DNA from: Hyphomicrobiaceae bacterium
Lineage (GTDB): Bacteria; Pseudomonadota; Alphaproteobacteria; Rhizobiales; Hyphomicrobiaceae
Direction of reading: 5' to 3'
DNA: 64,000 bases
Assembly (NCBI GenBank): GCA_022844225.1
Contig: JALHMC010000006.1
Coordinates: 62,001 to 126,000, forward strand
Under the pieces are notes generated by a model, which saw only the letters and a program-made list of their open reading frames with translations, did not search any database and was not told where the DNA came from. A program made the translations under genes and the position numbers. Shown in pieces: positions 1 to 64,000 of this stretch. How positions within the stretch are numbered: position 1 is the stretch's first letter; the number at the start of each line of letters is the position of its first letter.

Positions 1-33
1 GTCGAGCGTCTCGGCCTCGTCAAGAAGGACTGA
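1..33 (+). CDS. 3' end of a Bug/TctC-family solute receptor (partial)
   Basis: Only the last ten codons and the stop are inside the window. Read in frame 1 they give VERLGLVKKD, which closely resembles the C-terminus of the next gene (ESIGLARKD, also ending in a stop). This suggests an upstream tandem paralogue of the periplasmic receptor of a tripartite tricarboxylate transporter. The assignment rests on this short tail and on the neighbouring genes, so it is moderate only. Confidence 0.5.
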   Translation, partial: VERLGLVKKD

Positions 34-116
34 CACCGCCAATCCAATCCATGCGTCGACAGAATGCGGAGGTCGCGGAACAAGCGACCCCGCGAGGAAA
101 CCCCGGGAGCAATGCC

Positions 117-1097
117 GTGAAGCGCAGAGACGTCGTCAAAGGGCTGGGGGCCGCGCTTGCGGCGCCTGCGCTCATCTCGAAAGCCGCAGCGCAAGGCGCA
201 GCCGGTTTTCCTTCGAAGCCGATCACGATCATCATGGGATGGCCGCCCGGCTCCGGTCCGGACGTATGGCATCGTTCGCTCGCAGATGCGATGACGCGCA
301 TCCTTGGGCAACCGGTCGTCGTTGAGAACAAGGCAGGCGGCGGCGGAACGATCGGGCCGGCGCACATGGCCGCCAACGCCAAGCCCGACGGCTACACGAT
401 CGCCCACATTCCGATCACCGTGCTGCGCTTTCCCGTAATGCGTAAGGTGTCGTGGGATCCGCTGAAGGATTTCAGCTGGATCGTACACATGTCGGGCTTC
501 CAGTTCATCACTGCCGTCAGGGCCGACAGCCCAATCAAGACCAAGCAGGAGATGATCGCCTTCGCCAAGGACAACCCAGGTAAGCTCACCTATGCCTCGC
601 CGGGCTCTGGGACGTCGCTCCATATCGGCATGGAACTCATCGCCAAGCATGCCGGCGTGCAGTTCACGCATGTGCCGTTCAAGGGCAGCATCGAGTCGGT
701 TGCGGCGCTCGAGGGCGGTCACGTCATGGCCATGGCGGGCGGCTCGGAAGCATACCCGATGGTCGCGGCCGGCAATATCCGAGCGCTGGCCGCCTGGACG
801 GACAAACGGCTCCCGAGCCTGCCGGACACTCCGACGTTGCAAGAAGTCGGCTTGCCGTTCGTCTTCGACAGTCCCTACGGAATGGCTGGCCCCAAGGGCA
901 TGGACCCTGCCATCGTGAAGATCCTTCACGACGCGATCAAGCAGGCCATGGAGGACCCGAAGACCATCGAGGTGCGCAACCGGTTCAACATGCAGGATCG
1001 GTACATGGATACGGCGACATATGCGCGGTTCAATGCGGAGTTGTTCGAGAAGGAGAAATCTTATCTCGAGTCGATCGGGCTCGCGCGGAAGGACTGA
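117..1097 (+). CDS. Bug family tripartite tricarboxylate transporter substrate-binding receptor (TctC-like)
   Basis: Periplasmic receptor that binds a carboxylate or related small acid and delivers it to the TctA/TctB membrane partners encoded downstream. The GTG at 117 is preferred over the ORF-track ATG at 51: it has a GGGAG ribosome-binding site seven bases upstream and opens directly on a twin-arginine-like signal (KRRDVVKG, then an Ala-rich hydrophobic stretch ending SKAAA). The mature part shows the family pattern 'FPSKPITIIMGWPPGSGPD', then 'VVVENKAGGGGTIG' and 'KPDGYTI'. The length of about 326 aa is normal. Ligand specificity cannot be read from the sequence. The gene sits between two partial homologues, so this locus has undergone duplication. 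Confidence 0.9.
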   Translation: MKRRDVVKGLGAALAAPALISKAAAQGAAGFPSKPITIIMGWPPGSGPDVWHRSLADAMTRILGQPVVVENKAGGGGTIGPAHMAANAKPDGYTIAHIPITVLRFPVMRKVSWDPLKDFSWIVHMSGFQFITAVRADSPIKTKQEMIAFAKDNPGKLTYASPGSGTSLHIGMELIAKHAGVQFTHVPFKGSIESVAALEGGHVMAMAGGSEAYPMVAAGNIRALAAWTDKRLPSLPDTPTLQEVGLPFVFDSPYGMAGPKGMDPAIVKILHDAIKQAMEDPKTIEVRNRFNMQDRYMDTATYARFNAELFEKEKSYLESIGLARKD

Positions 1098-1180
1098 TGA
1101 GCGATGCGCACGAACTGAAAGATAATGTCGGTGGAGGCTGTGGCAACAAGCAGCCCCGCCTAGTCGCACGGGAGAACCAC

Positions 1181-1306
1181 ATGCGACGCAGAAAAATCAT
1201 CAAAGGCGTGGCGGCGACGCTCGCGGTGCCAGTGCTCGTGTCAAATGCAGCTGCCGAGCAAGTCGCCGAGCCGAAGGCGCAGGTCGAAGCTCGGCCTCGC
1301 GTGTAA
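1181..1306 (+). pseudogene. Signal-peptide-only remnant of a TctC/Bug receptor (41 codons)
   Basis: A 41-codon frame starts at ATG 1181 behind a GGGAG ribosome-binding site. It encodes MRRRKIIKGVAATLAVPVLV, then an SNAAA cleavage-like site and 16 more residues before a stop. Both the peptide and the DNA run parallel to the first 80 bases of the full TctC gene (KRRDVVKGLGAALAAPALIS), but no receptor body follows. It is most simply a truncated third paralogue left by recombination, directly upstream of tctB. A real tiny exported peptide cannot be excluded, because start, RBS and stop are all intact. The ORF track extends it upstream to 1097, which lacks support. Confidence 0.55.
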
Positions 1307-1339
1307 AAACTAGAAACTGGAGTTGAGGGGAGCAGCGCG

Positions 1340-1822
1340 ATGCAGAACCAGACAAAAGGGCTCGCCAACGCGGAGCTGTGGGGCGGTATCGCATGGTTGG
1401 CACTCGGGCTGTTCGTCACTTGGCAGGGATGGACGCAGGGATTGGGCGTGCTTTCCGAGCCCGGCTCCGGCTTCGCCGTTTTCTGGTGCGGCGTCATCAT
1501 GTCCGGCCTGTCCGCCACCATCGTCGCCACGGCGATTAGACAGGGTGGACCGCCACTGAAATCTCTATGGTCCGAGACGCGATGGCAGAAGGTCCTGCTG
1601 GTGATGGGTCTGCTGTTGCTGTTCGGCTTCTTCTTCGAGCAGATCGGCTTTATCCCGAGTTCGCTCGTACTATTGCTCGTACTGATGCGGTTCATCGACC
1701 CCGTGCCGTGGTGGCAGGCGATCACCGTTTCGTTCGGCGCCGTGCTCGGCGTCTGGTTCCTGCTCGCGAAATTCTTGAAGATCCAGCTTCCCGCCGGCGT
1801 CCTCGCGCCGTTGCTCGGGTGA
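1340..1822 (+). CDS. tctB: TctB family small permease subunit
   Basis: Small membrane subunit of a tripartite tricarboxylate transporter, 160 aa. Four hydrophobic segments are visible: near residues 12-30 (ELWGGIAWLALGLFVTWQGW), 40-65, 78-100 (VLLVMGLLLLFGFFFEQIGF) and 115-140. This fits the four-helix DUF1468/TctB pattern. The start is ATG 1340 with GGGGAG about seven bases upstream. It lies ten bases before tctA, so the two are almost certainly co-translated. Low sequence conservation is normal for this subunit; identity rests on size, topology and position between receptor and large permease. Confidence 0.88.
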   Translation: MQNQTKGLANAELWGGIAWLALGLFVTWQGWTQGLGVLSEPGSGFAVFWCGVIMSGLSATIVATAIRQGGPPLKSLWSETRWQKVLLVMGLLLLFGFFFEQIGFIPSSLVLLLVLMRFIDPVPWWQAITVSFGAVLGVWFLLAKFLKIQLPAGVLAPLLG

Positions 1823-1832
1823 GGTAAGTCAA

Positions 1833-3338
1833 ATGGACGTTGTTGCCAGCCTCGCCCACGGCTTTTCCGTCGCCCTTCAACCTTACAACCTGCTCGCTTG
1901 TTTCGCCGGCGTCTTCGTCGGCACCCTGATTGGCGTGCTACCGGGCATCGGTCCCGTCACAGCGATGGCGTTGCTCTTGCCCGTCACGCTGTCGGCACCG
2001 CCCGAGGCTGGCATCATCATGATGGCCGGCATCTACTACGGCTCGATGTATGGGGGTTCCACCACCTCGATCCTGGTCAACATCCCTGGCGAAGCGGCCT
2101 CCGTCGTTACCTGTCTCGACGGCCACGAGATGGCCAAGCAGGGACGTGCTGGCCCCGCTCTCGGCATTGCGGCGCTGGGCTCCTTCTTCGCGGGCACCGT
2201 GGCGATCGTCGCGCTGATGCTGGTCGCTCCGACTTTGGCGCGCTGGGCCTTGAAATTCGGGCCAGCGGAGTATTTTAGCCTGATGGTGCTGGGGCTCACC
2301 CTGCTGAGCTTCCTGACCCACGGGTCGATGGCCAAGGCATTGCTGATGGCATCCGTCGGTATCGTGCTCGGGCTGATCGGCACGGATGCGATCACGGCCG
2401 AGGAGCGCCTCACATTCGGCCGGCTCGAACTGCTCGACGGTGTCGGGATCGTGCCGGTGGTAATGGGCCTTTTTGGTGTTGCCGAGATTCTCTCGAACCT
2501 GGAGCGCAAGATCTCCCGAGAAGTCATCAAGGCCCGGATTGGTAGTCTCTGGCCAACGCGTGAGGATTGGCAGCGCAGTGTCGGCCCAATGACGCGAGGC
2601 ACCTTGCTCGGCTTCTTCGTCGGCACATTGCCGGGTGGCGGCGCGGTGATCTCCTCGTTCGCATCGTACGCTCTCGAAAAGCGCATTTCAAAGACGCCGG
2701 AGCGGTTCGGCAAGGGCGCCATCGAGGGAGTCGCGGGTCCTGAGGCAGCCAATAACGCGGCGGCCGGCGGCGCCTTCATTCCTCTGCTCACGCTCGGCAT
2801 CCCCCCGAACGTCATCCTGGCGTTGCTGCTCGGCGCCTTCATCATTCACGGCCTGCAACCCGGCCCGCTTCTGATGGTCCAGAAGCCCGATGTGTTCTGG
2901 GGAATTGTTGCTTCGATGTACATCGGCAACGTCATGCTGCTCGTACTGAACATGCCTCTGATCGGCATGTGGGTGCAGGTGCTCAAGGTGCCGTACCCGC
3001 TCCTCTTCCCACTCATCCTGATGTTCTGCATCGTCGGCGTGTTTTCCTCGAACGCCGCTGTCTTCGATGTCTTCGTGATGGTGGTGTTCGGGGCTATCGG
3101 CTACCTGATGCGGAAATTCGGCTATGAGCCGGCCCCGTTGGTCCTGGCCTTCGTCCTTGGACCGCTCCTCGAGAACAACCTCCGAAAAGCGCTGATCCTG
3201 TCGCGCGGCGATTTCTGGACGTTCGTCGAGCGGCCCATCTCGGGTACCTGCCTTGCGCTCGCGGTGCTGATGCTGCTCATACCGCTGCTGCCGTCGCTCG
3301 CAAGAAAGCGCGAAGCAATTGCGCTGGATAAGGACTGA
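1833..3338 (+). CDS. tctA: TctA family large permease subunit
   Basis: Main membrane channel of the tripartite tricarboxylate transporter, 501 aa with about a dozen hydrophobic segments. The family signature is clear in the first helix pair ([19 protein letters not shown], about residues 33-52). A second glycine-rich motif, [17 protein letters not shown], lies near residues 255-272, reflecting the internal repeat of the family, and [18 protein letters not shown] follows. The order receptor-tctB-tctA is the classical operon. No stop, frameshift or odd codon use was seen. Confidence 0.95.
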
Positions 3339-3361
3339 TCCGGCGCCCCGTTTGATGGTTT

Positions 3362-3391
3362 GTGCGCCCGGCCATTGCACGGCGGGCGCAC
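3362..3391 (+). terminator. Strong hairpin after tctA
   Basis: GTGCGCCCG at 3362-3370 pairs perfectly with CGGGCGCAC at 3383-3391 across a 12-base loop, 24 bases after the tctA stop. No T-run follows, so it may be a Rho-dependent or processing hairpin rather than a canonical intrinsic terminator. It separates the transporter operon from the acyl-CoA dehydrogenase operon. Confidence 0.45.
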
Positions 3392-3449
3392 CTGCCGTTG
3401 AATGGACCCAGGACGCGATAAGATCCGAAGGTTCGACCAGGAGATCCCC

Positions 3450-4661
3450 ATGGACCTGCGCTTCAGCCCCGAGGAAGTGGCCTTTCGAGAAGAGGTCAGG
3501 ACCTTCTTCCAGACGCAAGTGCCGCTCTCGATCCGCCGAAAGGTTATCGAGGGTCGCGAGCTGACCAAGGACGACATCGTCACGTCGCACAAGACGCTGC
3601 ACAAGCGCGGCTGGGCAACGCCGGGCTGGGCGAAGGAGTGGGGTGGCACAGGATGGTCGCCGATCGAGTTCTACATCTTCGGCGAGGAGATGCAGATGAA
3701 TGGCGTACCGTCACCCGTCGGCTTCAATGTCACCATGCACGGCCCCGTGCTGATCCAGTTCGGCACCGAAAAGCAGAAGAAGCACCACCTGCCGCGCATC
3801 GCCGCCTGCGATGACTTCTGGTGCCAGGGCTTCTCCGAGCCGGGCTCGGGTTCGGATCTCGCCTCGCTGAAGACGACCGCGGTGAAGCAAGGCGACCACT
3901 ACATCGTCAACGGCCAGAAGATCTGGACGACTCTGGCGCAATACGCCGATTGGATTTTCTGCCTGGTGCGCACCGACCCGGGCGCGGCCAAGAAGCAGCT
4001 CGGCATCTCATACCTGATGATCGACATGAAGACGCCGGGCATCACCACGCGCCCGATCATCACGATGGACGGTGGGCGTGAGGTGAATGAGGTGTTCTTC
4101 GACAACGTCAAGGTCCCTGTCGAGAACCTCGTCGGCGAAGAGGGCCGCGGCTGGGATTGCGCCAAGTACCTGCTCGGCAACGAGCGCACCGGCATCGCCC
4201 GCGTCGGCACATCGAAAATGCGCGTCGCCCGCATCAAGGAGCTGGCCCGCATCGTTCCTTCCGGTAATGGCTCGCTGATGGACGACCCGCAGTTTGCCGA
4301 GAAAGTCGCCATGGTCGAGGTTGAGCTGAAGGCGCTCGAGATGACGCAACTTCGCATCATCTCCGAGGACCGGAAGTCGGGTCGCCGCGGCAAGCCGAAC
4401 CCGGCCTCGTCGATCCTGAAGATCAAGGGCTCCGAATTGCAGCAGGCGACGACCGAACTCCTGATGGAAATCGCCGGCCCGCTGGCGCTGCCCTACGTCA
4501 ACCAGGATCCCGACGACATCGGCCATAACGAGGGTCCGGTCGGCGTAGATTGGGCACTGCCGACGGCGCCCGCGTATTTCAACAACCGCAAGGTCTCGAT
4601 CTACGGCGGCACCAACGAGATCCAGCACAACATCATCGCCAAGGCGGTGCTGGGGTTTTGA
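3450..4661 (+). CDS. Acyl-CoA dehydrogenase, large (catalytic-Glu) subunit type
   Basis: Flavin-dependent alpha,beta-desaturation of an acyl-CoA. The start at ATG 3450 (CCAGGAGATCCCC upstream) gives 403 aa beginning MDLRFSPEEVAFREEV; the ORF-track start at 3402 adds 16 unsupported residues. Recognisable parts are the N-terminal helical domain, the central FAD/substrate motif WCQGFSEPGSGSDLASLKT and NGQKIWTT, and the C-terminal helices. A candidate catalytic Glu is in LLGNERTGIARV (IVD/LCAD-like position), and the C-terminus has YGGTNEIQHNIIA. The Q-x-H-G-G-x-G flavin loop is missing. The small-subunit-type gene at 5985 has that loop, so the two may form a heteromer. It heads an operon with DUF1330, SDR and that second gene. 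Confidence 0.9.
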   Translation: MDLRFSPEEVAFREEVRTFFQTQVPLSIRRKVIEGRELTKDDIVTSHKTLHKRGWATPGWAKEWGGTGWSPIEFYIFGEEMQMNGVPSPVGFNVTMHGPVLIQFGTEKQKKHHLPRIAACDDFWCQGFSEPGSGSDLASLKTTAVKQGDHYIVNGQKIWTTLAQYADWIFCLVRTDPGAAKKQLGISYLMIDMKTPGITTRPIITMDGGREVNEVFFDNVKVPVENLVGEEGRGWDCAKYLLGNERTGIARVGTSKMRVARIKELARIVPSGNGSLMDDPQFAEKVAMVEVELKALEMTQLRIISEDRKSGRRGKPNPASSILKIKGSELQQATTELLMEIAGPLALPYVNQDPDDIGHNEGPVGVDWALPTAPAYFNNRKVSIYGGTNEIQHNIIAKAVLGF

Positions 4662-4719
4662 GTGAGGTGTACCCGTCGACGCCGAAACCGCATTGAAAAG
4701 AAGTCGGGAGACGACAGCA

Positions 4720-5028
4720 ATGGCGAACAAGGCATACTGGATATTCCAGATGAACGTCTCGGACCCTGAAGGCTACAAGGCCTACCAGGAGGCGGCAGGG
4801 CCTCTCGTTGCCAAGTACGGCGGGCATTTCATCGTGCGTGGAGGGCGTAGTGCCGTGGTCGAGGGCAGTGTCCCCGGCCGCACCGTCATCTTGGAGTTCA
4901 AGGATTACGAGACGGCGCTCGCCTGCTGGAACTGTCCGGAATATGCCCACGCGAAATCGCTTCGCACGCCATATGCCGCCGGATGCGTGGTTATCGTCGA
5001 AGGCTACGATGGCTCTCAGCACCACTAG
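4720..5028 (+). CDS. DUF1330 family protein
   Basis: A 102-aa ferredoxin-fold dimeric alpha/beta barrel protein of the DUF1330 family, of unknown biochemical role. The pattern is typical: KAYWIFQMNVSDPEGYKAY, then YGGHFIVRGG, then GRTVILEFKDYETALACWN and a C-terminal beta strand. ATG 4720 has GGGAG nine bases upstream; the ORF-track TTG at 4693 is less likely. It sits between an acyl-CoA dehydrogenase and an SDR in one transcription unit, so a helper role in CoA-thioester metabolism is possible but only inferred. Confidence 0.85.
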   Translation: MANKAYWIFQMNVSDPEGYKAYQEAAGPLVAKYGGHFIVRGGRSAVVEGSVPGRTVILEFKDYETALACWNCPEYAHAKSLRTPYAAGCVVIVEGYDGSQHH

Positions 5029-5179
5029 ACCAGCGCCGACCCGGGCGGCGTTCTCGACCGAGAGCATGATCCGCGGATTCAATCAGTTGGGCGCTGACCT
5101 CCCTACCGGGGCTCGCGCCGCGATCGGGGCGCTTCGCCAATGAGGCCGGCGCTTGGGATGAAAGGAGCCGAAACGCTCG

Positions 5180-5914
5180 ATGTCTAGGCCGCTCGCAGGC
5201 AAGGTTGCCCTGGTCACCGGTGCTGGTCGCGGCATCGGCCGCGCCATCGCCATCGGTTTTGCGGAGGCGGGCGCTGCGGTTTGCTGCTCGGCTCGCACGG
5301 CAAGTGAGATCGAGGCAACGGCCGCGACGATCAGGGCGCAATCAGGCGCAGCGATGGCACATGCCGCCGACGTGACTGACAGGCTCGCTGTCGAGGCCCT
5401 CATCCGGGCGACGGTCTCGAAATTGGGCCGGCTCGACATCGTCGTCATCAACGCGGGCATCAGTACCGGCCGGGGAGCCGTTGCCGACAGTGACCCGGAC
5501 GGCTGGCGCGCCACGATCGACGTCAATCTCATCGGTGCCTACTATTGTGCCAGGGCAGCCGTCCCCGCGCTCCGGCACGGCGGCGGCGGCAAGATTATCA
5601 TGATCGGGTCCGGGATCGGGCATCGTGGGACGGCCGGGAACTCGGCCTATGCATGCTCCAAGGCCGGATTGTGGATGTTGACGCGGGTTCTGGCGCAAGA
5701 ACTCGCCCCTGACCGGATCAGCGTCAACGAGCTGATTCCCGGCCCTGTCGACACCGGTCTCCTCCCGTCTGATCCGGCGGGACGCGCATTCATGGGCGAG
5801 AGTGAATGGCTGAAACAGCCGGAAGATGTCGTGCCAATGGCGCTGTTCCTAGCGACGCAGCCTGCCGTTGGCCCCAGTGCGCAGAGTTTCAGCCTCATGC
5901 GACGGGACAAATGA
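5180..5914 (+). CDS. Short-chain dehydrogenase/reductase (SDR)
   Basis: NAD(P)-dependent oxidoreductase of 244 aa. The Rossmann motif TGAGRGIG is at residues 13-20, NAG at 91-93, catalytic Ser about 144 (MIGSGIG), Tyr157 and Lys161 (YACSK). The C-terminal tail GPSAQSFSLMRR resembles 3-oxoacyl-ACP/hydroxyacyl-CoA reductase-like SDRs. Its place between two acyl-CoA dehydrogenase genes suggests oxidation of a 3-hydroxyacyl-CoA or cyclic alcohol intermediate, which is inference. About 150 bp of non-coding sequence precedes it. Confidence 0.9.
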   Translation: MSRPLAGKVALVTGAGRGIGRAIAIGFAEAGAAVCCSARTASEIEATAATIRAQSGAAMAHAADVTDRLAVEALIRATVSKLGRLDIVVINAGISTGRGAVADSDPDGWRATIDVNLIGAYYCARAAVPALRHGGGGKIIMIGSGIGHRGTAGNSAYACSKAGLWMLTRVLAQELAPDRISVNELIPGPVDTGLLPSDPAGRAFMGESEWLKQPEDVVPMALFLATQPAVGPSAQSFSLMRRDK

Positions 5915-5984
5915 CAAGTCCGCAGCGCGCGCCCCGCCCTCGATCACCCATCCCGCGATAGTACAAGAGCAACAGGAGCATTCA

Positions 5985-7157
5985 GTGGACCTCGAACTCA
6001 CCGACGACCAGCGCCTCCTGAAAGACAGCGTCAATGGCCTGCTCACGCGCCGCTATCCGGATGTCGTTAAGACCCGTGCCGAGATGGCGAAGGAGCCGGG
6101 CGGATATAACGCCACCGGTTGGAAGGAATGGGCGGAGCAGGGACTCACTGCGATTCCCTTCGCCGAAGACGACGGCGGCCTCGGCCAGGGGCCCGTCGAG
6201 ATGGCACTCGTTGGCGAGGCGATCGGCCGGACACTGGCGCTGGAGCCGTTCCTCGCGACGGTCGTACTGGGTGGTGGTGCGATCCGCCATGCCGCAACGG
6301 CCGATCAGCGAGCCCGCCTCGTACCCGGGATCGTATCTGGCGATCTGACCCTCGCGCTCGCCCATCAGGAGAAGCAGTCGCGCTTCGACCTTTTCGACGT
6401 CGCGACGACGGCCAAGCCGGACGCCAGCGGTGGCTACGTTCTCGAAGGCGAGAAGATGGTCGTGCTGAACGGCGACAGCGCCTCGAAGCTGATCGTCTCG
6501 GCCCGTACGGCGGGGGACCGGCGCGCGAAGGATGGCATCGGGCTTTTCCTCGTCGATCCCAAAGCGACGGGCGTTTCTATTCGCGGCTACGCAACCCAGG
6601 ACGGACGCCGCGCCGCCGATATTTCCCTGTCGAGCGTCAAGGTCGCGAAGGACGACGTTTTGGGTGACCCTGCCAAAGCCCTGGCCGCACTCGAACGCAC
6701 GGCCGATGAGGCCATCGCCTTCCTCGCTGCCGAGGCGGTCGGCGCCATGGAGGTGCTGCACGAGGCGACGCTGGAGTATGCCAAGACGCGCAAGCAGTTC
6801 GGCGTCGCGATCGGCTCGTTCCAGGTGATCCAGCACCGTCTCGTCGACATGTTCACGGCCCTCGAGCAGGCGCGCTCGATCGCGATCTACGGGTCCATGA
6901 TGGCTGGCGAGGACAATGCCACCGAGCGCCGCCGAGCCATGCACGCGGTCAAGGTGCAGATCGGCAGATCGGGAAGGCTCGTCGGCCAGGACGCCATTCA
7001 GTTACATGGCGGCATCGGCATGACCAGCGAGTACAAGGCCGGCCACTATTTCAAGCGGCTGACCATCATCGAGCTCAGTTTCGGCAACACCGATCATCAC
7101 TTGCGCGAGCTGGCCCGCATGGGCGGTCTGATCGAAGCCTCGAAGCCGGCGGCGTAG
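5985..7157 (+). CDS. Acyl-CoA dehydrogenase, small (FAD-loop) subunit type
   Basis: Second acyl-CoA dehydrogenase of the operon, 390 aa from GTG 5985 (AGGAG six bases upstream). It starts MDLELTDDQRLLKDSVNGLL; the ORF-track start at 5868 overlaps the SDR and is not supported. Motifs seen are GEKMVVLNGDSASKLIVSAR in the beta domain, the typical TRKQFGVAIGSFQVIQHRLV, and the flavin loop QLHGGIGMTSEYKAG near residue 350. The C-terminal catalytic 'YEGT/GGTxEI' motif is absent (LSFGNTDHHL). It is complementary to the gene at 3450, as seen in alpha2beta2 steroid-type acyl-CoA dehydrogenases. Pairing is an inference. Confidence 0.88.
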   Translation: MDLELTDDQRLLKDSVNGLLTRRYPDVVKTRAEMAKEPGGYNATGWKEWAEQGLTAIPFAEDDGGLGQGPVEMALVGEAIGRTLALEPFLATVVLGGGAIRHAATADQRARLVPGIVSGDLTLALAHQEKQSRFDLFDVATTAKPDASGGYVLEGEKMVVLNGDSASKLIVSARTAGDRRAKDGIGLFLVDPKATGVSIRGYATQDGRRAADISLSSVKVAKDDVLGDPAKALAALERTADEAIAFLAAEAVGAMEVLHEATLEYAKTRKQFGVAIGSFQVIQHRLVDMFTALEQARSIAIYGSMMAGEDNATERRRAMHAVKVQIGRSGRLVGQDAIQLHGGIGMTSEYKAGHYFKRLTIIELSFGNTDHHLRELARMGGLIEASKPAA

Positions 7158-7289
7158 CGGTTACCTTACAGAACGGCTGCGCGCGCCCGTGGCTGACCTC
7201 CGGATCGGCGTTCACGACGGGGCCGCGATCGGATGGCGTCTGATCGCGATAAATGCGATAAGCACGCGACATAAACTAGGGAGAGAAAC

Positions 7290-8870
7290 ATGAGCGCGCC
7301 TATGCTGCGTCTCGGTTTGTCGCTGGCGCTGGCGGCGAGCATCGCTGCGCCGGCATCGGCACAGACGCCAAAGTCGGGTGGTACGCTGACCTATGCCGTG
7401 ACAGCCGAAGCGCCGACCTTCGACTGCCATGCCACGACCACCTACGCGGCCATTCATATTCTGGCGCCGCACTATTCGTTGCTCGTCAAGATCGACCAGC
7501 AAGATTACCCAAAGGTCAAGCCGGACCTCGCCGAGAGCTGGACCGTCTCGCCGGACGGGCTCGTCTATACGTTCAAACTGCGCCAGGGCGTCGTATTCCA
7601 CGATGGCGCGCCGCTGACGTCTGCTGATGTCAAAGCGAGTCTGGACCGCATCAGGAAGCCGCCGGAGGGAGTGGTCTCGGTTCGCAAGGCGGCGTTCGAG
7701 GATATCGCCGACATCACTGCGCCGGACCCGCATACGGTCGTGATGACGCTGAAAGCGCCAGACCCGCAAATTCTTGATCTGATCGCGTTGCCCTTCAACT
7801 GCATCTACAGCGCCGAAAAGCTCGCGGCCGATCCGCAGTTTCCGGCGAAGAACATTCTCGGCACAGGACCGTTCGTCGCCTCGGAGCATGTGGCCGGTTC
7901 ACATTTCACAGGCAAGCGCTTCGACAAGTATTTCGAGACGGGCAAGCCCTACCTCGACGGCTTCAAGGCGCTGATGATGAAGGCGGCGGCGCTCGGCCCC
8001 GGTTTCCAGGGCGGCCAGATCCAGGCCGAGTTCCGCTCGATCACACCAGCAGAGCGCGAGCGGCTGTCGACCGCTATGGGCAGCAAACTGGTGACCTCGG
8101 AGAGCCCGTGGCTCTGCAAGGTCGAGATGATGTTCAATACGGAAAGGAAGCCATTCGACGACGTTCGCGTACGCCACGCGATCAGTATGGCACTCGACCG
8201 CTGGAGCGGCTCGGATGCGCTGTCGAAGATTTCGATCATGAAAGCAGTGGGTGGACCGCTGCGTCCCGGCAACGTTTATGCGCTGCCGCCAGAGGAGCTT
8301 GCCAAGCTGCCAGGCTTCCGCCGGGATGCCGAAGCGGAGCGAACGGCCGCGCGCAAGCTGCTCGATGAAGCTGGCGTCAAGGATCTCAAGTTCAAGCTGA
8401 CGAACCGCAACGTCAGCCAGCCGTTCACGCCGGCCGGCGTCTACGTGGTCGACCAGATGCGTCGCATCGGAATCACGGCCGAGCACGTCCAGATGGACGT
8501 GAGCACCCAGAAGAAGTCTATAGCGGCCGGCGATTATGACGTCGCACTCGACGGCTTCTGTGGCGACAACGAGGACCCGCGTCCCGTGCTCCTCGCCTAT
8601 CTCTCGAAAAGCCGCAGTCCGCGCAATATGACCCGTAACGAGGCACCTGAGGTCGACGCCCTGTTCGACAAGTACAAGGCTGCCAAGACAGCCGACGAGC
8701 AGAAGGCGATCGCCTTCGACGTACAGAGGGCCATTATCAATGGCTCCTATAGCGTGCCGGTGCTCTGGTACAACCGCATCGTCGCCCATACCTCAGAGGT
8801 AAAGGGCTGGAAAATCACCCCGAGCCATTTTGTTGGACAGAACCTCGCCGACGTCTGGCTCGACAAGTAG
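7290..8870 (+). CDS. ABC transporter substrate-binding protein, family 5 (peptide/nickel type)
   Basis: Periplasmic receptor of 526 aa with a Sec signal peptide (MSAPMLRLGLSLALAASI, cleavage near ASAQT). It shows the family 5 signature region DLAESWTVSPDGLVYTFKLR, then VVFHDGAPLTSADVK, and FNTERKPFDDVRVRHAISMA. An AGGGAGAGAAAC ribosome-binding site precedes ATG 7290. No permease or ATPase gene follows; the next gene is a dehydratase. The receptor is therefore an orphan here and must borrow a membrane complex or serve another role. The ligand is not predictable. Confidence 0.93.
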   Translation: MSAPMLRLGLSLALAASIAAPASAQTPKSGGTLTYAVTAEAPTFDCHATTTYAAIHILAPHYSLLVKIDQQDYPKVKPDLAESWTVSPDGLVYTFKLRQGVVFHDGAPLTSADVKASLDRIRKPPEGVVSVRKAAFEDIADITAPDPHTVVMTLKAPDPQILDLIALPFNCIYSAEKLAADPQFPAKNILGTGPFVASEHVAGSHFTGKRFDKYFETGKPYLDGFKALMMKAAALGPGFQGGQIQAEFRSITPAERERLSTAMGSKLVTSESPWLCKVEMMFNTERKPFDDVRVRHAISMALDRWSGSDALSKISIMKAVGGPLRPGNVYALPPEELAKLPGFRRDAEAERTAARKLLDEAGVKDLKFKLTNRNVSQPFTPAGVYVVDQMRRIGITAEHVQMDVSTQKKSIAAGDYDVALDGFCGDNEDPRPVLLAYLSKSRSPRNMTRNEAPEVDALFDKYKAAKTADEQKAIAFDVQRAIINGSYSVPVLWYNRIVAHTSEVKGWKITPSHFVGQNLADVWLDK

Positions 8871-8884
8871 ATCCGGCAGAGTGA

Positions 8885-8917
8885 CGCGTGGCGCAACGGC
8901 AGTGGGTGCGCCACGCG
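8885..8917 (+). other. 11-bp perfect hairpin just upstream of the dehydratase RBS
   Basis: CGCGTGGCGCA at 8885-8895 is the exact reverse complement of TGCGCCACGCG at 8907-8917, with an 11-base loop. It starts 15 bases after the receptor stop and ends three bases before GAGAGG, the ribosome-binding site of the gene at 8931. There is no T-run. It could protect the receptor mRNA 3' end or tune translation of the downstream gene. Confidence 0.5.
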
Positions 8918-8930
8918 AAAGAGAGGCTGA

Positions 8931-9896
8931 ATGATCCCCATTTCCGCCATTCAGAAGACCGCCGAAGCATTGATGGCCAAGGCCGCCATCGAGATTCCGG
9001 ACGACTACCTCGGCGGCTTGCGGGCGTGCGCCAATTCCGAGAAGGGCGATCTTTCCTCATTCGTCATTCAGGCGATGCTTGAGAACTACGAGGCCGCCAA
9101 GGAGGATCGCCGCGCCATGTGCGGCGATACCGGCGTCCCGCGGTGGTACGTGAAATTCGGCAACGACGCCCGCGTCGAGGGCGGCCCCGTCGCACTCGAG
9201 GCAGCATTGCGCCGAGCGACCGCGCGCGCCACTCAGGACGTGCCGCTGCGCCCGAACCGCGTGCACCCCCTCTGGCGCACCGATCACAACAACAACTGCG
9301 GTATCGGCGCGCCCGAGATCGAATACGCCTTTCACCCCGAGGGTGACTGGATCGACCTCGTGACCGTGCACAAGGGTGGGCTCTTCGGCACCGACTACCG
9401 GATGCTTTTTCCGGGTGACGGCATCGAGGGCATTAAGCGGTTCTTCCTCGACACCTGCATTGCCTTCGGCAAGCGCGGCCTCGCCTGCCAGCCGGCGATC
9501 GTCGGTATTGGCCTCGGTGGCTCGAAGGACATCTGCTCGGTCTTGGGCAAGCAGGCGGCGTGTCTCCGCGTGGTCGGCTCGAAGAACCCGGACCCGAAAA
9601 TCGCCGCACTCGAGGACGAGCTGAAGGAACTCGGCAACTCGATCGGCATGGGCGCCATGGGTTTCATGGGCTCGTCCATGGTCGTCGCGGCCCACATCGA
9701 GGTCGGCTATTGCCACACCGGCGGCATGCCGATGAGCGTGCACATGTTCTGCCTGTCATCGCGTCGCGCTGTGGCGCGCATTTTCGCAGACGGCCGCGCC
9801 GAGTTCCGCACCGATCCAGAGTGGTTCACGGACTACTCCCGGCGTTCCACCGTAGAGTGGGAGACGCCGGGCGCGGGGGCGCAGGCGGCAGAGTAG
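8931..9896 (+). CDS. Class I fumarase / L-tartrate dehydratase family, alpha (Fe-S) subunit
   Basis: Fe-S hydro-lyase alpha subunit of 321 aa, matching the fumerase N-domain. Three conserved cysteines suited to a [4Fe-4S] cluster are visible: C64 in MCGDTG, C186 in LACQPAIVGIGLGG and C274 in MFCLSSRRA. Also typical are FPGDGIEGIKRF and IGMGAMGFMGSSMV. The beta subunit that normally follows directly is not here; a matching beta gene lies at 17352. The substrate may be fumarate, L-tartrate, mesaconate or a related hydroxy-acid; the sequence alone does not decide. The C-terminus is slightly longer than usual. Confidence 0.85.
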   Translation: MIPISAIQKTAEALMAKAAIEIPDDYLGGLRACANSEKGDLSSFVIQAMLENYEAAKEDRRAMCGDTGVPRWYVKFGNDARVEGGPVALEAALRRATARATQDVPLRPNRVHPLWRTDHNNNCGIGAPEIEYAFHPEGDWIDLVTVHKGGLFGTDYRMLFPGDGIEGIKRFFLDTCIAFGKRGLACQPAIVGIGLGGSKDICSVLGKQAACLRVVGSKNPDPKIAALEDELKELGNSIGMGAMGFMGSSMVVAAHIEVGYCHTGGMPMSVHMFCLSSRRAVARIFADGRAEFRTDPEWFTDYSRRSTVEWETPGAGAQAAE

Positions 9897-9908
9897 AAGC
9901 GTCCCCCA

Positions 9909-10343
9909 TCAGCCGAGCCAGAGGTAGGCCTTGGCCAGCACCACATAGCGCAGCGTCTTGGCGATGCCGACGAGCGTGACGAAGATCAAGAACCGCTCTC
10001 GCATGACGCCGGCTGCGACCGTGATGGGGTCGCCGATGATCGGCACCCAGCTCAGCAGCAACGACCAGCGGCCGTAGCGTGCATAGCGTGCCTGCGCTTT
10101 GGCTAGACCCACTTCCGAGACCGGAAACCAGCGGCGGCCCTTGAACCGCTCAAGGCCGCGCCCAAGCCACCAGTTGACGACCGAGCCGAGCACATTCCCG
10201 ACGCTCGCGACAGCCACGAGAGCCCATGCCGAATGGCTTCGCTGGGCCAAGAGAGCGACGAGAACACTTTCTGACTGCGCCGGAATGATCGTGGCCGCGA
10301 GAAATGCCGCCGCGAACAGGCCCACATAGACTGTGACCTCCAT
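9909..10343 (-). CDS. YqaA-like (DedA/VTT-related) small membrane protein
   Basis: 144-aa integral membrane protein with about four hydrophobic segments. It contains the YqaA/VTT-type pattern FLAATIIPAQSESVLVALL near the N-terminus, GNVLGSVVNWWLGRGLERF in the middle, and WVPIIGDPITVAAGVMR, the re-entrant-loop-like motif, near residue 105. The family acts in membrane homeostasis or lipid transport; the exact substrate is unknown. It is transcribed against its neighbours and stops 13 bases from the dehydratase alpha stop, in a tail-to-tail arrangement. Confidence 0.87.
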   Translation of the reverse strand: MEVTVYVGLFAAAFLAATIIPAQSESVLVALLAQRSHSAWALVAVASVGNVLGSVVNWWLGRGLERFKGRRWFPVSEVGLAKAQARYARYGRWSLLLSWVPIIGDPITVAAGVMRERFLIFVTLVGIAKTLRYVVLAKAYLWLG

Positions 10344-10437
10344 GGCTGGTGACCTGATGACCTCGCTTGCCCCGGATCTTCTCCTATCGCATCCTCAGCT
10401 CCGTGACGACGCCCCTCGTGATCACAGGAGCCCGCCC

Positions 10438-11334
10438 GTGTCCCTTCCTATGCCCCCGCGCGGCGTCGTGCCGCCGATGACGACCCCGTTCGCGAAGAAC
10501 GGCGACTTGGCCCTCCAGCACCTGAAGGCACAGGTCGATTGGCTCGTGGCAGCCGGCTGCACGGGCGTTGCCGCAGGCGGCTCGACCGGCGAAGGCCACA
10601 CCCTCGACCGCGAGGAGTATCGTGACCTGATCGCCGCCGCGACGGAGGCCGCTGCGGGACGTATCCCGGTGGTCGCCGGCATCATCGTCGACTCGACGCG
10701 CGATGCGATTTTGCGCGGCAAGATCGCCAAGGATACGAAGGGCGTGTGCGCGCTTCAGGTGACGCCGGTGCATTATCTGTTCCGGCCAACCGACGATGCG
10801 ATGGTCGATCATTTTCGTGCCATGGCGGCTGAGACGAATATGCCGATCATCATCTACAACGTGATCCCGTGGAGCTACCTCTCGCCGGCGCTGCTCGTGC
10901 GGATCATGACGGAGGTGCCGCTGGTCGTCGGCGTCAAGCAGTCGGCCGGCGATCTCAAGCTGTTCGCCGATCTGATGCTGATGGCGCCGGAGAAATGCAT
11001 CTATTCTGCCGTCGACGCGCTGCTCTACCTTTCGTATGCGCTCGGTGCCTACGGTTCTATCGCGGCGCTGCCGGCTGCGGCCCCGCATGCCTCGGTGAAG
11101 GTCTGGGACGCGGTGCAGAAGGGCGATCACAAAACGGCGCTCGATCTCCACAAGAAGCTGCTCGTCCTCTGGAATGCGATGATCGCCGATAATCTCCCGG
11201 CCGCAACCCGGTATGCGCAGGAGTTGCAAGGCCTCCCAATGGGCACCTTCCCGCGCGCGCCGATGCCTATTGCAACCGAGCAGCAACGTGTGGCCATCAG
11301 GAAAGCGCTCGATGGGCTGGGGGCGTTGCGCTGA
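10438..11334 (+). CDS. Dihydrodipicolinate synthase/N-acetylneuraminate lyase family aldolase
   Basis: Class I Schiff-base TIM-barrel aldolase/dehydratase of 298 aa. GTG 10438 is preferred (CAGGAG seven bases upstream); the longer ORF-track start at 10333 would overlap the divergent yqaA start. Key residues are visible: GGSTGEG at 47-53 (substrate carboxylate), Tyr140 in IIIYNVIPW, and the Schiff-base Lys167 in VVGVKQSAG. Members other than true DapA act on sugar acids, hydroxyproline or aromatic aldols, and the location away from lysine genes argues for a catabolic role. An MFS carrier gene follows closely. Confidence 0.9.
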   Translation: MSLPMPPRGVVPPMTTPFAKNGDLALQHLKAQVDWLVAAGCTGVAAGGSTGEGHTLDREEYRDLIAAATEAAAGRIPVVAGIIVDSTRDAILRGKIAKDTKGVCALQVTPVHYLFRPTDDAMVDHFRAMAAETNMPIIIYNVIPWSYLSPALLVRIMTEVPLVVGVKQSAGDLKLFADLMLMAPEKCIYSAVDALLYLSYALGAYGSIAALPAAAPHASVKVWDAVQKGDHKTALDLHKKLLVLWNAMIADNLPAATRYAQELQGLPMGTFPRAPMPIATEQQRVAIRKALDGLGALR

Positions 11335-11376
11335 CGCACCGGGTTCGGGGCGCTGCACATCATAGGAGCGGATCGC

Positions 11377-12600
11377 ATGGTCACGGCACCGCACGAGGAC
11401 ATATCGAGCTACCGGCGCAATGTGCCGGTGCTGGCGTTCGCCCAGGGACTGTTCATGACCGTCCAGTCGATGGGGACGGTCACGCTGCCGCTCGCTGCTC
11501 TCGCGATGCTGGAGCCCAAGTGGCACTGGCTGGCCACGATGCCGCTTTTCCTCAATCACGCCGGCATCATGGCGCTTACGATCCCGGCTTCGCTGTTCAT
11601 GGCGCGTGTCGGCCGGCGCGCGGGGTTCACGGTTGGCGCCTGCCTCTCGATTTCGTTCGGCGTGCTAGCCGCCCTTGCCGTGCTCTGGCGCAGTTTCGAG
11701 CTCCTCTGCTTTGCGGCTTTTCTCAAAGGTTCGGCAGCCGCCTTCGCGCACTACTATCGATTCGCGGCCGCCGACGTGTCGCCCGTGCTCCTGAAGCCGC
11801 GGGCGATCAGCTATGTGATGGCGGGTGGTGTCGCGGCGGGCTTCATCGGGCCGGAACTTGCCAAGGCCACCGTCGACTGGTTCGCACCGGTCACGTTCAT
11901 GGGGATCTTCGTCGCCCTGTCGCTCGTCGCTGCTGCAAGCCTCCTGCTGCTGCAGACGCTCGCGATCCCGCCCCTCACCGCCACCGAGAAAGCCAAGGGC
12001 GGCCGACCTCTTGCCGAGATCGCGCGCCAGCCGGCCTTCATCACGGCCGTCATGTCGTCCATGTTCGGCTATGCGGTAATGACGCTGGTCATGACTTCGA
12101 CGCCGCTCGCCATGGTCGCCTGCGGCTACGGCTTCCGGGAGAGCGCGACGGTGATCCAGTGGCACATCATTGCGATGTTCCTGCCGTCGTTCTTCACCGG
12201 CCACCTGATCCAGCGGATCGGTGTGCTGCCCGTCATCGCGATTGGCGCCATCACTCAGGTCGGCTGTGCGATCATCAATTTGTCGGGGATCGACTTCTGG
12301 AACTTCCTCTTCGCCAATGTGCTCGTCGGCCTCGGCTGGAATTTCACCTATGTCGGCGGTACGACGCTCCTGACGCGCACCTACGAGCCGATCGAACGCG
12401 CCAAGGTCCAGGCCGCCCATGATTTCACCGTCTATGCAACGACGGCGACCGCAGCCCTTTTCTCGGGAGTGATGCACGCCTCGGCCGGTTGGCTCGTCAT
12501 CAACGTCGCCACGCTTCCGCTGATGCTCACGATCGTGCTCGCAACACTGTGGCTCGCCCAGCGGGAACGGATGGGGCGAGCCGAGCCCAGCCGGACCTGA
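11377..12600 (+). CDS. Major facilitator superfamily transporter
   Basis: 407-aa polytopic inner-membrane carrier with about twelve hydrophobic segments. The cytoplasmic loop 2-3 motif is MARVGRRAGFTVGA (a G-x-x-x-D/R-R-x-G-R type motif). A central hydrophilic linker lies near residues 200-215 (ATEKAKGGRPLAEIARQP). ATG 11377 has TAGGAG seven bases upstream. It begins 42 bases after the DapA-like gene and is probably co-transcribed, so it may move that enzyme's substrate or product; this is inference. Confidence 0.88.
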   Translation: MVTAPHEDISSYRRNVPVLAFAQGLFMTVQSMGTVTLPLAALAMLEPKWHWLATMPLFLNHAGIMALTIPASLFMARVGRRAGFTVGACLSISFGVLAALAVLWRSFELLCFAAFLKGSAAAFAHYYRFAAADVSPVLLKPRAISYVMAGGVAAGFIGPELAKATVDWFAPVTFMGIFVALSLVAAASLLLLQTLAIPPLTATEKAKGGRPLAEIARQPAFITAVMSSMFGYAVMTLVMTSTPLAMVACGYGFRESATVIQWHIIAMFLPSFFTGHLIQRIGVLPVIAIGAITQVGCAIINLSGIDFWNFLFANVLVGLGWNFTYVGGTTLLTRTYEPIERAKVQAAHDFTVYATTATAALFSGVMHASAGWLVINVATLPLMLTIVLATLWLAQRERMGRAEPSRT

Positions 12601-12708
12601 GCTGGAAGGCTGCCACCTGCCAGCTCGGTCCTTTGCCTTGGCCCCAGAGCGCAGGCCGGCTAGGCTCACGCGAATCCTTTTGCGCACGCCTGATCCGAGG
12701 GAACTGCC

Positions 12709-13812
12709 ATGAAAACCCGCGCCGCCGTACTCACCGAGGTCAACAAGCCGCTCCAGATCATGGAACTGGAGCAGGAAGGACCGAAAGCCGGCGAGGTGCG
12801 CGTCAAGGTGAAGGCCGCCGGCGTCTGCATGTCCGACTGGCACATCATGATCGGCGACTGGCCGCTGCCGCTGCCGATGGTCCTCGGCCACGAAGCTGCT
12901 GGCATCATCGACGAGGTCGGCCCTGGCGTCACCAGCGTCAAAAAGGGTGACCACGTTATCTTCTCGTTCCGCTCGAACTGCGGCCACTGCGCCTACTGCT
13001 CGAAGGGACGCACGGTGCTTTGCATCGGCTTCAACGACACGCCACGCTGGGGCATGCACGACGGCACCAGCCGCGTGAAGCTCAATGGCGAGCCGGTCAA
13101 CGTGATGGCGCGCATCGGCACGTTCACCGAATACTCGGTCTGCCCTGTCGATCAGGTCGTGAAAGTCCGCGAGGACCTGCCCTGGACGCACGCGGCGATC
13201 ATCGGCTGCTCGGTCGCGACCGGCGTCGGCGCCGTGATCCGTCATGCGAAGGTGGAGGCGGGCTCGACGGTGCTCGTGGTCGGCTGCGGCGGCGTCGGGC
13301 TCAATGTCATCCAGGGCGCGCGGCTCGCTGGCGCAAAGACGATCATCGCCTGCGATCTCCTCGACAATAAATTGCAGATGGCCACCAACTTCGGCGCGAC
13401 GCACATCGTCAACGGCAAGCGGCAGGACGTGATCAAGACGGTGAAGGAGATCACCGGCGGCCTCGGCGTGGACTACGCCTTCGACGCCATCGGCACCGAG
13501 CCGACGGTTCTGCAGATCGTCGATTCCCTCGCCCCTGCCGGACATGCCGTCATCGTCGGCATTCCAGCGTTCTCCACGCGCGCACCGATCGCGCCACATC
13601 TCATGGTCTACGGCGAGCAGACGCTGTCCGGCACCTACTACGGCTCTGTGCGCCCGGCCGTTGATTTCGGCACCCTCGCGGATCTGTCCATGGATCGAAA
13701 GCTCAATCTCGACGACCTGATCTCACGCACCTACACGTTCGACGAGATCAACGAAGGCTTCCAGTTGATGGCCAAGGGCCAGGTTGCCCGCGGCGTGATC
13801 CTGTTCGATTGA
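12709..13812 (+). CDS. Zinc-dependent alcohol dehydrogenase (MDR superfamily, class III-like)
   Basis: 367-aa NAD-dependent alcohol dehydrogenase. Catalytic zinc ligands are C40 (GVCMSDWH) with H61-E62 (LGHEAAG). The four structural-zinc cysteines C91, C94, C97 and C105 are intact ([17 protein letters not shown]). The Rossmann motif is [14 protein letters not shown], with an NAD-type Asp in [16 protein letters not shown] lies upstream of ATG 12709. The C-terminal half ([17 protein letters not shown]) resembles Zn-ADHs that oxidise aryl or allylic alcohols. The natural substrate is unknown. Confidence 0.93.
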
Positions 13813-13820
13813 GCCAGCAC

Positions 13821-14465
13821 ATGCTCATCCTCTACTTCACGCCCGAGACGTGCTCGCTCGCGACGCACATCGCTCTGGAAGACGCCGGAGCCGCCTATGA
13901 GCTGCGCCGAGTCGACTTCGCGGCGACACAGCAGCAATCCCCAGCATATACCGCGATCAATCCCAAGGCCCGGGTACCGGCCTTGGTGACGTCGCGCGGC
14001 GTTCTCACGGAAACGCCGGCGATGCTCGCCTTTGTCGCGCAGAGCTACCCGGCGGCACGGCTAGCCCCCATCGACGACCCGTTCGCTTTCGCCGAGGTCC
14101 AGGCCTTCAACAGCTATCTCTGCTCAACGGTGCACGTTGCTCATGCCCACCGAATGCGCGGCTATCGATGGGTCGATGACCCTGCCGCCATCGCGGCCAT
14201 GCAGAGAAAGGTGCCCCAATCGGTTGGCGCCTGCTTCGATCTGATCGAGCGTCATATGTTGAAAGGCCCATGGGTGATGGGCGACGCCTACACCATAGCG
14301 GACCCTTACCTCTTCACGCTGGCCCGCTGGCTCGAGAAGGACGGCGTTGATACGGCGCGGCTCCCGCGTGTCATGGAGCACCGCGCACGCATGGCTGCCC
14401 GATCGCAGGCGGCCAAAGCTCTAGCCGACGAGATGGCGGCACCTATCGGAACACCTCCGGCATGA
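13821..14465 (+). CDS. Glutathione S-transferase family protein
   Basis: 214-aa soluble protein with an N-terminal thioredoxin fold (MLILYFTPETCSLATHIALE, then NPKARVPAL and the TETPAML glutathione-binding stretch) and an all-helical C-terminal domain. ATG 13821 is chosen because it opens directly on the first beta strand; the ORF-track TTG at 13809 overlaps the ADH stop. It follows the ADH by nine bases and overlaps the next gene by four (ATGA), so it is part of a coupled operon. The Ser/Cys near residue 11-12 may be the catalytic residue. Confidence 0.9.
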   Translation: MLILYFTPETCSLATHIALEDAGAAYELRRVDFAATQQQSPAYTAINPKARVPALVTSRGVLTETPAMLAFVAQSYPAARLAPIDDPFAFAEVQAFNSYLCSTVHVAHAHRMRGYRWVDDPAAIAAMQRKVPQSVGACFDLIERHMLKGPWVMGDAYTIADPYLFTLARWLEKDGVDTARLPRVMEHRARMAARSQAAKALADEMAAPIGTPPA

Positions 14466-15040
14466 AGCTCGCGATCGTCTCCGACATCCACGCCGACGCG
14501 AAGGCACTCCGGCGCGTCTTCGATGACATGCCGTCCGTCGATCGGGTGCTGTGCGCGGGCGATGCGTGCAGCGATTATCGCTTCTGCCCGGAGACGGTGG
14601 AGATACTGCTCGAGGTCGGCGCCCAATGCATCCAGGGCAACCACGAGCATGTGCTGTTCGGCGGCCAGAACCCCGGCTATCTCGCCAAATGCCGCGCACA
14701 ATACGATCACGCGCTGCTCGACGTTCTGGCCGAGGCGCCGCACTCTTTCGATCTCGAGGCGGCGGGTGCCCGCGTGCACATGATCCATGCGACGCCGTGG
14801 AGCCCGTTCTCCGGCTACATCAACCCGGGCAGTCCCAAGCTCGCCCAGTTCGCGTCGCTGCCGTATGACTTCGTGATCCTCGGCCACACCCATGTGCCGA
14901 TGGTCGAGCGCGCCGGAAGTGTCACCGTCATCAATCCCGGCTCGCCCTCGCAGCCGCGTGACGGTGACCGGCGCGGGGCCTATGCCGTACTCGATCTCGA
15001 AACCCGCGAGGCCACGATCCACCGCGTTCGCCTGGATTGA
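14462..15040 (+). CDS. Calcineurin-like metallophosphoesterase (YfcE/MJ0936 type)
   Basis: 192-aa dimetal phosphoesterase of the small YfcE-like class. Metal-binding motifs in order: D8 and H10 in SDIHAD, CAGDACSDY (GD motif), QGNHEHV (GNHE), MIHATPW, and GHTHVPM near residue 140. The closing NPGSPSQPRDGD is also typical. Substrates in the family are phosphodiesters or phosphatase-type compounds, unassigned here. Its start overlaps the GST stop (ATGA), implying translational coupling. Confidence 0.92.
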   Translation: MKLAIVSDIHADAKALRRVFDDMPSVDRVLCAGDACSDYRFCPETVEILLEVGAQCIQGNHEHVLFGGQNPGYLAKCRAQYDHALLDVLAEAPHSFDLEAAGARVHMIHATPWSPFSGYINPGSPKLAQFASLPYDFVILGHTHVPMVERAGSVTVINPGSPSQPRDGDRRGAYAVLDLETREATIHRVRLD

Positions 15041-15118
15041 TACCGCCTGAGCATCTGGCGGGTATGCGCCTTCCCCTGCTAGGCTCAGTGGCGACGACAG
15101 CAGCGGAGCCCCACGTCC

Positions 15119-16099
15119 ATGCAGTATACACAGCTCGGCCGAACGAGCCTCCGTGTTTCGGTCGCCGGGCTCGGATGCGGCGGCAACAGCCGGCTGGGGC
15201 TCGGTCGCGGAAAGAGCGACGCTGAGGCCATCGCGCTGGTACGCGCCGCCCGCGACGAGGGCGTCACGTTTTTCGATACCGCCGAGGTCTATGGCACCGA
15301 GCACATCATCGGCGAGGCGTTCTCGCCGTCGGAGCGCGCGGAGGTCGTGGTCTCGACCAAGAGCCGCATCCTCAAGGGAAGCGAGCGCATGACCGCCGCG
15401 GAGGTGGTGGCCAATCTCGACGCCTCGCTGAAACGGCTCAAATGCGAGCGCGTCGAGGTGTTCTTGTTCCACGGTGTCGCGCCGGCACACTACGACTATG
15501 TTCGCGAGGTGCTGGCGCCGGCGCTCCTCGCCGAGAAGCAGAAGGGCAAGATCGGCCATCTTGGCCTCAGCGAGACAGGCCCCAACGATCCCGAGCACGA
15601 GATGTTGCGGCGCGCGCTCGACGATCCGCTGTGGGAGGTGGGCATGCTCGCCTTTCACATGATGAACCAGAATGCCCGCGCGAATATCTTTCCACGAGCG
15701 ATGGCGCAGGGTTTTGGGACGCTTCTGATGTTCGTTGTTCGTAATATCTTCTCGAAACCGGGACTGCTCGCGGAGACCATGCGCGGCCTCGCCGCCGAGG
15801 GGAAGGTGCCGGCAGAGCTGGCGGCGAGGGAGAACCCGCTAGATTTCCTCATCCACCCCGGTGGGGCATCCTCGCTGCTCGATGCCGCCTATCGCTTCGC
15901 GCGCCACGAGCCGGGGGCTAATGTCGTTTTGTTCGGCACGAGCGACATTGCTCACATGAAAACAAATGTCGCTTCGATTCTGGCGCCGCCTCTGCCAGCG
16001 GTCGACGTGGCTCGCCTCTACGACCTGTTCGGCCACTTGACCGGTGTCGGGCTGGATTTGCCGGATCACATCAAGCCGCAAGCGAAGACGGCGCCATAG
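15119..16099 (+). CDS. Aldo/keto reductase
   Basis: 326-aa NADPH-dependent TIM-barrel oxidoreductase. The catalytic tetrad is in place: D53 and Y58 (FFDTAEVYG), K81 (VVVSTKSR) and H118 (VFLFHG). The N-terminus MQYTQLGRTSLRVSVAGLGC is typical of the AKR11/12-like bacterial group. The cofactor region near GTSDIAHMKTN is present. It lies 78 bases after the phosphoesterase on the same strand. The substrate is unknown. Confidence 0.93.
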   Translation: MQYTQLGRTSLRVSVAGLGCGGNSRLGLGRGKSDAEAIALVRAARDEGVTFFDTAEVYGTEHIIGEAFSPSERAEVVVSTKSRILKGSERMTAAEVVANLDASLKRLKCERVEVFLFHGVAPAHYDYVREVLAPALLAEKQKGKIGHLGLSETGPNDPEHEMLRRALDDPLWEVGMLAFHMMNQNARANIFPRAMAQGFGTLLMFVVRNIFSKPGLLAETMRGLAAEGKVPAELAARENPLDFLIHPGGASSLLDAAYRFARHEPGANVVLFGTSDIAHMKTNVASILAPPLPAVDVARLYDLFGHLTGVGLDLPDHIKPQAKTAP

Positions 16100-16137
16100 T
16101 GATCCATGTACGAGGCAGGGTACGCGAGGGGGAGACG

Positions 16138-16278
16138 ATGAAGGTCGATGCCCGACATGGCAGCCCTGCCGTTTTTCCCGCTGCTTGCGGCGCAAGGCAC
16201 GCAGCAAAGGACCCTGTCTTCGGATCCGCCTGGCTGACGGGCACCGTGCACGTCGCCTTCATTCGCTTCGCGGCATAA
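16138..16278 (+). CDS. Candidate 46-aa small ORF ahead of the DMT transporter
   Basis: A short frame runs from ATG 16138 to TAA 16276-16278. It has a strong ribosome-binding site (GGGGGAGACG) and encodes MKVDARHGSPAVFPAACGAR followed by 26 more residues. Its stop is three bases before the ATG of the DMT transporter, a spacing that fits translational coupling, and that gene has no good RBS of its own. I recognise no family. It may be a leader ORF, a degenerate gene end or chance; it is missing from the ORF track in this frame. Confidence 0.3.
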   Translation: MKVDARHGSPAVFPAACGARHAAKDPVFGSAWLTGTVHVAFIRFAA

Positions 16279-16281
16279 GCG

Positions 16282-17301
16282 ATGGCGCTCGGATCGACAG
16301 GCACCGCGGCACCGGCAGGGGGCAGGCTCGCCAACATTGGGCTTGCCATCGCGCCCATCGTTTTTCTGCTGTTCTGGTCGGCGGGATTTCCGTTTGCCAA
16401 AATCATCCTGCAATACGCCGAGCCGCTCACCGCGCTTGCGACGCGCTACCTCATCGTGCTGGTGGTGATGGTGGGCATTGCGCTTGTCATGCGGCCGCCG
16501 ATGCCGCGCACGCTGGGACAGCTCGGCCACATGCTGGTCAGCTCCGCGCTGCTGCAGATCGGCTATTTCGGTGCCTGCTGGTACGCGTTCTGGCTCGGCA
16601 CCTCGAGCGGCACAGTGGCGCTGATTCTGTCGTTACAGCCGATTGTCGTCTCGGTGCTCGCCCCTGGACTGATCGGCGAGCGCGTGCGGGCAATCCAATG
16701 GGTCGGACTGGCACTCGGCATCGCGGGTGCCGCAGCCGTCATCCTGGCGCGACTTCAGGTCGAGACAGTTTCAGCCCTCGAGTACGGCTTGGTTCTTGCA
16801 GCACTAGCCTCGATCACGGCGTCGACGCTTTATGAAAAGCGTTTCGTCGCCCCCCACCATCCGGTCACCGTCAGCCTCGTACAGCATCTCGTCGGGGCAG
16901 GTGGCACCGCATGGCTCGCGGTTGCCCTCGAGACGTGCCAAGTGCAGTGGACGTTCGAATTCGCTGGGTCGCTGGCGTGGTTCGTCGTCTGCAACTCGCT
17001 CATCGCCGTGAGCCTGCTCCTCTACATGATTCAGAAGGGTGAGGCCGCCCGCGTCTCGGCTCTGTTCTTCCTGGTGCCGCCGACGGCCGCCCTATTGTCT
17101 TGGTTGATGCTTGGAGAGACGATGCCGCTGCTGGCTTGGCCGGGAATGGCGTTGGCGGGCGCCGGCGTCATTCTGGCAACACGACGACCGCGGTTGGGCC
17201 CTCGTGCCGCGAAGGCGGTCGAAAGGCCGTTGCCGCCGCCGCCGCGACCATTCCGTACGCCGGTGGACCCGCTGCTGCCGATTAGCCATCCTCCGCGTTG
17301 A
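16282..17301 (+). CDS. EamA/DMT superfamily transporter
   Basis: 339-aa inner-membrane protein with about ten hydrophobic segments arranged as two EamA repeats (first repeat ending near VGLALGIAGAAAVILARL, second ending MALAGAGVILATRRP). The N-half motif WSAGFPFAKI and a Glu-rich short loop are typical of the drug/metabolite exporter family. The C-terminus is Pro/Arg-rich and cytosolic. The start lacks a clear RBS and may depend on the small ORF directly upstream. It lies 50 bases before a dehydratase beta subunit. Confidence 0.88.
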   Translation: MALGSTGTAAPAGGRLANIGLAIAPIVFLLFWSAGFPFAKIILQYAEPLTALATRYLIVLVVMVGIALVMRPPMPRTLGQLGHMLVSSALLQIGYFGACWYAFWLGTSSGTVALILSLQPIVVSVLAPGLIGERVRAIQWVGLALGIAGAAAVILARLQVETVSALEYGLVLAALASITASTLYEKRFVAPHHPVTVSLVQHLVGAGGTAWLAVALETCQVQWTFEFAGSLAWFVVCNSLIAVSLLLYMIQKGEAARVSALFFLVPPTAALLSWLMLGETMPLLAWPGMALAGAGVILATRRPRLGPRAAKAVERPLPPPPRPFRTPVDPLLPISHPPR

Positions 17302-17351
17302 TCCGGGCTGCTATGCTCGGGAGCGAGCACGAGCCGTAGCCGGATGAGACG

Positions 17352-18011
17352 ATGACCAAGCTGAAAACTGTTGATCTGCACTTGCCAGCCACGCGCGAGG
17401 ATTTGGCCAAGCTCGAGATCGGAACTGTGGTCTATCTCTCGGGCCGCGTTCATACCGCTCGCGAGGGCGTCTACAAGCGCGCCGTCGAGGAGCACGCCAA
17501 CGTCCCCGATGCGATCGGTACGGCGAGCTTCCACTGTTCGCCCGCTGCCTCCGTCGGTCCCAATGGCGAGCTGACGGTTGGCGCCGTGACCGCCACGGCT
17601 TCCTTCCGCTTCGCAAAATGGATCGACGGTTGGCTGGAGCGCTCCGGATGCAACGTCATCATCGGCAAGGGCGGCATGTCGAGCGAGATCTACAAGTCGA
17701 GCTTCCTGCCCCACGGTGCCATTTACTTGACCACTGTCGGCTACGGTACGGGCGCCTTGCTCGGTCGCGGCATCAAGAAAGTCGTCGCCGCGCATTGGCT
17801 GGAAGAAGTGGGAATCGCCCAGGCCATCTGGGTCCTGGACGTCGAGCGCTTCGGACCGTTCCTCGTGGAGAGCGACTTGCAGGGCCGCTCTCTATTCGAG
17901 CGCGAGAACGCGAAGATCGCACCGGGCCTGGAAAAGCTCTATGCAGGCACGCGGCCAGCCACGCTTCGGCGTTTTGGCGAGACCGACGACAAGACTGACG
18001 AGGTTATTTGA
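17352..18011 (+). CDS. Class I fumarase / L-tartrate dehydratase family, beta subunit
   Basis: 219-aa homologue of the fumerase C-terminal domain (TtdB-like). The evidence is VDLHLPATREDLAKLEIGTV, VVYLSGRVHTAREGVYKR, FHCSPAA, the catalytic-region IIGKGGMSSEIYK, and the aromatic W-V-L-D-V-E-x-F-G-P motif (IWVLDVERFGPFLVESD). Length is right for a separate beta subunit. It should pair with the alpha subunit at 8931 to form one Fe-S hydro-lyase, but the two are 7.4 kb apart with an opposite-strand gene between. Here it follows a DMT transporter. Confidence 0.87.
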   Translation: MTKLKTVDLHLPATREDLAKLEIGTVVYLSGRVHTAREGVYKRAVEEHANVPDAIGTASFHCSPAASVGPNGELTVGAVTATASFRFAKWIDGWLERSGCNVIIGKGGMSSEIYKSSFLPHGAIYLTTVGYGTGALLGRGIKKVVAAHWLEEVGIAQAIWVLDVERFGPFLVESDLQGRSLFERENAKIAPGLEKLYAGTRPATLRRFGETDDKTDEVI

Positions 18012-18046
18012 GGGGACGCGAGTTGTCGCCCGCATCCGCGGCTAGA

Positions 18047-18184
18047 TCACCACCAGAACGAGAAGCCGGTGCGATAGTACGGGCGGTATCCGTAAGTGCA
18101 ATAGCCGTAATATCCGTAGTGGCTGTAAGAGTAAGTCCGATAATAGTGTGGCCTGTCATAGTATCGGGGAGCATACCCGGCATA
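18047..18184 (-). pseudogene. Tyr/Gly-rich secreted protein remnant
   Basis: Read on the minus strand, this stretch gives 45 codons of extremely Tyr-rich sequence (APRYYDRPHYYRTYSYSHYG, then GYYGYCTYGYRPYYRTG and FSFWW) before TGA. An in-frame TAG at 18185-18187 cuts it from a short upstream piece (EAAPHAYRPH), and no signal peptide or start is found. It resembles the C-terminal regions of the two intact neighbours at 18237 and 18949. The ORF-track frames here (18004 and 18008) are in other frames and look like shadows. Confidence 0.45.
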
Positions 18185-18236
18185 CTAATGAGGCCGATAT
18201 GCGTGCGGTGCGGCTTCACCCGCACCGCCTCATAGC

Positions 18237-18560
18237 TTACCGACCGCGGTTGTTTCCAAATACGCGAGAACGATACGACTCCCCATAGGGGTAGTAGTTG
18301 AACCGCTCCCGGTAGTTGCCATAGCCGTAATAGCGGGGTCCGTAGCTGTAATAACCGGGCCCGCTGCGGTAGCCGTAATGGCGATGGCGCTTGTAGTATT
18401 GATGATTCCGCCAGAGATCGCGGGTGCTATGCACCTTCTCGATCGCTCCCGCCTCTACAGCGAGAGGCTTGCCGATTGAAGGTCCGGCGGCTTGGGCCGG
18501 AGCCCACGCTCCTGCCGTAAGTGTGAATACAAGGCCAACGGCCAGCAATCTCAGTCTCAT
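18237..18560 (-). CDS. Small secreted Tyr/Gly/Arg-rich protein
   Basis: 107 aa. The start is ATG 18560 on the minus strand with AAAGGAG upstream; the ORF-track start at 18617 is too long. A Sec signal peptide (MRLRLLAVGLVFTLTAGAWA, cleavage after AQA) is followed by a short linker with VEKVHSTRDL-like character and a low-complexity tail rich in Tyr, Gly, Arg and His (YKRHRHYGYRSGPGYYSYGP). Such proteins are common and mostly undescribed in Hyphomicrobiales. A cell-surface or metal-binding role is possible but not shown. Confidence 0.7.
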   Translation of the reverse strand: MRLRLLAVGLVFTLTAGAWAPAQAAGPSIGKPLAVEAGAIEKVHSTRDLWRNHQYYKRHRHYGYRSGPGYYSYGPRYYGYGNYRERFNYYPYGESYRSRVFGNNRGR

Positions 18561-18948
18561 CTCGGTCTCCTTTCGAGCAGCTTGCTTCGCTGCGGTCGAC
18601 ATCCCCTGCGGATGCAACGAGGCCGGGACCGAAAAGTTCGGAAATGAACGAGCCTTGAGAGTTTGCCGATTTCACGATGCCGTGAAAGTCCGCCCGCAAT
18701 GGAGATCGGTCACATCAGTCACAATGCGGCCGATCAGCAATAGGTGTCTAAACAGCCTCCAGTTTCAACTGGAGGCTCTAACGGGCACGATCAACAACGC
18801 CGGTGCCCTCCACGGTGACCGGAGTGCCGGTGCTGCAGATGGTTAGGCCGGTAGACCCGATAAGGCCGGGAAAATTAGTGCTCTCGACTTGCGTGCACAG
18901 CACCGGTCTAAAGTGACTGCGGATTGCCGAACGCGCGCGGTTCCCCGA
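18561..18948. other. Non-coding spacer with a perfect 10-bp inverted repeat
   Basis: 388 bases between two minus-strand small secreted protein genes. The plus-strand ORF-track frames here show no family features. The only structure I see is GCCTCCAGTT (18755-18764) and its exact complement AACTGGAGGC (18767-18776) around a two-base centre. It could be a terminator for the gene at 18949 or a palindromic binding site. No T-run follows on either strand. Confidence 0.45.
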
Positions 18949-19254
18949 CTACCAGCGGCGATAGTGGTGCCGATGTCTGTAGTGCTTACGATAATACGGG
19001 CGATGGTAGTACCGGCGCTTGTAGTAGTGCCTGGGCCGGTCATAGTAGCCGTAGATTCGCGGCACGCTGTAGCCATAATACGAACGGTAGTGGCGCCGAT
19101 GACGATAATGCACTTGCTCGACGGCGCTTGCTGCCTGGATTTGCCCACTTGTCACGACGGCCGCCGCCGCACCAGCGTTGGCCTGCGATGTCACGCCGCC
19201 GTAGCCGAACGCCGTGGCAATAGCCAACGCCGCGGCCAAGATGAAACGTCTCAT
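18949..19254 (-). CDS. Small secreted Tyr/His/Arg-rich protein
   Basis: 101 aa with a Sec signal peptide (MRRFILAAALAIATAFGYGG, cleavage near ANA). A short Ala/Val/Gln segment leads into a tail dominated by Tyr, Arg and His (HYRHRRHYRSYYGYSVPR, DRPRHYYKRRYYHRPYY), ending HHYRRW. GGAGG lies six bases upstream of the ATG. It shares architecture with the gene at 18237 and the fragment at 18047, although the tails are not simple copies. The strong positive charge suggests binding to an anionic surface polymer or nucleic acid; that is inference only. Confidence 0.7.
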   Translation of the reverse strand: MRRFILAAALAIATAFGYGGVTSQANAGAAAAVVTSGQIQAASAVEQVHYRHRRHYRSYYGYSVPRIYGYYDRPRHYYKRRYYHRPYYRKHYRHRHHYRRW

Positions 19255-19516
19255 TTAAGCCTCCAATTCAAATCCTCCCACGCCGGTCTGAGATTAAGTG
19301 AGATCGTCTCCAAAGCAAGACCTTGAACTCTCAATTCTATGGGGGTTGCGCCTTTTTAGTGAACAGAGTGGTCCTGGTAGACCGTAGTACTACCGAATGT
19401 CGGTTGCCCAACGAGCAGGACTTGACGCCACCCGTCGGGCAGCGCCCTATTCAAGGCCGCCGGGCCGCCCGTGTCATGCCCGCAAGCCAGCCGATCAAAG
19501 CCCGAGATGACGTGAG

Positions 19517-20770
19517 ATGAACGAAAGCCGCAGTACCAGAGGCGCGCTCGACGGCGTCCTCGTGATCGACTTCACCCAGATGCTGTCCGGCCCCTTCGCT
19601 GCAATGATGCTCGCAGACCAGGGCGCCCGGGTCATAAAGATCGAGCCGCCGGGCGGCGACCAGACGCGCAAGTTCGGGCCCTTCCGCCCCGGTCAGCTGA
19701 CGATGGCGGACGGGGGGTACGGCGGATATTTCGCCTCCACCAACCGCAACAAGGAAGGTCTTTGCGTCGACCTGAAGTCGGCGCAGGGTCGCGAGGTGAT
19801 CCGCCGCCTCGTCGCCAAGGCGGATATCGTCATCGAGAACTTTCGCTCGGGCGTCATGGAGCGCCTCGGCCTCGGCTACGAGGCGCTGGCCGAGATCAAT
19901 CCTCGTCTCGTCTATGGCGCCATTCGCGGCTTCGGCGATGCGCGGACGGGCAAGAGCCCCTACGGCGAATGGCCCGCCTACGACGTCGTCGCCCAGGCCA
20001 TGGGCGGCATCATGGGCATCACCTCAACGGAGCCGGGCGGCCAGCCGACCAAGATCGGCCCGGGCGTAGGCGATATCGTGCCCGCGATGCAATGCGCCTT
20101 CGGACTTGTCTCGGCGCTCTATCGGGCGCAAGCGACTGGCAAGGGTCAGTTCGTGGACGTGGCAATGGTCGATGGTGTACTGGCTCTGTGCGAGCGCATC
20201 GTATTCCAGCACGGTACCGACGGAACAGTGCCCGGTCCCGAGGGCAACAGCCATCCGCTGCTGATTCCCTACGGCCTCTTCCCCGCGAAGGACGGATGGG
20301 TAGCGATCGGCTGCCCCCACGACGAGTTCTGGCGGCTTCTCGCCCGCGAGATGGGGCGTAACGATCTCGCCGAGGACCCGCGCTATCAAACGACGCCGCA
20401 GAGGCTAGCCTTGCGTGCCGAGGTCGAAGGCGCGGTCTCGTCCTGGACGAGCGCTCGCACCAAGGCCGAGATCGCGGCCGTGCTCGGCGGCAAGGTGCCG
20501 TTCGGCCCGGTGCTCCGGGTCGACGAGATCTTCGCGGATGGGCATACGGCGGCGCGCGGTATGCTGGCGAGCGTCGAGCTCCCCGGTGTGCCGGACCACC
20601 CCCTCGTGATCGCGGACACGGCCGTCAAGATGACCGGCACGCCGGGCGGCGTGAGGGTGCGTGCGCCCCTGGTCGGGGAGCACACCGCCCAGGTTTTGGC
20701 CGATGTCGGATATACGTCGACCGAGATCAAAGCGCTGACTGGCTCCGGCGGAGCATGTCGGGCGAAATGA
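19517..20770 (+). CDS. CaiB/BaiF family CoA transferase (class III)
   Basis: 417-aa CoA transferase that moves CoA between carboxylic acids. The N-terminal signature DGVLVIDFTQMLSGPFAAMM is followed by ADQGARVIKIEPPGGDQTR, STNRNKEGLCVDLKS and IENFRSGVMERLGLGYE. The catalytic Asp is D219 in VDVAMVDGVL. The length fits the family. No CoA ligase is present in the window, so this enzyme is a plausible entry point for CoA activation. It lies 47 bases upstream of the AbrB-like membrane protein, a common pairing that hints at uptake and activation of one carboxylate. Confidence 0.93.
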   Translation: MNESRSTRGALDGVLVIDFTQMLSGPFAAMMLADQGARVIKIEPPGGDQTRKFGPFRPGQLTMADGGYGGYFASTNRNKEGLCVDLKSAQGREVIRRLVAKADIVIENFRSGVMERLGLGYEALAEINPRLVYGAIRGFGDARTGKSPYGEWPAYDVVAQAMGGIMGITSTEPGGQPTKIGPGVGDIVPAMQCAFGLVSALYRAQATGKGQFVDVAMVDGVLALCERIVFQHGTDGTVPGPEGNSHPLLIPYGLFPAKDGWVAIGCPHDEFWRLLAREMGRNDLAEDPRYQTTPQRLALRAEVEGAVSSWTSARTKAEIAAVLGGKVPFGPVLRVDEIFADGHTAARGMLASVELPGVPDHPLVIADTAVKMTGTPGGVRVRAPLVGEHTAQVLADVGYTSTEIKALTGSGGACRAK

Positions 20771-20816
20771 AGGGTTTGCGGCTCGAGGTCCGAAAGAGCA
20801 CGGCGCGGGGGCCGAG

Positions 20817-21914
20817 ATGAGCAGCGCAACCGGGAGGCTGGCGGGGAGATCGGCTGCGGTTCAGTGGCTGGCGCTGCTTGTTCTGTCGTTGGCCTTCGTC
20901 GCAATCGCCCTTGCGGTGCGCCTGCCGGCCGCGCTGATGATCGGACCGATGGTCGCCGCGATCCTGATAGGCACGTCCGATGGCACGATCCGAGTGCCGA
21001 TGCGCCCGATGATCGCCGTACAGGGCGTGATCGGCTTCCTGATGGGCCGCGCGATTCCGCTGACCTTCCTCGAGGATCTGGCGCGCGACTGGCCGTTGCT
21101 GCTGATGGGCCTCGCGGGGGTCATCGTGGCGGCGAGCGTCATCGGACTAGCGCTGACCCGTTGGGGCGGGCTCCCTGGGACGACAGGCGTCTGGGGCATC
21201 TCCGCCGGCGCCTCGACGCCGATGATCATCATGTCCGAGCAGTACGGCGGCGACCCGCGCATCGTCGCGGTGATGCAACAGATCCGCATCATCCTGGTGA
21301 TTGCCATAGCTGCCCTCGTCGCGCGCATCTGGACTCCGTCCACCGCCGTGCAGGCGATGCAAACCGCGTGGTTCCCGGCAGTGCCGTGGCTCGCCTTTCT
21401 CGCCAGCGTCGGTCTTGCGGTGGCCAGCGCCTTTCTCGCGGCCTGGCTGCGTGTCCCGGCCGGCCCGATGCTGGTTCCGCTGGCGCTGGCGGTGGTGCTG
21501 CAGGAGACCGGGCTGCTGATGATCGAGCTGCATCCGGTGCTGCTTGCCGCGTGCTACGCGGTTGTCGGTTGGAACGTGGGCTTGCGCTTCACGCGCCCCA
21601 TCGTCTGGTACGCCTTCCGCGCTCTGCCGATCATTCTGGCCGCGACGTTCGCGCTGATCGCGGCGTGCGGCCTGCTTGCCTGGGCCATGGTGATCTTCGG
21701 CGACGTCGACCCTTTGACGGCGTTCCTGGCGACGAGCCCCGGTGGCGCCGATACGATCGCCATCATCGCCGCATCGAGCGCCGTCGACATGCGTTTCGTG
21801 ATGGCCATGCAGACCACACGACTTGTCGTGGTGCTGCTGATGGCGCCGGGCCTGTCGCGGCTGCTGGCGCGGTGGGCGGGCAGCGGCAATGGCGCATCGC
21901 CACCGCCGCCGTGA
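20817..21914 (+). CDS. AbrB family membrane protein (PF05145)
   Basis: 365-aa polytopic membrane protein made of two homologous halves. Half one contains MIGPMVAAILIG, VQGVIGFLMGRAI and PGTTGVWGISAGASTPMIIM; half two contains GPMLVPLALAVVLQETG and LATSPGGADTIAIIAASSAVD. These duplicated motifs identify the family once mislabelled 'ammonia monooxygenase'. Its function is unproven; a regulatory or transport role is assumed. It is co-oriented with the CoA transferase and probably in the same operon. Confidence 0.88.
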   Translation: MSSATGRLAGRSAAVQWLALLVLSLAFVAIALAVRLPAALMIGPMVAAILIGTSDGTIRVPMRPMIAVQGVIGFLMGRAIPLTFLEDLARDWPLLLMGLAGVIVAASVIGLALTRWGGLPGTTGVWGISAGASTPMIIMSEQYGGDPRIVAVMQQIRIILVIAIAALVARIWTPSTAVQAMQTAWFPAVPWLAFLASVGLAVASAFLAAWLRVPAGPMLVPLALAVVLQETGLLMIELHPVLLAACYAVVGWNVGLRFTRPIVWYAFRALPIILAATFALIAACGLLAWAMVIFGDVDPLTAFLATSPGGADTIAIIAASSAVDMRFVMAMQTTRLVVVLLMAPGLSRLLARWAGSGNGASPPPP

Positions 21915-21927
21915 CCGTCACCTGTCT

Positions 21928-22695
21928 TTAAATCGTCCGGTAACCGCCGTCGGCCATGACGATGGTGCCGGTGACGTACTGCGAGAGGTCCGAGGCGAGG
22001 AACACTGCGGGGCCGACGATGTCCTCGGGTTTGCCCGGCCGGCCGAGCGGCGTGTGGTCGAGGAAGATCCGCACCAGCTCCGGGTTGTTGGCGCGCGCCT
22101 GGGCGTTGAGCGGCGTCTCGATCAGGCCGGGACCGATGGCGTTGCAGCGCACACCGAACTTGCCGAGCTCGGCGGCCATGGCCTTGGTGAAGCCCAGGAC
22201 ACCATGTTTCGAGGTGGTGTAGGCCGCCGAGTTGGGCGTGCGCACATGCACGAACGACTGGATCGAGCCGATGTTGACGATCCGCCCCTTGGTCTCGCGG
22301 AGTGCGGGCAGGAACGCGTGCGTGACGTTGAACACGCCCATCACGTTGATGGAAATGATGTCGTCCCAGTCCTTGAACACGGCCGCGTCGTCGCCCGTGA
22401 TCGGGTTGCGCCGGTTGATGCCCGCGTTGTTGACGAGGATCGAGACGGGTCCAACCTTTGTGGTGACCTCGTCTGCAATCTTGTGCGCGGCCTCGCGGTC
22501 GGTGACGTCGAGCCTGAACACGTCGGCCTTGCCGCCCGCCGCCGTGATGAGGCGTTGCGTCTCCTTCGCGCCCTCCGGGTCTGCATCGAGAATGACAATG
22601 CGCGCGCCTTCACGGGCATAGCCTTCGGCGATGGCCCGCCCGATGCCGGACCCGGCACCCGTGATGGCGGCGATGTGGTTGGTGAGTAGGGGCAT
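21928..22695 (-). CDS. Short-chain dehydrogenase/reductase (SDR)
   Basis: 255-aa classical SDR. The motif TGAGSGIG is at residues 12-19, an acidic residue (LDAD) after strand 2 suggests NAD preference, NNAG is at 89-92, Ser144 (NIGSIQS), Tyr159 and Lys163 (YTTSK). The C-terminus SQYVTGTIVMADGGYRTI is typical of the gluconate 5-dehydrogenase/2-deoxy-gluconate dehydrogenase group. It converges with the AbrB gene. The substrate is likely a sugar acid or similar hydroxy-acid, by family resemblance only. Confidence 0.92.
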   Translation of the reverse strand: MPLLTNHIAAITGAGSGIGRAIAEGYAREGARIVILDADPEGAKETQRLITAAGGKADVFRLDVTDREAAHKIADEVTTKVGPVSILVNNAGINRRNPITGDDAAVFKDWDDIISINVMGVFNVTHAFLPALRETKGRIVNIGSIQSFVHVRTPNSAAYTTSKHGVLGFTKAMAAELGKFGVRCNAIGPGLIETPLNAQARANNPELVRIFLDHTPLGRPGKPEDIVGPAVFLASDLSQYVTGTIVMADGGYRTI

Positions 22696-22744
22696 GGGGT
22701 GGGCTCCTTGGAGATGTGCAGTAGAAAGTTACCAAGAGCTACCT

Positions 22745-23164
22745 TTAGCTCCTGGCGAGGGAATGCCAGATCCAAGCCGCCGCAGACACGATGCCGCCTA
22801 TCACTAACCCGGCGATATCAAAGTTGGCCGCCTTATCTCCGAGCACAAAATTTCTGCCAGCGAAGCTCACTATGGCAGTCGCGATCCCAGCTGTGGTCCA
22901 GACAATTGCGACGGCTAAGCACAGCGTTCGATAGAAAACATTGAGGCGAAACCGCTCGCGCGCTAGCTCGAGGAGCACTAGCGGCCAGCAAAGCCCCACT
23001 AACGACACAACAACCCCAAAGACCAAAGTGGCTGCTCTTGCACCATAGGATTGTGGCACCAGCTTTGCGACGTCGGCGGCAACTATTTGGATGGCCGCGC
23101 AGGCCACCAAAAACATCGCCAACATGCACAGCCTTATCCAACTCTCGCGGCTCATGGCGAGCAT
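22745..23164 (-). CDS. Hypothetical four-helix membrane protein
   Basis: 139 aa with four clear hydrophobic segments: residues about 12-30 (LCMLAMFLVACAAIQIVAA), 45-65 (TLVFGVVVSLVGLCWPLVLL), 80-100 (LCLAVAIVWTTAGIATAIV) and 115-133. I do not recognise a family. The start could be ATG 23164 or ATG 23155; neither has a strong ribosome-binding site. Base usage is lower in GC than its neighbours, which could mean later acquisition. It lies between an SDR and a palindromic repeat. Confidence 0.55.
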   Translation of the reverse strand: MLAMSRESWIRLCMLAMFLVACAAIQIVAADVAKLVPQSYGARAATLVFGVVVSLVGLCWPLVLLELARERFRLNVFYRTLCLAVAIVWTTAGIATAIVSFAGRNFVLGDKAANFDIAGLVIGGIVSAAAWIWHSLARS

Positions 23165-23249
23165 GCCTACGAACTAAAGTCGGCAAAGCGTTGTCGGCGT
23201 GTGCTACTCCACAGCGTTATTTTCCGGTGCTTGAAACTGGCTTGGGTGT

Positions 23250-23387
23250 CTTCCCGGTGCTTGTCACCGGGACCCATCGGGCCGCAGGCGCATGGGCGGA
23301 TGTTGAGTTTGAAAGCGTCACTTTGTCCTTCGGATGCTCGACCCGGACTCGTGGTTGGATGGGTCCCGGCAACACGTGCCGGGATGA
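23250..23387. repeat. Palindromic intergenic element with about 30-bp imperfect terminal inverted repeats
   Basis: The left arm at 23250-23279 (containing CACCGGGACCCATC) and the right arm at 23358-23387 (GATGGGTCCCGGCAACACG...) are near-complementary over 30 bases, with about seven mismatches. About 78 bases separate them. Each arm also contains its own small CCGG-type hairpin. This is the form of REP/MITE-like elements scattered between genes in many alphaproteobacteria. No coding signal is seen within it. Confidence 0.6.
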
Positions 23388-23399
23388 CAGACTGAGGGC

Positions 23400-24635
23400 T
23401 TACTTCGCCTTCCCCGTCGGCACTTTGTTGAACGGCACGTCCTTGTCGACGCGCACGTCGGCCGGCAAGCCCAGCACGCGCTCGGCGATGATGTTGCGCA
23501 TGATCTCGTCCGAGCCGCCGGCAATCCGCGCCGAGGGCGAGGTCATCAGCGTCTGGTGGAAGAGGGCGGCCATCGGCGCCACCTCGGGATCGGTGATGAC
23601 GCCGCCCTGCTCGAGCACGTCGAGCGCCATCGCGGACATGTTCTGGAGCTTCGGCCCAGTCACCAGCTTGCCGATTGAACTCTCAGGACCCGGCGTGTCG
23701 CCGCGCGAGAGCGCCGTCATGGTGCGGAAGTGCGAATACTTGAGGCCGCGGCTCGCCACGTACCAGTCGGCGATTTTGTCGCGAACAGTCGGGTTCTTGA
23801 GCGCCGGGCCGTCCTCCAGCTCGATGCCGCGGGCAAGCTCGAGGAACTCGTCGACGTCGACGCCTGCGCGTCCGCCGATCGTGAAGCGCTCGTTCATCAG
23901 CGTTGTCAACGACACCTTCCAGCCGTCACCGACCTTGCCGAGGCGCTGGCTGTCGGGAATGCGCACGTTGTTGAAGAACACCTCGTTGAAGTGCGAGGCG
24001 CCCGAGATCTGCTTGATGCCGCGGATCTCGACGCCGGGTGAGCGCATGTCGAGGAAGAAGTAGGTGAGGCCCTTGTGCTTCGGCGCGTCGAAGTCGGACC
24101 GTGTGACGATGACGCCGTACTGGCAATAGTGGGCGCCGCTGGTCCAGATCTTCTGGCCGTTGATGACCCAGTCATCGCCGTCGCGGACGGCGCTGGTGCG
24201 TAGCGCCGCGAGGTCCGAGCCGCCCGCCGGCTCGGAAAAGAGCTGGCACCAGACCTCCTCGCCCTTGAGCGCGGTGACGGCGTAGCGGTCGCGCTGGGCC
24301 TGCGTACCCCAGGTGCAAACGGTTGGAATGCACATGCCGAGGCCGATCTCGTAGATGCCGCGCGGCACCGAGAACTGGGCCTCCTCCTGGTCGTAGATCA
24401 CCTGGTTGATCGCTGAGAGGCCCTGTCCGCCCCACTCCTTGGGCCACGTGATGCCGGCGAAACCCGCCGCGTGTTTCTTCTTCTGCCAGTCGCGCGCCTC
24501 GGCGAGCACGTCCTCGGTGGCATGCGCCGCGCGGTAGAGCATGCCCTTGCCGGTGCGCGGCTTGGCGTTTGTGGTCAGGAAGGCGCGAGCGCTGGCGCGA
24601 TACTCGGCTTCTTCCTTGGTGTCCTCGAAGTCCAT
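23400..24635 (-). CDS. Acyl-CoA dehydrogenase, large (catalytic-Glu) subunit type
   Basis: 411 aa from ATG 24635 (GGAGAG upstream); the ORF-track frame to 25106 runs into the next gene. It starts MDFEDTKEEAEYRASARAFL and has the motifs LFSEPAGGSDLAALRTSAVR, INGQKIWTSGAHY and SHFNEVFFNNVRIPDSQ. A candidate catalytic Glu is in LMNERFTIGG, and the C-terminus carries AGGSDEIMRNIIAERVLGL. The Q-x-H-G-G-x-G flavin loop is absent, as in the large subunits of heteromeric steroid-type dehydrogenases. The gene downstream of its promoter, at 24703, has that loop and lies 67 bases away, so the two probably form one alpha2beta2 enzyme. Confidence 0.92.
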   Translation of the reverse strand: MDFEDTKEEAEYRASARAFLTTNAKPRTGKGMLYRAAHATEDVLAEARDWQKKKHAAGFAGITWPKEWGGQGLSAINQVIYDQEEAQFSVPRGIYEIGLGMCIPTVCTWGTQAQRDRYAVTALKGEEVWCQLFSEPAGGSDLAALRTSAVRDGDDWVINGQKIWTSGAHYCQYGVIVTRSDFDAPKHKGLTYFFLDMRSPGVEIRGIKQISGASHFNEVFFNNVRIPDSQRLGKVGDGWKVSLTTLMNERFTIGGRAGVDVDEFLELARGIELEDGPALKNPTVRDKIADWYVASRGLKYSHFRTMTALSRGDTPGPESSIGKLVTGPKLQNMSAMALDVLEQGGVITDPEVAPMAALFHQTLMTSPSARIAGGSDEIMRNIIAERVLGLPADVRVDKDVPFNKVPTGKAK

Positions 24636-24702
24636 TGGGTGTCTCTCCGTTGCGAGAGTGGAATTGAAGTGATGGCGCAAAGCGCGCCGTCGTATCGCGC
24701 GA

Positions 24703-25818
24703 TCAGCCCGGCGCGTTGGCGCTCTCGAGCTCGGAGACAAGACGCTCCTTCCAGAGGCGGGTCGAACCGTTGGCGACGGCGAGCACCTTGGCGCGGCGAT
24801 AGTAGAGGTGGCAGTCGAAGGCCCAGGTGAAACCCATGCCGCCGTGCACTTGGATGTTCTCTTTCGCCGCCAGCCAGAACGCTTCGTTGGCGGAGACACG
24901 GGCCGTGGCAGCGGCGAGGGCAAGCTGCGGCGCGTTCTTCGACAAGGCCCAGGCCCCATAGTACGCATTGGAGCGGGCCAGCTCCGTCGCGACGTAGACG
25001 TCGGCGAGCTTGTGTTTGATCGCCTGGAACGAGCCGATCGGCCGGCCGAAGGCATAGCGCTCGAGCGCATAGTCGCGTGCCATCTCGAGGCAGCGCTGTG
25101 CACCACCGACCTGCTCGAAGGCCATCAGAATGGCGGCGCGCTGCTCGATGAGCGCGAGCAACCGCTCACCGTCACCGGCGGCGCCGAGCAATTCGCCAGG
25201 GACGTTGGCGAACGTGAGGCGCGCCTGCTTGCGGCTTTCGTCGAGCGTTTCCACATGCTCGCGCTTGACGCCGGCATGGCTGAGGTCAGCGAGCACGAGG
25301 CCGATACCGCGGTCCGTCTGCGCGACGACGACGGCAAGGTTGGCGGCCGTGCCGTCCGGAACGGGCAGCTTCTCGCCGTTGAGCACGCCGTTGCGGAACG
25401 TGGTGCGGACGCGCTTCGGCGTCGCCTTGCCAGGTCCCTCCGCGAGGGCGAACGTACCGATGAACTCGCCCTTGGCGATTTTCGGCAGCCAAGCCTTCTT
25501 TTGCGCATCGGAGCCGCCGGCCATCAGGGCCTCGGCAGCGAAATACATCGTCGATGCGAAGGGGACCGGCGCCAGCGAGCGACCGATTTCTTCAGCGAGC
25601 ACGCAAAGCCCCAGCGCGCCCATGCCCGCGCCGCCCAGTTCTTCCGGGATCGAGGCGCCGGTCCAGCCCATGGCAGCCATCTCGTTCCACAGCGCCTTGT
25701 CGTAGCCGTCCGGTCCCTCGAGAACGCGGCGCACGACCTCGGGCGAGGACTTGTCGTCGAGGAACTTGCGCGCCTCGTCCTTCAGGAGCTTCAGGTCGTC
25801 GCTGAAATCGAAATTCAT
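24703..25818 (-). CDS. Acyl-CoA dehydrogenase, small (FAD-loop) subunit type
   Basis: 371 aa from ATG 25818 behind GAGGAGGAG. It begins MNFDFSDDLKLLKDEARKFL; GWTGASIPEELGGAGMG marks the N-domain, YAFGRPIGSFQAIKHKLADV the helix G/H region, and IQVHGGMGFTWAFDCHLYYR the flavin-contact loop. The C-terminal catalytic motif is replaced by LAVANGSTRLWKE, and no Glu stands at the IVD-like position. It complements the gene at 23400. The operon order on the minus strand is ECH, this gene, large subunit. Confidence 0.92.
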   Translation of the reverse strand: MNFDFSDDLKLLKDEARKFLDDKSSPEVVRRVLEGPDGYDKALWNEMAAMGWTGASIPEELGGAGMGALGLCVLAEEIGRSLAPVPFASTMYFAAEALMAGGSDAQKKAWLPKIAKGEFIGTFALAEGPGKATPKRVRTTFRNGVLNGEKLPVPDGTAANLAVVVAQTDRGIGLVLADLSHAGVKREHVETLDESRKQARLTFANVPGELLGAAGDGERLLALIEQRAAILMAFEQVGGAQRCLEMARDYALERYAFGRPIGSFQAIKHKLADVYVATELARSNAYYGAWALSKNAPQLALAAATARVSANEAFWLAAKENIQVHGGMGFTWAFDCHLYYRRAKVLAVANGSTRLWKERLVSELESANAPG

Positions 25819-25834
25819 GGGGTCTCCTCCTCGT

Positions 25835-25869
25835 CCTCTCCCCAGGGACAGTGCAGATTTGGGGCGAGG
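25835..25869. repeat. Imperfect CCTCTCCCCA hairpin between ECH and acyl-CoA dehydrogenase genes
   Basis: CCTCTCCCCA (25835-25844) pairs with TGGGGCGAGG (25860-25869) with one mismatch. It falls in the 59-base gap between the ECH stop and the dehydrogenase start. The arm sequence resembles the perfect CCCTCTCCCC hairpin at 49687, suggesting copies of one dispersed element. Confidence 0.45.
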
Positions 25870-25877
25870 GAACGTGT

Positions 25878-26648
25878 CTACCAGTTCGGCTTCCGCTTCT
25901 CGTTGAAGGCGGCAAGGCCTTCCTTGGCGTCGTCCAGCTCTATGATGTTGCAGATCGTCTCGACGGTATTCTCGATGGCGCGGCGATATTCGTAGTCGTT
26001 GGCACGCATGAAGCTGTCGCGCGCGAGTTGCATCACAGCCGGTGATTTCGACGCCATCTCGGCGGCCAGTTCGCGTGCCTTGGCCAGCACCTGATCGGGC
26101 GGTACGGCATAGTTGATGAGACCGCGCTTCTCGGCCTCGATGGTCGAGATGGGCCGGCCCGAGAACAGCAGCTCGAACGCCTTGTGCCGGCCGATCTGGC
26201 GCGGCAGATGCACGAAGTGCATGGCCGGGATCAGTCCGACGTCGATCTCCGGATAGCCGATCGAGGCCGTGTCGCTGGCAACGATCATGTCGCAAGAGAC
26301 GGCCATGGTGACGCCGGCGGCGCGCGCTGGGCCGGTGAGCGCGGCGATCGTCGGCTTACCGAGGCGGTACTGCGCATCGTGCATGCCGAAGTAGAGCTTC
26401 TCGAGAAAGCGCCGGAGATCGATGCCGCGCCCCGTCTTGATCATGGCGAGGTCCATCCCCGCCGAGAATGCCTTGGAGAAAGCGCTCGTCAGGATCACGG
26501 CGCGGACACCCGGATCAGCCTTGGCTTGGGCATAGGCGGACAGCAGATCCTCGATCAGGGCGTGGTCGATGGCGTTGACGGGGGCACGCCGCATGGTGAT
26601 CTCGGCGACACGGTCGCGGACGGCATAATCGATGTGGACGAGGCTCAC
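25878..26648 (-). CDS. Enoyl-CoA hydratase/isomerase family protein
   Basis: 256-aa crotonase-fold protein if read from GTG 26648, which opens on the first strand (SLVHIDYAVRDRVAEITMRR); the ORF-track start at 26813 adds 55 unsupported residues. The oxyanion-hole regions SKAFSAGMDLAMI and TGPARAAGVTMAVSCDMIVA are present. Of the two hydratase glutamates, the one in YPEI is kept while the other position appears as Thr (GVTMAV), so the reaction may be isomerisation or another crotonase chemistry. It heads the operon with the paired acyl-CoA dehydrogenases. Confidence 0.88.
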   Translation of the reverse strand: MSLVHIDYAVRDRVAEITMRRAPVNAIDHALIEDLLSAYAQAKADPGVRAVILTSAFSKAFSAGMDLAMIKTGRGIDLRRFLEKLYFGMHDAQYRLGKPTIAALTGPARAAGVTMAVSCDMIVASDTASIGYPEIDVGLIPAMHFVHLPRQIGRHKAFELLFSGRPISTIEAEKRGLINYAVPPDQVLAKARELAAEMASKSPAVMQLARDSFMRANDYEYRRAIENTVETICNIIELDDAKEGLAAFNEKRKPNW

Positions 26649-26923
26649 GGGACAGCGGCTCCGGTCGGTGGTGGAACGGCGGTGGACGCCACAGTCGAGC
26701 GCGATCCGAGCGCCGGTGCAAGCAACAATGCGAGCGTGATCGGCTCGGCGGGCAAACGGCATGACCGGTGCCTGTGTGACTTCGTCACCGACGCTGACCT
26801 CAGTCAGCGCCAAGGTGTGCTCCAGAGCATCGCTGCCGCCACCACCGGCTTGCTTGCAGTCAAGGCGGCGGTGGCGGCGCGGTGCATATGTGAAGCAACG
26901 TCAACCCCATGATGGAGCACCTC

Positions 26924-27442
26924 ATGCCTAGCCTCAGCGACAAGGCGTGGTCGCCTTACATGGCCGGCGTCATCATCGGCCTTCTGCAGATCCCGACGTT
27001 TCTGCTGATGGACACGGCACTCGGGGCGTCGTCGTCGTTCGTCACCGTCGGGGCCCACCTCGCGGCTCTCGTGGATCCCGGTGTGGCGCAGATCAAATAC
27101 TTCACCTCGCATATGGCCGGCGCCAAGAACTGGTGGCAGGTGGCGGTCGTCGTCGGTATCGCCATCGGCGCCTTCGTGTCTATGAAGCTGTCGGGGTCCA
27201 GGCGGCCAGCAGTCTCGGCGGTCTGGGCAAGGGCCACAGGCGCCACTTCGCTCGCAGGGCGCGCCCCCATCGCGTTCTTTGCTGGCTTTCTGATGCTGCT
27301 CGGCGCCCGCATCGCCGGTGGTTGCACCTCCGGTCACGGCATTTCCGGTATGGCGCAACTCTCGGTCGGCTCGACGGTCGCCGTCGCGGCGATGTTTGCG
27401 GGCGGGATGCTGGTCGCCAATCTGTTCTTCAAGCGCGTCTGA
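26924..27442 (+). CDS. YeeE/YedE family half-permease (first component)
   Basis: 172-aa membrane protein with about four to five hydrophobic segments, from ATG 26924 (GGAG seven bases upstream; earlier ATGs at 26909 and 26912 are possible). The conserved signature RIAGGCTSGHGISGMAQLS near residue 130 contains the Cys used by YeeE-type carriers for thiosulfate or related sulfur species. It is half the length of E. coli YeeE and is followed by the partner half at 27466, like the PmpA/PmpB arrangement. Confidence 0.88.
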   Translation: MPSLSDKAWSPYMAGVIIGLLQIPTFLLMDTALGASSSFVTVGAHLAALVDPGVAQIKYFTSHMAGAKNWWQVAVVVGIAIGAFVSMKLSGSRRPAVSAVWARATGATSLAGRAPIAFFAGFLMLLGARIAGGCTSGHGISGMAQLSVGSTVAVAAMFAGGMLVANLFFKRV

Positions 27443-27465
27443 GATCTGCTGACAAGGAGAGTGCC

Positions 27466-28089
27466 ATGACTGTTCTCACCGGCATCCTGATCGGACTAGC
27501 GACCGGTATTGTCTTCGGCTTCGTGCTGGAGAAATCACGCGTGTTCGAGCCCGGCATCATCGTCGGGCAGATGCAGCTTCGCAGCTTCATCATGCTGAAG
27601 GTTTTCCTTGCCGCCGTGATCACCGGCCTGATCGCGCTCGCCGTGATGCACGGCGCGTTCGGGGTAAAGCTCTCGCTGAAGCCGCTGGTGTGGCAGGCCG
27701 ACATCATCGGCGGGCTGGTCCTCGGTGCGGGGATCGCGCTCGCGGGAGCGTGCCCCGGCACCTCGCTCGCCCAGGTCGGTGCCGGCTATCGGGATGCCTG
27801 GTTCGTCGTTCTCGGAGGCATCGCCGGAGCTGTGTTCTACGGCTACTTCGATACAAGCATTACGGCGTTCTTCGCCGAGAAAGGGGCCAAGGTCACGTTC
27901 GCTGAACTCGCCGGCTACCCGTTCTGGATGGTGGCGATCGGATTTGCGGCCGTGCTGACGATCTTCCTCGTCGCCCTCGAGCGCATGATCCCTTGGCGCC
28001 AGGAGGTGGGGACCAACGTCGATGGGGTCTTGCCCCAGGATGCGGTGACGGGATCTGCGCCGAGCCGTGAGACCTCACATCGGGCCTGA
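27466..28089 (+). CDS. YeeE/YedE family half-permease (second component)
   Basis: 207-aa membrane protein from ATG 27466 with AAGGAGA upstream. It contains the matching Cys signature IALAGACPGTSLAQVGAGYR near residue 98 and about five hydrophobic segments. The C-terminal 40 residues are polar. It follows the first half by 23 bases, so the two are co-expressed. No rhodanese, TusA or sulfurtransferase gene is next to them. An intrinsic terminator follows the gene. Confidence 0.88.
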   Translation: MTVLTGILIGLATGIVFGFVLEKSRVFEPGIIVGQMQLRSFIMLKVFLAAVITGLIALAVMHGAFGVKLSLKPLVWQADIIGGLVLGAGIALAGACPGTSLAQVGAGYRDAWFVVLGGIAGAVFYGYFDTSITAFFAEKGAKVTFAELAGYPFWMVAIGFAAVLTIFLVALERMIPWRQEVGTNVDGVLPQDAVTGSAPSRETSHRA

Positions 28090-28114
28090 ACTCGGCGTGG
28101 TGACAGCTTGAAGA

Positions 28115-28145
28115 GGGGCGCCCTGATCGGGTGCCCCATTTTCTT
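28115..28145 (+). terminator. Rho-independent terminator after the YeeE pair
   Basis: GGGGCGCCC (28115-28123) and GGGTGCCCC (28129-28137) form a nine-pair stem with one G-T pair and the loop TGATC, followed directly by ATTTTCTT. It lies 26 bases after the stop of the second YeeE half. Confidence 0.8.
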
Positions 28146-28232
28146 GGGCCCCTGGTCCGCCAGTGAGGCCGCACTTGCGCGTTGGCGATGGCTGCGTCAG
28201 TTTCGCGCCGAACGAGGGGCTCGGGAGGAACG

Positions 28233-28661
28233 ATGAGCAGCTACGCGAAACGGTCGGTCACGGCGGAAAGCGCACTGGTGGCGGTGCAAGGAGCGGTGGC
28301 CAAGGCACGCCAGCTCGGCCATTCCATGTCGGTCGTCGTCAGTGATGAGACGGGGACTACCAAGGTCGTGATGCGAATGGACGGCGCTTCCGAGGCGACG
28401 CTCAGGATTGCCGGCGACAAGGCTTACACGGCGGCTTCACTTGGGCGTCCGACGCATGCGCTCTGGGATTTCGTGAAGAACGATCCGCCGCTGCTCCATG
28501 GTCTCGTCAACTATCCTCGGATCATCGTCTTCGGTGGCGGCTATCCACTCGTGGAGGACGGCAAGGTCATCGGCGCCATCGGTGTATCGGGCGGGCATTA
28601 CAGCGACGATATGGAAGTGGCCCGTGCCGGGTTACAGGCCATCGGAGCCCCGGTCGGCTAG
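28233..28661 (+). CDS. GlcG/HbpS family (DUF336) protein
   Basis: 142-aa single-domain protein from ATG 28233 (GGGAGGAA upstream). Family features: VTAESALVAVQGAVAKARQL at the N-terminus, the central VVVSDETGTTKVVMRMDGA, KAYTAASLGRPT and FGGGYPLVEDGKVIGAIGVS, ending in GLQAIG. HbpS relatives bind haem and GlcG relatives accompany glycolate or diol genes, but many members have no known role. It stands alone between a terminator and the convergent bactofilin gene. Confidence 0.9.
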   Translation: MSSYAKRSVTAESALVAVQGAVAKARQLGHSMSVVVSDETGTTKVVMRMDGASEATLRIAGDKAYTAASLGRPTHALWDFVKNDPPLLHGLVNYPRIIVFGGGYPLVEDGKVIGAIGVSGGHYSDDMEVARAGLQAIGAPVG

Positions 28662-28686
28662 CGGAGATACAGTCATCCGCGCCCGG

Positions 28687-29196
28687 TCAAGTCGCAGGTG
28701 CAACGCCCTCGAGACCTATCGGCAGCGGCAGTTCGGGACGTTGTACGCCTGCGGTCGGATCATCCATCCGCCGTGACTTGCCCTCGAAGAAGGCACCCTG
28801 TTCGATGGCGAGCTGACTGTGGAAGATATCGCCTTCGACCTTGCTCGAGGACTGTAGAACGACGCGTTTGCCGCGGATCGAGCCCATTACGAGACCACGT
28901 ACGATGACCTCGTCGGCGACAAGCCCACCCGTGATCCGCGCCGTCTCACCAACCACGATATTGGCTGCGTGCAGGTCGCCCTGGACCTCACCATCGATCT
29001 GGATCTCGCCCTTTGAGACGAGATTGCCGATGATGACGAGATCGGCACCGATGCGCGATTCACCACCACCTCTGGTCGCGCCAGGCCGCCCCATCGTCGG
29101 ATTTGCGCTCGGCATGGGGCCGCTCGGAGGGATGGGCGGCGATGCCCGAGAGAGATCGAACGCTGTCGGCTCCTTGTCCGGCTTCTTCGTGAACAT
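28687..29196 (-). CDS. Bactofilin (polymer-forming cytoskeletal protein)
   Basis: 169 aa from ATG 29196 (GGGGAG upstream). A disordered, Pro-rich N-terminus of about 45 residues leads into the bactofilin beta-helix: SRIGADLVIIGNLVSKGEIQ, IDGEVQGDLHAANIVVGETA, VRGLVMGSIRGKRVVLQSSS and KVEGDIFHSQLAIEQGAFFE. The C-terminal tail is short. Bactofilins polymerise without nucleotide and guide local cell-wall growth. The M23 peptidase often encoded beside it is not present here. Confidence 0.93.
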   Translation of the reverse strand: MFTKKPDKEPTAFDLSRASPPIPPSGPMPSANPTMGRPGATRGGGESRIGADLVIIGNLVSKGEIQIDGEVQGDLHAANIVVGETARITGGLVADEVIVRGLVMGSIRGKRVVLQSSSKVEGDIFHSQLAIEQGAFFEGKSRRMDDPTAGVQRPELPLPIGLEGVAPAT

Positions 29197-29424
29197 GACT
29201 CGAACTCCCCTCACTGCAGTCGTTGCTGCAACCCCCCGGAGGCAGCACTAGATCGTTACTACTTCACGCCGGCAAGAGTCGATTCTTACGCTCGTCTCCA
29301 GTCGCGCAGCAGACTTGTCGATCATCGTCACGCCACGAGTGCCGATTTCGATTACCATGCCTTGTCCCGTTGGTCATGAGCGGCTGTCCAAAAAATTACC
29401 GACAGCGGTCGTCCGACGACACCT

Positions 29425-30279
29425 TCACGAAAATCGACCGACGGCGACAAGAGGCTTGTAGAATCCCGAAGTGAGTCCGGCTTCCGCGCGCGCGCGATCA
29501 TTGAACGGCGGCTTGATCGGACCTCGAAAATTCTGCCGCACGATGTAATGGAAGAGCGGCTCTGGGGCACACCCCTCGCGCTCCGCGAGGAAGCGGAACC
29601 ATTTGGCGCCGCATGCGACATGCCTCATCTCGTCGCGGTAGATGACTTCGAGCACGTCGGCCGACGATCGATCACCCGCAGCCTCGAGGCTCGCGATCAA
29701 GGCAGGGCTGACGTCGAGGCCCCTAGCCTCGAGCACGAGCGGTACGACCGCGATGCGAGCGATGAGGCTGTGGCCAGTCGCTTGCGCGGCCTGCCAGAGC
29801 CCGTCGTGGGCCGGAAGGTCGCCATAGGCCGCATCCAGCTCTCCGAGCCTCTGCGACACCAATGTGAAGTGTTCGGCCTCCTCCAGCCCCACGCCGACCC
29901 AATCGTCAAAAAAGCTGCGCGGCAACGGCTCGCGCGCGAAGCGCCCGATCAGGTCCCAGGTCATGTCGACGGCATTGAGCTCGATATGGGCGAGCGAATG
30001 GAGCAGCGCAACTCGACCTCGCGCGCCATGCGAGGAGCGCCGTGGCATCTCTCGCGGAGGCAGGAGGAGGGGACGATCGGGCCGACCCGGGCGGTCCGGC
30101 ATTGCGTGCTGGACGCTTAGGGCGCCGAGCGACAGCGCCCGCTCACGCCAGGTGCGTGCCGTGAGCCGGGCGAGACGCACCTTTTCTGCAGGATCGCCGG
30201 CTGCAACAATCGCCCGTGCGCCGTCGACGAGGCTCCGGGGGGTATCGCTGGCCGGTCCGTCGGAAGCGGATGGCGTCAC
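29425..30279 (-). CDS. DUF455 family ferritin-like protein
   Basis: 284 aa. The pattern HSLAHIELNAVDMTWDLIGR, VGVGLEEAEHFTLVSQRL and VIYRDEMRHVACGAKWF provides repeated Glu and E-x-x-H residues, as expected for the four-helix ferritin-like (diiron or manganese) fold of DUF455. Its biochemical role is unknown. Its start overlaps the stop of the upstream peroxiredoxin gene by four bases (ATGA), so the two are translationally coupled, suggesting a role in oxidative stress. Confidence 0.9.
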   Translation of the reverse strand: MTPSASDGPASDTPRSLVDGARAIVAAGDPAEKVRLARLTARTWRERALSLGALSVQHAMPDRPGRPDRPLLLPPREMPRRSSHGARGRVALLHSLAHIELNAVDMTWDLIGRFAREPLPRSFFDDWVGVGLEEAEHFTLVSQRLGELDAAYGDLPAHDGLWQAAQATGHSLIARIAVVPLVLEARGLDVSPALIASLEAAGDRSSADVLEVIYRDEMRHVACGAKWFRFLAEREGCAPEPLFHYIVRQNFRGPIKPPFNDRARAEAGLTSGFYKPLVAVGRFS

Positions 30280-30743
30280 GCTTCGAGCGCCTTCACGGCA
30301 GCGAGCACCTCTTCCGCATGGCCCGGAACCTTAACTTTGCGCCAGACACGGGCAACCTTCCCTTTTGGGTCGATGAGAAAGGTCGAGCGGTCGACGCCCA
30401 TGTACTTGCGGCCATACATGGATTTCTCGACCCATACGCCGAAGGCTTCGATGGCTTCCCGCTGCGGGTCTGCTGCGAGATCGATGCCGAGATCGTACTT
30501 CGAGCGGAACTTGGCGTGACTTTCGATGGTGTCCGGTGAAATGCCGATCACCCGCGCGCCGGCGGCAGCGAATGCGGGAGCCAGCTCCGTGAACGCCTGC
30601 GCTTCCTTGGTGCAGCCTGACGTGTCGTCCTTCGGATAAAAATAGACCACCACGGGCTTTCCTTTCAGCCCGGACAATTTGACCCTGTCACCGGAATCGG
30701 TCGCCAAGTCGAAATCCGGCGCCTTCTGCCCTTCTTCGGCCAT
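30276..30743 (-). CDS. bcp: Peroxiredoxin, BCP/PrxQ type with a single cysteine
   Basis: 155-aa thioredoxin-fold peroxidase from ATG 30743 (AAAGGAAGG upstream). The peroxidatic Cys is C44 in YPKDDTSGCTKEA, followed by the conserved FGVWVEKSMYGRKYMGV and RSTFLIDPKGKV. C44 is the only Cys in the protein: the usual resolving Cys five residues later is Gln. It should therefore act as a 1-Cys enzyme using an external thiol. Coupled to DUF455. Confidence 0.95.
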   Translation of the reverse strand: MAEEGQKAPDFDLATDSGDRVKLSGLKGKPVVVYFYPKDDTSGCTKEAQAFTELAPAFAAAGARVIGISPDTIESHAKFRSKYDLGIDLAADPQREAIEAFGVWVEKSMYGRKYMGVDRSTFLIDPKGKVARVWRKVKVPGHAEEVLAAVKALEA

Positions 30744-30882
30744 GCCCGCCTTCCTTTCGTCTCTTTTCGGTTTGAGATCGACGCTCCTGACGTAGTCGAG
30801 ATGACGGAGCTTCGCCAGGGGGGCTGGCAAGGCAGTACCGGTCTGTTTCGTCGTTCCAGGACAGGTCTTTGGCCGTGGAGCG

Positions 30883-33800
30883 ATGGGCCGAGCGGACCAA
30901 TCCGCGGTAGGAGTGTCGCCTGCCGCTTCAAGGGGAGAATTTGTGGGCTCGGCGCGAGACGGCGACAACTCGGGAGACGGTAATGCGGCCCGCACGCCCT
31001 TGCGCGGTCGCACTGTCGAAGATTTGCGCACCACGCCGCGGAGCCGCCCTGGGGCTACGCCAAACACCTATCGAGCAGCGGCCGATCCGCGTACCGAGCC
31101 GTCGCGAGGTGCAGCGCCCGAGGCGCGCGCAATAGCGACCCGAGAGCGGCATCGCCCGTTTCGCGTCCTTTTGACGCCACTGCGCTGGATCGCCGTCTCG
31201 ATCGGCGCTTTCGTGCCGCTCGTCCTGCTCGGCCTTGGCCTCGTCTACCTCAAATTGCTCTATGGCGCCGTTCCGCTCCACTTTCTAGTGGAGCCCATCC
31301 GCCAAGCATTGGCCGCCGAGCTGGATGGATTGGATGTCGCCGTTGCCGACGCGGCGCTGCATCGCAATCCGAACGGCGGCTATGAGGTGCGCCTCACGGA
31401 TCTGCGCCTATCGGCCAAGACAGGCGATACGGCGGTGCGCGCTGCAGAGGCCATCGTCGATCTCGAACCACGCGCCTTGTGGTCGGGCCATGTTGCGGCT
31501 TCGCGGATTGTTCTTGTCGGTCCACGACTCGCGCTGTCTCAGGACGAGGCGCGCATGCCCGGCTTTGCTGCGCCGTCCTGGCCCTCGGCGAGTAGCCCGG
31601 CGCCTTCCGAAGCACTGCCCGCGTCTGGTGCCGGCACACCTCAGGCTCGCGACTCTGGGGAGCGGATCGACCTTGCGCGTGCGGTGGCGGAAGCCATGGC
31701 GCATCTGCGAACCAGCGGTGACGCCGCCTCTCACTTGCGAACGTTTGGCGTGCGCAATGCGACGCTCGAGGTCGAGGAGCGCGGTCGACGGACCATCTGG
31801 CTCGTGCCGGAAATGGAGGTGGCACTCGATCATCTGAAGCGCCGGAGCGTGATTTCGGGACAGGGTCGCATCGCGGCTGGTGGAGTGCCGTTCGGTGTCG
31901 AGTTCCGTCTGGAAGAAATCGGTAAGGCCGGCGCACTGAAACTCGAGACCAGGGTCGAAGGCCTCAGTCTTCCGGCACTCGCACGCAATCTGCCGCATCT
32001 CGGCCTCCTGGCAGCGCTGGACGTTCCGGTGACGGCGCGCGGCGACATGGAGTTGACGCGTGACGGGCATATTGTCGAGGGTCGCTTCGACGTCGCACTG
32101 GGGCGCGGCAGCTTGTTGCCTGAGGCACTGGGCGGATTGGCGGTGGGTATCGAAGGCGGTCGGCTGTCGTTTCGCTACGCTGGCGCAGAGAAGCGACTGA
32201 CGCTGGCGCCAAGCAAGCTTGAGTTTGATGGCAGTTGGGTTCGGCTCGAGGGAGATCTCACTCAGGTCGCCGCAGCCGGCGATGCGCTTCACGGCTGGCA
32301 AATAGACCTCGCCTCGAGCGAGGGGGCATTGACGGCAACCCGCGATCGCGCGGCGATTCCGATCGACGCGCTTGCACTCCGCGCTCGGCTGTGGCCGGCG
32401 AGCGGGGCCTCTGAACTCCTCTCGCTCGTGTTCAAGGCTGGCGGGGCCCAGCTGGAGGCTCGCGGTACGATGATCGGTGGCGAAGAACGGAGCGCCACTC
32501 TCGAGGGTCGTATCGGGGCCATGCAGGCGGATAAAATAAAGGCATTCTGGCCGGCCGGCGTCGCGGGGAGTGCGCGGGCCGCTTTCCTGGAGCGGCTCGT
32601 GGCTGGAAAGCTGAACGGCGGCACCTTCCGAGTTGCCACAGTCGCGGGACGCGCAACGCCAGCGATATCGCTCTCGCTCGAAGCCGAGGGCATCGCGCTC
32701 GCATCCGTGAGCGGCCTCGCGCCGGTCACGGTGCCGCGCGTCCTGCTTGCTCGGGAGGACGACCGGATCGAGATCTCGATTCCTGAAGCGCACTTCGCTG
32801 CATCGCCGACGCGTCGGGCGAGCATCAAGGGCGGCTCGATCGTGATCACCGGCCTCGACCGCCCCGTTCCCGTCGCCGAGATCACCGGACGCGGGCAGAC
32901 GACGATCGCAACGCTGGTCGAGATCGCCGGACGCGAGACGGTGGGGCTTCTCGCACCAGGGCAGGCGCCCGCAGGTGCCGACGGCAAAGTCGACGCCCAG
33001 TGGCGCGCGACCGTCCCCGTCGCTGAGCAGATTGCGCTGGCGGACACGAAAATCGAGGCCAAGCTCCGAATCACCGATGGCCGCATTCCGAATGTCGTGG
33101 GTCCACACGATGTAACCGGCGCGTCGTTCACGATTGGCGCCACCGACCGAGCCATCGACGTCAAGGGTGAACTCCTGGTGGCGGGCATCCTCGCCAAGGC
33201 CGGCGGGCAGTGGGTCCTTGGGGAAAGCCATGACCGGCAGTCGCCATTTGTTGTCACGACCCGTCTCGATGGTGCTGACCGGCGCCGTCTCGGCCTCGGC
33301 CTCGACGAAGAGGTGCTTGGTGAGGTGCCGGTCGAGGTGCAACTCGCGCCGGCGAGCGACGAGCCGGGTAAGGTTCGGGTCAGCGCCGATCTCACCGGCG
33401 CCGAGCTGCAGCTCGGTGGATTGGCCTGGCACAAGCCGACCGGCCGCACCGCACGCCTGTCGTTCGAGGTGGTCCGGCCCAAAGGCTCGCGAACGCTCGA
33501 GTTGCAGGACTTCAAGCTGTCTGGCGACAGTATCGCCATCGACGGCACCGTGAGCCTGGGCCCCGATGGACAGCCGATCGCCTACCGGTTTCCGGGCTTC
33601 TCGCTCAACGTCGTGAGCAATCTCGAGGTGGAGGGTGTCCGCCGGTCGGACAAGGTCTGGGACGTGAAGGCGCGAGGCAAGACGTTCGACGGCGGTGCCA
33701 TCATGCGCTCCCTCTATGCTGTCGAGACCCAGCGATCGTCGAAATCGACCGGCGCAATGGACCTGGACGCGCGCATCGACACCCTGATCGGTGTCAACGA

Positions 33801-34704
33801 TACGACCGTCAAGCACGCTCATCTCGTATTGCGCCGTCGTGGGGACGCGATCATGGGGCTCGAGTTCAAGGGCTTGATGGACGGCGGCAAGCCGGTCGAG
33901 GCTCGCCTCATGCCCGGGCCGGCTCGCGTCGTTCAGGTCGACACGACCGATGCCGGGCAAGCCTTGAAGACGATCGGCTTCTACACCAGCATGATCGGCG
34001 GGGTGGGGACCTTGAGAGTGCATCTGGACGGTCGCGCAGGAGCCGAGCGGGGCGGCGAGATCAAGGTGTCGAAGTTCCGAATCCAGGGCGACCCGATCGT
34101 CAGCGAATTGGTTCAGGGAGTGGACGAGAGCCAACCGGCCATTGCAACCGGCAAGGTTCGTCCCGCGCGCCGGGTCGTCCGCGAGGAGATCGCATTCGAT
34201 ATGCTGCGCGGCAGTTTCGCGAGCGGCAATGGTCAGGTGGCGATCGAAGGTCTGAATGCCGCCGGCCCGATGATCGGCGCGAGCGTGCGCGGCAAGATGG
34301 ATTTTCGCACCCGTTCGTTGTCCCTCGGCGGCACGTACGTGCCACTCTCTGGCCTGAACCGCGCACTGGCGGGGATACCGATATTCGGAGAGATACTGAC
34401 CGGACCTCGCGGGGACGGCATCATCGGCATCACCTTCGCAGTAGACGGGCCTATGGCCAGTCCGAATGTGATCATCAATCCGTTGTCCATGGTCGCCCCC
34501 GGTGTGCTCCGCGAGATCTTCCAGATGGTGCCCGAGAACCCGCGCGTGACGCCGCAGGAGGCCATTGTCACGGCACCCGGTGGAGGCCCTCGCGTCCGCT
34601 CCAGCCAACCCGAGACCTTCCGAGGGGGCGCGGCTGCTCCGACCCAGCCGCGAGTGCTCGACGGCTGGTCATCGAAGTCGCAGCCGCCGACAGGTGGCCG
34701 CTAA
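30883..34704 (+). CDS. Large AsmA-like / DUF3971 protein (YhdP-TamB-like)
   Basis: 1273 aa with a GGAG five bases before ATG 30883. A Pro/Arg-rich cytosolic N-terminus of about 100 residues precedes one membrane helix (WIAVSIGAFVPLVLLGLGLV, residues about 102-122). The rest is a long periplasmic beta-rich repetitive region (DUF3971-like), closing with an AsmA-type C-terminal domain (SKFRIQGDPIVSELVQG, LRGSFASGNGQVAIEGLNA, LSLGGTYVPLSGLNRALAGI and PNVIINPLSMVAPGVLREIF). Proteins of this fold act as lipid-transfer bridges between membranes. The Pro-rich tail may be flexible. It is divergent from the peroxiredoxin gene. Confidence 0.9.
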   Translation: MGRADQSAVGVSPAASRGEFVGSARDGDNSGDGNAARTPLRGRTVEDLRTTPRSRPGATPNTYRAAADPRTEPSRGAAPEARAIATRERHRPFRVLLTPLRWIAVSIGAFVPLVLLGLGLVYLKLLYGAVPLHFLVEPIRQALAAELDGLDVAVADAALHRNPNGGYEVRLTDLRLSAKTGDTAVRAAEAIVDLEPRALWSGHVAASRIVLVGPRLALSQDEARMPGFAAPSWPSASSPAPSEALPASGAGTPQARDSGERIDLARAVAEAMAHLRTSGDAASHLRTFGVRNATLEVEERGRRTIWLVPEMEVALDHLKRRSVISGQGRIAAGGVPFGVEFRLEEIGKAGALKLETRVEGLSLPALARNLPHLGLLAALDVPVTARGDMELTRDGHIVEGRFDVALGRGSLLPEALGGLAVGIEGGRLSFRYAGAEKRLTLAPSKLEFDGSWVRLEGDLTQVAAAGDALHGWQIDLASSEGALTATRDRAAIPIDALALRARLWPASGASELLSLVFKAGGAQLEARGTMIGGEERSATLEGRIGAMQADKIKAFWPAGVAGSARAAFLERLVAGKLNGGTFRVATVAGRATPAISLSLEAEGIALASVSGLAPVTVPRVLLAREDDRIEISIPEAHFAASPTRRASIKGGSIVITGLDRPVPVAEITGRGQTTIATLVEIAGRETVGLLAPGQAPAGADGKVDAQWRATVPVAEQIALADTKIEAKLRITDGRIPNVVGPHDVTGASFTIGATDRAIDVKGELLVAGILAKAGGQWVLGESHDRQSPFVVTTRLDGADRRRLGLGLDEEVLGEVPVEVQLAPASDEPGKVRVSADLTGAELQLGGLAWHKPTGRTARLSFEVVRPKGSRTLELQDFKLSGDSIAIDGTVSLGPDGQPIAYRFPGFSLNVVSNLEVEGVRRSDKVWDVKARGKTFDGGAIMRSLYAVETQRSSKSTGAMDLDARIDTLIGVNDTTVKHAHLVLRRRGDAIMGLEFKGLMDGGKPVEARLMPGPARVVQVDTTDAGQALKTIGFYTSMIGGVGTLRVHLDGRAGAERGGEIKVSKFRIQGDPIVSELVQGVDESQPAIATGKVRPARRVVREEIAFDMLRGSFASGNGQVAIEGLNAAGPMIGASVRGKMDFRTRSLSLGGTYVPLSGLNRALAGIPIFGEILTGPRGDGIIGITFAVDGPMASPNVIINPLSMVAPGVLREIFQMVPENPRVTPQEAIVTAPGGGPRVRSSQPETFRGGAAAPTQPRVLDGWSSKSQPPTGGR

Positions 34705-34871
34705 CAGTCATCTCCATCCTATGGCGACCGCGAGGACCGAAGCCCATCACGCTGGACTACTCGCGATGCGCTGCCCGGTAGGATTTCATTAAGGCAAAAG
34801 CGCTAAATTGGCGCCCGGATGATTACGTGCACTCAATGTTCAGTGCCTTGAGTGAACCGTGAGGCGAAATC

Positions 34872-35240
34872 ATGATTAACTATTCTGATACGGCCTCTGC
34901 AACACCGGTGAGGGCGTCTCGGCTCATGGCGACCTTGATGGGTCTGAATGGGATCGTTTCGAGCGCCATTCTGTTCGCCTGGACATATATCGCGCTCTTT
35001 GTCGCCGAGCCGCTCTCCTGGGCCACTTGGATGCCGATCTCGCGAGGCCACGGGTTCACCGGCGTACTGGATTATCCCTTCGTCATGCTTTGGGTAATGC
35101 CGCTGATCGGTATCTTTGGCGCGTGGGTCGGCTTACAGGGTGGCCGTAAGCCTCTTGCCTATGCGTTCGTAATGGTGCCGCTGGGCATGCTCGCGATGGT
35201 CATGGGCTGGTATCACCTGGTGCCGACGGACTGGCACTGA
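34872..35240 (+). CDS. Hypothetical small membrane protein
   Basis: 122 aa. Hydrophobic segments near residues 25-46 (GIVSSAILFAWTYIALFV), 68-90 (FVMLWVMPLIGIFGAWVGL) and 96-114 (AYAFVMVPLGMLAMVMGWY) suggest three membrane helices; the C-terminus is short (HLVPTDWH). I do not recognise a family. GTGAGGCGAAATC lies upstream of the ATG. Its codon usage looks ordinary. It sits alone between the AsmA-like gene and the convergent erpA. Confidence 0.6.
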   Translation: MINYSDTASATPVRASRLMATLMGLNGIVSSAILFAWTYIALFVAEPLSWATWMPISRGHGFTGVLDYPFVMLWVMPLIGIFGAWVGLQGGRKPLAYAFVMVPLGMLAMVMGWYHLVPTDWH

Positions 35241-35265
35241 ATCGCTACTCTGAGCCCAAGGCGGT

Positions 35266-35613
35266 TCAGATCGAAAAGCTCGTTCCGCAGCCACACGCCG
35301 CCGTCGCCTGAGGGTTGTTGACGCGGAACGATGACCCGATCAGATCGTCTACGAAATCGATCTCGGACCCAGCCAGATAGGCGATCGACACGGAATCGAT
35401 CACCACCAGCGCTCCGTCGCGCTCCACGACAAGGTCGTCACCCTCAGGGCCGGCCACGAGGTCGAGTTTGTACTGGAACCCCGAACAACCACCCCCTTCG
35501 ACCTGTACGCGCAGCACGGGCCGAGCTGGATCCGCAGCCGCTAGCTCACCTAGCCGCTCGGCAGCGCGCTTTGTCATCGTGATGTCGGAGCCCGGCGCAA
35601 GTGTCTCGGTCAT
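35266..35613 (-). CDS. erpA: Iron-sulfur cluster insertion protein, HesB/IscA family
   Basis: 115-aa A-type Fe-S carrier from ATG 35613. The three cluster-binding cysteines are C43 (GGGCSGFQY) and C107/C109 (AACGCGTSF). The motif IDFVDDLIGSSFRVNNPQA is typical. The ORF-track start at 35787 is too long. The ErpA-next-to-dGTPase arrangement, here divergent, is well conserved in Hyphomicrobiales. ErpA is the best name by synteny, but IscA-type members share the same motifs. Confidence 0.92.
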   Translation of the reverse strand: MTETLAPGSDITMTKRAAERLGELAAADPARPVLRVQVEGGGCSGFQYKLDLVAGPEGDDLVVERDGALVVIDSVSIAYLAGSEIDFVDDLIGSSFRVNNPQATAACGCGTSFSI

Positions 35614-35778
35614 GGCTGGCCTGCTGTGGTTCGGCGATCGATGAGTGGCGGGATGGGCGGTACACAAGTGCAGCAACGCGCTTTGACTGTAGTTAGATAA
35701 GCGGCTTGGTCGCTGAGTCAAATGGCGCGGGCCGGAATCGCTGTTATTAGGGGTCGCGTCTCGTCTTGGAGCCCGGCC

Positions 35779-36981
35779 ATGCAGCACTCGTCGGAGATCT
35801 GGTCGCCTCGTCCCCGCAATTTAGCACCCTGGGCGGCCGACCCGGCGGCCTCGCGAGGCCGCCTGCATCCTGAGGCCGGGTGCCCGATGCGCACGCCGTT
35901 TCAGCGTGATCGGGACCGGATCGTGCACGCAACGGCCTTCCGGCGGCTGAACTACAAGACGCAGGTCTTCCTGCTCCACGAAGGAGACCATTACCGGAGC
36001 CGGCTGACCCATACCCTCGAGGTCGCGCAAATTGCGCGCGCCATTGCACGGCAACTTGGCCTCGACGAGGATCTTGCCGAGGCGCTTGCGCTCGCCCACG
36101 ACTTGGGCCACCCGCCGTTCGGTCACGCCGGCGAGCGCGCGCTGGATCGGGCGCTAACGGCGATCGGTGGTTTCGATCACAACGCCCAGAGCCTACGCGT
36201 AATCACACGACTGGAGCGCAAGTACTGGGACTTCGACGGACTCAATTTGACGTTTGAGACGCTCGAAGGGCTCGTGAAGCATAATGGGCCGCTCGATGGC
36301 GCTCGCCAGCCGCTGCTTGCCGAGGCGCTCGCCGACGCCGGTCTAACGGGGCGTTTGGACGAAGCCCTGGAAGCGCCCGCCGAGGCGCAATGTGCCGCTA
36401 TCGCTGACGATATCGCCTACAACAATCACGATATCGACGATGCCTTGCGGGCAGGCCTCGTAAGCCTCGATGATCTGGCAACCGTGCCGATCGTGGGCTA
36501 TTTCGCACGGGGGGCAGCGGAGCGCTCGGGCAGCGGCGACGCACGGCGGGCCGTCTACGAGATCAATCGGCGTATGATCACGGCCATGATCGAGGACGTG
36601 CTAGCCTCGAGCCGGAGTCGGATTGCCCGTCTCGAGCCGTCGTCGGCCGCCGATGTCCGTCGCGCCGGCGAGGCGATGGTTGCGTTCTCCAGCGAGATGC
36701 ATGGCGAACTCCAGGGCCTGCGGGCTTTTCTGTTCGGCCATGTTTACCGGCACGATCGCGTCATGCGGGTCATGCGCAACGCGGAGACCATCGTCACGGA
36801 CTTGTTCGAACGTTATACAACTGATCCGTTGTCGCTTCCGGGAGGCCGTGGCGAAGGGCTCGCTGCAGCCGGGGAGACGGCCCTCATCCGAGCCGTCGCC
36901 GATTTCATCGCCGGCATGACAGATCGCTTTGCCATCGCCGAACACCGTCGCCTGTTTGACCTGACCCCCGATCTCGGCTAG
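35779..36981 (+). CDS. dgt: Deoxyguanosinetriphosphate triphosphohydrolase-like protein
   Basis: 400-aa HD-domain hydrolase that cleaves dGTP or related dNTPs. ATG 35779 with TTGGAG eight bases upstream gives the usual alphaproteobacterial N-terminus; the ORF-track start at 35722 adds 19 residues. Features in order: [36 protein letters not shown] (metal His78), [17 protein letters not shown] (H107-D108), [11 protein letters not shown], and [17 protein letters not shown]. It probably begins the operon with argS, the SPOR protein and nagZ. Confidence 0.94.
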
Positions 36982-37052
36982 GCCGCGTGTGCTGTTTTGA
37001 CGCCAAGCCGGGCCCGAAGTGGCTCGGCCGGCCGCCTGCCCCGAGGAGACGC

Positions 37053-38813
37053 ATGAACGCCCTGGCGACGATCGAAGCACGGATTGCAGCCGCGCTCGAG
37101 ACCCTGAAGAGCGACGGTACGCTGCCGCCCGATCTCGACACCGCCAACGTCGACCTCGAGCCGACCCGCGACGCGGCCCACGGCGATCTCGCCTCGAATG
37201 CGGCCATGGTCCTCGCCAAGCCAGCCAGGAAAAAGCCACGCGACATCGCGGATGCTCTGAAGGCGATTATCGAGAAGGACCCGCTGGTGGCATCGGCAGA
37301 CGTCGCCGGGCCCGGTTTTCTCAATCTACGGCTGCATCCAGAGGCGTGGCAGCGTGTCGTCGCCGAGGTGTTGACCGCCGGAGGCGACTTTGGCCGCGCC
37401 GACATCGGCAAGGGCGAGGCGGTCAACGTCGAATACGTCTCCGCCAATCCCACTGGCCCGATGCACGTTGGGCACTGCCGAGGCGCCGTGTTCGGCGATG
37501 CGCTGGCCAATCTGCTCGCATTCGCGGGATGGAAGGTGACGCGCGAGTACTACATCAACGATGCCGGTGCCCAAGTCGATGTGCTGGCTCGATCCGCCTA
37601 CCTTCGCTACCTCGAAGCCATGGGCGAGGAAATCGGCGAGATTCCTGAAGGTCTCTATCCCGGAAGCTACCTCGTGCCCGTCGGTGAGAAGCTCGCTTGG
37701 GAGCATGACACCGTTTTTCAATCGCTGACGGAGGATGACTGGCTGCCGTTCGTCCGCTCGTTCGCGATCGACGAGATGCTGGCCATGATTCGCGACGATC
37801 TGGCGGCCCTCAACATCCGCCATGACGTCTTCTTCTCGGAGCGATCTCTCACTTGGGGCGGACGCGATGAGGTGGCCGAGACGATCCGAGAATTGCGCGA
37901 GCGGGGCCTGGTCTTCGAGGGGCGCCTCGAGAAGCCGAAGGGCCACGACGCCGAGGAATGGGAGGACCGGGAGCAAACGCTGTTCAAAGCAACCGCGTTC
38001 GGAGATGACGTCGATCGTGCGTTGATGAAGTCCGACGGTTCCTACACCTATTTCGCTGCGGACATGGCTTACCATCACAATAAGCTCGCCCGTGGTTTTC
38101 GCCATCTGATCAATGTCTTCGGTGCTGACCATTCAGGCTACATCAAGCGTATGCAGGCCGCAGTGAAGGCGCTGTCCGGCGGACAGGCCGATCTCGACAT
38201 CAAGGTCTGTCAGCTCGTCCGGCTCTTGCGTGCCGGTGAGCCGGTCAAGATGTCGAAAAGGGCGGGCACGTTCGTCACCTTGCGAGAGGTCGTCGACGAG
38301 GTCGGGCGGGATCCGGTCCGCTTCATGATGCTCTACCGGAAGAATGACGCGACCCTGGATTTCGATCTGGCTAAGGTTGTGGAGCAATCGAAGGACAATC
38401 CTGTCTTCTACGTCCAGTATGCCCATGCACGAGCCTGCTCGGTGCTCCGGAACGCACAGGAAGCGTTGCCGGGGACGGACCTCGGGGCGTCGGCGTTGGC
38501 GAAGGCTGACCTCGGCCGTCTCGACGATCGCGGCGAACTCGAGCTGCTGCGGCGGATGGCGCTTTGGCCTGGAGTGGTCGCTGGTGCGGCGCGGGTGCAT
38601 GAGCCGCATCGCATCGCGTTCTACTTGTACGAACTGGCGTCTCTGTTCCATGGACACTGGACAAGAGGCACTGATTCGCCACATTTGCGATTTATACGTG
38701 CAGAAGATCCAGGGCTCACCTTGGCACGACTGGCCATGGTTCGAGCTTGTGCACAGGTGATTGCGACCGGGCTCGAAGTCCTTGGCGTCGAGGCGCCGCC
38801 AGAAATGCGATAA
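37053..38813 (+). CDS. argS: Arginyl-tRNA synthetase
   Basis: 586-aa class Ia synthetase that charges tRNA-Arg. ATG 37053 has GAGGAGAC upstream. It shows the N-terminal Add1 domain, the HIGH motif as HVGH within [19 protein letters not shown] (residues about 131-149), the KMSK motif in [16 protein letters not shown] (near residue 400), and a C-terminal DALR anticodon-binding domain ending [10 protein letters not shown]. Length is normal. It lies 72 bases after dgt. Confidence 0.97.
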
Positions 38814-38859
38814 TAATGACCGAATCGGGCGGTTCTGAACTCGGTGAGGGAGTTACAAT

Positions 38860-40704
38860 ATGGCTGGGTCGAACGGCTCACCTGCACAAAGAGGCGATCA
38901 CGCGGCGCAGTGGCCGGCAGAGACCGACGAGCAGGCGAGGGCCCTCGAGCTCGAGCGTTGGCATCAGTATCAGGCCCAGCAGCGCGCCTACCAGCAGTCA
39001 CAGCACGGTTATGCAGCTCCCGCTGGCTATCCGCAGCCGGGACACGGCGAGCCCGCTCACGCGCCCCATGGATATGCCCAACCTCACGCACAGGATCCTC
39101 ACGGGTCGATGCCGCGTAATCCGTTCGAGGCGCAGGGCTATGTCGAAGGTGCCGGGGGGCCTCCACCGTCCGGCCATTTCGCCCCTCAGTTCGAGCGCTA
39201 TGCGCCCCAACAGCCGTCATCGCACGGCCACTTCGATCCGCGGGTCCATCACGATCCGCACGCTTATCAGGCTGGCATGGCTGAGGCCCCCCCTCCGCCG
39301 ATTCACGATCCCTTCGATCCGCACCGCGCGCCGCCCCAGTTCGATCCCCAGCACGGCTATGCGCCATCCCAGCAGCAGCCGCCATTCCAAGGTCATCACG
39401 ATCAGCGCGGCGATCTGCAGCATTGGGATCTATCGCATTACCAGCCGGGGCAAATTCCGCAGGGTTATGCACAGCCGGGGCATCTCACGCAGCCGGCCCA
39501 TCCTGAATGGCAACAGCAGCAGGGCGGTCACGAACCGGCTTGGCAACAGCCGCAGCATGGTCACGCCCAATGGCAGCACCCCGACGCCGCTCACGGCCTG
39601 CAACCCTATGACGGGGGCGCACCGGGGCACTATCCGCCGAACCAGCTCGATCCGGGCTACGATCCGCGCGGGGCGCACGAGGCTGGTGCGGACATCGATG
39701 AGATGGATGCACCGGAAGAGCCCCGGCGCGGTCCCGGTACCGTGCTTGTCGTGAGCATGCTCGTTGGAGCTATCGTTGTCGGTGGCGGCTTGGCCTTCGC
39801 CTACAAGCAATTCGGCGGTGGTGGCAAAACGTCGGCGAACGTCGCTGAGATCAAGCGCCAGACCACGCCCGAGAAAGTCCGTCCGGTCGATCCGGGTGGC
39901 AAGACGATCGAGCACAGCGACAAGAAATTCCTCAATCGTCTCGCTTCGGACTCGCCTGCGAGCGATCAGCGCCAGAGCGATATTGAAGGCGCGACCAAGA
40001 AGGTGTCCACGATCCCGATCGTGGTCAACCGGGATGGCTCACTGTCTCCGCAACCGGCGACAAGCGCTCCGGAAGTGCCGAGTTCCGGTGTGCCTGGTTT
40101 GCTGATCGATGGATTGGGGCCACCGCCGGTGCCGGTCGCGCAGTTACCCCGGTTGCGAGGCAACGCGGCCTCGGAGCCGGCAGTGACGCAGACCGCCTCG
40201 CGGTTGCCACCGCCTCCACCTGCACCGCCGACGGCGCCGACAGCTCGGGCCGCGCCCCGCGTGGCCGACCTTCCGTTGCCGAAAGTCACCAACAGTCCAC
40301 CTCCGGTCACTGCCGCCGTTGAAAGGGCAGCGACAGCGCGGCCGGAGCGTGATGATTTCCTGTCGCAGAGGGACTCGACTGCAACGGCCGGAGCGAGTGG
40401 GCTCGGTGCGCCGGCAGCGGCGCCGCGCAAGCCGGCACCGGCGGCAAGCACGAGTGGCTACGTCGCCGTGCTCGCCTCCAAGCGCAGTCGCCAGGATGCG
40501 CTCAACACGTTCGCCGACCTGCACTCCCAGTATCCCGACATCCTCGGCGGCATCACGCCTGACGTGCGAGAGGCGAACTTGGGCGACAAAGGCGTCTGGT
40601 ATCGCCTGATTGGCGGACCGCCCGGCTCTCGTGAGGCGGCGCGCTCGATCTGCGTAAAGCTCAAGGCTAAGGGTATGAAGGACTGCTGGCCGGTTGCCTA
40701 CTGA
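38860..40704 (+). CDS. SPOR-domain protein with long His/Gln/Pro-rich N-terminus
   Basis: 614 aa. Residues 1-290 are low complexity: Gln, His, Pro, Tyr and Gly in loose repeats such as HGYAPSQQQPPFQGHHD and PAWQQPQHGHAQWQH. One membrane helix follows (VLVVSMLVGAIVVGGGLAFA, about 293-312), then a Pro/Ala-rich periplasmic linker, then a SPOR domain from about residue 533 (GYVAVLASKRSRQDALNTFA, ending CVKLKAKGMKDCWPVAY). SPOR domains bind denuded peptidoglycan at division sites. The adjacent nagZ fits a cell-wall context. The cytosolic tail is unusually long. Confidence 0.88.
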   Translation: MAGSNGSPAQRGDHAAQWPAETDEQARALELERWHQYQAQQRAYQQSQHGYAAPAGYPQPGHGEPAHAPHGYAQPHAQDPHGSMPRNPFEAQGYVEGAGGPPPSGHFAPQFERYAPQQPSSHGHFDPRVHHDPHAYQAGMAEAPPPPIHDPFDPHRAPPQFDPQHGYAPSQQQPPFQGHHDQRGDLQHWDLSHYQPGQIPQGYAQPGHLTQPAHPEWQQQQGGHEPAWQQPQHGHAQWQHPDAAHGLQPYDGGAPGHYPPNQLDPGYDPRGAHEAGADIDEMDAPEEPRRGPGTVLVVSMLVGAIVVGGGLAFAYKQFGGGGKTSANVAEIKRQTTPEKVRPVDPGGKTIEHSDKKFLNRLASDSPASDQRQSDIEGATKKVSTIPIVVNRDGSLSPQPATSAPEVPSSGVPGLLIDGLGPPPVPVAQLPRLRGNAASEPAVTQTASRLPPPPPAPPTAPTARAAPRVADLPLPKVTNSPPPVTAAVERAATARPERDDFLSQRDSTATAGASGLGAPAAAPRKPAPAASTSGYVAVLASKRSRQDALNTFADLHSQYPDILGGITPDVREANLGDKGVWYRLIGGPPGSREAARSICVKLKAKGMKDCWPVAY

Positions 40705-40709
40705 CGCCG

Positions 40710-41726
40710 ATGCGAGCATCTCTCATCATAGGCGTAGCCGGTCTCACCCTGACCGGGGACGAGCGCCGTCTCTTGGCCCGGTCTCGGCCGGCCGGCATCA
40801 TCCTGTTCGCACGCAATATCGCATCGGCGGATCAGACGCGCGCACTGGTCGCCGAGGTCAAGGCCGCTGTCGAGAGCGAACAAATGCTCGTCCTCGTCGA
40901 CCAGGAGGGCGGCCGCGTCCAGCGGATCAAACCACCGCTCGCCTCTCTGCTCCCGCCCGCCGCGGCCTACCTCGCCCATTTCGAGGGCGACTTGACTGCC
41001 GCGGCTGACGCGGCCCGGAGCGTCGCGAGGTTGCTCGCCGACGAGCTTCGCTCCTTGGCAATCAACACCGACTGCGCGCCGGTGCTCGACGTGCCCGTTC
41101 CCGGCGCTCACGGGATCATCGGCAACCGCGCTTTCGCGACCAATGTGAACGACATCATCGCTCTGGGTCGTGCCTTCGCGGCGGGCCTCATGGACGGCGC
41201 GATTTTGCCGGTAATGAAGCACATACCGGGACACGGCCGCGCGCTCGCTGACAGTCATCTGGAACTTCCCGTCATCGACGCAACCCAAGCTACCCTTGAG
41301 ACGAGTGATCTCGTCCCGTTCCGCGCGCTCGCCGATCTTCCGGCTGCCATGACAGCCCACGTCGTCTTCAAGGCGCTCGATCCCGCTGCTCCGGCCAGCA
41401 CCTCACGCCACGTCATTGAAGAGATTGTTCGCGGGCGATGCGGTTTCGCGGGACTTCTCATGAGCGATGATCTCGGCATGAAGGCGCTGAGCGGATCATT
41501 CGCTGAGCGGACCCGCGCGGTTCTCGCGGCCGGTTCCGATCTGGCGCTACATTGCAGCGGCAACTTCGAAGAGATGACGGCTGTTGCTGGCGCTGCCCCC
41601 ACCATGCAAGGCATCGCGCTCCAACGGTTCGAGACGGCATTTGCCGTCACGACCCGGACACCTGTGCCCTACGATCGGGCCAAAGCCGGTGCGGTGCTCG
41701 AGGCACTCGTCGCCCGTGTCGCCTGA
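40710..41726 (+). CDS. nagZ: Beta-N-acetylhexosaminidase NagZ
   Basis: 338-aa family 3 glycoside hydrolase for peptidoglycan recycling. It cleaves GlcNAc from anhydromuropeptides in the cytoplasm. Motifs are RPAGIILFARNI, LVDQEGGRVQRI, the acid/base KHIPGHGRA at about 170-178, and the nucleophile region SDDLGMKAL with D253/D254. There is no signal peptide, as expected. It starts six bases after the SPOR gene. Confidence 0.95.
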   Translation: MRASLIIGVAGLTLTGDERRLLARSRPAGIILFARNIASADQTRALVAEVKAAVESEQMLVLVDQEGGRVQRIKPPLASLLPPAAAYLAHFEGDLTAAADAARSVARLLADELRSLAINTDCAPVLDVPVPGAHGIIGNRAFATNVNDIIALGRAFAAGLMDGAILPVMKHIPGHGRALADSHLELPVIDATQATLETSDLVPFRALADLPAAMTAHVVFKALDPAAPASTSRHVIEEIVRGRCGFAGLLMSDDLGMKALSGSFAERTRAVLAAGSDLALHCSGNFEEMTAVAGAAPTMQGIALQRFETAFAVTTRTPVPYDRAKAGAVLEALVARVA

Positions 41727-41799
41727 ATCAGTATAGACTGGTGGGCGAATGTCTCGGTGTTCCCGAGACTTGGGCGAGCTGAGGCTCGGTGGAGCAGCG

Positions 41800-42672
41800 A
41801 TGATCGGCGACGAGCGTCGGGATTTGAACGGAGAATGGCAGGCCGCCCAGCCGGCCCGCAGTTCCGCTTCTGCCGATCCTTGGGGCGACACTGCCGACGA
41901 TCGCGCCCCGGACGAGGTGCTGATCGTCGACCTCGCCGGTTTCGAGGGCCCACTCGATCTGCTCCTGGCGCTCGCGCGAACCCAGAAGGTCGACCTCGCC
42001 CAGATCTCAGTCCTGCGGCTCGTCGAGCAGTATCTGGAATTCATCGCCCGAGCGCAGACGCTACGCATCGAACTCGCGGCCGACTATCTCGTCATGGCCG
42101 CTTGGCTGGCGTTCCTGAAGTCGCGCCTTCTCTTGCCCCGCGAGGAGAAGCAGGGAGACGAGATCAGTCCGGATGAACTGGCGGCACGGCTGCATTTCAG
42201 GCTGCAGCGGCTTCAGGCGATGCGCCAGGCAGCGGCCCATCTGTTCACACGCCAACGCCTCGGCCGGGATGTCTTTCCGCGCGGTATGCCCGAGGGAACC
42301 CGCACCATCCGCGAGCGTCAGTACTCGGCCGGGATCTACGACCTGATCAAGGCCTATGCCGACCAGCGCAAGCGGACCACGGTGAAGCGCGCGCACATCG
42401 TCCGCCGGCGCGTGGTGTGGTCGATCAAGGATGCCCGGCAGCGTCTCGAGCGGCTCGTCGGTCAGTCGGCGGGCGGCTGGGTTCAGCTCGATCTCTTCTT
42501 GCACCAGTACATGCCGGCTGCCGAACTGAGCCGAACCGCGCTGGCGAGTTCCTTCGGAGCCACGCTCGAAATGGCTCGGGAGGGACTGATCGAGATACGG
42601 CAGGACGCCGCCTTCGCACCGATCGAGATGCGGCGGCGCGCCCCTGAGGACGGCAAGGCTGGTGGGAATTGA
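41800..42672 (+). CDS. scpA: Segregation and condensation protein A (kleisin)
   Basis: 290-aa kleisin subunit of the SMC-ScpAB condensin. ATG 41800 with GGTGGAG upstream is chosen; the ORF-track start at 41749 adds 17 residues. The N-terminal SMC-neck helix region LAGFEGPLDLLLALARTQKV and LAADYLVMAAWLAFLKSRLL is well conserved, and the C-terminal winged helix ends FGATLEMAREGLIEIRQDAA. It is directly upstream of scpB. Confidence 0.95.
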   Translation: MIGDERRDLNGEWQAAQPARSSASADPWGDTADDRAPDEVLIVDLAGFEGPLDLLLALARTQKVDLAQISVLRLVEQYLEFIARAQTLRIELAADYLVMAAWLAFLKSRLLLPREEKQGDEISPDELAARLHFRLQRLQAMRQAAAHLFTRQRLGRDVFPRGMPEGTRTIRERQYSAGIYDLIKAYADQRKRTTVKRAHIVRRRVVWSIKDARQRLERLVGQSAGGWVQLDLFLHQYMPAAELSRTALASSFGATLEMAREGLIEIRQDAAFAPIEMRRRAPEDGKAGGN

Positions 42673-42755
42673 TTGCGGGTTAGGTACGTGTTGCGTGACG
42701 GAGCTTGCGATTGGCTAGGGCACCCAGAGATAGGGCCGGAGACGGGGGAGCAGGC

Positions 42756-43616
42756 ATGGAACGGCCGAACCGCGAGATTTATGAGGCAACGGACACCCGT
42801 CACGCCACGCGGCAGGAGAGCGCGGCCAACGACTCGCACCCCGATATTGTGCCGATCGCAAAATCCGGCCGTCGTGGGCGCAAACTCCCGGCCAACGTAG
42901 CGGCGCTGCCGTCCGCCGACCGGGGCGAGGCACTGCGTATCGTCGAAGCGCTCCTGTTCGCGGCCTCAGAGCCATTGGACGAGGCCTTTCTCGCCAGACA
43001 CCTTCCTGCCGACGCCGATGTCGGCGCACTCCTTGCCGAAGTGCAGGGCTTTTACGCCGGTCGCGGCGTCAATCTGGTCCGTGTCGCCGGAAAATGGGCG
43101 TTCCGCACCGCCAGCGATCTGGCCTATCTCCTGGAGCGGCACGCACTTGAGGAAAAGCGCCTGTCCCGCGCCGCCCTCGAGACGCTGGCCATCGTCGCCT
43201 ACCATCAGCCTGTGACCCGCGCAGAGATCGAGGAGATCCGCGGCGTCGAGACGTCCAAAGGCACGATCGACATCCTTCTGGAGACGGGCTGGGTTCGGCC
43301 ACGCGGCCGCCGACGCGCACCGGGCAAGCCGATCACCTTCGGCACCACGGCGGCATTTCTCGATCATTTCGGGCTCGAGTCGATCAAGGATCTGCCGGGC
43401 CTCGCGGACCTGAAGAGCGCCGGCCTCCTCGATTCGACCTTGCCGCCCGGCTTTCAGGTGCCAAGTCCGACGGACGTGGCTGCCCTGATGCCTGACGAGT
43501 TGCCGCTGGAGATTGCCGAGGAGGCCGAGCAGGCCGAGCTCACCTTCGAAGCAGACGACACTGAGGCCGAGACGCCCATCGACGACGGCGATGCCGATGC
43601 GGGTCCACGCTCATGA
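42756..43616 (+). CDS. scpB: Segregation and condensation protein B
   Basis: 286-aa partner of ScpA, with two winged-helix domains. ATG 42756 has GGGGGAG upstream. Clear motifs are IVEALLFAASEPLDEAFLAR, LSRAALETLAIVAYHQPVTR and EEIRGVETSKGTIDILLETG, then GKPITFGTTAAFLDHFGLES. The last 50 residues form an acidic Glu/Asp-rich tail, common in alphaproteobacterial ScpB. The tatA gene that usually follows in Hyphomicrobiales is absent. Confidence 0.95.
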   Translation: MERPNREIYEATDTRHATRQESAANDSHPDIVPIAKSGRRGRKLPANVAALPSADRGEALRIVEALLFAASEPLDEAFLARHLPADADVGALLAEVQGFYAGRGVNLVRVAGKWAFRTASDLAYLLERHALEEKRLSRAALETLAIVAYHQPVTRAEIEEIRGVETSKGTIDILLETGWVRPRGRRRAPGKPITFGTTAAFLDHFGLESIKDLPGLADLKSAGLLDSTLPPGFQVPSPTDVAALMPDELPLEIAEEAEQAELTFEADDTEAETPIDDGDADAGPRS

Positions 43617-43891
43617 CCGCCGGCCCAGCTCGTGAGGCCATTTCTGAGAGACCGTCGTACGGCGTCGTGTTGCTGTCGATCGCGATAGCGCACGCCCGAC
43701 GCTTGAAACGGCCGTTGGGGGCGCTCGTGAGCCGGTTGGCCCTGGCCGTAGCCCTCACCCTGGCAGCCAGCCTTCTGGCCCCGATCCTGGCGAATGATGC
43801 GGGCCCCGTGGACGTCGAGCGGATGAAACCTGGTCCGTCCTGGAGCTTGCCGGTTGCGTCTTGCCGACGCCTGGGGCATCCCCACATGTAG
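43613..43891 (+). CDS. Uncertain ORF overlapping the scpB stop
   Basis: 92 codons begin with an ATGA overlap of the scpB stop. One hydrophobic stretch is present (LVSRLALAVALTLAASLLAP, about residues 38-57), preceded by a basic segment (HARRLKRPLG). I recognise no family, and the last third looks non-natural. It fills most of the 338-base gap between scpB and prfC, where no other signal is visible. Either a real small membrane protein coupled to scpB or a chance frame; opposite-strand frames here look no better. Confidence 0.3.
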   Translation: MTAGPAREAISERPSYGVVLLSIAIAHARRLKRPLGALVSRLALAVALTLAASLLAPILANDAGPVDVERMKPGPSWSLPVASCRRLGHPHM

Positions 43892-43954
43892 AGCGTCACC
43901 GCGTGGATTGACGCGCGTCGACTTTGGCCTTTGTGCCATCCAAGGAGCTTCGAG

Positions 43955-45553
43955 ATGCTTGCAGACCCGTCGATCGGCGGATCGCTCGACAGTCAGGTCC
44001 GCCGTCGGCGCACGTTTGCGATCATCTCGCACCCGGACGCCGGCAAAACGACGCTGACCGAGAAGTTGCTGCTGTTCGGCGGCGCCATTCAGCTTGCGGG
44101 CCAGGTCAAGGCCAAGAAGGACAAGCGCAGCACGCGCTCGGACTGGATGGCGATCGAGCGCGCGCGCGGCATCTCGGTCGCAACGTCCGTCATGACGTTC
44201 GAGTACGGCGGCGCCGTCTTCAATCTGCTCGATACGCCGGGTCACGAAGATTTCTCCGACCATACGTACCGCACGCTGACGGCCGTCGATTCAGCGATCA
44301 TGGTCATCGATGGCGCACGTGGTATCGAGGCGCGAACCCGCAAACTGTTCGAGATCTGTCGTCTGCGCGACATCCCCATCATCACCTTCGTCAACAAAAT
44401 GGATCGCGAAAGCCGCGAGCCGCTCGAACTCCTCGACGAGATCGAGAAGACACTCGCCCTCGACACGGCGCCCATGGTCTGGCCGATCGGACGTGGCCGG
44501 GACTTCCGTGGCACGTTCGATCTTGCCGCCGCCCGCATCCGCCAGCTCGACCAGAGCGACGAAGGCGTGGTCGTGTCCGGCATCGACGATCCAATGATCG
44601 ACGAGTTGCTTGGCGCGGATCACACGGACCTCTGGCGCGAAGAAATGGGTCTCGTAGAGGGGGCTTGCGGACAGTTCGAGCTCGAAGCCTTCCGCCAGGG
44701 CACGCTCACACCTGTGTTCTTCGGCAGCGCACTCCGCAACTTCGGTGTGCGCGACCTGCTGGACGCGCTCATCGCCCATGCCCCGCCGCCCCGCAACCAG
44801 CCCGCCGAGCCGCGTCCGATCGTGGCGACCGAGCCGGGTATGACGGGGCTCGTTTTCAAAATCCAGGCGAACATGGACCCGGCCCACCGCGATCGCATCG
44901 CGTTCATGCGGGTGTGCTCGGGTAAGTTGACGCGTGGGATGAAGGTCAAGAATGTGCGGACTGGCCGAACGGTCGTCCTTCAGGCGCCGCAGTTCTTCTT
45001 CGCGCAGGACCGCTCCCTGGCCGAGGAAGCCTTCGCGGGCGATATCGTCGGCCTCCCGAACAAGGGCCTCTTCCGCATCGGCGACACGCTCACCGAGGGC
45101 GAGAACGTCACCTTCGTCGGCATCCCGAGCTTCGCGCCCGAGATCCTTCGCCGGGTGCGACTGGAGGATGCGATACGCGCCAAGAAGCTGCGCGAGGCAC
45201 TGGCTGAGATGGCGGAGGAGGGGGTCGTGCAGCTCTTCTCGCCGCTCGACGGTTCGCCGCCGATCGTGGGGGTCATCGGCGCTCTGCAGCTCGATGTGCT
45301 CGGTGATCGGCTGCAGAACGAGTACGGCCTCGCCATAGCGTTCGAGTCGGCGCCGTGCGATGCGCTGCGCTGGATCCTTGCCGACGACCCGAAGGAAATC
45401 GAGAAATTCGTCGCCAAGAGCCGAAATTCGGTCGCCGTCGACGTCGATGGCGATCACGTCTACCTGGCGCCGTCCGCCTTCTATCTGGACCTTGCAGTCG
45501 AACGTAATCCCGGCATCCGCTTTGCCGACATTAAGACCTCGACCGCACGCTAG
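43955..45553 (+). CDS. prfC: Peptide chain release factor 3
   Basis: 532-aa translational GTPase that recycles RF1/RF2 from the ribosome. ATG 43955 has AAGGAG upstream. G motifs: SHPDAGKTTLTEK at 25-37 (G1), GISVATSVMTFEY (switch I), DTPGHEDFSDHTYR (G3) and FVNKMDRESREP (G4). The RF3-specific ending includes LQLDVLGDRLQNEYGLAIAF. RF3 is patchily distributed in alphaproteobacteria. Confidence 0.96.
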   Translation: MLADPSIGGSLDSQVRRRRTFAIISHPDAGKTTLTEKLLLFGGAIQLAGQVKAKKDKRSTRSDWMAIERARGISVATSVMTFEYGGAVFNLLDTPGHEDFSDHTYRTLTAVDSAIMVIDGARGIEARTRKLFEICRLRDIPIITFVNKMDRESREPLELLDEIEKTLALDTAPMVWPIGRGRDFRGTFDLAAARIRQLDQSDEGVVVSGIDDPMIDELLGADHTDLWREEMGLVEGACGQFELEAFRQGTLTPVFFGSALRNFGVRDLLDALIAHAPPPRNQPAEPRPIVATEPGMTGLVFKIQANMDPAHRDRIAFMRVCSGKLTRGMKVKNVRTGRTVVLQAPQFFFAQDRSLAEEAFAGDIVGLPNKGLFRIGDTLTEGENVTFVGIPSFAPEILRRVRLEDAIRAKKLREALAEMAEEGVVQLFSPLDGSPPIVGVIGALQLDVLGDRLQNEYGLAIAFESAPCDALRWILADDPKEIEKFVAKSRNSVAVDVDGDHVYLAPSAFYLDLAVERNPGIRFADIKTSTAR

Positions 45554-45736
45554 GGCGGCACGGGAGGGAGCGTCCCCAGCGCGTGACGGTGGCTCAGCGC
45601 CAACCGCCATGCTATTGGCCTGAAAGGGAAAGCGGTCATTCAACTCGAGTAGCGGTTGTCCTATGTCGCATTTCGTCCGCCCTCTGCCGCCAGTTGCAGC
45701 CCGGGCCCTGATCGCAGACGTCTCGGGTCGGCCTTG

Positions 45737-46537
45737 ATGGACCGCCAAGGCCCATTCCCGGATCCGGGGCGCAGGACGAGCCGGACATCGCCACCGACCG
45801 TGCCTCGGCTCCGGGCCGAGCCGATCACCGAGCCCGCCACTTCGCGTAGAGGGCGTCCTCGGCGATCTTGGGCATCGCGCTGGACCCGTCGCATTGCGGC
45901 GGCGATTGCGCTGCTGGTCCTCGCGCTCGTCGCACTGATCGTCATCTACCGATTTGCCATGCCCGCATGGACGCCGACGATGGCCGCGCGCAGTCTCATG
46001 GGCGAGCCCGTGAGGCAGCGCTGGATCCCGCTGCGTCGCGTCTCGCCGCTCCTGATCCGGGCCGTTCTCGCCTCGGAGGACGCCCGTTTCTGCATCCACG
46101 ACGGCATCGATCTCGGCGAGCTGAAAGCGGCCATCGAGGAGGCGAAAAGCGGAGCTTCGCCACGCGGCGCCAGCACCATCACCATGCAGGTCGTGAAGAA
46201 TGTCTTCCTGTGGCCCGGCCGCAGCTACGTACGTAAGGCGATCGAGCTGCCGCTCGCACTCGCCGTTGATTTCGTCTGGCCGAAGCGGCGCATCCTCGAG
46301 GTCTACCTCAACATCGCCGAATGGGGGCCGGGGATCTACGGAATTGATGCCGCCGCGAGCGATGCGTTTGCCAAGCCGCCATCGAATTTGACGGCACGCG
46401 AGGCGGCGCGGCTGGCCGTGGTGCTTCCCAATCCGCTCGACCGCGATCCAGCCAATCTCGAGCCGCGCATTGCACGCGTTTCGCAGATCATAGGGGCTCG
46501 GATGCGCGGCGGCGTCAACACCAGCTGTCTCGATTGA
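45737..46537 (+). CDS. mtgA: Monofunctional biosynthetic peptidoglycan transglycosylase
   Basis: 266-aa GT51 glycosyltransferase that polymerises lipid II. ATG 45737 is preferred over the ORF-track 45656, though both have weak RBS. A basic, Pro-rich N-terminus is followed by one membrane anchor (IAAAIALLVLALVALIVIYR). The catalytic motifs are AVLASEDARFCIHDG (first Glu), GASTITMQVVKNVFLW, and RRILEVYLNIAEWGPGIYG (second Glu). There is no transpeptidase domain. Confidence 0.94.
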   Translation: MDRQGPFPDPGRRTSRTSPPTVPRLRAEPITEPATSRRGRPRRSWASRWTRRIAAAIALLVLALVALIVIYRFAMPAWTPTMAARSLMGEPVRQRWIPLRRVSPLLIRAVLASEDARFCIHDGIDLGELKAAIEEAKSGASPRGASTITMQVVKNVFLWPGRSYVRKAIELPLALAVDFVWPKRRILEVYLNIAEWGPGIYGIDAAASDAFAKPPSNLTAREAARLAVVLPNPLDRDPANLEPRIARVSQIIGARMRGGVNTSCLD

Positions 46538-46547
46538 GGCGTCGGCC

Positions 46548-47810
46548 TTAGGGCATTGCTTTCCGCGCGCCGCGATCGCCGGTCAGCTCCTCCGGCCGGA
46601 TATGCCAGAAGGCGAGCAGCGCTGCGGCCATGAGCACGGCGACGCTGCCGAAGGCCATGCTCCAGCCGAGCGTCGACATGCCGCCTGAGTAATCCAGGAT
46701 CCACCCGACGAGCAGCGGTCCGACGAAGCCGCCAGCATAGCCGAGCATAGAATGAACGGCGAGCGTCGCGCCTCGGCGCGAAGGCTCGGCGGTCCCGGCG
46801 GCGCCGGCTGTCAGCGAAGACGAGTCCAGCCAGACGATAGCGCCGTAGACGATCAGCAGCGCTGCGGCCAGCTCGTACGAGCCCGAGCCGACATAGCCGA
46901 TGCTAGCCGCCAACACGATCGATGCCAGCATCGCCACTTGCACGAGCCGTCGTCTCCCGAGCCGGATCGAAGCCTCGTTGCCGAGAATGCTGGTCGCGGT
47001 GCCGACAAGTCCCAGCGTCGTCGCCAGAACGGCCGGCGAGAGTGCGGCTTCACTGTTTCCGGTGCGCAGCGCGACCCAGGCGAGGAACGCGACGCCCCAG
47101 CCCCTGAGCGCGCTCATCTCCAGGGTGTGGATCGCATAGGCGAGCGCGTACGCCATCGCCGATTTGTTGCGAAAGACCGGGCGAAAATCGTAAAGCGCGC
47201 CGCCGTCTGCCGCCTTACGAGCCGATTCTCGTTGAGCCGGCACCACGGCCACGATCACGACCCAGGCGATCGCCGCGCTGATCGCGGCAGCGATGAACGC
47301 CGATTGCCAGCCGGCAAGCTGCGCCAGCCATTCCCCTGTTGCAAACGAGAGTGCGCCGGAGATACCGATACTGGCCGCATGCCCGGCCGTGGCGCGCGAC
47401 ATCAGTTTGGCATCGACGCGGTCGGCGAGGAGCTTCAAGCCCGTCATGTACGTGCCGGCCCACCCGATGCCGGTCACCGCGCGACAAATAAGTGCAGACC
47501 AGAAGTCGGTTGCGAAAAGCCCGAACGCCAAGTGGCCGCCGAACGTCAAGGCGACTCCCAAGAGATAGATCCGCTTTGGATCCAGCCTGTCGGTCAGCGT
47601 CACGAGCACAGGCACGGCCAGCATGTAGGCACCGTAGAACGAGGCCGTCACCCACCCTGCTTCGCTGTTCGACAGTCCCCACAACGGTGCCAGCCGTGGC
47701 AGCAGAGCTGGCCAGAAGAAGGCGCCGATCTGGACGAGCACCTGTGCGAGGCAGACGAGCGCGACCAAACGTCGGGCCGAGAGCGCTTGCTCGGTCGTCC
47801 CTCCACTCAT
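46548..47810 (-). CDS. Major facilitator superfamily transporter
   Basis: 420-aa twelve-helix carrier. Visible motifs are VTLTDRLDPKRIYLLGVALT (loop 2-3), GWAGTYMTGLKLLADRVDAK near helix 4-5, and GLVGTATSILGNEASIRLGR after helix 8, typical of the YbjJ/CynX-like MFS group. It converges with mtgA, whose stop is eleven bases away, and is divergent from the ABC importer. Its substrate is unknown. Confidence 0.9.
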   Translation of the reverse strand: MSGGTTEQALSARRLVALVCLAQVLVQIGAFFWPALLPRLAPLWGLSNSEAGWVTASFYGAYMLAVPVLVTLTDRLDPKRIYLLGVALTFGGHLAFGLFATDFWSALICRAVTGIGWAGTYMTGLKLLADRVDAKLMSRATAGHAASIGISGALSFATGEWLAQLAGWQSAFIAAAISAAIAWVVIVAVVPAQRESARKAADGGALYDFRPVFRNKSAMAYALAYAIHTLEMSALRGWGVAFLAWVALRTGNSEAALSPAVLATTLGLVGTATSILGNEASIRLGRRRLVQVAMLASIVLAASIGYVGSGSYELAAALLIVYGAIVWLDSSSLTAGAAGTAEPSRRGATLAVHSMLGYAGGFVGPLLVGWILDYSGGMSTLGWSMAFGSVAVLMAAALLAFWHIRPEELTGDRGARKAMP

Positions 47811-48033
47811 GAAAGCATTCCCTCTTCAGGTGCCGGCTAATTCGCCGAGCGTACTACGATTTGTGATCCGACTGGCAACGCCGCTCCCGACATCGAGATT
47901 GTCGGATCTCAGCGGATGTACGGCTCGGGGAAACCGCCATTGACAATGACGCTACAAGCGCCGGATAGTTTTGTTCGTCGGCGGCGCGAGCCTGTCCAGG
48001 CACAAAAACAAAATTGCACTTGGGAGGTCGCCA

Positions 48034-49677
48034 ATGGTGTTTCGCTCGCGGGTTCTTGCACCCGCCATGACGGCATGTGCCGCTCTGCTTGCAACGAGCC
48101 CGGTCGCGGCTCAGGAGCCGAAGGGCACCCTGGTATTCGCGGTCGATTCGTTGGCTGCCCAGACCCTCGACCCGATCCTTGAGCAGCGCCCGGGCAACGC
48201 TGTCTATCAGGCCGCCATGTATGACAGCCTTGTCGGCTTCAACATCGAGAGGGGCGGCATCGGCCCAGGCGTCGCCGAAAGCTGGACCATTGCCGACGAC
48301 GGTCTCGCCTGGACCTTCAAGCTACGCGCCGGCCAGAAGTGGCACAACGGCGACCCGCTCACCGCCCACGACGTCAAGTTCAGCCTCGAGCGCGTCATGT
48401 CGCCGGCCTCGCAGGCGGCGGCTGCCGCATCGCTGCGCCGTTCGATCAAGAGCATCGAGGTGGTCGACGACCTGACCGTGCGCGTCAACACGAACGGCAC
48501 GCAGATCGGGCTCCCGGCCTCGCTGAGCCGAGCGGTGGCACCCGAGGGCTCGATCATGCCCAAGGCCTACATCGAGAAGGTCGGCGACGAGGAGTTCCGC
48601 AAGAAGCCCATCGGCAGCGGCCCCTGGAAGTTCGTGCGCAACGTGCCCGGCGACCGCATCGAGTTCGAGGCCGTCGATCATGCGCACTGGCGCGGCCGCC
48701 CGAAGTTCAAGAACCTGCACGTGCTGCTCGTCCCGGAGGAGGCGACGCGTGTCGCCATGGCGCGCACGGGTGAGGCGGGCATCGCCGCCATCACGCCCGA
48801 GACGATAGAGGGCGTCGTCAAGGCCGGCCTCGAAGTGTTGACGGTGCCGGGCACCACCGCGCCAGTCTTCCAGTTCTGGGGAACGTGGCGCGAGGGCAGC
48901 AAGGACAGCCCACTCGCAAAGAAGCGCGTGCGCCAGGCCTTGTCGCTGGCCCTCGACAGGAAGCAGATCATTCAGCACGTGATGGCCGGCAAGGCTGCGA
49001 TGCCGCGGCCGTTCTCGACGTTCTCGTTCACCGATAGCCTGAGCGTCGATCGGTGGAAGACGTGGTCCGAGGAGAATTTCCGCTATGATCCCGAACTCGC
49101 CAAGAAGATCCTCGCCGAGGAGGGTTACCCGAACGGCTTCGAGCTGAAATTCGCCAACACGGCGCTGCCCGGCACCCAGTTCATGGTCGCAGTCGGCACA
49201 GCGATGGTCGACATGTGGACCAAGATCGGCATCAAGGTGACGGTCAAGCATTACGAGTGGGGTGCCTTTTCGCCCCTCGTAAGGGGCGACCAGCCGCATC
49301 TCACCGGTTGGGCCTCGATGTATCGCACGGTCGGCCGCCCGGATGCGCCGTGGCGCTACAATGCGGCCTTCTCGCCGGACAGCGGCGAGCGGCTGTTCGG
49401 CGACAAGGATAACTGCGGCGAGGTTTGCACGAAGTTCGTCGAGCTCTATAGCGGCGTGATCAACGAGCGCGATCCGAAAAAACGGACCGAACTCAACGAC
49501 GCCATGGTCGAGCACGTTGCCAACCAGTGGATGTCGATTCCGATCATCGAGGGCATGGGCTATTACGCGATCAACGCCAAGAAGGTTGGTCAGTTCGCCG
49601 CGATCGCGGGCCGCCACGAACTCGGCGACGTCTTCGAGCGAGTGCCGCACCCCGATCAGAGTCCCTGGAAGAAGTGA
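48034..49677 (+). CDS. ABC importer substrate-binding protein, family 5 (oligopeptide type)
   Basis: 547-aa periplasmic receptor from ATG 48034 (GGGAGG upstream). The signal peptide MVFRSRVLAPAMTACAALLA ends near VAAQEP. Family 5 motifs are GVAESWTIADDGLAWTFKLR, KWHNGDPLTAHDVKFSLERV and SPLAKKRVRQALSLALDRKQ. The rest of the importer follows directly (two permeases, two ATPases). The ligand could be a peptide, opine or other solute; it is not readable here. Confidence 0.95.
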   Translation: MVFRSRVLAPAMTACAALLATSPVAAQEPKGTLVFAVDSLAAQTLDPILEQRPGNAVYQAAMYDSLVGFNIERGGIGPGVAESWTIADDGLAWTFKLRAGQKWHNGDPLTAHDVKFSLERVMSPASQAAAAASLRRSIKSIEVVDDLTVRVNTNGTQIGLPASLSRAVAPEGSIMPKAYIEKVGDEEFRKKPIGSGPWKFVRNVPGDRIEFEAVDHAHWRGRPKFKNLHVLLVPEEATRVAMARTGEAGIAAITPETIEGVVKAGLEVLTVPGTTAPVFQFWGTWREGSKDSPLAKKRVRQALSLALDRKQIIQHVMAGKAAMPRPFSTFSFTDSLSVDRWKTWSEENFRYDPELAKKILAEEGYPNGFELKFANTALPGTQFMVAVGTAMVDMWTKIGIKVTVKHYEWGAFSPLVRGDQPHLTGWASMYRTVGRPDAPWRYNAAFSPDSGERLFGDKDNCGEVCTKFVELYSGVINERDPKKRTELNDAMVEHVANQWMSIPIIEGMGYYAINAKKVGQFAAIAGRHELGDVFERVPHPDQSPWKK

Positions 49678-49686
49678 GCAAACTTC

Positions 49687-49724
49687 TCCCTCTCCCCATT
49701 ACAGCGCAGGAATGGGGAGAGGGA
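49687..49724. repeat. 14-bp perfect hairpin between receptor and permease genes
   Basis: TCCCTCTCCCCATT (49687-49700) and AATGGGGAGAGGGA (49711-49724) are exact complements around a ten-base loop, beginning ten bases after the receptor stop. The sequence type matches dispersed CCCTCTCCCC elements. Its position fits mRNA stabilisation that would raise receptor over permease levels. Confidence 0.75.
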
Positions 49725-49755
49725 AACGCGCCAAGGCAGCCACTTCGGAGTTTTC

Positions 49756-50673
49756 ATGGGTCGCTTCATTGTCCGCCGGTTGTTGCATGGCCTGGTGCTG
49801 CTGTTCATGGTGGCGACCGTCGTCTTCGTCCTCGGTCGCCTGACGGGCAATCCCGTCGACCTGATGCTGCCCGAGGACGCGACGGCCGAGGATCGGACAC
49901 GTCTCATCAAGTCGCTCGGCCTCGACGGGCCGATGCACACGCAGTTCCTGGTGTTCATCGGCAATGCGCTCCAAGGTGATCTCGGCACCTCGATCCGGAT
50001 GCGGCAGCCTGCCGTGGACCTATTCTTCTCGCGCCTGCCGAATACGCTGGTAATCATTCCCTGGGCCATTCTGCTGGCAATGGTGGTCGGCATTCCGCTC
50101 GGTGTGGTGGCCGCGCTCAACCGTGGCAATATGCTCGACCGAGGTGCCGGCACGATCGCGGTGCTTGGTATCGCCACGCCGAACTTCTGGCTCGGGATCG
50201 TGCTGATCTTCGTGTTCTCGGTCGAACTCGGCTGGTTACCGTCGGGGCGGATGGGCGGGCCCGAGCATTACGTACTGCCGGTGATCACGCTCGGCACGTT
50301 CCTCACCGCAGGCTTCATGCGGCTGACCCGCTCGAGCATGCTCGATGTTCTGGAAAGCGAGTTCGTCAAGCTGGCGCGCATCAAGGGCTTAAGCGAGACG
50401 GTGGTGATCTGGAAGCACTGCCTGCGCAACGCCATGATCCCGCTGCTGACGCTGTGGGGCGTGTTCGTCGGCAACCTCATAACCGGGGCCATCGTCACCG
50501 AGACAGTGTTCGCTTGGCCCGGCGTGGGGCGCCTCACCTACGAGGCCGTCATCTATCGCGATTTTCCCCTACTGCAAGCCGTGATCATCCTGAAGTCGAT
50601 CCTGATCCTCTCGATCAATCTCCTGGTCGACATCCTCTATGCCTACGTCGATCCGCGGATCAGGCTGAGCTAG
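49756..50673 (+). CDS. ABC importer permease, DppB/OppB type
   Basis: 305-aa inner-membrane permease with six hydrophobic segments. The N-terminal MGRFIVRRLLHGLVLLFMVA and GNPVDLMLPEDATAEDRTRL are typical. The EAA loop that contacts the ATPases is present (ESEFVKLARIKGLSETVVIW). It ends LLVDILYAYVDPRIRLS, typical of DppB. It is the second gene of the operon. Confidence 0.95.
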   Translation: MGRFIVRRLLHGLVLLFMVATVVFVLGRLTGNPVDLMLPEDATAEDRTRLIKSLGLDGPMHTQFLVFIGNALQGDLGTSIRMRQPAVDLFFSRLPNTLVIIPWAILLAMVVGIPLGVVAALNRGNMLDRGAGTIAVLGIATPNFWLGIVLIFVFSVELGWLPSGRMGGPEHYVLPVITLGTFLTAGFMRLTRSSMLDVLESEFVKLARIKGLSETVVIWKHCLRNAMIPLLTLWGVFVGNLITGAIVTETVFAWPGVGRLTYEAVIYRDFPLLQAVIILKSILILSINLLVDILYAYVDPRIRLS

Positions 50674-50681
50674 GAGACCTG

Positions 50682-51506
50682 ATGCAACGGCTACCCTGGA
50701 TCCCGATCCTGATCATCCTGACCATCTTCGCCATGGCGATTTTCGCGCCGCTGCTCGCACCGCACGACCCGATCGACCAGACGCTGAAGGACAAGCTGCT
50801 GCCGCCGTTCTGGTTCGAGGGTGGCAGTACCAAGTACATTCTCGGCACGGACGCCTTCGGCCGCGACATTCTCAGCCGGCTCATTTACGGAGCGCGCGTC
50901 AGCTTGCTGGTGGCGCTTCTCGCGCTGACCGTCGGCGGCGGCGTCGGGCTCACCATCGGCATCGTGGCAGGCTACCTCGGCGGCACCATCGAGACCATCC
51001 TGATGCGCCTCGTCGATGCCGCCTTCACGTTCCCGGCCATCCTATTCGCGCTCTTGCTGTCGGTGACGCTCGGCCAGGGTCTCGGCACGCTGGTGATCGC
51101 CATCAGCCTGCTGCTGTGGGCGAGCTTCGCCCGTATCATCCGAGGCGAGGTGCTGGCCTTGAAGCAACGCGATTTCGTTGCGCTCGCCAAGGTGCGCGGC
51201 TGCTCGACGCTGCGCATCATGGCCACCCACATCCTGCCCAACGTGCTCAACACGTTCCTCGTGCTCGTAACGCTCAATATCGGCGTCGTCATCATCGCCG
51301 AGGCATCGCTGTCGTTCCTCGGCGCGGGCATTCCACCGCCGACGCCGACCTGGGGGCTGATGGTCTCGGAAGGGCGCGGGCGCATTGCCGATGCCTGGTG
51401 GGTGGCGCTGATTCCAGGCATCGCGATCACGCTGCTGGTGCTGTCGGTCAATTTGTTCGGCGACTGGCTGCGCGACCGGCTCGACCCGAGGCTGCGGCAG
51501 CTATGA
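50682..51506 (+). CDS. ABC importer permease, DppC/OppC type
   Basis: 274-aa permease from ATG 50682 (TAGGAGACC upstream); the longer ORF-track start is a shadow of the dppB 3' end. It begins with one helix and the motif APHDPIDQTLKDKLLPP, then YILGTDAFGRDILSRLIYGA, and the EAA loop KQRDFVALAKVRGCSTLRIM. The C-terminus SVNLFGDWLRDRLDPRLRQL is typical. It starts eight bases after its partner. Confidence 0.95.
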   Translation: MQRLPWIPILIILTIFAMAIFAPLLAPHDPIDQTLKDKLLPPFWFEGGSTKYILGTDAFGRDILSRLIYGARVSLLVALLALTVGGGVGLTIGIVAGYLGGTIETILMRLVDAAFTFPAILFALLLSVTLGQGLGTLVIAISLLLWASFARIIRGEVLALKQRDFVALAKVRGCSTLRIMATHILPNVLNTFLVLVTLNIGVVIIAEASLSFLGAGIPPPTPTWGLMVSEGRGRIADAWWVALIPGIAITLLVLSVNLFGDWLRDRLDPRLRQL

Positions 51507-52480
51507 ACCAGGATACTGTGCTCCAGGTTCGCGACCTCGCCACCTACTTCGAACTCAGGCGCGGCGTCGTTAAGGCCGTCGACGGCGTCAGCTTCGATCT
51601 GCGCCGGGGTGAGGTGCTGGGCCTCGTCGGTGAGTCCGGTTGCGGCAAGAGCCTGACCGCGCTCTCGATCATGCGGCTGCTGCCGAAGGGGGGCGCGCGC
51701 ACCGTCCGCGGCGAGGTTCGCCTCGGCGGCGAGAACATCCTCGAGCTGCCCGCCAGCCGAATGCGCGACATTCGCGGCCGGCGGATCTCTATGATCCTGC
51801 AGGACCCGCAAACATCGCTCAATCCGGTCTTCACCATCGGCGAGCAATTGCGCGAGGCGATCTTCCGGCGCGCGCCGGCCAAGACGGCCGAGATCATGAA
51901 GGAGGCGGTTGCCGCCTTGCGTCGCGTCGAGATCGCAGCCCCGGAAAGCCGCATTAGCCAGTATCCGCACCAGATGTCGGGCGGGATGAAGCAGCGCGTC
52001 GTCGGCGCCATCGCCATGAGCGGCGAGCCACAAGTGCTCATCGCGGACGAGCCGACGACCGCGCTCGACGTCACGATCCAGCTGCAATACTTGAAGCTGC
52101 TGAAACGCCTGCAGACCGAGACCGGCATGGCGATCCTGTTCATCACGCATGACTTTGGCGTGGTGGCGCGGATGTGCGATCGCGTCGCCGTCATGTACGC
52201 CGGGCGTATCGTCGAGTGCGGCCCTGTCGCCGAGGTGTTCGAGCGTCCGGCCCATCCCTACACCCGCGCGCTGATCGCCTCGGTGCCCAAGATGACCGGA
52301 GAACGCGGACGCTTGGCCACGATCGAAGGTCAGCCACCGTCTCTGCTCGACTTGCCGCCCGGATGCCGTTTCGCACCCCGCTGTAATCTTGCCGAGCCGC
52401 AGTGCATCGCGACCTATCCGGAGACGGCCGACATCGGCCCCGCGCATACCGTTTCTTGCTGGAGGTCCGACACGCGATGA
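51503..52480 (+). CDS. ABC importer ATPase, DppD/OppD type
   Basis: 325-aa ATPase starting at ATG 51503, overlapping the permease stop by four bases. Walker A GESGCGKS is at 43-50, the Q-loop is in MILQDPQTSLNP, the signature is MSGGMKQR, Walker B is VLIADEPTTALD, and the switch His is in FITHDFGVV. The C-terminal oligopeptide-type extension carries the PPGCRFAPRCNLAEPQC cysteines, which can bind an Fe-S cluster in some members. Confidence 0.95.
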   Translation: MNQDTVLQVRDLATYFELRRGVVKAVDGVSFDLRRGEVLGLVGESGCGKSLTALSIMRLLPKGGARTVRGEVRLGGENILELPASRMRDIRGRRISMILQDPQTSLNPVFTIGEQLREAIFRRAPAKTAEIMKEAVAALRRVEIAAPESRISQYPHQMSGGMKQRVVGAIAMSGEPQVLIADEPTTALDVTIQLQYLKLLKRLQTETGMAILFITHDFGVVARMCDRVAVMYAGRIVECGPVAEVFERPAHPYTRALIASVPKMTGERGRLATIEGQPPSLLDLPPGCRFAPRCNLAEPQCIATYPETADIGPAHTVSCWRSDTR

Positions 52481-53502
52481 GTGACGAGCCGCTGCTGCGC
52501 GTCGAAGGCTTGAAGAAGCATTATCGCGTGACCAAGGGCGTCCTGTTCTCACGGACGCTCGGTCACGTGAAGGCTGTCGATGGCGTGTCGTTCACCCTGC
52601 GGGCCGGCGAGACGGTGGGCCTCGTCGGCGAATCCGGCTGTGGCAAGACGACGACATCGAAGCTCATTCTCAACCTCGAGGCGCCGACCGAGGGCGAGGT
52701 TCTCCTGGACGGCAAGCCGATCCATGATCTCGACGGGGCGGAGTTGATCGCCTTTCGCGCCAAGGTACAGGCCGTGTTTCAGGACCCCTGGTCGTCCTTG
52801 AATCCGCGCATGACCGTCGGGCGCACCATTGCCGAGAGCCTGATCGTCAATGGCTGGACGCAAGAGCGCATCAAGGCGCGCGTCAGCGATCTTCTGGTTC
52901 AGGTCGGGCTGCGCGCGGAGCAGGCCACGCAGTACCCGCACGAATTCTCCGGCGGCCAGCGCCAGCGCATCGCACTTGCGGCCGCGCTCGCCTCGCATCC
53001 GAAGCTGATCGTACTCGACGAGCCGATCTCCGCGCTCGACGTCTCGATCCGCGCGCAGATGATGAACCTGCTGAAGGACATCCAGGCAGAGCAGAATGTC
53101 GCCTACCTGCTGGTCGCGCACGATCTCGCCACCGTGCGGCACATGGCTGATCATACGGTCGTCATGTACCTCGGCAAGATCGTCGAGCAGGGGCCGACGG
53201 AGAGCCTGTTCCGCGACGTGCGCCATCCCTACACGAAGGCACTGTTCTCAGCCGTGCTCGAAGCCCGGCCCGGTGCCGCGGCAGACGAGATCGAGCTGAA
53301 GGGGGAGGTGCCGTCGCCGCTCAATCCGCCCGGCGGCTGCCGATTCCACCCGCGCTGCCCGTTCGCCTTCGATCGATGCAGCCACGACGAACCGGACTTG
53401 CGCGAGGTCTCGCCGGGCCACAACGTCGCCTGCCACCTCTATGATGCGGTCGAGACCGGGAAAACGAGCGACGCGGTCCGTGCGACGAGCCCTGCATCGT
53501 GA
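52477..53502 (+). CDS. ABC importer ATPase, DppF/OppF type
   Basis: 341-aa ATPase from ATG 52477, overlapping dppD by four bases (ATGA). Walker [13 protein letters not shown] starts at about residue 51, the Q-loop is [12 protein letters not shown], the signature is FSGGQRQR, Walker B is [12 protein letters not shown], and the switch His is in LVAHDLATV. The C-terminal extension has [16 protein letters not shown]. The operon ends here; two palindromic elements follow within 20 bases. Confidence 0.95.
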
Positions 53503-53519
53503 TAGTCGTGAGACCAAGG

Positions 53520-53598
53520 CTAGTGTAGCGCCACTGACGTTTGGTACCCGGTTGCGGCTCGGCTCGTCACCAAACGTCAGGGGCAAAAGCTACACTAG
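53520..53598. repeat. Nested palindromic element 1 (CTAGTGTAGC ends)
   Basis: The outer arms CTAGTGTAGC (53520-53529) and GCTACACTAG (53589-53598) are exact complements. Inside them CTGACGTTTGGT (53534-53545) pairs with ACCAAACGTCAG (53569-53580). The centre is a 23-base loop. The element is 79 bp, sits right after the importer operon, and has no coding potential. The form suggests a miniature mobile or REP-like element. Confidence 0.7.
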
Positions 53599-53611
53599 AT
53601 ACATTGAGTTG

Positions 53612-53685
53612 TAGTGTTCCTTTGGCGCCGACATTTGCTCCCGACCTAGCCGCGAAGGGAAGCAAATGTCAGCGCCGGAACACTA
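53612..53685. repeat. Nested palindromic element 2 (TAGTGTTCC ends)
   Basis: TAGTGTTCC (53612-53620) and GGAACACTA (53677-53685) are exact complements. Inner pairs are GGCGC with GCGCC and GACATTTGCT (53630-53639) with AGCAAATGTC (53661-53670). It lies 13 bases from element 1 and shares the outer TAGTGT end but not the inner arms, so the two are related rather than identical. Confidence 0.7.
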
Positions 53686-53714
53686 GGCCGCGCGAGACGA
53701 TCGAAGGATGTCGA

Positions 53715-54563
53715 ATGACCGACTGGATTGAAACCTATCGAGGTGTCGTCAGCGCCTGGGAGTGCGATATCGTCGAGCACTTTACCATCGCCTACTATTT
53801 CGAGAAATTCTCCGACGCGACACGGAATTTCGTCGAGTTGATCGGCGAGAACGAGGCGCTGGGCCCGCAGGTCGGCACCGGGCCATCGCGCCTCGTCACC
53901 ACCTTCCAGGCCGAGCTTCGCGCGGGCGCAGCGTTCCACATGACGAGCGCCGTGACGGGCATTGACGAGACCACGCTGCGGATCGGCCATCAGGTCGTCG
54001 ACACCACGAGCGGCAAGACGATCACTTGGCTGGCCGAAAGCCTCGCGCTTCCGTCCGCCATCACGCCGGCGACGCGCCAGCGGCTGGCGGCGCTCGTCGT
54101 CGAATGGCCGGGCCCCGAGGTGGCACCGCCCGCGCCCTTGCCCAAAGCCAAGGGCGAGCTGACCGGTCGCGATCGGGTCAAGCCTTGGGAGCTGGACGAG
54201 CGCGGTCACCTGTCCCTCTCGGATCACGTTCATCGGTTCTCTGCCGCGGGCATGCATTTTCTCACCTCGGTCGGCATGACCGGCGGCTACATGCACGCCA
54301 ACCGTCGGGGCTTCTCCACGTTCCTGCTTGATGTCGAGCTGATCTCTCCGGCTCTGCTCGATGAGCGGATCGACATGCACACGGCCGTGGCCCAGATCGG
54401 CAACACATCGATGCGCTACGTCCACCGCATGACCGGCGCCGACGGGCGGAATATCGCGACGATGGTTCAGGCCGGCGTGCAACTCGATCTCGATGCGCGG
54501 CGACCGACGCCCTTCCCTGCCGAGATCAGGGAGCGGGTGGCGCCACTCTTGCCGAAAACCTGA
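53715..54563 (+). CDS. Double-hotdog acyl-CoA thioesterase
   Basis: 282 aa from ATG 53715, starting MTDWIETYRGVVSAWECDIV. Two hotdog-like halves are visible: EHFTIAYYFEKFSDATRNFV in the first and WELDERGHLSLSDHVHRFSA in the second, each with an Asp/Glu-containing catalytic-loop pattern of 4-hydroxybenzoyl-CoA-type thioesterases. The ORF-track start at 53541 runs through the palindromes. It opens the cluster with the CaiB-like, SDR and acyl-CoA dehydrogenase genes. Confidence 0.8.
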   Translation: MTDWIETYRGVVSAWECDIVEHFTIAYYFEKFSDATRNFVELIGENEALGPQVGTGPSRLVTTFQAELRAGAAFHMTSAVTGIDETTLRIGHQVVDTTSGKTITWLAESLALPSAITPATRQRLAALVVEWPGPEVAPPAPLPKAKGELTGRDRVKPWELDERGHLSLSDHVHRFSAAGMHFLTSVGMTGGYMHANRRGFSTFLLDVELISPALLDERIDMHTAVAQIGNTSMRYVHRMTGADGRNIATMVQAGVQLDLDARRPTPFPAEIRERVAPLLPKT

Positions 54564-54591
54564 CAAATCGACCTGCAACCGGAGGAACACC

Positions 54592-55809
54592 ATGTCCAGC
54601 CAACCGCACGGCCCGCTGCAGGGCGTGAAGGTCGTCTCCTGTTCGACGGCGCAGGCCGGAACCGTGCCTTACATGCTGATGGCTGACCTCGGCGCCGAGG
54701 TCATCAAGATCGAAACACCGAACGGCGGCGACAACTCCCGCACCATGTCGATCCTACCGGGGATGCCGAGTTCGTTCTTCGAGACGAACAACCGCGGCGT
54801 CAAGAGCGTGACGCTCAACCTGAAGAGCGCGGAAGGCCAGGCGATCCTGAAGAAGCTCGTCGCCCGCGCTGACATCTTCGGCCAGAATTTCCGTCCCGGC
54901 GCCGCCGAGAAGAACGGTTTTGGCTACGAGGAGCTGAGCAAGGTCAACCCCAAGCTCGTCTACATCTCGATCTCGGGTTATGGCCCCGACGGCCCGAACG
55001 CGCATCTGCCGGGCACCGACTCCATGGCCCAGGCGCTCGGCGGGATCGCGCAGGCCTACGCCACGCCCGGCCAGCCGATGAAGACCGGCATAGCCTCCGT
55101 CGCCGACGAGACGTGCGCCTTCCTCGCGTTCGGTGGAGCGCTGGCGGCGCTGACCCACGCGCGCACCACCGGCCAGGGCCAGAAGGTCGAACTGTCGCTG
55201 CTCGGCGGCATTGTGCGCCTGCTCGGATGGACGTTCCAGACCACGATGTGGCGCGGCACTGACCCTGTCACGGGCCAGGCTCGCGTCGCGGGAACGAAGG
55301 AGCGGCCCGCCATGTCGGCGTCCTTCAACGATCGTGACGGCAAGCCGTTCGTCTTCCAGCTGGCGCGCGACCAGTGGAAGGAGGCGATGACCTCGCTCGG
55401 CTTCTACGATCGGATTACCGAGGCGGGATTCGGTCATCTCGGCGTTGCCATGGAATCCGACGCCAAGCGCGAGGAATTGCTGGCCCTGCTGGGTCGTCTC
55501 TTCGCGACTGGCTCGCGCGACGAGTGGGTGTCGAAGCTCCGTGCCGGCGACATCGTCTCGGCGCCGATCAACACCATACTTGAAGCTGCCGTCGATCCGG
55601 ACGTGGTCGCCAACGGCTATGTCGCCGAGATGGATTATCCCGAGCACGGCAAGCGCCTCAAGGTACACGGAACTCCGTGGAAGTTCTCTGAGACACCAGC
55701 CAAGATCGGTGTCGCCCCGAAGCTCGGCGAGCACAACGACGAGGTGCTGGCATCGCTCGGCTACAGCAAGGCGGAGATCGCGGGACTGCGGGAGCGCAAG
55801 GCGATCTGA
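54592..55809 (+). CDS. CaiB/BaiF family protein lacking the usual catalytic acidic residue
   Basis: 405 aa from ATG 54592 (GGAGGA upstream). Family parts are GVKVVSCSTAQAGTVPYMLM, ADLGAEVIKIETPNGGDNSR, NLKSAEGQAILKKLV and ISISGYGPDGPNAHLPGTDS. The residue aligned to catalytic Asp/Glu (D219 in the window's other CaiB, VDVAMVDG) is Gly205 here (VELSLLGGIVRL). It may be inactive as a classical transferase, act with another residue, or need a partner. Otherwise the gene is full length and intact. Confidence 0.9.
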   Translation: MSSQPHGPLQGVKVVSCSTAQAGTVPYMLMADLGAEVIKIETPNGGDNSRTMSILPGMPSSFFETNNRGVKSVTLNLKSAEGQAILKKLVARADIFGQNFRPGAAEKNGFGYEELSKVNPKLVYISISGYGPDGPNAHLPGTDSMAQALGGIAQAYATPGQPMKTGIASVADETCAFLAFGGALAALTHARTTGQGQKVELSLLGGIVRLLGWTFQTTMWRGTDPVTGQARVAGTKERPAMSASFNDRDGKPFVFQLARDQWKEAMTSLGFYDRITEAGFGHLGVAMESDAKREELLALLGRLFATGSRDEWVSKLRAGDIVSAPINTILEAAVDPDVVANGYVAEMDYPEHGKRLKVHGTPWKFSETPAKIGVAPKLGEHNDEVLASLGYSKAEIAGLRERKAI

Positions 55810-55837
55810 GCCGCCTGTCTTTGCAGAAAGCTGAAGC

Positions 55838-56581
55838 ATGAAGTCGGTCTTGATCACCGGAGGCAGTCGCGGGATCGGTCGTGCGACGGCACTCATCGCC
55901 GCGTCGCGCGGTTGGAACGTGGCAATCAATTACGTGCGCGACGAGGCATCCGCCAAGGACACCCGGGCCGCGATCGAGCGGGCCGGCGGCAAGGCCATCT
56001 GCATCAAAGGCGACATTGCACGGGAAGCAGACGTGACGGCGATGTTCGCGACGGCCGCGAAAGAGTTCGGTAGCCTGGATGGCGTGGTCATCAATGCGGG
56101 CGTGGTCGCTCCGGCGATGACGCTGGCGGAGATGTCGGGCGAGCGGCTGGAGCGGATGTTCCGCATCAACGTTCTCGGCTCGTATTTGTGCGCCCGCGAG
56201 GCCGTTCGGCACTTGTCACGAGCAGGGTCCGGCAGGGGCGGCTCGATCGTCAACGTCTCGTCTTTGGCGGCGCGCACGGGCTCGCCCGGCGAGTACGTCG
56301 ACTACGCCGGCGCGAAAGCGGCCATGGACACGATGACCGTCGGCCTCGCCAAGGAGGCTGGACCGCTCGGCATCCGGGTCAATGCCGTGAGACCGGCCTT
56401 TATCGACACCGAGATCCATGCCACCTCGGGCAACCCGGATCGCGCACGCATCCTCGGTAAGCAGACGCCTCTTGGTCGCGAGGGAACAGCCGACGAAGTC
56501 GGCGAGGCGATCTTGTGGCTTTTGTCGGACGCGTCATCGTATGTGACGGGTGCATTGATCGACATGGCAGGCGGACGTTGA
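55838..56581 (+). CDS. Short-chain dehydrogenase/reductase (SDR)
   Basis: 247-aa classical SDR. TGGSRGIG is at residues 7-14, NAG at 86-88, Ser141 (VNVSSLAA), Tyr156 and Lys160 (YAGAK). An Arg/Asn-containing loop after strand 2 (NYVRDEA) suggests NADP preference. The C-terminus SSYVTGALIDMAGGR is typical of glucose-1-dehydrogenase-like and hydroxyacyl-CoA SDRs. In this CoA cluster it may oxidise a hydroxyacyl-CoA, comparable to BadH in alicyclic acid breakdown; this is inference. Confidence 0.92.
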   Translation: MKSVLITGGSRGIGRATALIAASRGWNVAINYVRDEASAKDTRAAIERAGGKAICIKGDIAREADVTAMFATAAKEFGSLDGVVINAGVVAPAMTLAEMSGERLERMFRINVLGSYLCAREAVRHLSRAGSGRGGSIVNVSSLAARTGSPGEYVDYAGAKAAMDTMTVGLAKEAGPLGIRVNAVRPAFIDTEIHATSGNPDRARILGKQTPLGREGTADEVGEAILWLLSDASSYVTGALIDMAGGR

Positions 56582-56608
56582 AGTCGCCAGCTGCTGAGAG
56601 GACCCCGA

Positions 56609-57757
56609 ATGGACCCGACCTTGCCGGACGAGCTGCGCTCTATCCAGGAAACCGCCCGTCGTTTCGCGATCGAGAAGATCGCGCCCGGCTACATGACGCG
56701 CGAGGCGGAAGGGCGCATCGACCGTGCTCTCATCCGCGAGATCGGAGCCCTGGGGCTGATCGCACCGGAAATCCCTGAAAGCCTGGGTGGGCTGGGCCTA
56801 CCGAGCCTGACCAGCGGGCTCATCGCCGAGGCCATCGGCTATGCCGATCCGAACGTCGCCTACCTGCAGATCCTGGGCTCTCTCAACGCCAAGATCATCG
56901 CGAGCCACGCCGCGCCCGACCTCGCGCGCCAGTGGCTTCCCCGCCTCGTCTCGGGGGAGGTCGTAGTGTCGCTGGGCTTGACCGAGCCCCGCGGCGGATC
57001 TGATGCCGCCAATCTCGTTCTGTCCGCCCGCCGCGACGGCGACCGCTACATCCTGAAGGGCGAGAAGTCCTCGATCAGCATGGCCGACCAGGCCGACGCC
57101 ATCGTGCTGTTCGCGCGAAGTGGGCCGGTCGAGGCGAGAGGCCGTGGCGTCAGCGCCTTCCTCATTCCGATGAGCACGCCAGGGATCACGACGCAGCGCT
57201 ATCGCGATCTCGGTAGCCATGCCGTCGGCCGCTGCTCGATCTTCTTCGACGATGTCGTCGTGCCGGCCGCGTGGCGCCTTGCCGAGGAGGGGCAGGGCTT
57301 CGTCCAGGTCATGCAGGGTTTCGATTTCTCGCGCGCGTTGATCGGGCTGCAGGTGCTGGGTGCCGCACAAGCCTCACTCGACGAGTCATGGGCCTATACG
57401 CAGCAGCGCGAGGCGTTTGGTGCTCCGTTGGCCCGCAACCAGGGCGTGACATTCCCGTTGGCCGAGGCCGAGACGATGGTCTCGGCGGCACGTCAGCTCT
57501 GCTATCACACGCTGCGCCTGAAGGACGCCGGCCTGCCACACACCGCCGAGGCGGCCATGTGCAAATGGCTCGGCCCCAAGACGGCCGTCGACGTCATCCA
57601 CCAGTGCCTGTTGACCCACGGCCACTACGGATGGTCGCTTGACTTGCCCCACCAGCAGCGGCTTCGCGACGTCATGGGCCTCGAGATCGGCGACGGCACC
57701 GCCCAGATCATGAAGATGATCATCTCCCGCGAGCGGCTGGGGAACCGGAGAGGATAG
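56609..57757 (+). CDS. Acyl-CoA dehydrogenase (cyclohexanecarboxyl-CoA dehydrogenase-like)
   Basis: 382-aa dehydrogenase with both halves of the active site in one chain. Motifs: LGLTEPRGGSDAANLVLSAR, LKGEKSSISMADQADAIVLF, REAFGAPLARNQGVTFPLAE, the modified flavin loop HQCLLTHGHYGWSLDLPHQQ, and a C-terminal LEIGDGTAQIMKMIISRERL, where the usual Glu of YEGT is Asp (GDGT). This ending recalls dehydrogenases for cyclic carboxyl-CoA esters, but substrate choice is not proven. It follows the SDR by 28 bases. Confidence 0.9.
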   Translation: MDPTLPDELRSIQETARRFAIEKIAPGYMTREAEGRIDRALIREIGALGLIAPEIPESLGGLGLPSLTSGLIAEAIGYADPNVAYLQILGSLNAKIIASHAAPDLARQWLPRLVSGEVVVSLGLTEPRGGSDAANLVLSARRDGDRYILKGEKSSISMADQADAIVLFARSGPVEARGRGVSAFLIPMSTPGITTQRYRDLGSHAVGRCSIFFDDVVVPAAWRLAEEGQGFVQVMQGFDFSRALIGLQVLGAAQASLDESWAYTQQREAFGAPLARNQGVTFPLAEAETMVSAARQLCYHTLRLKDAGLPHTAEAAMCKWLGPKTAVDVIHQCLLTHGHYGWSLDLPHQQRLRDVMGLEIGDGTAQIMKMIISRERLGNRRG

Positions 57758-57813
57758 ACGGGACCCGTGCGTGGGCCCGTCGTGTGCGTTTGGAGCATGT
57801 GACTCGAGGGCCG

Positions 57814-58782
57814 CTACTCCATGCTGAGCTTGAGTTCCTTCGCAAGCGCGCCGAACCGCTCGGTGTCCTTCTTCAGGATTGCGGCCAGATCTTCCGGTGT
57901 GCCGGCCTTCGGACGAAGCGAAACGCGCGCGAGCTGCGCCTTGTATTCATCGGTTTTCGCGATCCGGTTCATTTCCTCGGCCATCCTGCGAACGATGGGT
58001 TCGGGAGTGCCTGCGGGTGCGAAGAGGCCGAACCACCAGATGTCGTCCAGCTGGGGATAAGCCTCACGAAGCGTCGGAATGTCCGGGAAGTCGGGATGGC
58101 GCTCGCTGTCGAACACGGCAAGCAGCTTCACCGTACCCGCCTTCACATGCGGCATCGCGTTGGGGTCGAGATAGAGCTGAGTTACACCCTTCAGGAAGTC
58201 GGGCAGCGCTTCGCCTGCGCCCCGATAGGCGACCTGCGTGAGCTGGATGCCGGCCGCACGCGCGAACAGTTCCGAAAAGAGATGCGCCGCCGTGCCTTGA
58301 CCTGGGTTGCCGAAATTGAGCTTCCCCGGATTGTTCTTGGCGTAAGCGACCAGCTCGGCGAGCGAATTGGCCGGAACCGACGGATGCACGGTGAGCAGTT
58401 GTGTGCCGTCGATGAAGTAGCTGACGGGCGCGAGGTCCTTCTGCATGTCGATTGAAAGTTTGCGCAGGTTCGGCAGGATCGCGGCCGTCGACGATGACAT
58501 GACGACGTAGGTGTAGCCATCGGGTGTCGCTTTGGCAGCGAATTCAGCACCGATCGCGCCGGAGGCACCACCCCGGTTCTCGACAATGAATTGCTGGCCG
58601 AGACCTTTCGACAAATGCTCCACGAGCGGGCGTGTCGCATTGTCGAGCGAGCCACCGGGGGCAGCCACGACAACGATTCTCACGGGCTTCTGTGGCCAGG
58701 GTGCGGACTGCGAAATTGCGGGCGTCGCAGTCGCCGCGGCCATCGCCAGGACTGCAAGAACGCTTTTGACAAGTGTGTACAT
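57814..58782 (-). CDS. Bug family (TctC-like) solute receptor
   Basis: 322-aa periplasmic receptor with a Sec signal peptide (MYTLVKSVLAVLAMAAATAT, cleavage near ISQSA). Family motifs: WPQKPVRIVVVAAPGGSLDN, FIVENRGGASGAIGAEFAAK, TPDGYTYVVMSSSTAA and GKLNFGNPGQGTAAHLF. No tctA/tctB gene accompanies it, so it is an orphan that may use the TctAB pair near the window start or another one. It is the last gene of a minus-strand group with ECH and an esterase. Confidence 0.95.
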   Translation of the reverse strand: MYTLVKSVLAVLAMAAATATPAISQSAPWPQKPVRIVVVAAPGGSLDNATRPLVEHLSKGLGQQFIVENRGGASGAIGAEFAAKATPDGYTYVVMSSSTAAILPNLRKLSIDMQKDLAPVSYFIDGTQLLTVHPSVPANSLAELVAYAKNNPGKLNFGNPGQGTAAHLFSELFARAAGIQLTQVAYRGAGEALPDFLKGVTQLYLDPNAMPHVKAGTVKLLAVFDSERHPDFPDIPTLREAYPQLDDIWWFGLFAPAGTPEPIVRRMAEEMNRIAKTDEYKAQLARVSLRPKAGTPEDLAAILKKDTERFGALAKELKLSME

Positions 58783-58847
58783 CGTGCTCCCTTCGATGAA
58801 GTTAGAACGCTTCTTTTGGCGCTCGCCAACGATGTGCTCCTCTTGGG

Positions 58848-58876
58848 CATTCCCGCACGTTGGCCTAGCGGGAATG
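58848..58876. other. Hairpin between ECH and Bug receptor genes
   Basis: CATTCCCGC (58848-58856) and GCGGGAATG (58868-58876) are exact complements around an 11-base loop, in the 107-base gap between the two minus-strand genes. There is no T-run on either strand, so a processing or stabilising role is as likely as termination. Confidence 0.4.
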
Positions 58877-58889
58877 GCGCGGAAAAGGC

Positions 58890-59687
58890 CTACTTCTTTT
58901 CCAAGCCCGGCATCCGGTAGCGATCCTGCGGGTCGAGCCAGCCTTTGAAGTCGGGCTTGCGCTTGGCGGCGAAGGCGGCGCGGCTCTCGATCAGGTCGCT
59001 CTTGTCTCCGTGTTCGTGCAGTTTCTTGGCGAGCTCCTGGTGCGCGTCGGAAGGCTCGGGGCGCATCAGACGCATCATGTGCACCGTGTTGACGCGCGAC
59101 GCCGGTGGCAGCGTCAGCATGTGCTCGGCCATCTTGATCGCGGTTGGGATCAGCTCGGCCTGCGGCGCGATCCGGTTGATGAAGCCGATCTGGTGGAAGC
59201 GCTCGGCCGTGAAGCGGAAGCCGAGCGCCATCTCCATCGCGATAGGATAAGGCACATTGGCGAGATGGCCGTGGTTGTAGCCACCGAGAAGCCAGCGCTT
59301 CGCCTCGCTGACTTCGAATACGGCCTCCGGCACCGCGACCCGCAGATCCGTGCGCTCCACCAGCATGAAGCCGCCACCCATCGCGAAGCCGTTGACGGCC
59401 GCGATCACCGGCTTTTCCAGCGTCCCTTCCATGAACGGGTCGGGGATCGAGGGCCGCGTGCCGCCGGGCTTCTTTGCCGCGAGCGATTCCTTCATGTCCT
59501 CGCCCGCACAGAAGCCGCGGCCCGTGCCGGTGAATATCGCCACTTCCAGCTCCTTGGAATGGCGGAACTCGGTCCAGGTCTCGGCGAGCATCTGGCGCAT
59601 CTCGGTGTTGAGTGCGTTCAGGTTCTCCGGTCGGTTCATGCGAACGACCAGGATTTGTCCGTGCCGTTCGGTCTCGACGACAGCCAT
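58890..59687 (-). CDS. Enoyl-CoA hydratase/isomerase family protein
   Basis: 265-aa crotonase-fold protein. N-terminal MAVVETERHGQILVVRMNRP and NLNALNTEMRQMLAETWTEF, oxyanion region FTGTGRGFCAGEDMKESLAA, and VNGFAMGGGFMLVERTDLRV. The usual first hydratase Glu position appears as Met (GGGFML), so simple hydration is uncertain. The C-terminus FKGWLDPQDRYRMPGLEKK is longer than minimal. It lies downstream of the HSL-type esterase gene. Confidence 0.92.
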   Translation of the reverse strand: MAVVETERHGQILVVRMNRPENLNALNTEMRQMLAETWTEFRHSKELEVAIFTGTGRGFCAGEDMKESLAAKKPGGTRPSIPDPFMEGTLEKPVIAAVNGFAMGGGFMLVERTDLRVAVPEAVFEVSEAKRWLLGGYNHGHLANVPYPIAMEMALGFRFTAERFHQIGFINRIAPQAELIPTAIKMAEHMLTLPPASRVNTVHMMRLMRPEPSDAHQELAKKLHEHGDKSDLIESRAAFAAKRKPDFKGWLDPQDRYRMPGLEKK

Positions 59688-59734
59688 GGGGTTGCCTTTC
59701 CTTCTGCAGAGCTATGGTTATTTCGGGTTTTCGA

Positions 59735-60685
59735 TCAGCAGAGCCGCTCGCGCATCCGGCGCGCGATCAGCGCCAGCATCTCGCGGGAGGTTTCGCTCTC
59801 CTTCGTCCAACCGAGAAAGCCGTGGGGATGCCCGGGAGCTTCCGCGACCTCCACTTCGACGCCAGCGTCCTTGAGACGCTTCGCATAGGCAAGTCCTTCG
59901 TCGACGAGCGGGTCGAGGCCGGCGAGGATGACGAGCGCGGGTGGTTGTCCCGCGAGCGATGCGGACAGCAGCGGCGAGGCGCGCGGGTCTGTCGCCTGGG
60001 CGGCATTGGCGAGATACATATCGATGTACGCCCGCATGCGCGCCTCGGTCAGCGGATAGCCGGTCCCGAGATCCTTGTATGAGGGCTGCGAGCACGTCAG
60101 GTCGGTCACGGGATAGACGAGGGCCTGGAACCGCAAGGCGCTCCCCAACTCCGCCGTGAGCGCCTGCGCCGCCGCTGCGGCCAGATTTCCGCCGGCACTA
60201 TCGCCACCGATCGCCAGCCGCCGGGGATCGACGCCAATGTCGGCTCCGGACCGCACGACCCACCGCGTGACCGCGATCATGTCGTCGAAGCCGGCCGGAA
60301 ACTTGTGCTCGGGCGCAAGCCGGTAATCCACCGAGACGACGACCACGCCCGCGTCCCGGCAGATCGTGCGGCAGACGGTGTCGGCCATGTCGAGATCACC
60401 GACCACGAAGCCGCCGCCATGGGCGTGGATATAGCCCGGCAGTTGGCGGCCGGCGCTCGCCTCGGGCCAGTACATGCGGACAGGCACCTTGCAACCGTCG
60501 CTCTCGACAACCCGGTTCTCCATGCGGCCGACGGGCGGGGGCGGCGCCGCGAGGCGCGCATTGCGGCGCTTGGCGTAAGCGCGCATCTCGGGCACCGGGA
60601 CCGGCGGCACGATGTCTTTGTCCAGCTCGGCAATGATATCCATGATACGCCGGGCTTCCGACGCGACGGGCGCAATCTTGCGCAT
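59735..60685 (-). CDS. Alpha/beta hydrolase, HSL family (carboxylesterase)
   Basis: 316 aa from ATG 60685 (GAAGGAGAG upstream); the ORF-track start at 60739 adds 18 residues. The HSL-type oxyanion motif HGGG is at 89-92 (IHAHGGGFVVGD), YRLAPEHKFPAG follows, the nucleophile Ser163 is in GGDSAGG, the Asp lies near LAGLDPLVDEG, and the His in PGHPHGFLG. Substrates are usually short acyl esters. It may release a carboxylic acid for the CoA cluster; this is inference. Confidence 0.94.
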   Translation of the reverse strand: MRKIAPVASEARRIMDIIAELDKDIVPPVPVPEMRAYAKRRNARLAAPPPPVGRMENRVVESDGCKVPVRMYWPEASAGRQLPGYIHAHGGGFVVGDLDMADTVCRTICRDAGVVVVSVDYRLAPEHKFPAGFDDMIAVTRWVVRSGADIGVDPRRLAIGGDSAGGNLAAAAAQALTAELGSALRFQALVYPVTDLTCSQPSYKDLGTGYPLTEARMRAYIDMYLANAAQATDPRASPLLSASLAGQPPALVILAGLDPLVDEGLAYAKRLKDAGVEVEVAEAPGHPHGFLGWTKESETSREMLALIARRMRERLC

Positions 60686-60977
60686 GGGTCTCTCCTTCGC
60701 ATGGTCTTGTATGGACCGTTGACCAACTATGGCATCCAAATTTCAGCGGAGGCGAGCCCCTTTCGCAAAACGCCCTCGACGGTAGTGCGGACGCGCCGAG
60801 GATCGGCCGGCTGGACTTGGGGCGCCGTACGGACAGGGCGGCAGATGACCTGTGCGGATTGATGCTATGGACCTGCCGCTGTGGAAGCTCCACAATCGGC
60901 GGCTGCGAGTCGTGGAACCAGGCGGTTTTCAATCTCAACCGGATGACATGGGCAGAAAAGTCAAAGTGGGCAGCGCG

Positions 60978-61745
60978 ATGTCGAGACCCGTTGTCGGTGT
61001 GATCGGCAACTCGCACATCGTCGAGAACCGCTTCCCCGCACAGATCTGTGGCGAGAAGAATTTGCGGGCCGTGGCGGAGGTAGCGGGTGCGCTGCCACTC
61101 GTCTTCGCCGGCGTACCCGACATCACCGACGTCGGCGCTCTACTCGAGGTGGTCGATGGGATTCTGCTGACCGGCGCGCGGGCGAACGTGCATCCGACTC
61201 GATTTCGGGCCGAACCGCACGCCAAGCACGAGCCCTATGATGAACGACGGGACTCTGTCGCCCTGTCACTCGTCGAGGCGTGTGTCGAGAAGGGCATCCC
61301 CATCTTCGGCATCTGCCGCGGACTGCAGGAGATGAATGTCGCGATGGGCGGCTCGCTCCACCCTGAAATCCGCGAGATCCCGGGGCGCATGAACCACCGC
61401 ATGCCGCGTCTCGAGAATGGTGAGATTCACCCCGATCCCACGGTCGTGTTCGCCGATCGCCACGACGTGACGCTCGTTCCCGACGGCGTCTTCGCGCGAC
61501 TGCTCGGGCGCGAGACGATCCGGGTCAACTCGCTGCATGGTCAAGGTATCGAGGAGCCCGGCCCCCGCGTGGTGATCGAGGGGCTCGCCGACGACGGCAC
61601 GGTCGAGGCGATTCGCATCGCCGACGCGCCCGCCTTCGCGCTGGGCGTCCAGTGGCACGCCGAGTACGAGGCGGCGAAGAACCCCATCAACCGCGTGCTG
61701 TTCGAGGCCTTCGGCACAGCCCTCGCAGCGCATAAGCGGGCGTGA
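60978..61745 (+). CDS. Gamma-glutamyl-gamma-aminobutyrate hydrolase family (class I amidotransferase, C26)
   Basis: 255 aa if started at ATG 60978, which opens on the first beta strand (RPVVGVIGNSHIVENRFPAQ); the ATG at 60948 or the ORF-track start at 60852 are alternatives without clear RBS. The nucleophile elbow is C113 in FGICRGLQEMNVAMGG, and the His-x-Glu pair is in VQWHAEYEA. SLHGQGIEEPG is typical of PuuD-like enzymes. No other polyamine catabolism gene is nearby, so the substrate is open. Confidence 0.92.
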   Translation: MSRPVVGVIGNSHIVENRFPAQICGEKNLRAVAEVAGALPLVFAGVPDITDVGALLEVVDGILLTGARANVHPTRFRAEPHAKHEPYDERRDSVALSLVEACVEKGIPIFGICRGLQEMNVAMGGSLHPEIREIPGRMNHRMPRLENGEIHPDPTVVFADRHDVTLVPDGVFARLLGRETIRVNSLHGQGIEEPGPRVVIEGLADDGTVEAIRIADAPAFALGVQWHAEYEAAKNPINRVLFEAFGTALAAHKRA

Positions 61746-61841
61746 GGGCGAGCAAACGGCAACGCGTCCCGCTCCCAGGGCGGTGCCGGTCCGGGTCGGC
61801 ACTCTCTGGTCAACCCTGGGGCAGGCGAATGCCGCAGTTGC

Positions 61842-62273
61842 TCAGACGGCGCCGACGCTCATCGGGATCGCGCCGTTGGTGGCGGCCCGCAGGAACGGAT
61901 AGCTCTCCCAGTCGTCGCAGAACGTGCGGTAGTCCTCGGTGATCTCCTCGCCCTTGGCGATGTCGCGCTTGGCGACGGACCAACCGAACACGTCGGCGTT
62001 CGGATAGACGCCGTAGCTGTTGGGATGGTCGGAGTGGTTCGTGAAGATCGCGTGGTCCGCGCAGTGGATCCAGTAGCCCTTCCACAGATAGGCGTACGTG
62101 GTGACGTGCTGCTGGGCGAGGGGCGGTAGGGCCTCGACCTCGGCAGGTGTAAGAACCTTGTCGAACCCCTCGACAAACTTCCACCACACCGTGCCGGCGG
62201 CAATCGGCTCGGCAGCGTAGAGCCCGAATCCGGCAATCGGACTGGGGGCAACGAACGTTGGCACCAAGAGCAT
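61842..62273 (-). CDS. SET-domain protein (putative lysine methyltransferase)
   Basis: 143 aa from ATG 62273; a GTG five codons earlier (62288) is the ORF-track choice. SET motifs in order: PIAGFGLYAAEPIAAGTVWW, the cofactor/pseudoknot motif IFTNHSDHPNSYG, and GEEITEDYRTFCDDW. The post-SET Cys cluster is absent. Bacterial SET proteins may methylate cellular proteins; the target is unknown. The gene converges with the amidotransferase and sits downstream of selB on the same strand. Confidence 0.9.
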   Translation of the reverse strand: MLLVPTFVAPSPIAGFGLYAAEPIAAGTVWWKFVEGFDKVLTPAEVEALPPLAQQHVTTYAYLWKGYWIHCADHAIFTNHSDHPNSYGVYPNADVFGWSVAKRDIAKGEEITEDYRTFCDDWESYPFLRAATNGAIPMSVGAV

Positions 62274-62438
62274 CTGGTAGACCCTCACGAAGACGACACG
62301 AGCAGAACCGCCCCGTCATTCACGGGCGAAGTTCATAAGAGGGCGCTCGGGTGTCGTCTATGCGTTTTGCTACGGTGTCATCGTTTTTTTATGTCGGCCG
62401 GCGGACGCGCCATCGGACTGCCTGACTAAGAGGCAATC

Positions 62439-64000
62439 TCAAGAGCCGAACACGACCGCCGGATCCTTCACGACGCGGCGTACGTCGCCCTGCCGAAGGG
62501 TGAGGCCGCGACGGTCGAAGTGCTCGAGGATCTGGATGCCGACGTTGCGCCCCGAGCCGGCGCGGTCGCGGAACTCGGCGGCCGAAAACGTCTTGGCTTC
62601 GTTGCTCTCGGCGAGTTCACCAGCCATCCGACCCAACTCGAGCAAGGCCGGCTTCAGGAAGAAGCGATCGCTCGCGACTTCCACGACCGCGCCCATGCGC
62701 GCCATCGTTTTCAGGAGCTTGCGCACGACCGCAATGGGCTGCCCCGTCGCCTCCGAAAGCTCGCGCACCTGCGGTGGCCGGTAGCGATTATCGCCGCCGA
62801 TCGCCGCCTCGATCCGTTCCCAGAGGCGCTGGTCGTTGGCACCCAGGCTCGACGAATGACTGGCGAGACGCACGAGCCCGCCCTGCGCAACGATCTCACC
62901 CGCCGGTGCCAGCATCGCGAGCGCGGCCTTGAGCTGCGGACGCGTCAGGCGCGTCGGAATCCCAAGGCGCAACGCATCTTCGGCCATACCGGGACGCTCG
63001 GGCGAGGCCCTGTGGAACTGCCCCAACCGCTCCACGATCTCCCGCCCGAGTTTCTCGACGGTAGCCGGCGCTGCGGCGTAGCGATGGCCTTGCAGGTCCG
63101 CAACCGCGGGCTGGACCTCTTCGATCAAGCGGTCGGTCTCGCTAGGCGACAGCCCGCGCCCGATGGCGAACCCGGTCAGGTCGATGATGCCGGGTGGCAA
63201 TTCGATCAACTCGGCCAGCGCCATCTCGGCATCACGCTCTGCCATCGCAGCCAGCGCTGCGAGGCGGGCAGGCGCACGCCGGAACCTCTGCGGGGCTGCA
63301 GGATCGATCACCGCGCCGCCGCCCAATGTTCGTGCCCCGCCGGCATCGCGCGCTACGAAGCGATCGCCACACCGGACTGGAAGTGGGCTCGACGCCACGA
63401 TCTGCACGAGGCTGCTGGCCCCTGGCGCCAGCGTCTCCCCTTCGAGCAGCACGATGCGCGCCTCGATCTCGCTGGTGCCGACGTGCAGGTGCACGGGCGT
63501 CCAGGTGCGGAGGGCGCGCGTCTCGCTGTCCAGCAGGCGAAAGCGGGCATCGAACCGGGCGCTGGAGGAGCGCTGCTCGGGCGCTACGAGCCAGTCGCCG
63601 CGCGCCACCGATTGCCGGTCGACACCGGCGAGGTTGAGCGCGACGCGCTCTTCGGCAAGGCCCTTCTGCGAGGGTTGGCCGAGAGCATGAATGGTGCGCA
63701 CCCGCGCCTCGTTCCCGCTCGGCAGGGCGACGATCGTTTCGCCCACGCCAACCGTGCCAGAAACGATGGTGCCCGTCACCACTGTTCCCGCGCCGGCAAC
63801 TGTGAACGACCGGTCGATCGCCATGCGGAAGGCGCCACGCGTGGCACGCTCGGGGCGGCTCTGGGCTTCCTCGATCAAAGTCTCGCGGAGGCCGGCGATG
63901 CCATCACCGGTCGCGGCAGAGACGCGCACGATCGAAGCGGCGTCCAAAGACGTGCCGGCGAGCACCGCCCGGATCTCGCCCTCGACCTCGTCCAGCCGCG
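62439..64000 (-). CDS. selB: Selenocysteine-specific elongation factor SelB (3' part)
   Basis: The gene enters from the window end; 520 C-terminal codons are visible (reading frame open to 64000). The end of the GTPase domain (RVSAATGDGIAGLRETLIEE), beta-barrel domain II (FRMAIDRSFTVAGAGTVVTG, then VRTIHALGQPSQKGLAEERV) and domain III are present. Four C-terminal winged-helix repeats follow that bind the SECIS RNA (last one AEFRDRAGSGRNVGIQILEH, DRRGLTLRQGDVRRVV). This implies selenoprotein synthesis in the organism. selA would be expected beyond the window. Confidence 0.95.
   Translation of the reverse strand, partial: RLDEVEGEIRAVLAGTSLDAASIVRVSAATGDGIAGLRETLIEEAQSRPERATRGAFRMAIDRSFTVAGAGTVVTGTIVSGTVGVGETIVALPSGNEARVRTIHALGQPSQKGLAEERVALNLAGVDRQSVARGDWLVAPEQRSSSARFDARFRLLDSETRALRTWTPVHLHVGTSEIEARIVLLEGETLAPGASSLVQIVASSPLPVRCGDRFVARDAGGARTLGGGAVIDPAAPQRFRRAPARLAALAAMAERDAEMALAELIELPPGIIDLTGFAIGRGLSPSETDRLIEEVQPAVADLQGHRYAAAPATVEKLGREIVERLGQFHRASPERPGMAEDALRLGIPTRLTRPQLKAALAMLAPAGEIVAQGGLVRLASHSSSLGANDQRLWERIEAAIGGDNRYRPPQVRELSEATGQPIAVVRKLLKTMARMGAVVEVASDRFFLKPALLELGRMAGELAESNEAKTFSAAEFRDRAGSGRNVGIQILEHFDRRGLTLRQGDVRRVVKDPAVVFGS

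Follow-up and report, generated by a model that had tools for sequence, protein, structure and literature searches.

P1 and P2, two small tyrosine-rich proteins with predicted signal peptides, belong to an unnamed Hyphomicrobiales family that has an N-terminal module in common with BA14K proteins

The 64 kb window analysed here (the whole 64,000-nucleotide stretch of DNA from a Hyphomicrobiaceae bacterium) contains two small genes, P1 and P2, whose products are members of an unnamed multi-copy family that is largely restricted to Hyphomicrobiales. P1 is a conserved, old gene of its genus, and its Tyr-rich tail is under strong purifying selection. We favour the reading, with a probability of roughly 45%, that P1 and P2 are exported, disordered, polycationic and aromatic proteins that would bind anionic polymers of the cell envelope. 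The features of the locus are as follows.

18047–18184, minus strand: remnant, a 45-codon Tyr-rich tail (18050–18184) followed by TGA
18185–18187, minus strand: in-frame TAG immediately upstream of the remnant tail
18205–18228, minus strand: 9-bp GC hairpin just past the P2 stop and before the remnant (z = −3.1)
18237–18560, minus strand: P2, intact Tyr/Arg/Gly-rich gene with ATG start, 107 aa
18567–18573, minus strand: Shine-Dalgarno sequence AAAGGAG of P2, 6 nt before the ATG, read from the sequence
18754–18777, minus strand: perfect hairpin of 11 bp in the P1–P2 intergenic space, ~170 nt downstream of P1 (z = −3.0)
18949–19254, minus strand: P1, intact gene with ATG start, 101 aa
19260–19264, minus strand: Shine-Dalgarno sequence GGAGG of P1, 5 nt before the ATG, read from the sequence

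The original prediction of two intact small genes, rich in Tyr and basic residues and equipped with good ribosome binding sites and with signal peptides that predict secretion, is confirmed. Like the remnant, both genes lie on the minus strand, which the prediction had left unstated. P1 consists of a signal peptide (residues ~1–27), an Ala-rich linker, the junction SAVEQV (43–48) and a basic/aromatic tail (49–101) with an ending of the RRW/RHW type. In its mature form, Tyr accounts for 22% and Lys, Arg and His together for 36% of the residues, with a pI of 10.5. The AlphaFold2 model of P1, built from the single sequence, has one helix from residue 2 to 54 with low to medium confidence and an unstructured tail with pLDDT values of 45–51. 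P2 follows the same layout with a signal peptide at ~1–24, an Ala-rich linker, the junction GAIEKVH and an aromatic/basic tail; mature P2 contains 18% Tyr and 23% Lys, Arg and His, and its pI is 10.0. The composition of this locus is exceptional for the window. Across all six frames, the top 60 Tyr-rich stop-free stretches of 40 codons (9–16 Tyr) fall within P1, P2 and the remnant. When the whole window was simulated 100 times with a first-order Markov model, no stretch had more than 5 Tyr in 40 codons.

Among 60 related genomes searched, orthologues of P1 are present in three congeneric MAGs with 80%, 60% and 43% identity (contigs LNDR01000363, LNEM01000009 and JANXRM010000245, all from Rhizobiales/Hyphomicrobiales MAGs). 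In all three, the orthologue adjoins the same fumarase-beta-like gene (90–99% identical), and in two of the three the same CaiB-type gene flanks the opposite side. The fumarase-beta-like gene served as the anchor for finding these loci because a search of the named genome contigs with P1 alone returned zero matches; a plasmid collection likewise gave no match, either to P1 or to a related family member encoded in a relative with a large genome. The original prediction hinged on conservation of the reading frames in relatives, and frame, place and tail of P1 are indeed kept in the congeners.

P2 and the remnant have a different history. The intergenic space measures ~1505 bp in the window vs ~670 and 614 bp in the two congeners with the CaiB-type gene. 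P2 and the remnant account for the extra length and have no counterpart at those loci; their absence elsewhere in the congeners is provisional, as these genomes are not all complete. They are a lineage-specific addition that is present in this lineage alone among the four congeners. The insert that carries them (18012–18800) has a GC content of 57% vs 64.5% for the window, and this low GC may point to a foreign origin. In a more distant MAG, whose anchor gene is 80% identical, a different Tyr-rich small secreted protein occupies the same place beside the fumarase-beta-like gene (L059, CADEFX010000032, 1194–1553, minus strand). Homologues of P2 are not found in the congeners at E 0.01, and its relatives within Hyphomicrobiaceae are weak only (best E 5.8e-6).

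The third element was originally taken as a degenerate third copy. Its degeneration is borne out by the TAG directly upstream and by the missing in-frame start codon and signal peptide; the gap between the remnant and the end of P2 is too short to accommodate any signal peptide. To call it a copy is misleading, as the remnant, with 16 Tyr in 40 residues, resembles neither P1 nor P2 at the DNA level and lies nearer to the tails of other family members. A search of Hyphomicrobiaceae genomes at E 0.01 gave no homologue, and we regard the remnant as the dead tail of some family member. Nor do P1, P2 and the remnant form a cluster of copies in the sense of a recent tandem array, with two of the three absent from the congener loci. 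Recent tandem duplication is ruled out by a DNA self-similarity that never extends beyond 14 bp.

Both hairpins fold better than their shuffled sequences (z about −3). The one at 18754–18777 is a possible transcription end of P1, from which it follows that P2 would have its own promoter. The one at 18205–18228 is a possible terminator lacking a T run. Together they suggest separate transcription units, with the remnant beyond the end of that of P2. A consensus terminator scan called neither hairpin, and the 64 kb window gave no hit when scanned for Rfam families or tRNAs.

Comparison of P1 with its nearest orthologue reveals the tail as the constrained part of the protein, more conserved than the head. 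For the tail, dN is 0.065, dS ~2.1 and dN/dS 0.03, vs a dN/dS of 0.20 for signal peptide and linker. With dS near saturation in a short gene the exact ratios are soft, but the direction is clear in the raw proportions too (tail pN 0.06 and pS 0.70; head pN 0.16 and pS 0.52). Tyr is kept at 15 of 16 and Arg at 13 of 15 tail positions. Fast evolution under composition constraints, as originally proposed for these tails, is not supported between orthologues; the divergence on which that proposal drew is one between old paralogues. An extreme low-complexity tail can thus be under tight purifying selection.

The family extends far beyond this locus. A profile of 11 sequences (A2) finds matches in 87 of 103 Hyphomicrobiaceae genomes at 1–7 copies each, and a profile of 28 sequences (A3) in 98 of 249 genomes of the order, with ~6 among those sampled elsewhere in the class; these genome counts are approximate and partly circular for the training rows. 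A decoy profile from 14 reversed members matched in 0 of 102 genomes. In leave-out scoring, real proteins reach a mean of 54 bits vs −7 when the mature part is shuffled. Shuffling of the linker alone or of the tail alone costs ~17–18 bits each (to ~36), and because either shuffle lowers the score, residue order is informative beyond composition both in the linker with its junction and in the tail. With relatives of at least 50% identity left out, P1 scores 58 bits and P2 42 bits, the latter against 27 other rows, and both lie above all 60 shuffles. Against a smaller profile of 10 rows, P2 reached 12 bits, where the best of 200 shuffles gave 15.8.

In the profile searches, neither Pfam, NCBIfam nor PDB returned a family or match covering P1, P2 or their relatives, and the literature searched for Tyr-rich secreted proteins of Hyphomicrobiales gave no report. 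The members are probably annotated as hypothetical throughout. The family is apparently undescribed, and its link to BA14K is apparently absent from the libraries and literature searched. It occurs in most Hyphomicrobiaceae genomes and in many from the wider order, frequently as several copies per genome, and matches nothing in Pfam, NCBIfam or PDB. The genome of the window itself holds at least one further intact paralogue (L066, C5:12916–13203). After the junction, L066 reads R-R-C-H-R-T-R-Y-G-x-R-C-H-R-V-W, and it has a close relative in the congener G001 (L029/L104). In a variant from genomes of 6–8 Mb (L106, L110, L112–L114), the sequence after the junction is C-N-x-W-G-x-C-x-W-R-P-N with a Tyr tail; this variant has a conserved Cys pair, and the two members searched against Pfam, L106 and L110, gave no match. 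Two genomes of one genus carry a family member (L088, L092) beside a gene that we take to be queF-like, encoding 7-cyano-7-deazaguanine reductase. A conserved operon partner is not seen next to the family genes. Most of 49 sampled family genes are preceded by a purine-rich ribosome binding site similar to that of P1, with the proviso that start choice for these 49 genes favoured such a site.

The members follow a common design of signal peptide, short Ala-rich linker, V-E-x-V junction and a basic/aromatic tail of 45–70 residues composed of Tyr, Arg, His, Gly and Pro. Mature proteins carry a median net charge of ~+14. A junction of the V-E-x-V type marks the border from linker to tail in 24 of 49 members vs 3.5 by shuffling. 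Acidic residues are concentrated just before the tail, at 0.19 per position; the remaining linker has 0.05 and the tail itself 0.013 (49 members). An unsupervised Gibbs search recovered the tail repeat R-x-Y-R-P-Y and not the junction. Two endings recur, ...RRW/RHW and R-P-G-hyd-x-hyd-x-F. The latter marks a subclass, with 14 of 43 members passing a test for alternating hydrophobic residues vs 0.6 by shuffling, in a sample whose relatives are not all independent. This ending has the residue spacing of the beta-signal at the C-terminus of outer-membrane proteins. That it serves as a BAM-recognised signal on a disordered protein of ~100 residues strikes us as very unlikely; if true, the family would represent a new means by which the outer membrane receives a polycationic and aromatic coat.

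A lead to a role comes from the BA14K proteins. Two profile matches, L121 and L021, turned out to be the N-termini of BA14K proteins. Of 24 BA14K proteins taken from related genomes, about 10 start in the same manner, with signal peptide, linker, a V-E-x-V-like junction and a basic segment, and several score 13–29 bits, where shuffles are mostly negative. Examples of the junction are SAVENVQYRRYYRR, SGIEQVQFRR (L140) and VQEVQWR (L148); the loci with a matching N-terminus also include L139 (SAVENVQYRR), L149 (IEKVQLRR) and others. The N-terminal module is found with different C-terminal ends (L121, L021, L139–L159). In the literature, BA14K proteins figure as surface antigens, poorly characterised and listed with a lectin-like activity (PMC6304850). 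They are reported to be secreted and to depend on CenR (PMC10592609), to rank with the strongest targets of EcfG in B. abortus (PMC12354254) and to be induced by heat in Mesorhizobium loti (PMC3989490). This link to surface antigens and to envelope and general stress regulation in Brucella gives the family a testable envelope role. Transfer of the role through the N-terminal module is indirect, since other regions of BA14K may be what the lectin-like annotation refers to.

On this basis we propose that a Sec-type signal peptide would export each member and that the exported tail, predicted to be disordered, may bind anionic envelope polymers such as LPS, capsule or exopolysaccharide, or peptidoglycan. 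Contacts would combine the charge of Arg and His with stacking of Tyr and Trp. The proteins would then coat or stabilise the envelope in a non-enzymatic manner, the same general job as that presumed for the BA14K surface proteins.

A chaperone or stress shield, in which a basic disordered protein keeps envelope proteins soluble under stress, is an unlikely but serious alternative. Such a role has been suggested for other periplasmic proteins of basic, repetitive sequence, e.g. Asr, and the strongly basic tail is disordered in the model. The Asr model matches 4 of 28 family members weakly (best E 0.0075), yet P1 and P2 give no match to the curated model (NF033636), and Asr is not known to be Tyr-rich. 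The BA14K relatives are stress-regulated (PMC12354254, PMC3989490), and a near-match to the EcfG promoter, GAAC-N16-CGTT, is located 79 nt upstream of P2. Family-wide, EcfG-type sites (GGAAC-N15-18-CGTT) are not enriched upstream of the 49 members, with 1 strict site vs 0.24 expected and 4 relaxed sites vs 1.7, in contrast to the regulation reported for BA14K.

We consider it improbable that the tails act as a periplasmic metal or heme sponge, with a His/Tyr-rich disordered segment that chelates transition metals in the manner of SilE, a disordered periplasmic Ag+ binder (PMC5008109). Mature P1 has 9 His, some members (L066, L011, L118) carry a Cys pair just past the junction, and one relative weakly matches the RiPP metallophore model HvfA (E 0.014, 16 bits vs a cut-off of 95). 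Against chelation, P2 contains no Cys and just 4 His, Cys is missing from 38 of 49 members, the common features of the family are Tyr and Arg more than His, and a metal transporter or regulator is not seen among the neighbours.

A structural matrix protein that self-assembles or is cross-linked through dityrosine, along the lines of the coat proteins of sulfur globules, appears more doubtful still. Tyr reaches 28% of the mature protein in the family, Tyr-Arg-Pro runs of the type R-x-Y-R-P-Y recur, and the Tyr positions are kept under selection. Neither a peroxidase nor an assembly partner is seen next to the genes, and the strong positive charge opposes self-assembly unless a polyanion is present. 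Finally, a Tyr-rich reading of repetitive or compositionally odd DNA that encodes no protein could appeal to the low complexity and to the lower GC of the P2–remnant insert, but it is hardly credible given the conserved frame, ribosome binding site, synteny and dN/dS of P1, the Markov control and the reversed decoy, and it stays slightly open for P2 alone because only P2 has no orthologue.

Among known systems, DUF2502 (PF10697) matches weakly over the tail of P2 (E 0.05), its 14.3 bits staying below the cut-off of 27, and P1 gives no match. Asr resembles the family as a small, basic, low-complexity secreted protein. The sulfur globule proteins SgpA/B/C of purple sulfur bacteria are exported, low-complexity, aromatic-rich and structural, and are likened to P1 and P2 by description only; Pfam and NCBIfam returned no sulfur globule model for any family member. 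At least one gene of Bradyrhizobium bears the sulfur globule name (PMC13207237). Like P1 and P2, the members of BA14K (PF07886) are small exported proteins of Hyphomicrobiales, often with several copies per genome. The difference lies in the C-terminal BA14K domain of 30 residues, which is missing in P1 and P2 at the Pfam cut-off and has zero matches at E 0.1 in the 28 family members searched; no BA14K protein turned up in the genome of the window, whose completeness is ~85%. Judged by their sequences, P1 and P2 are not BA14K members, but they have in common with them the N-terminal module that does not define the Pfam family, with its V-E-x-V junction in the form of SAVEQV in P1 and GAIEKV in P2.
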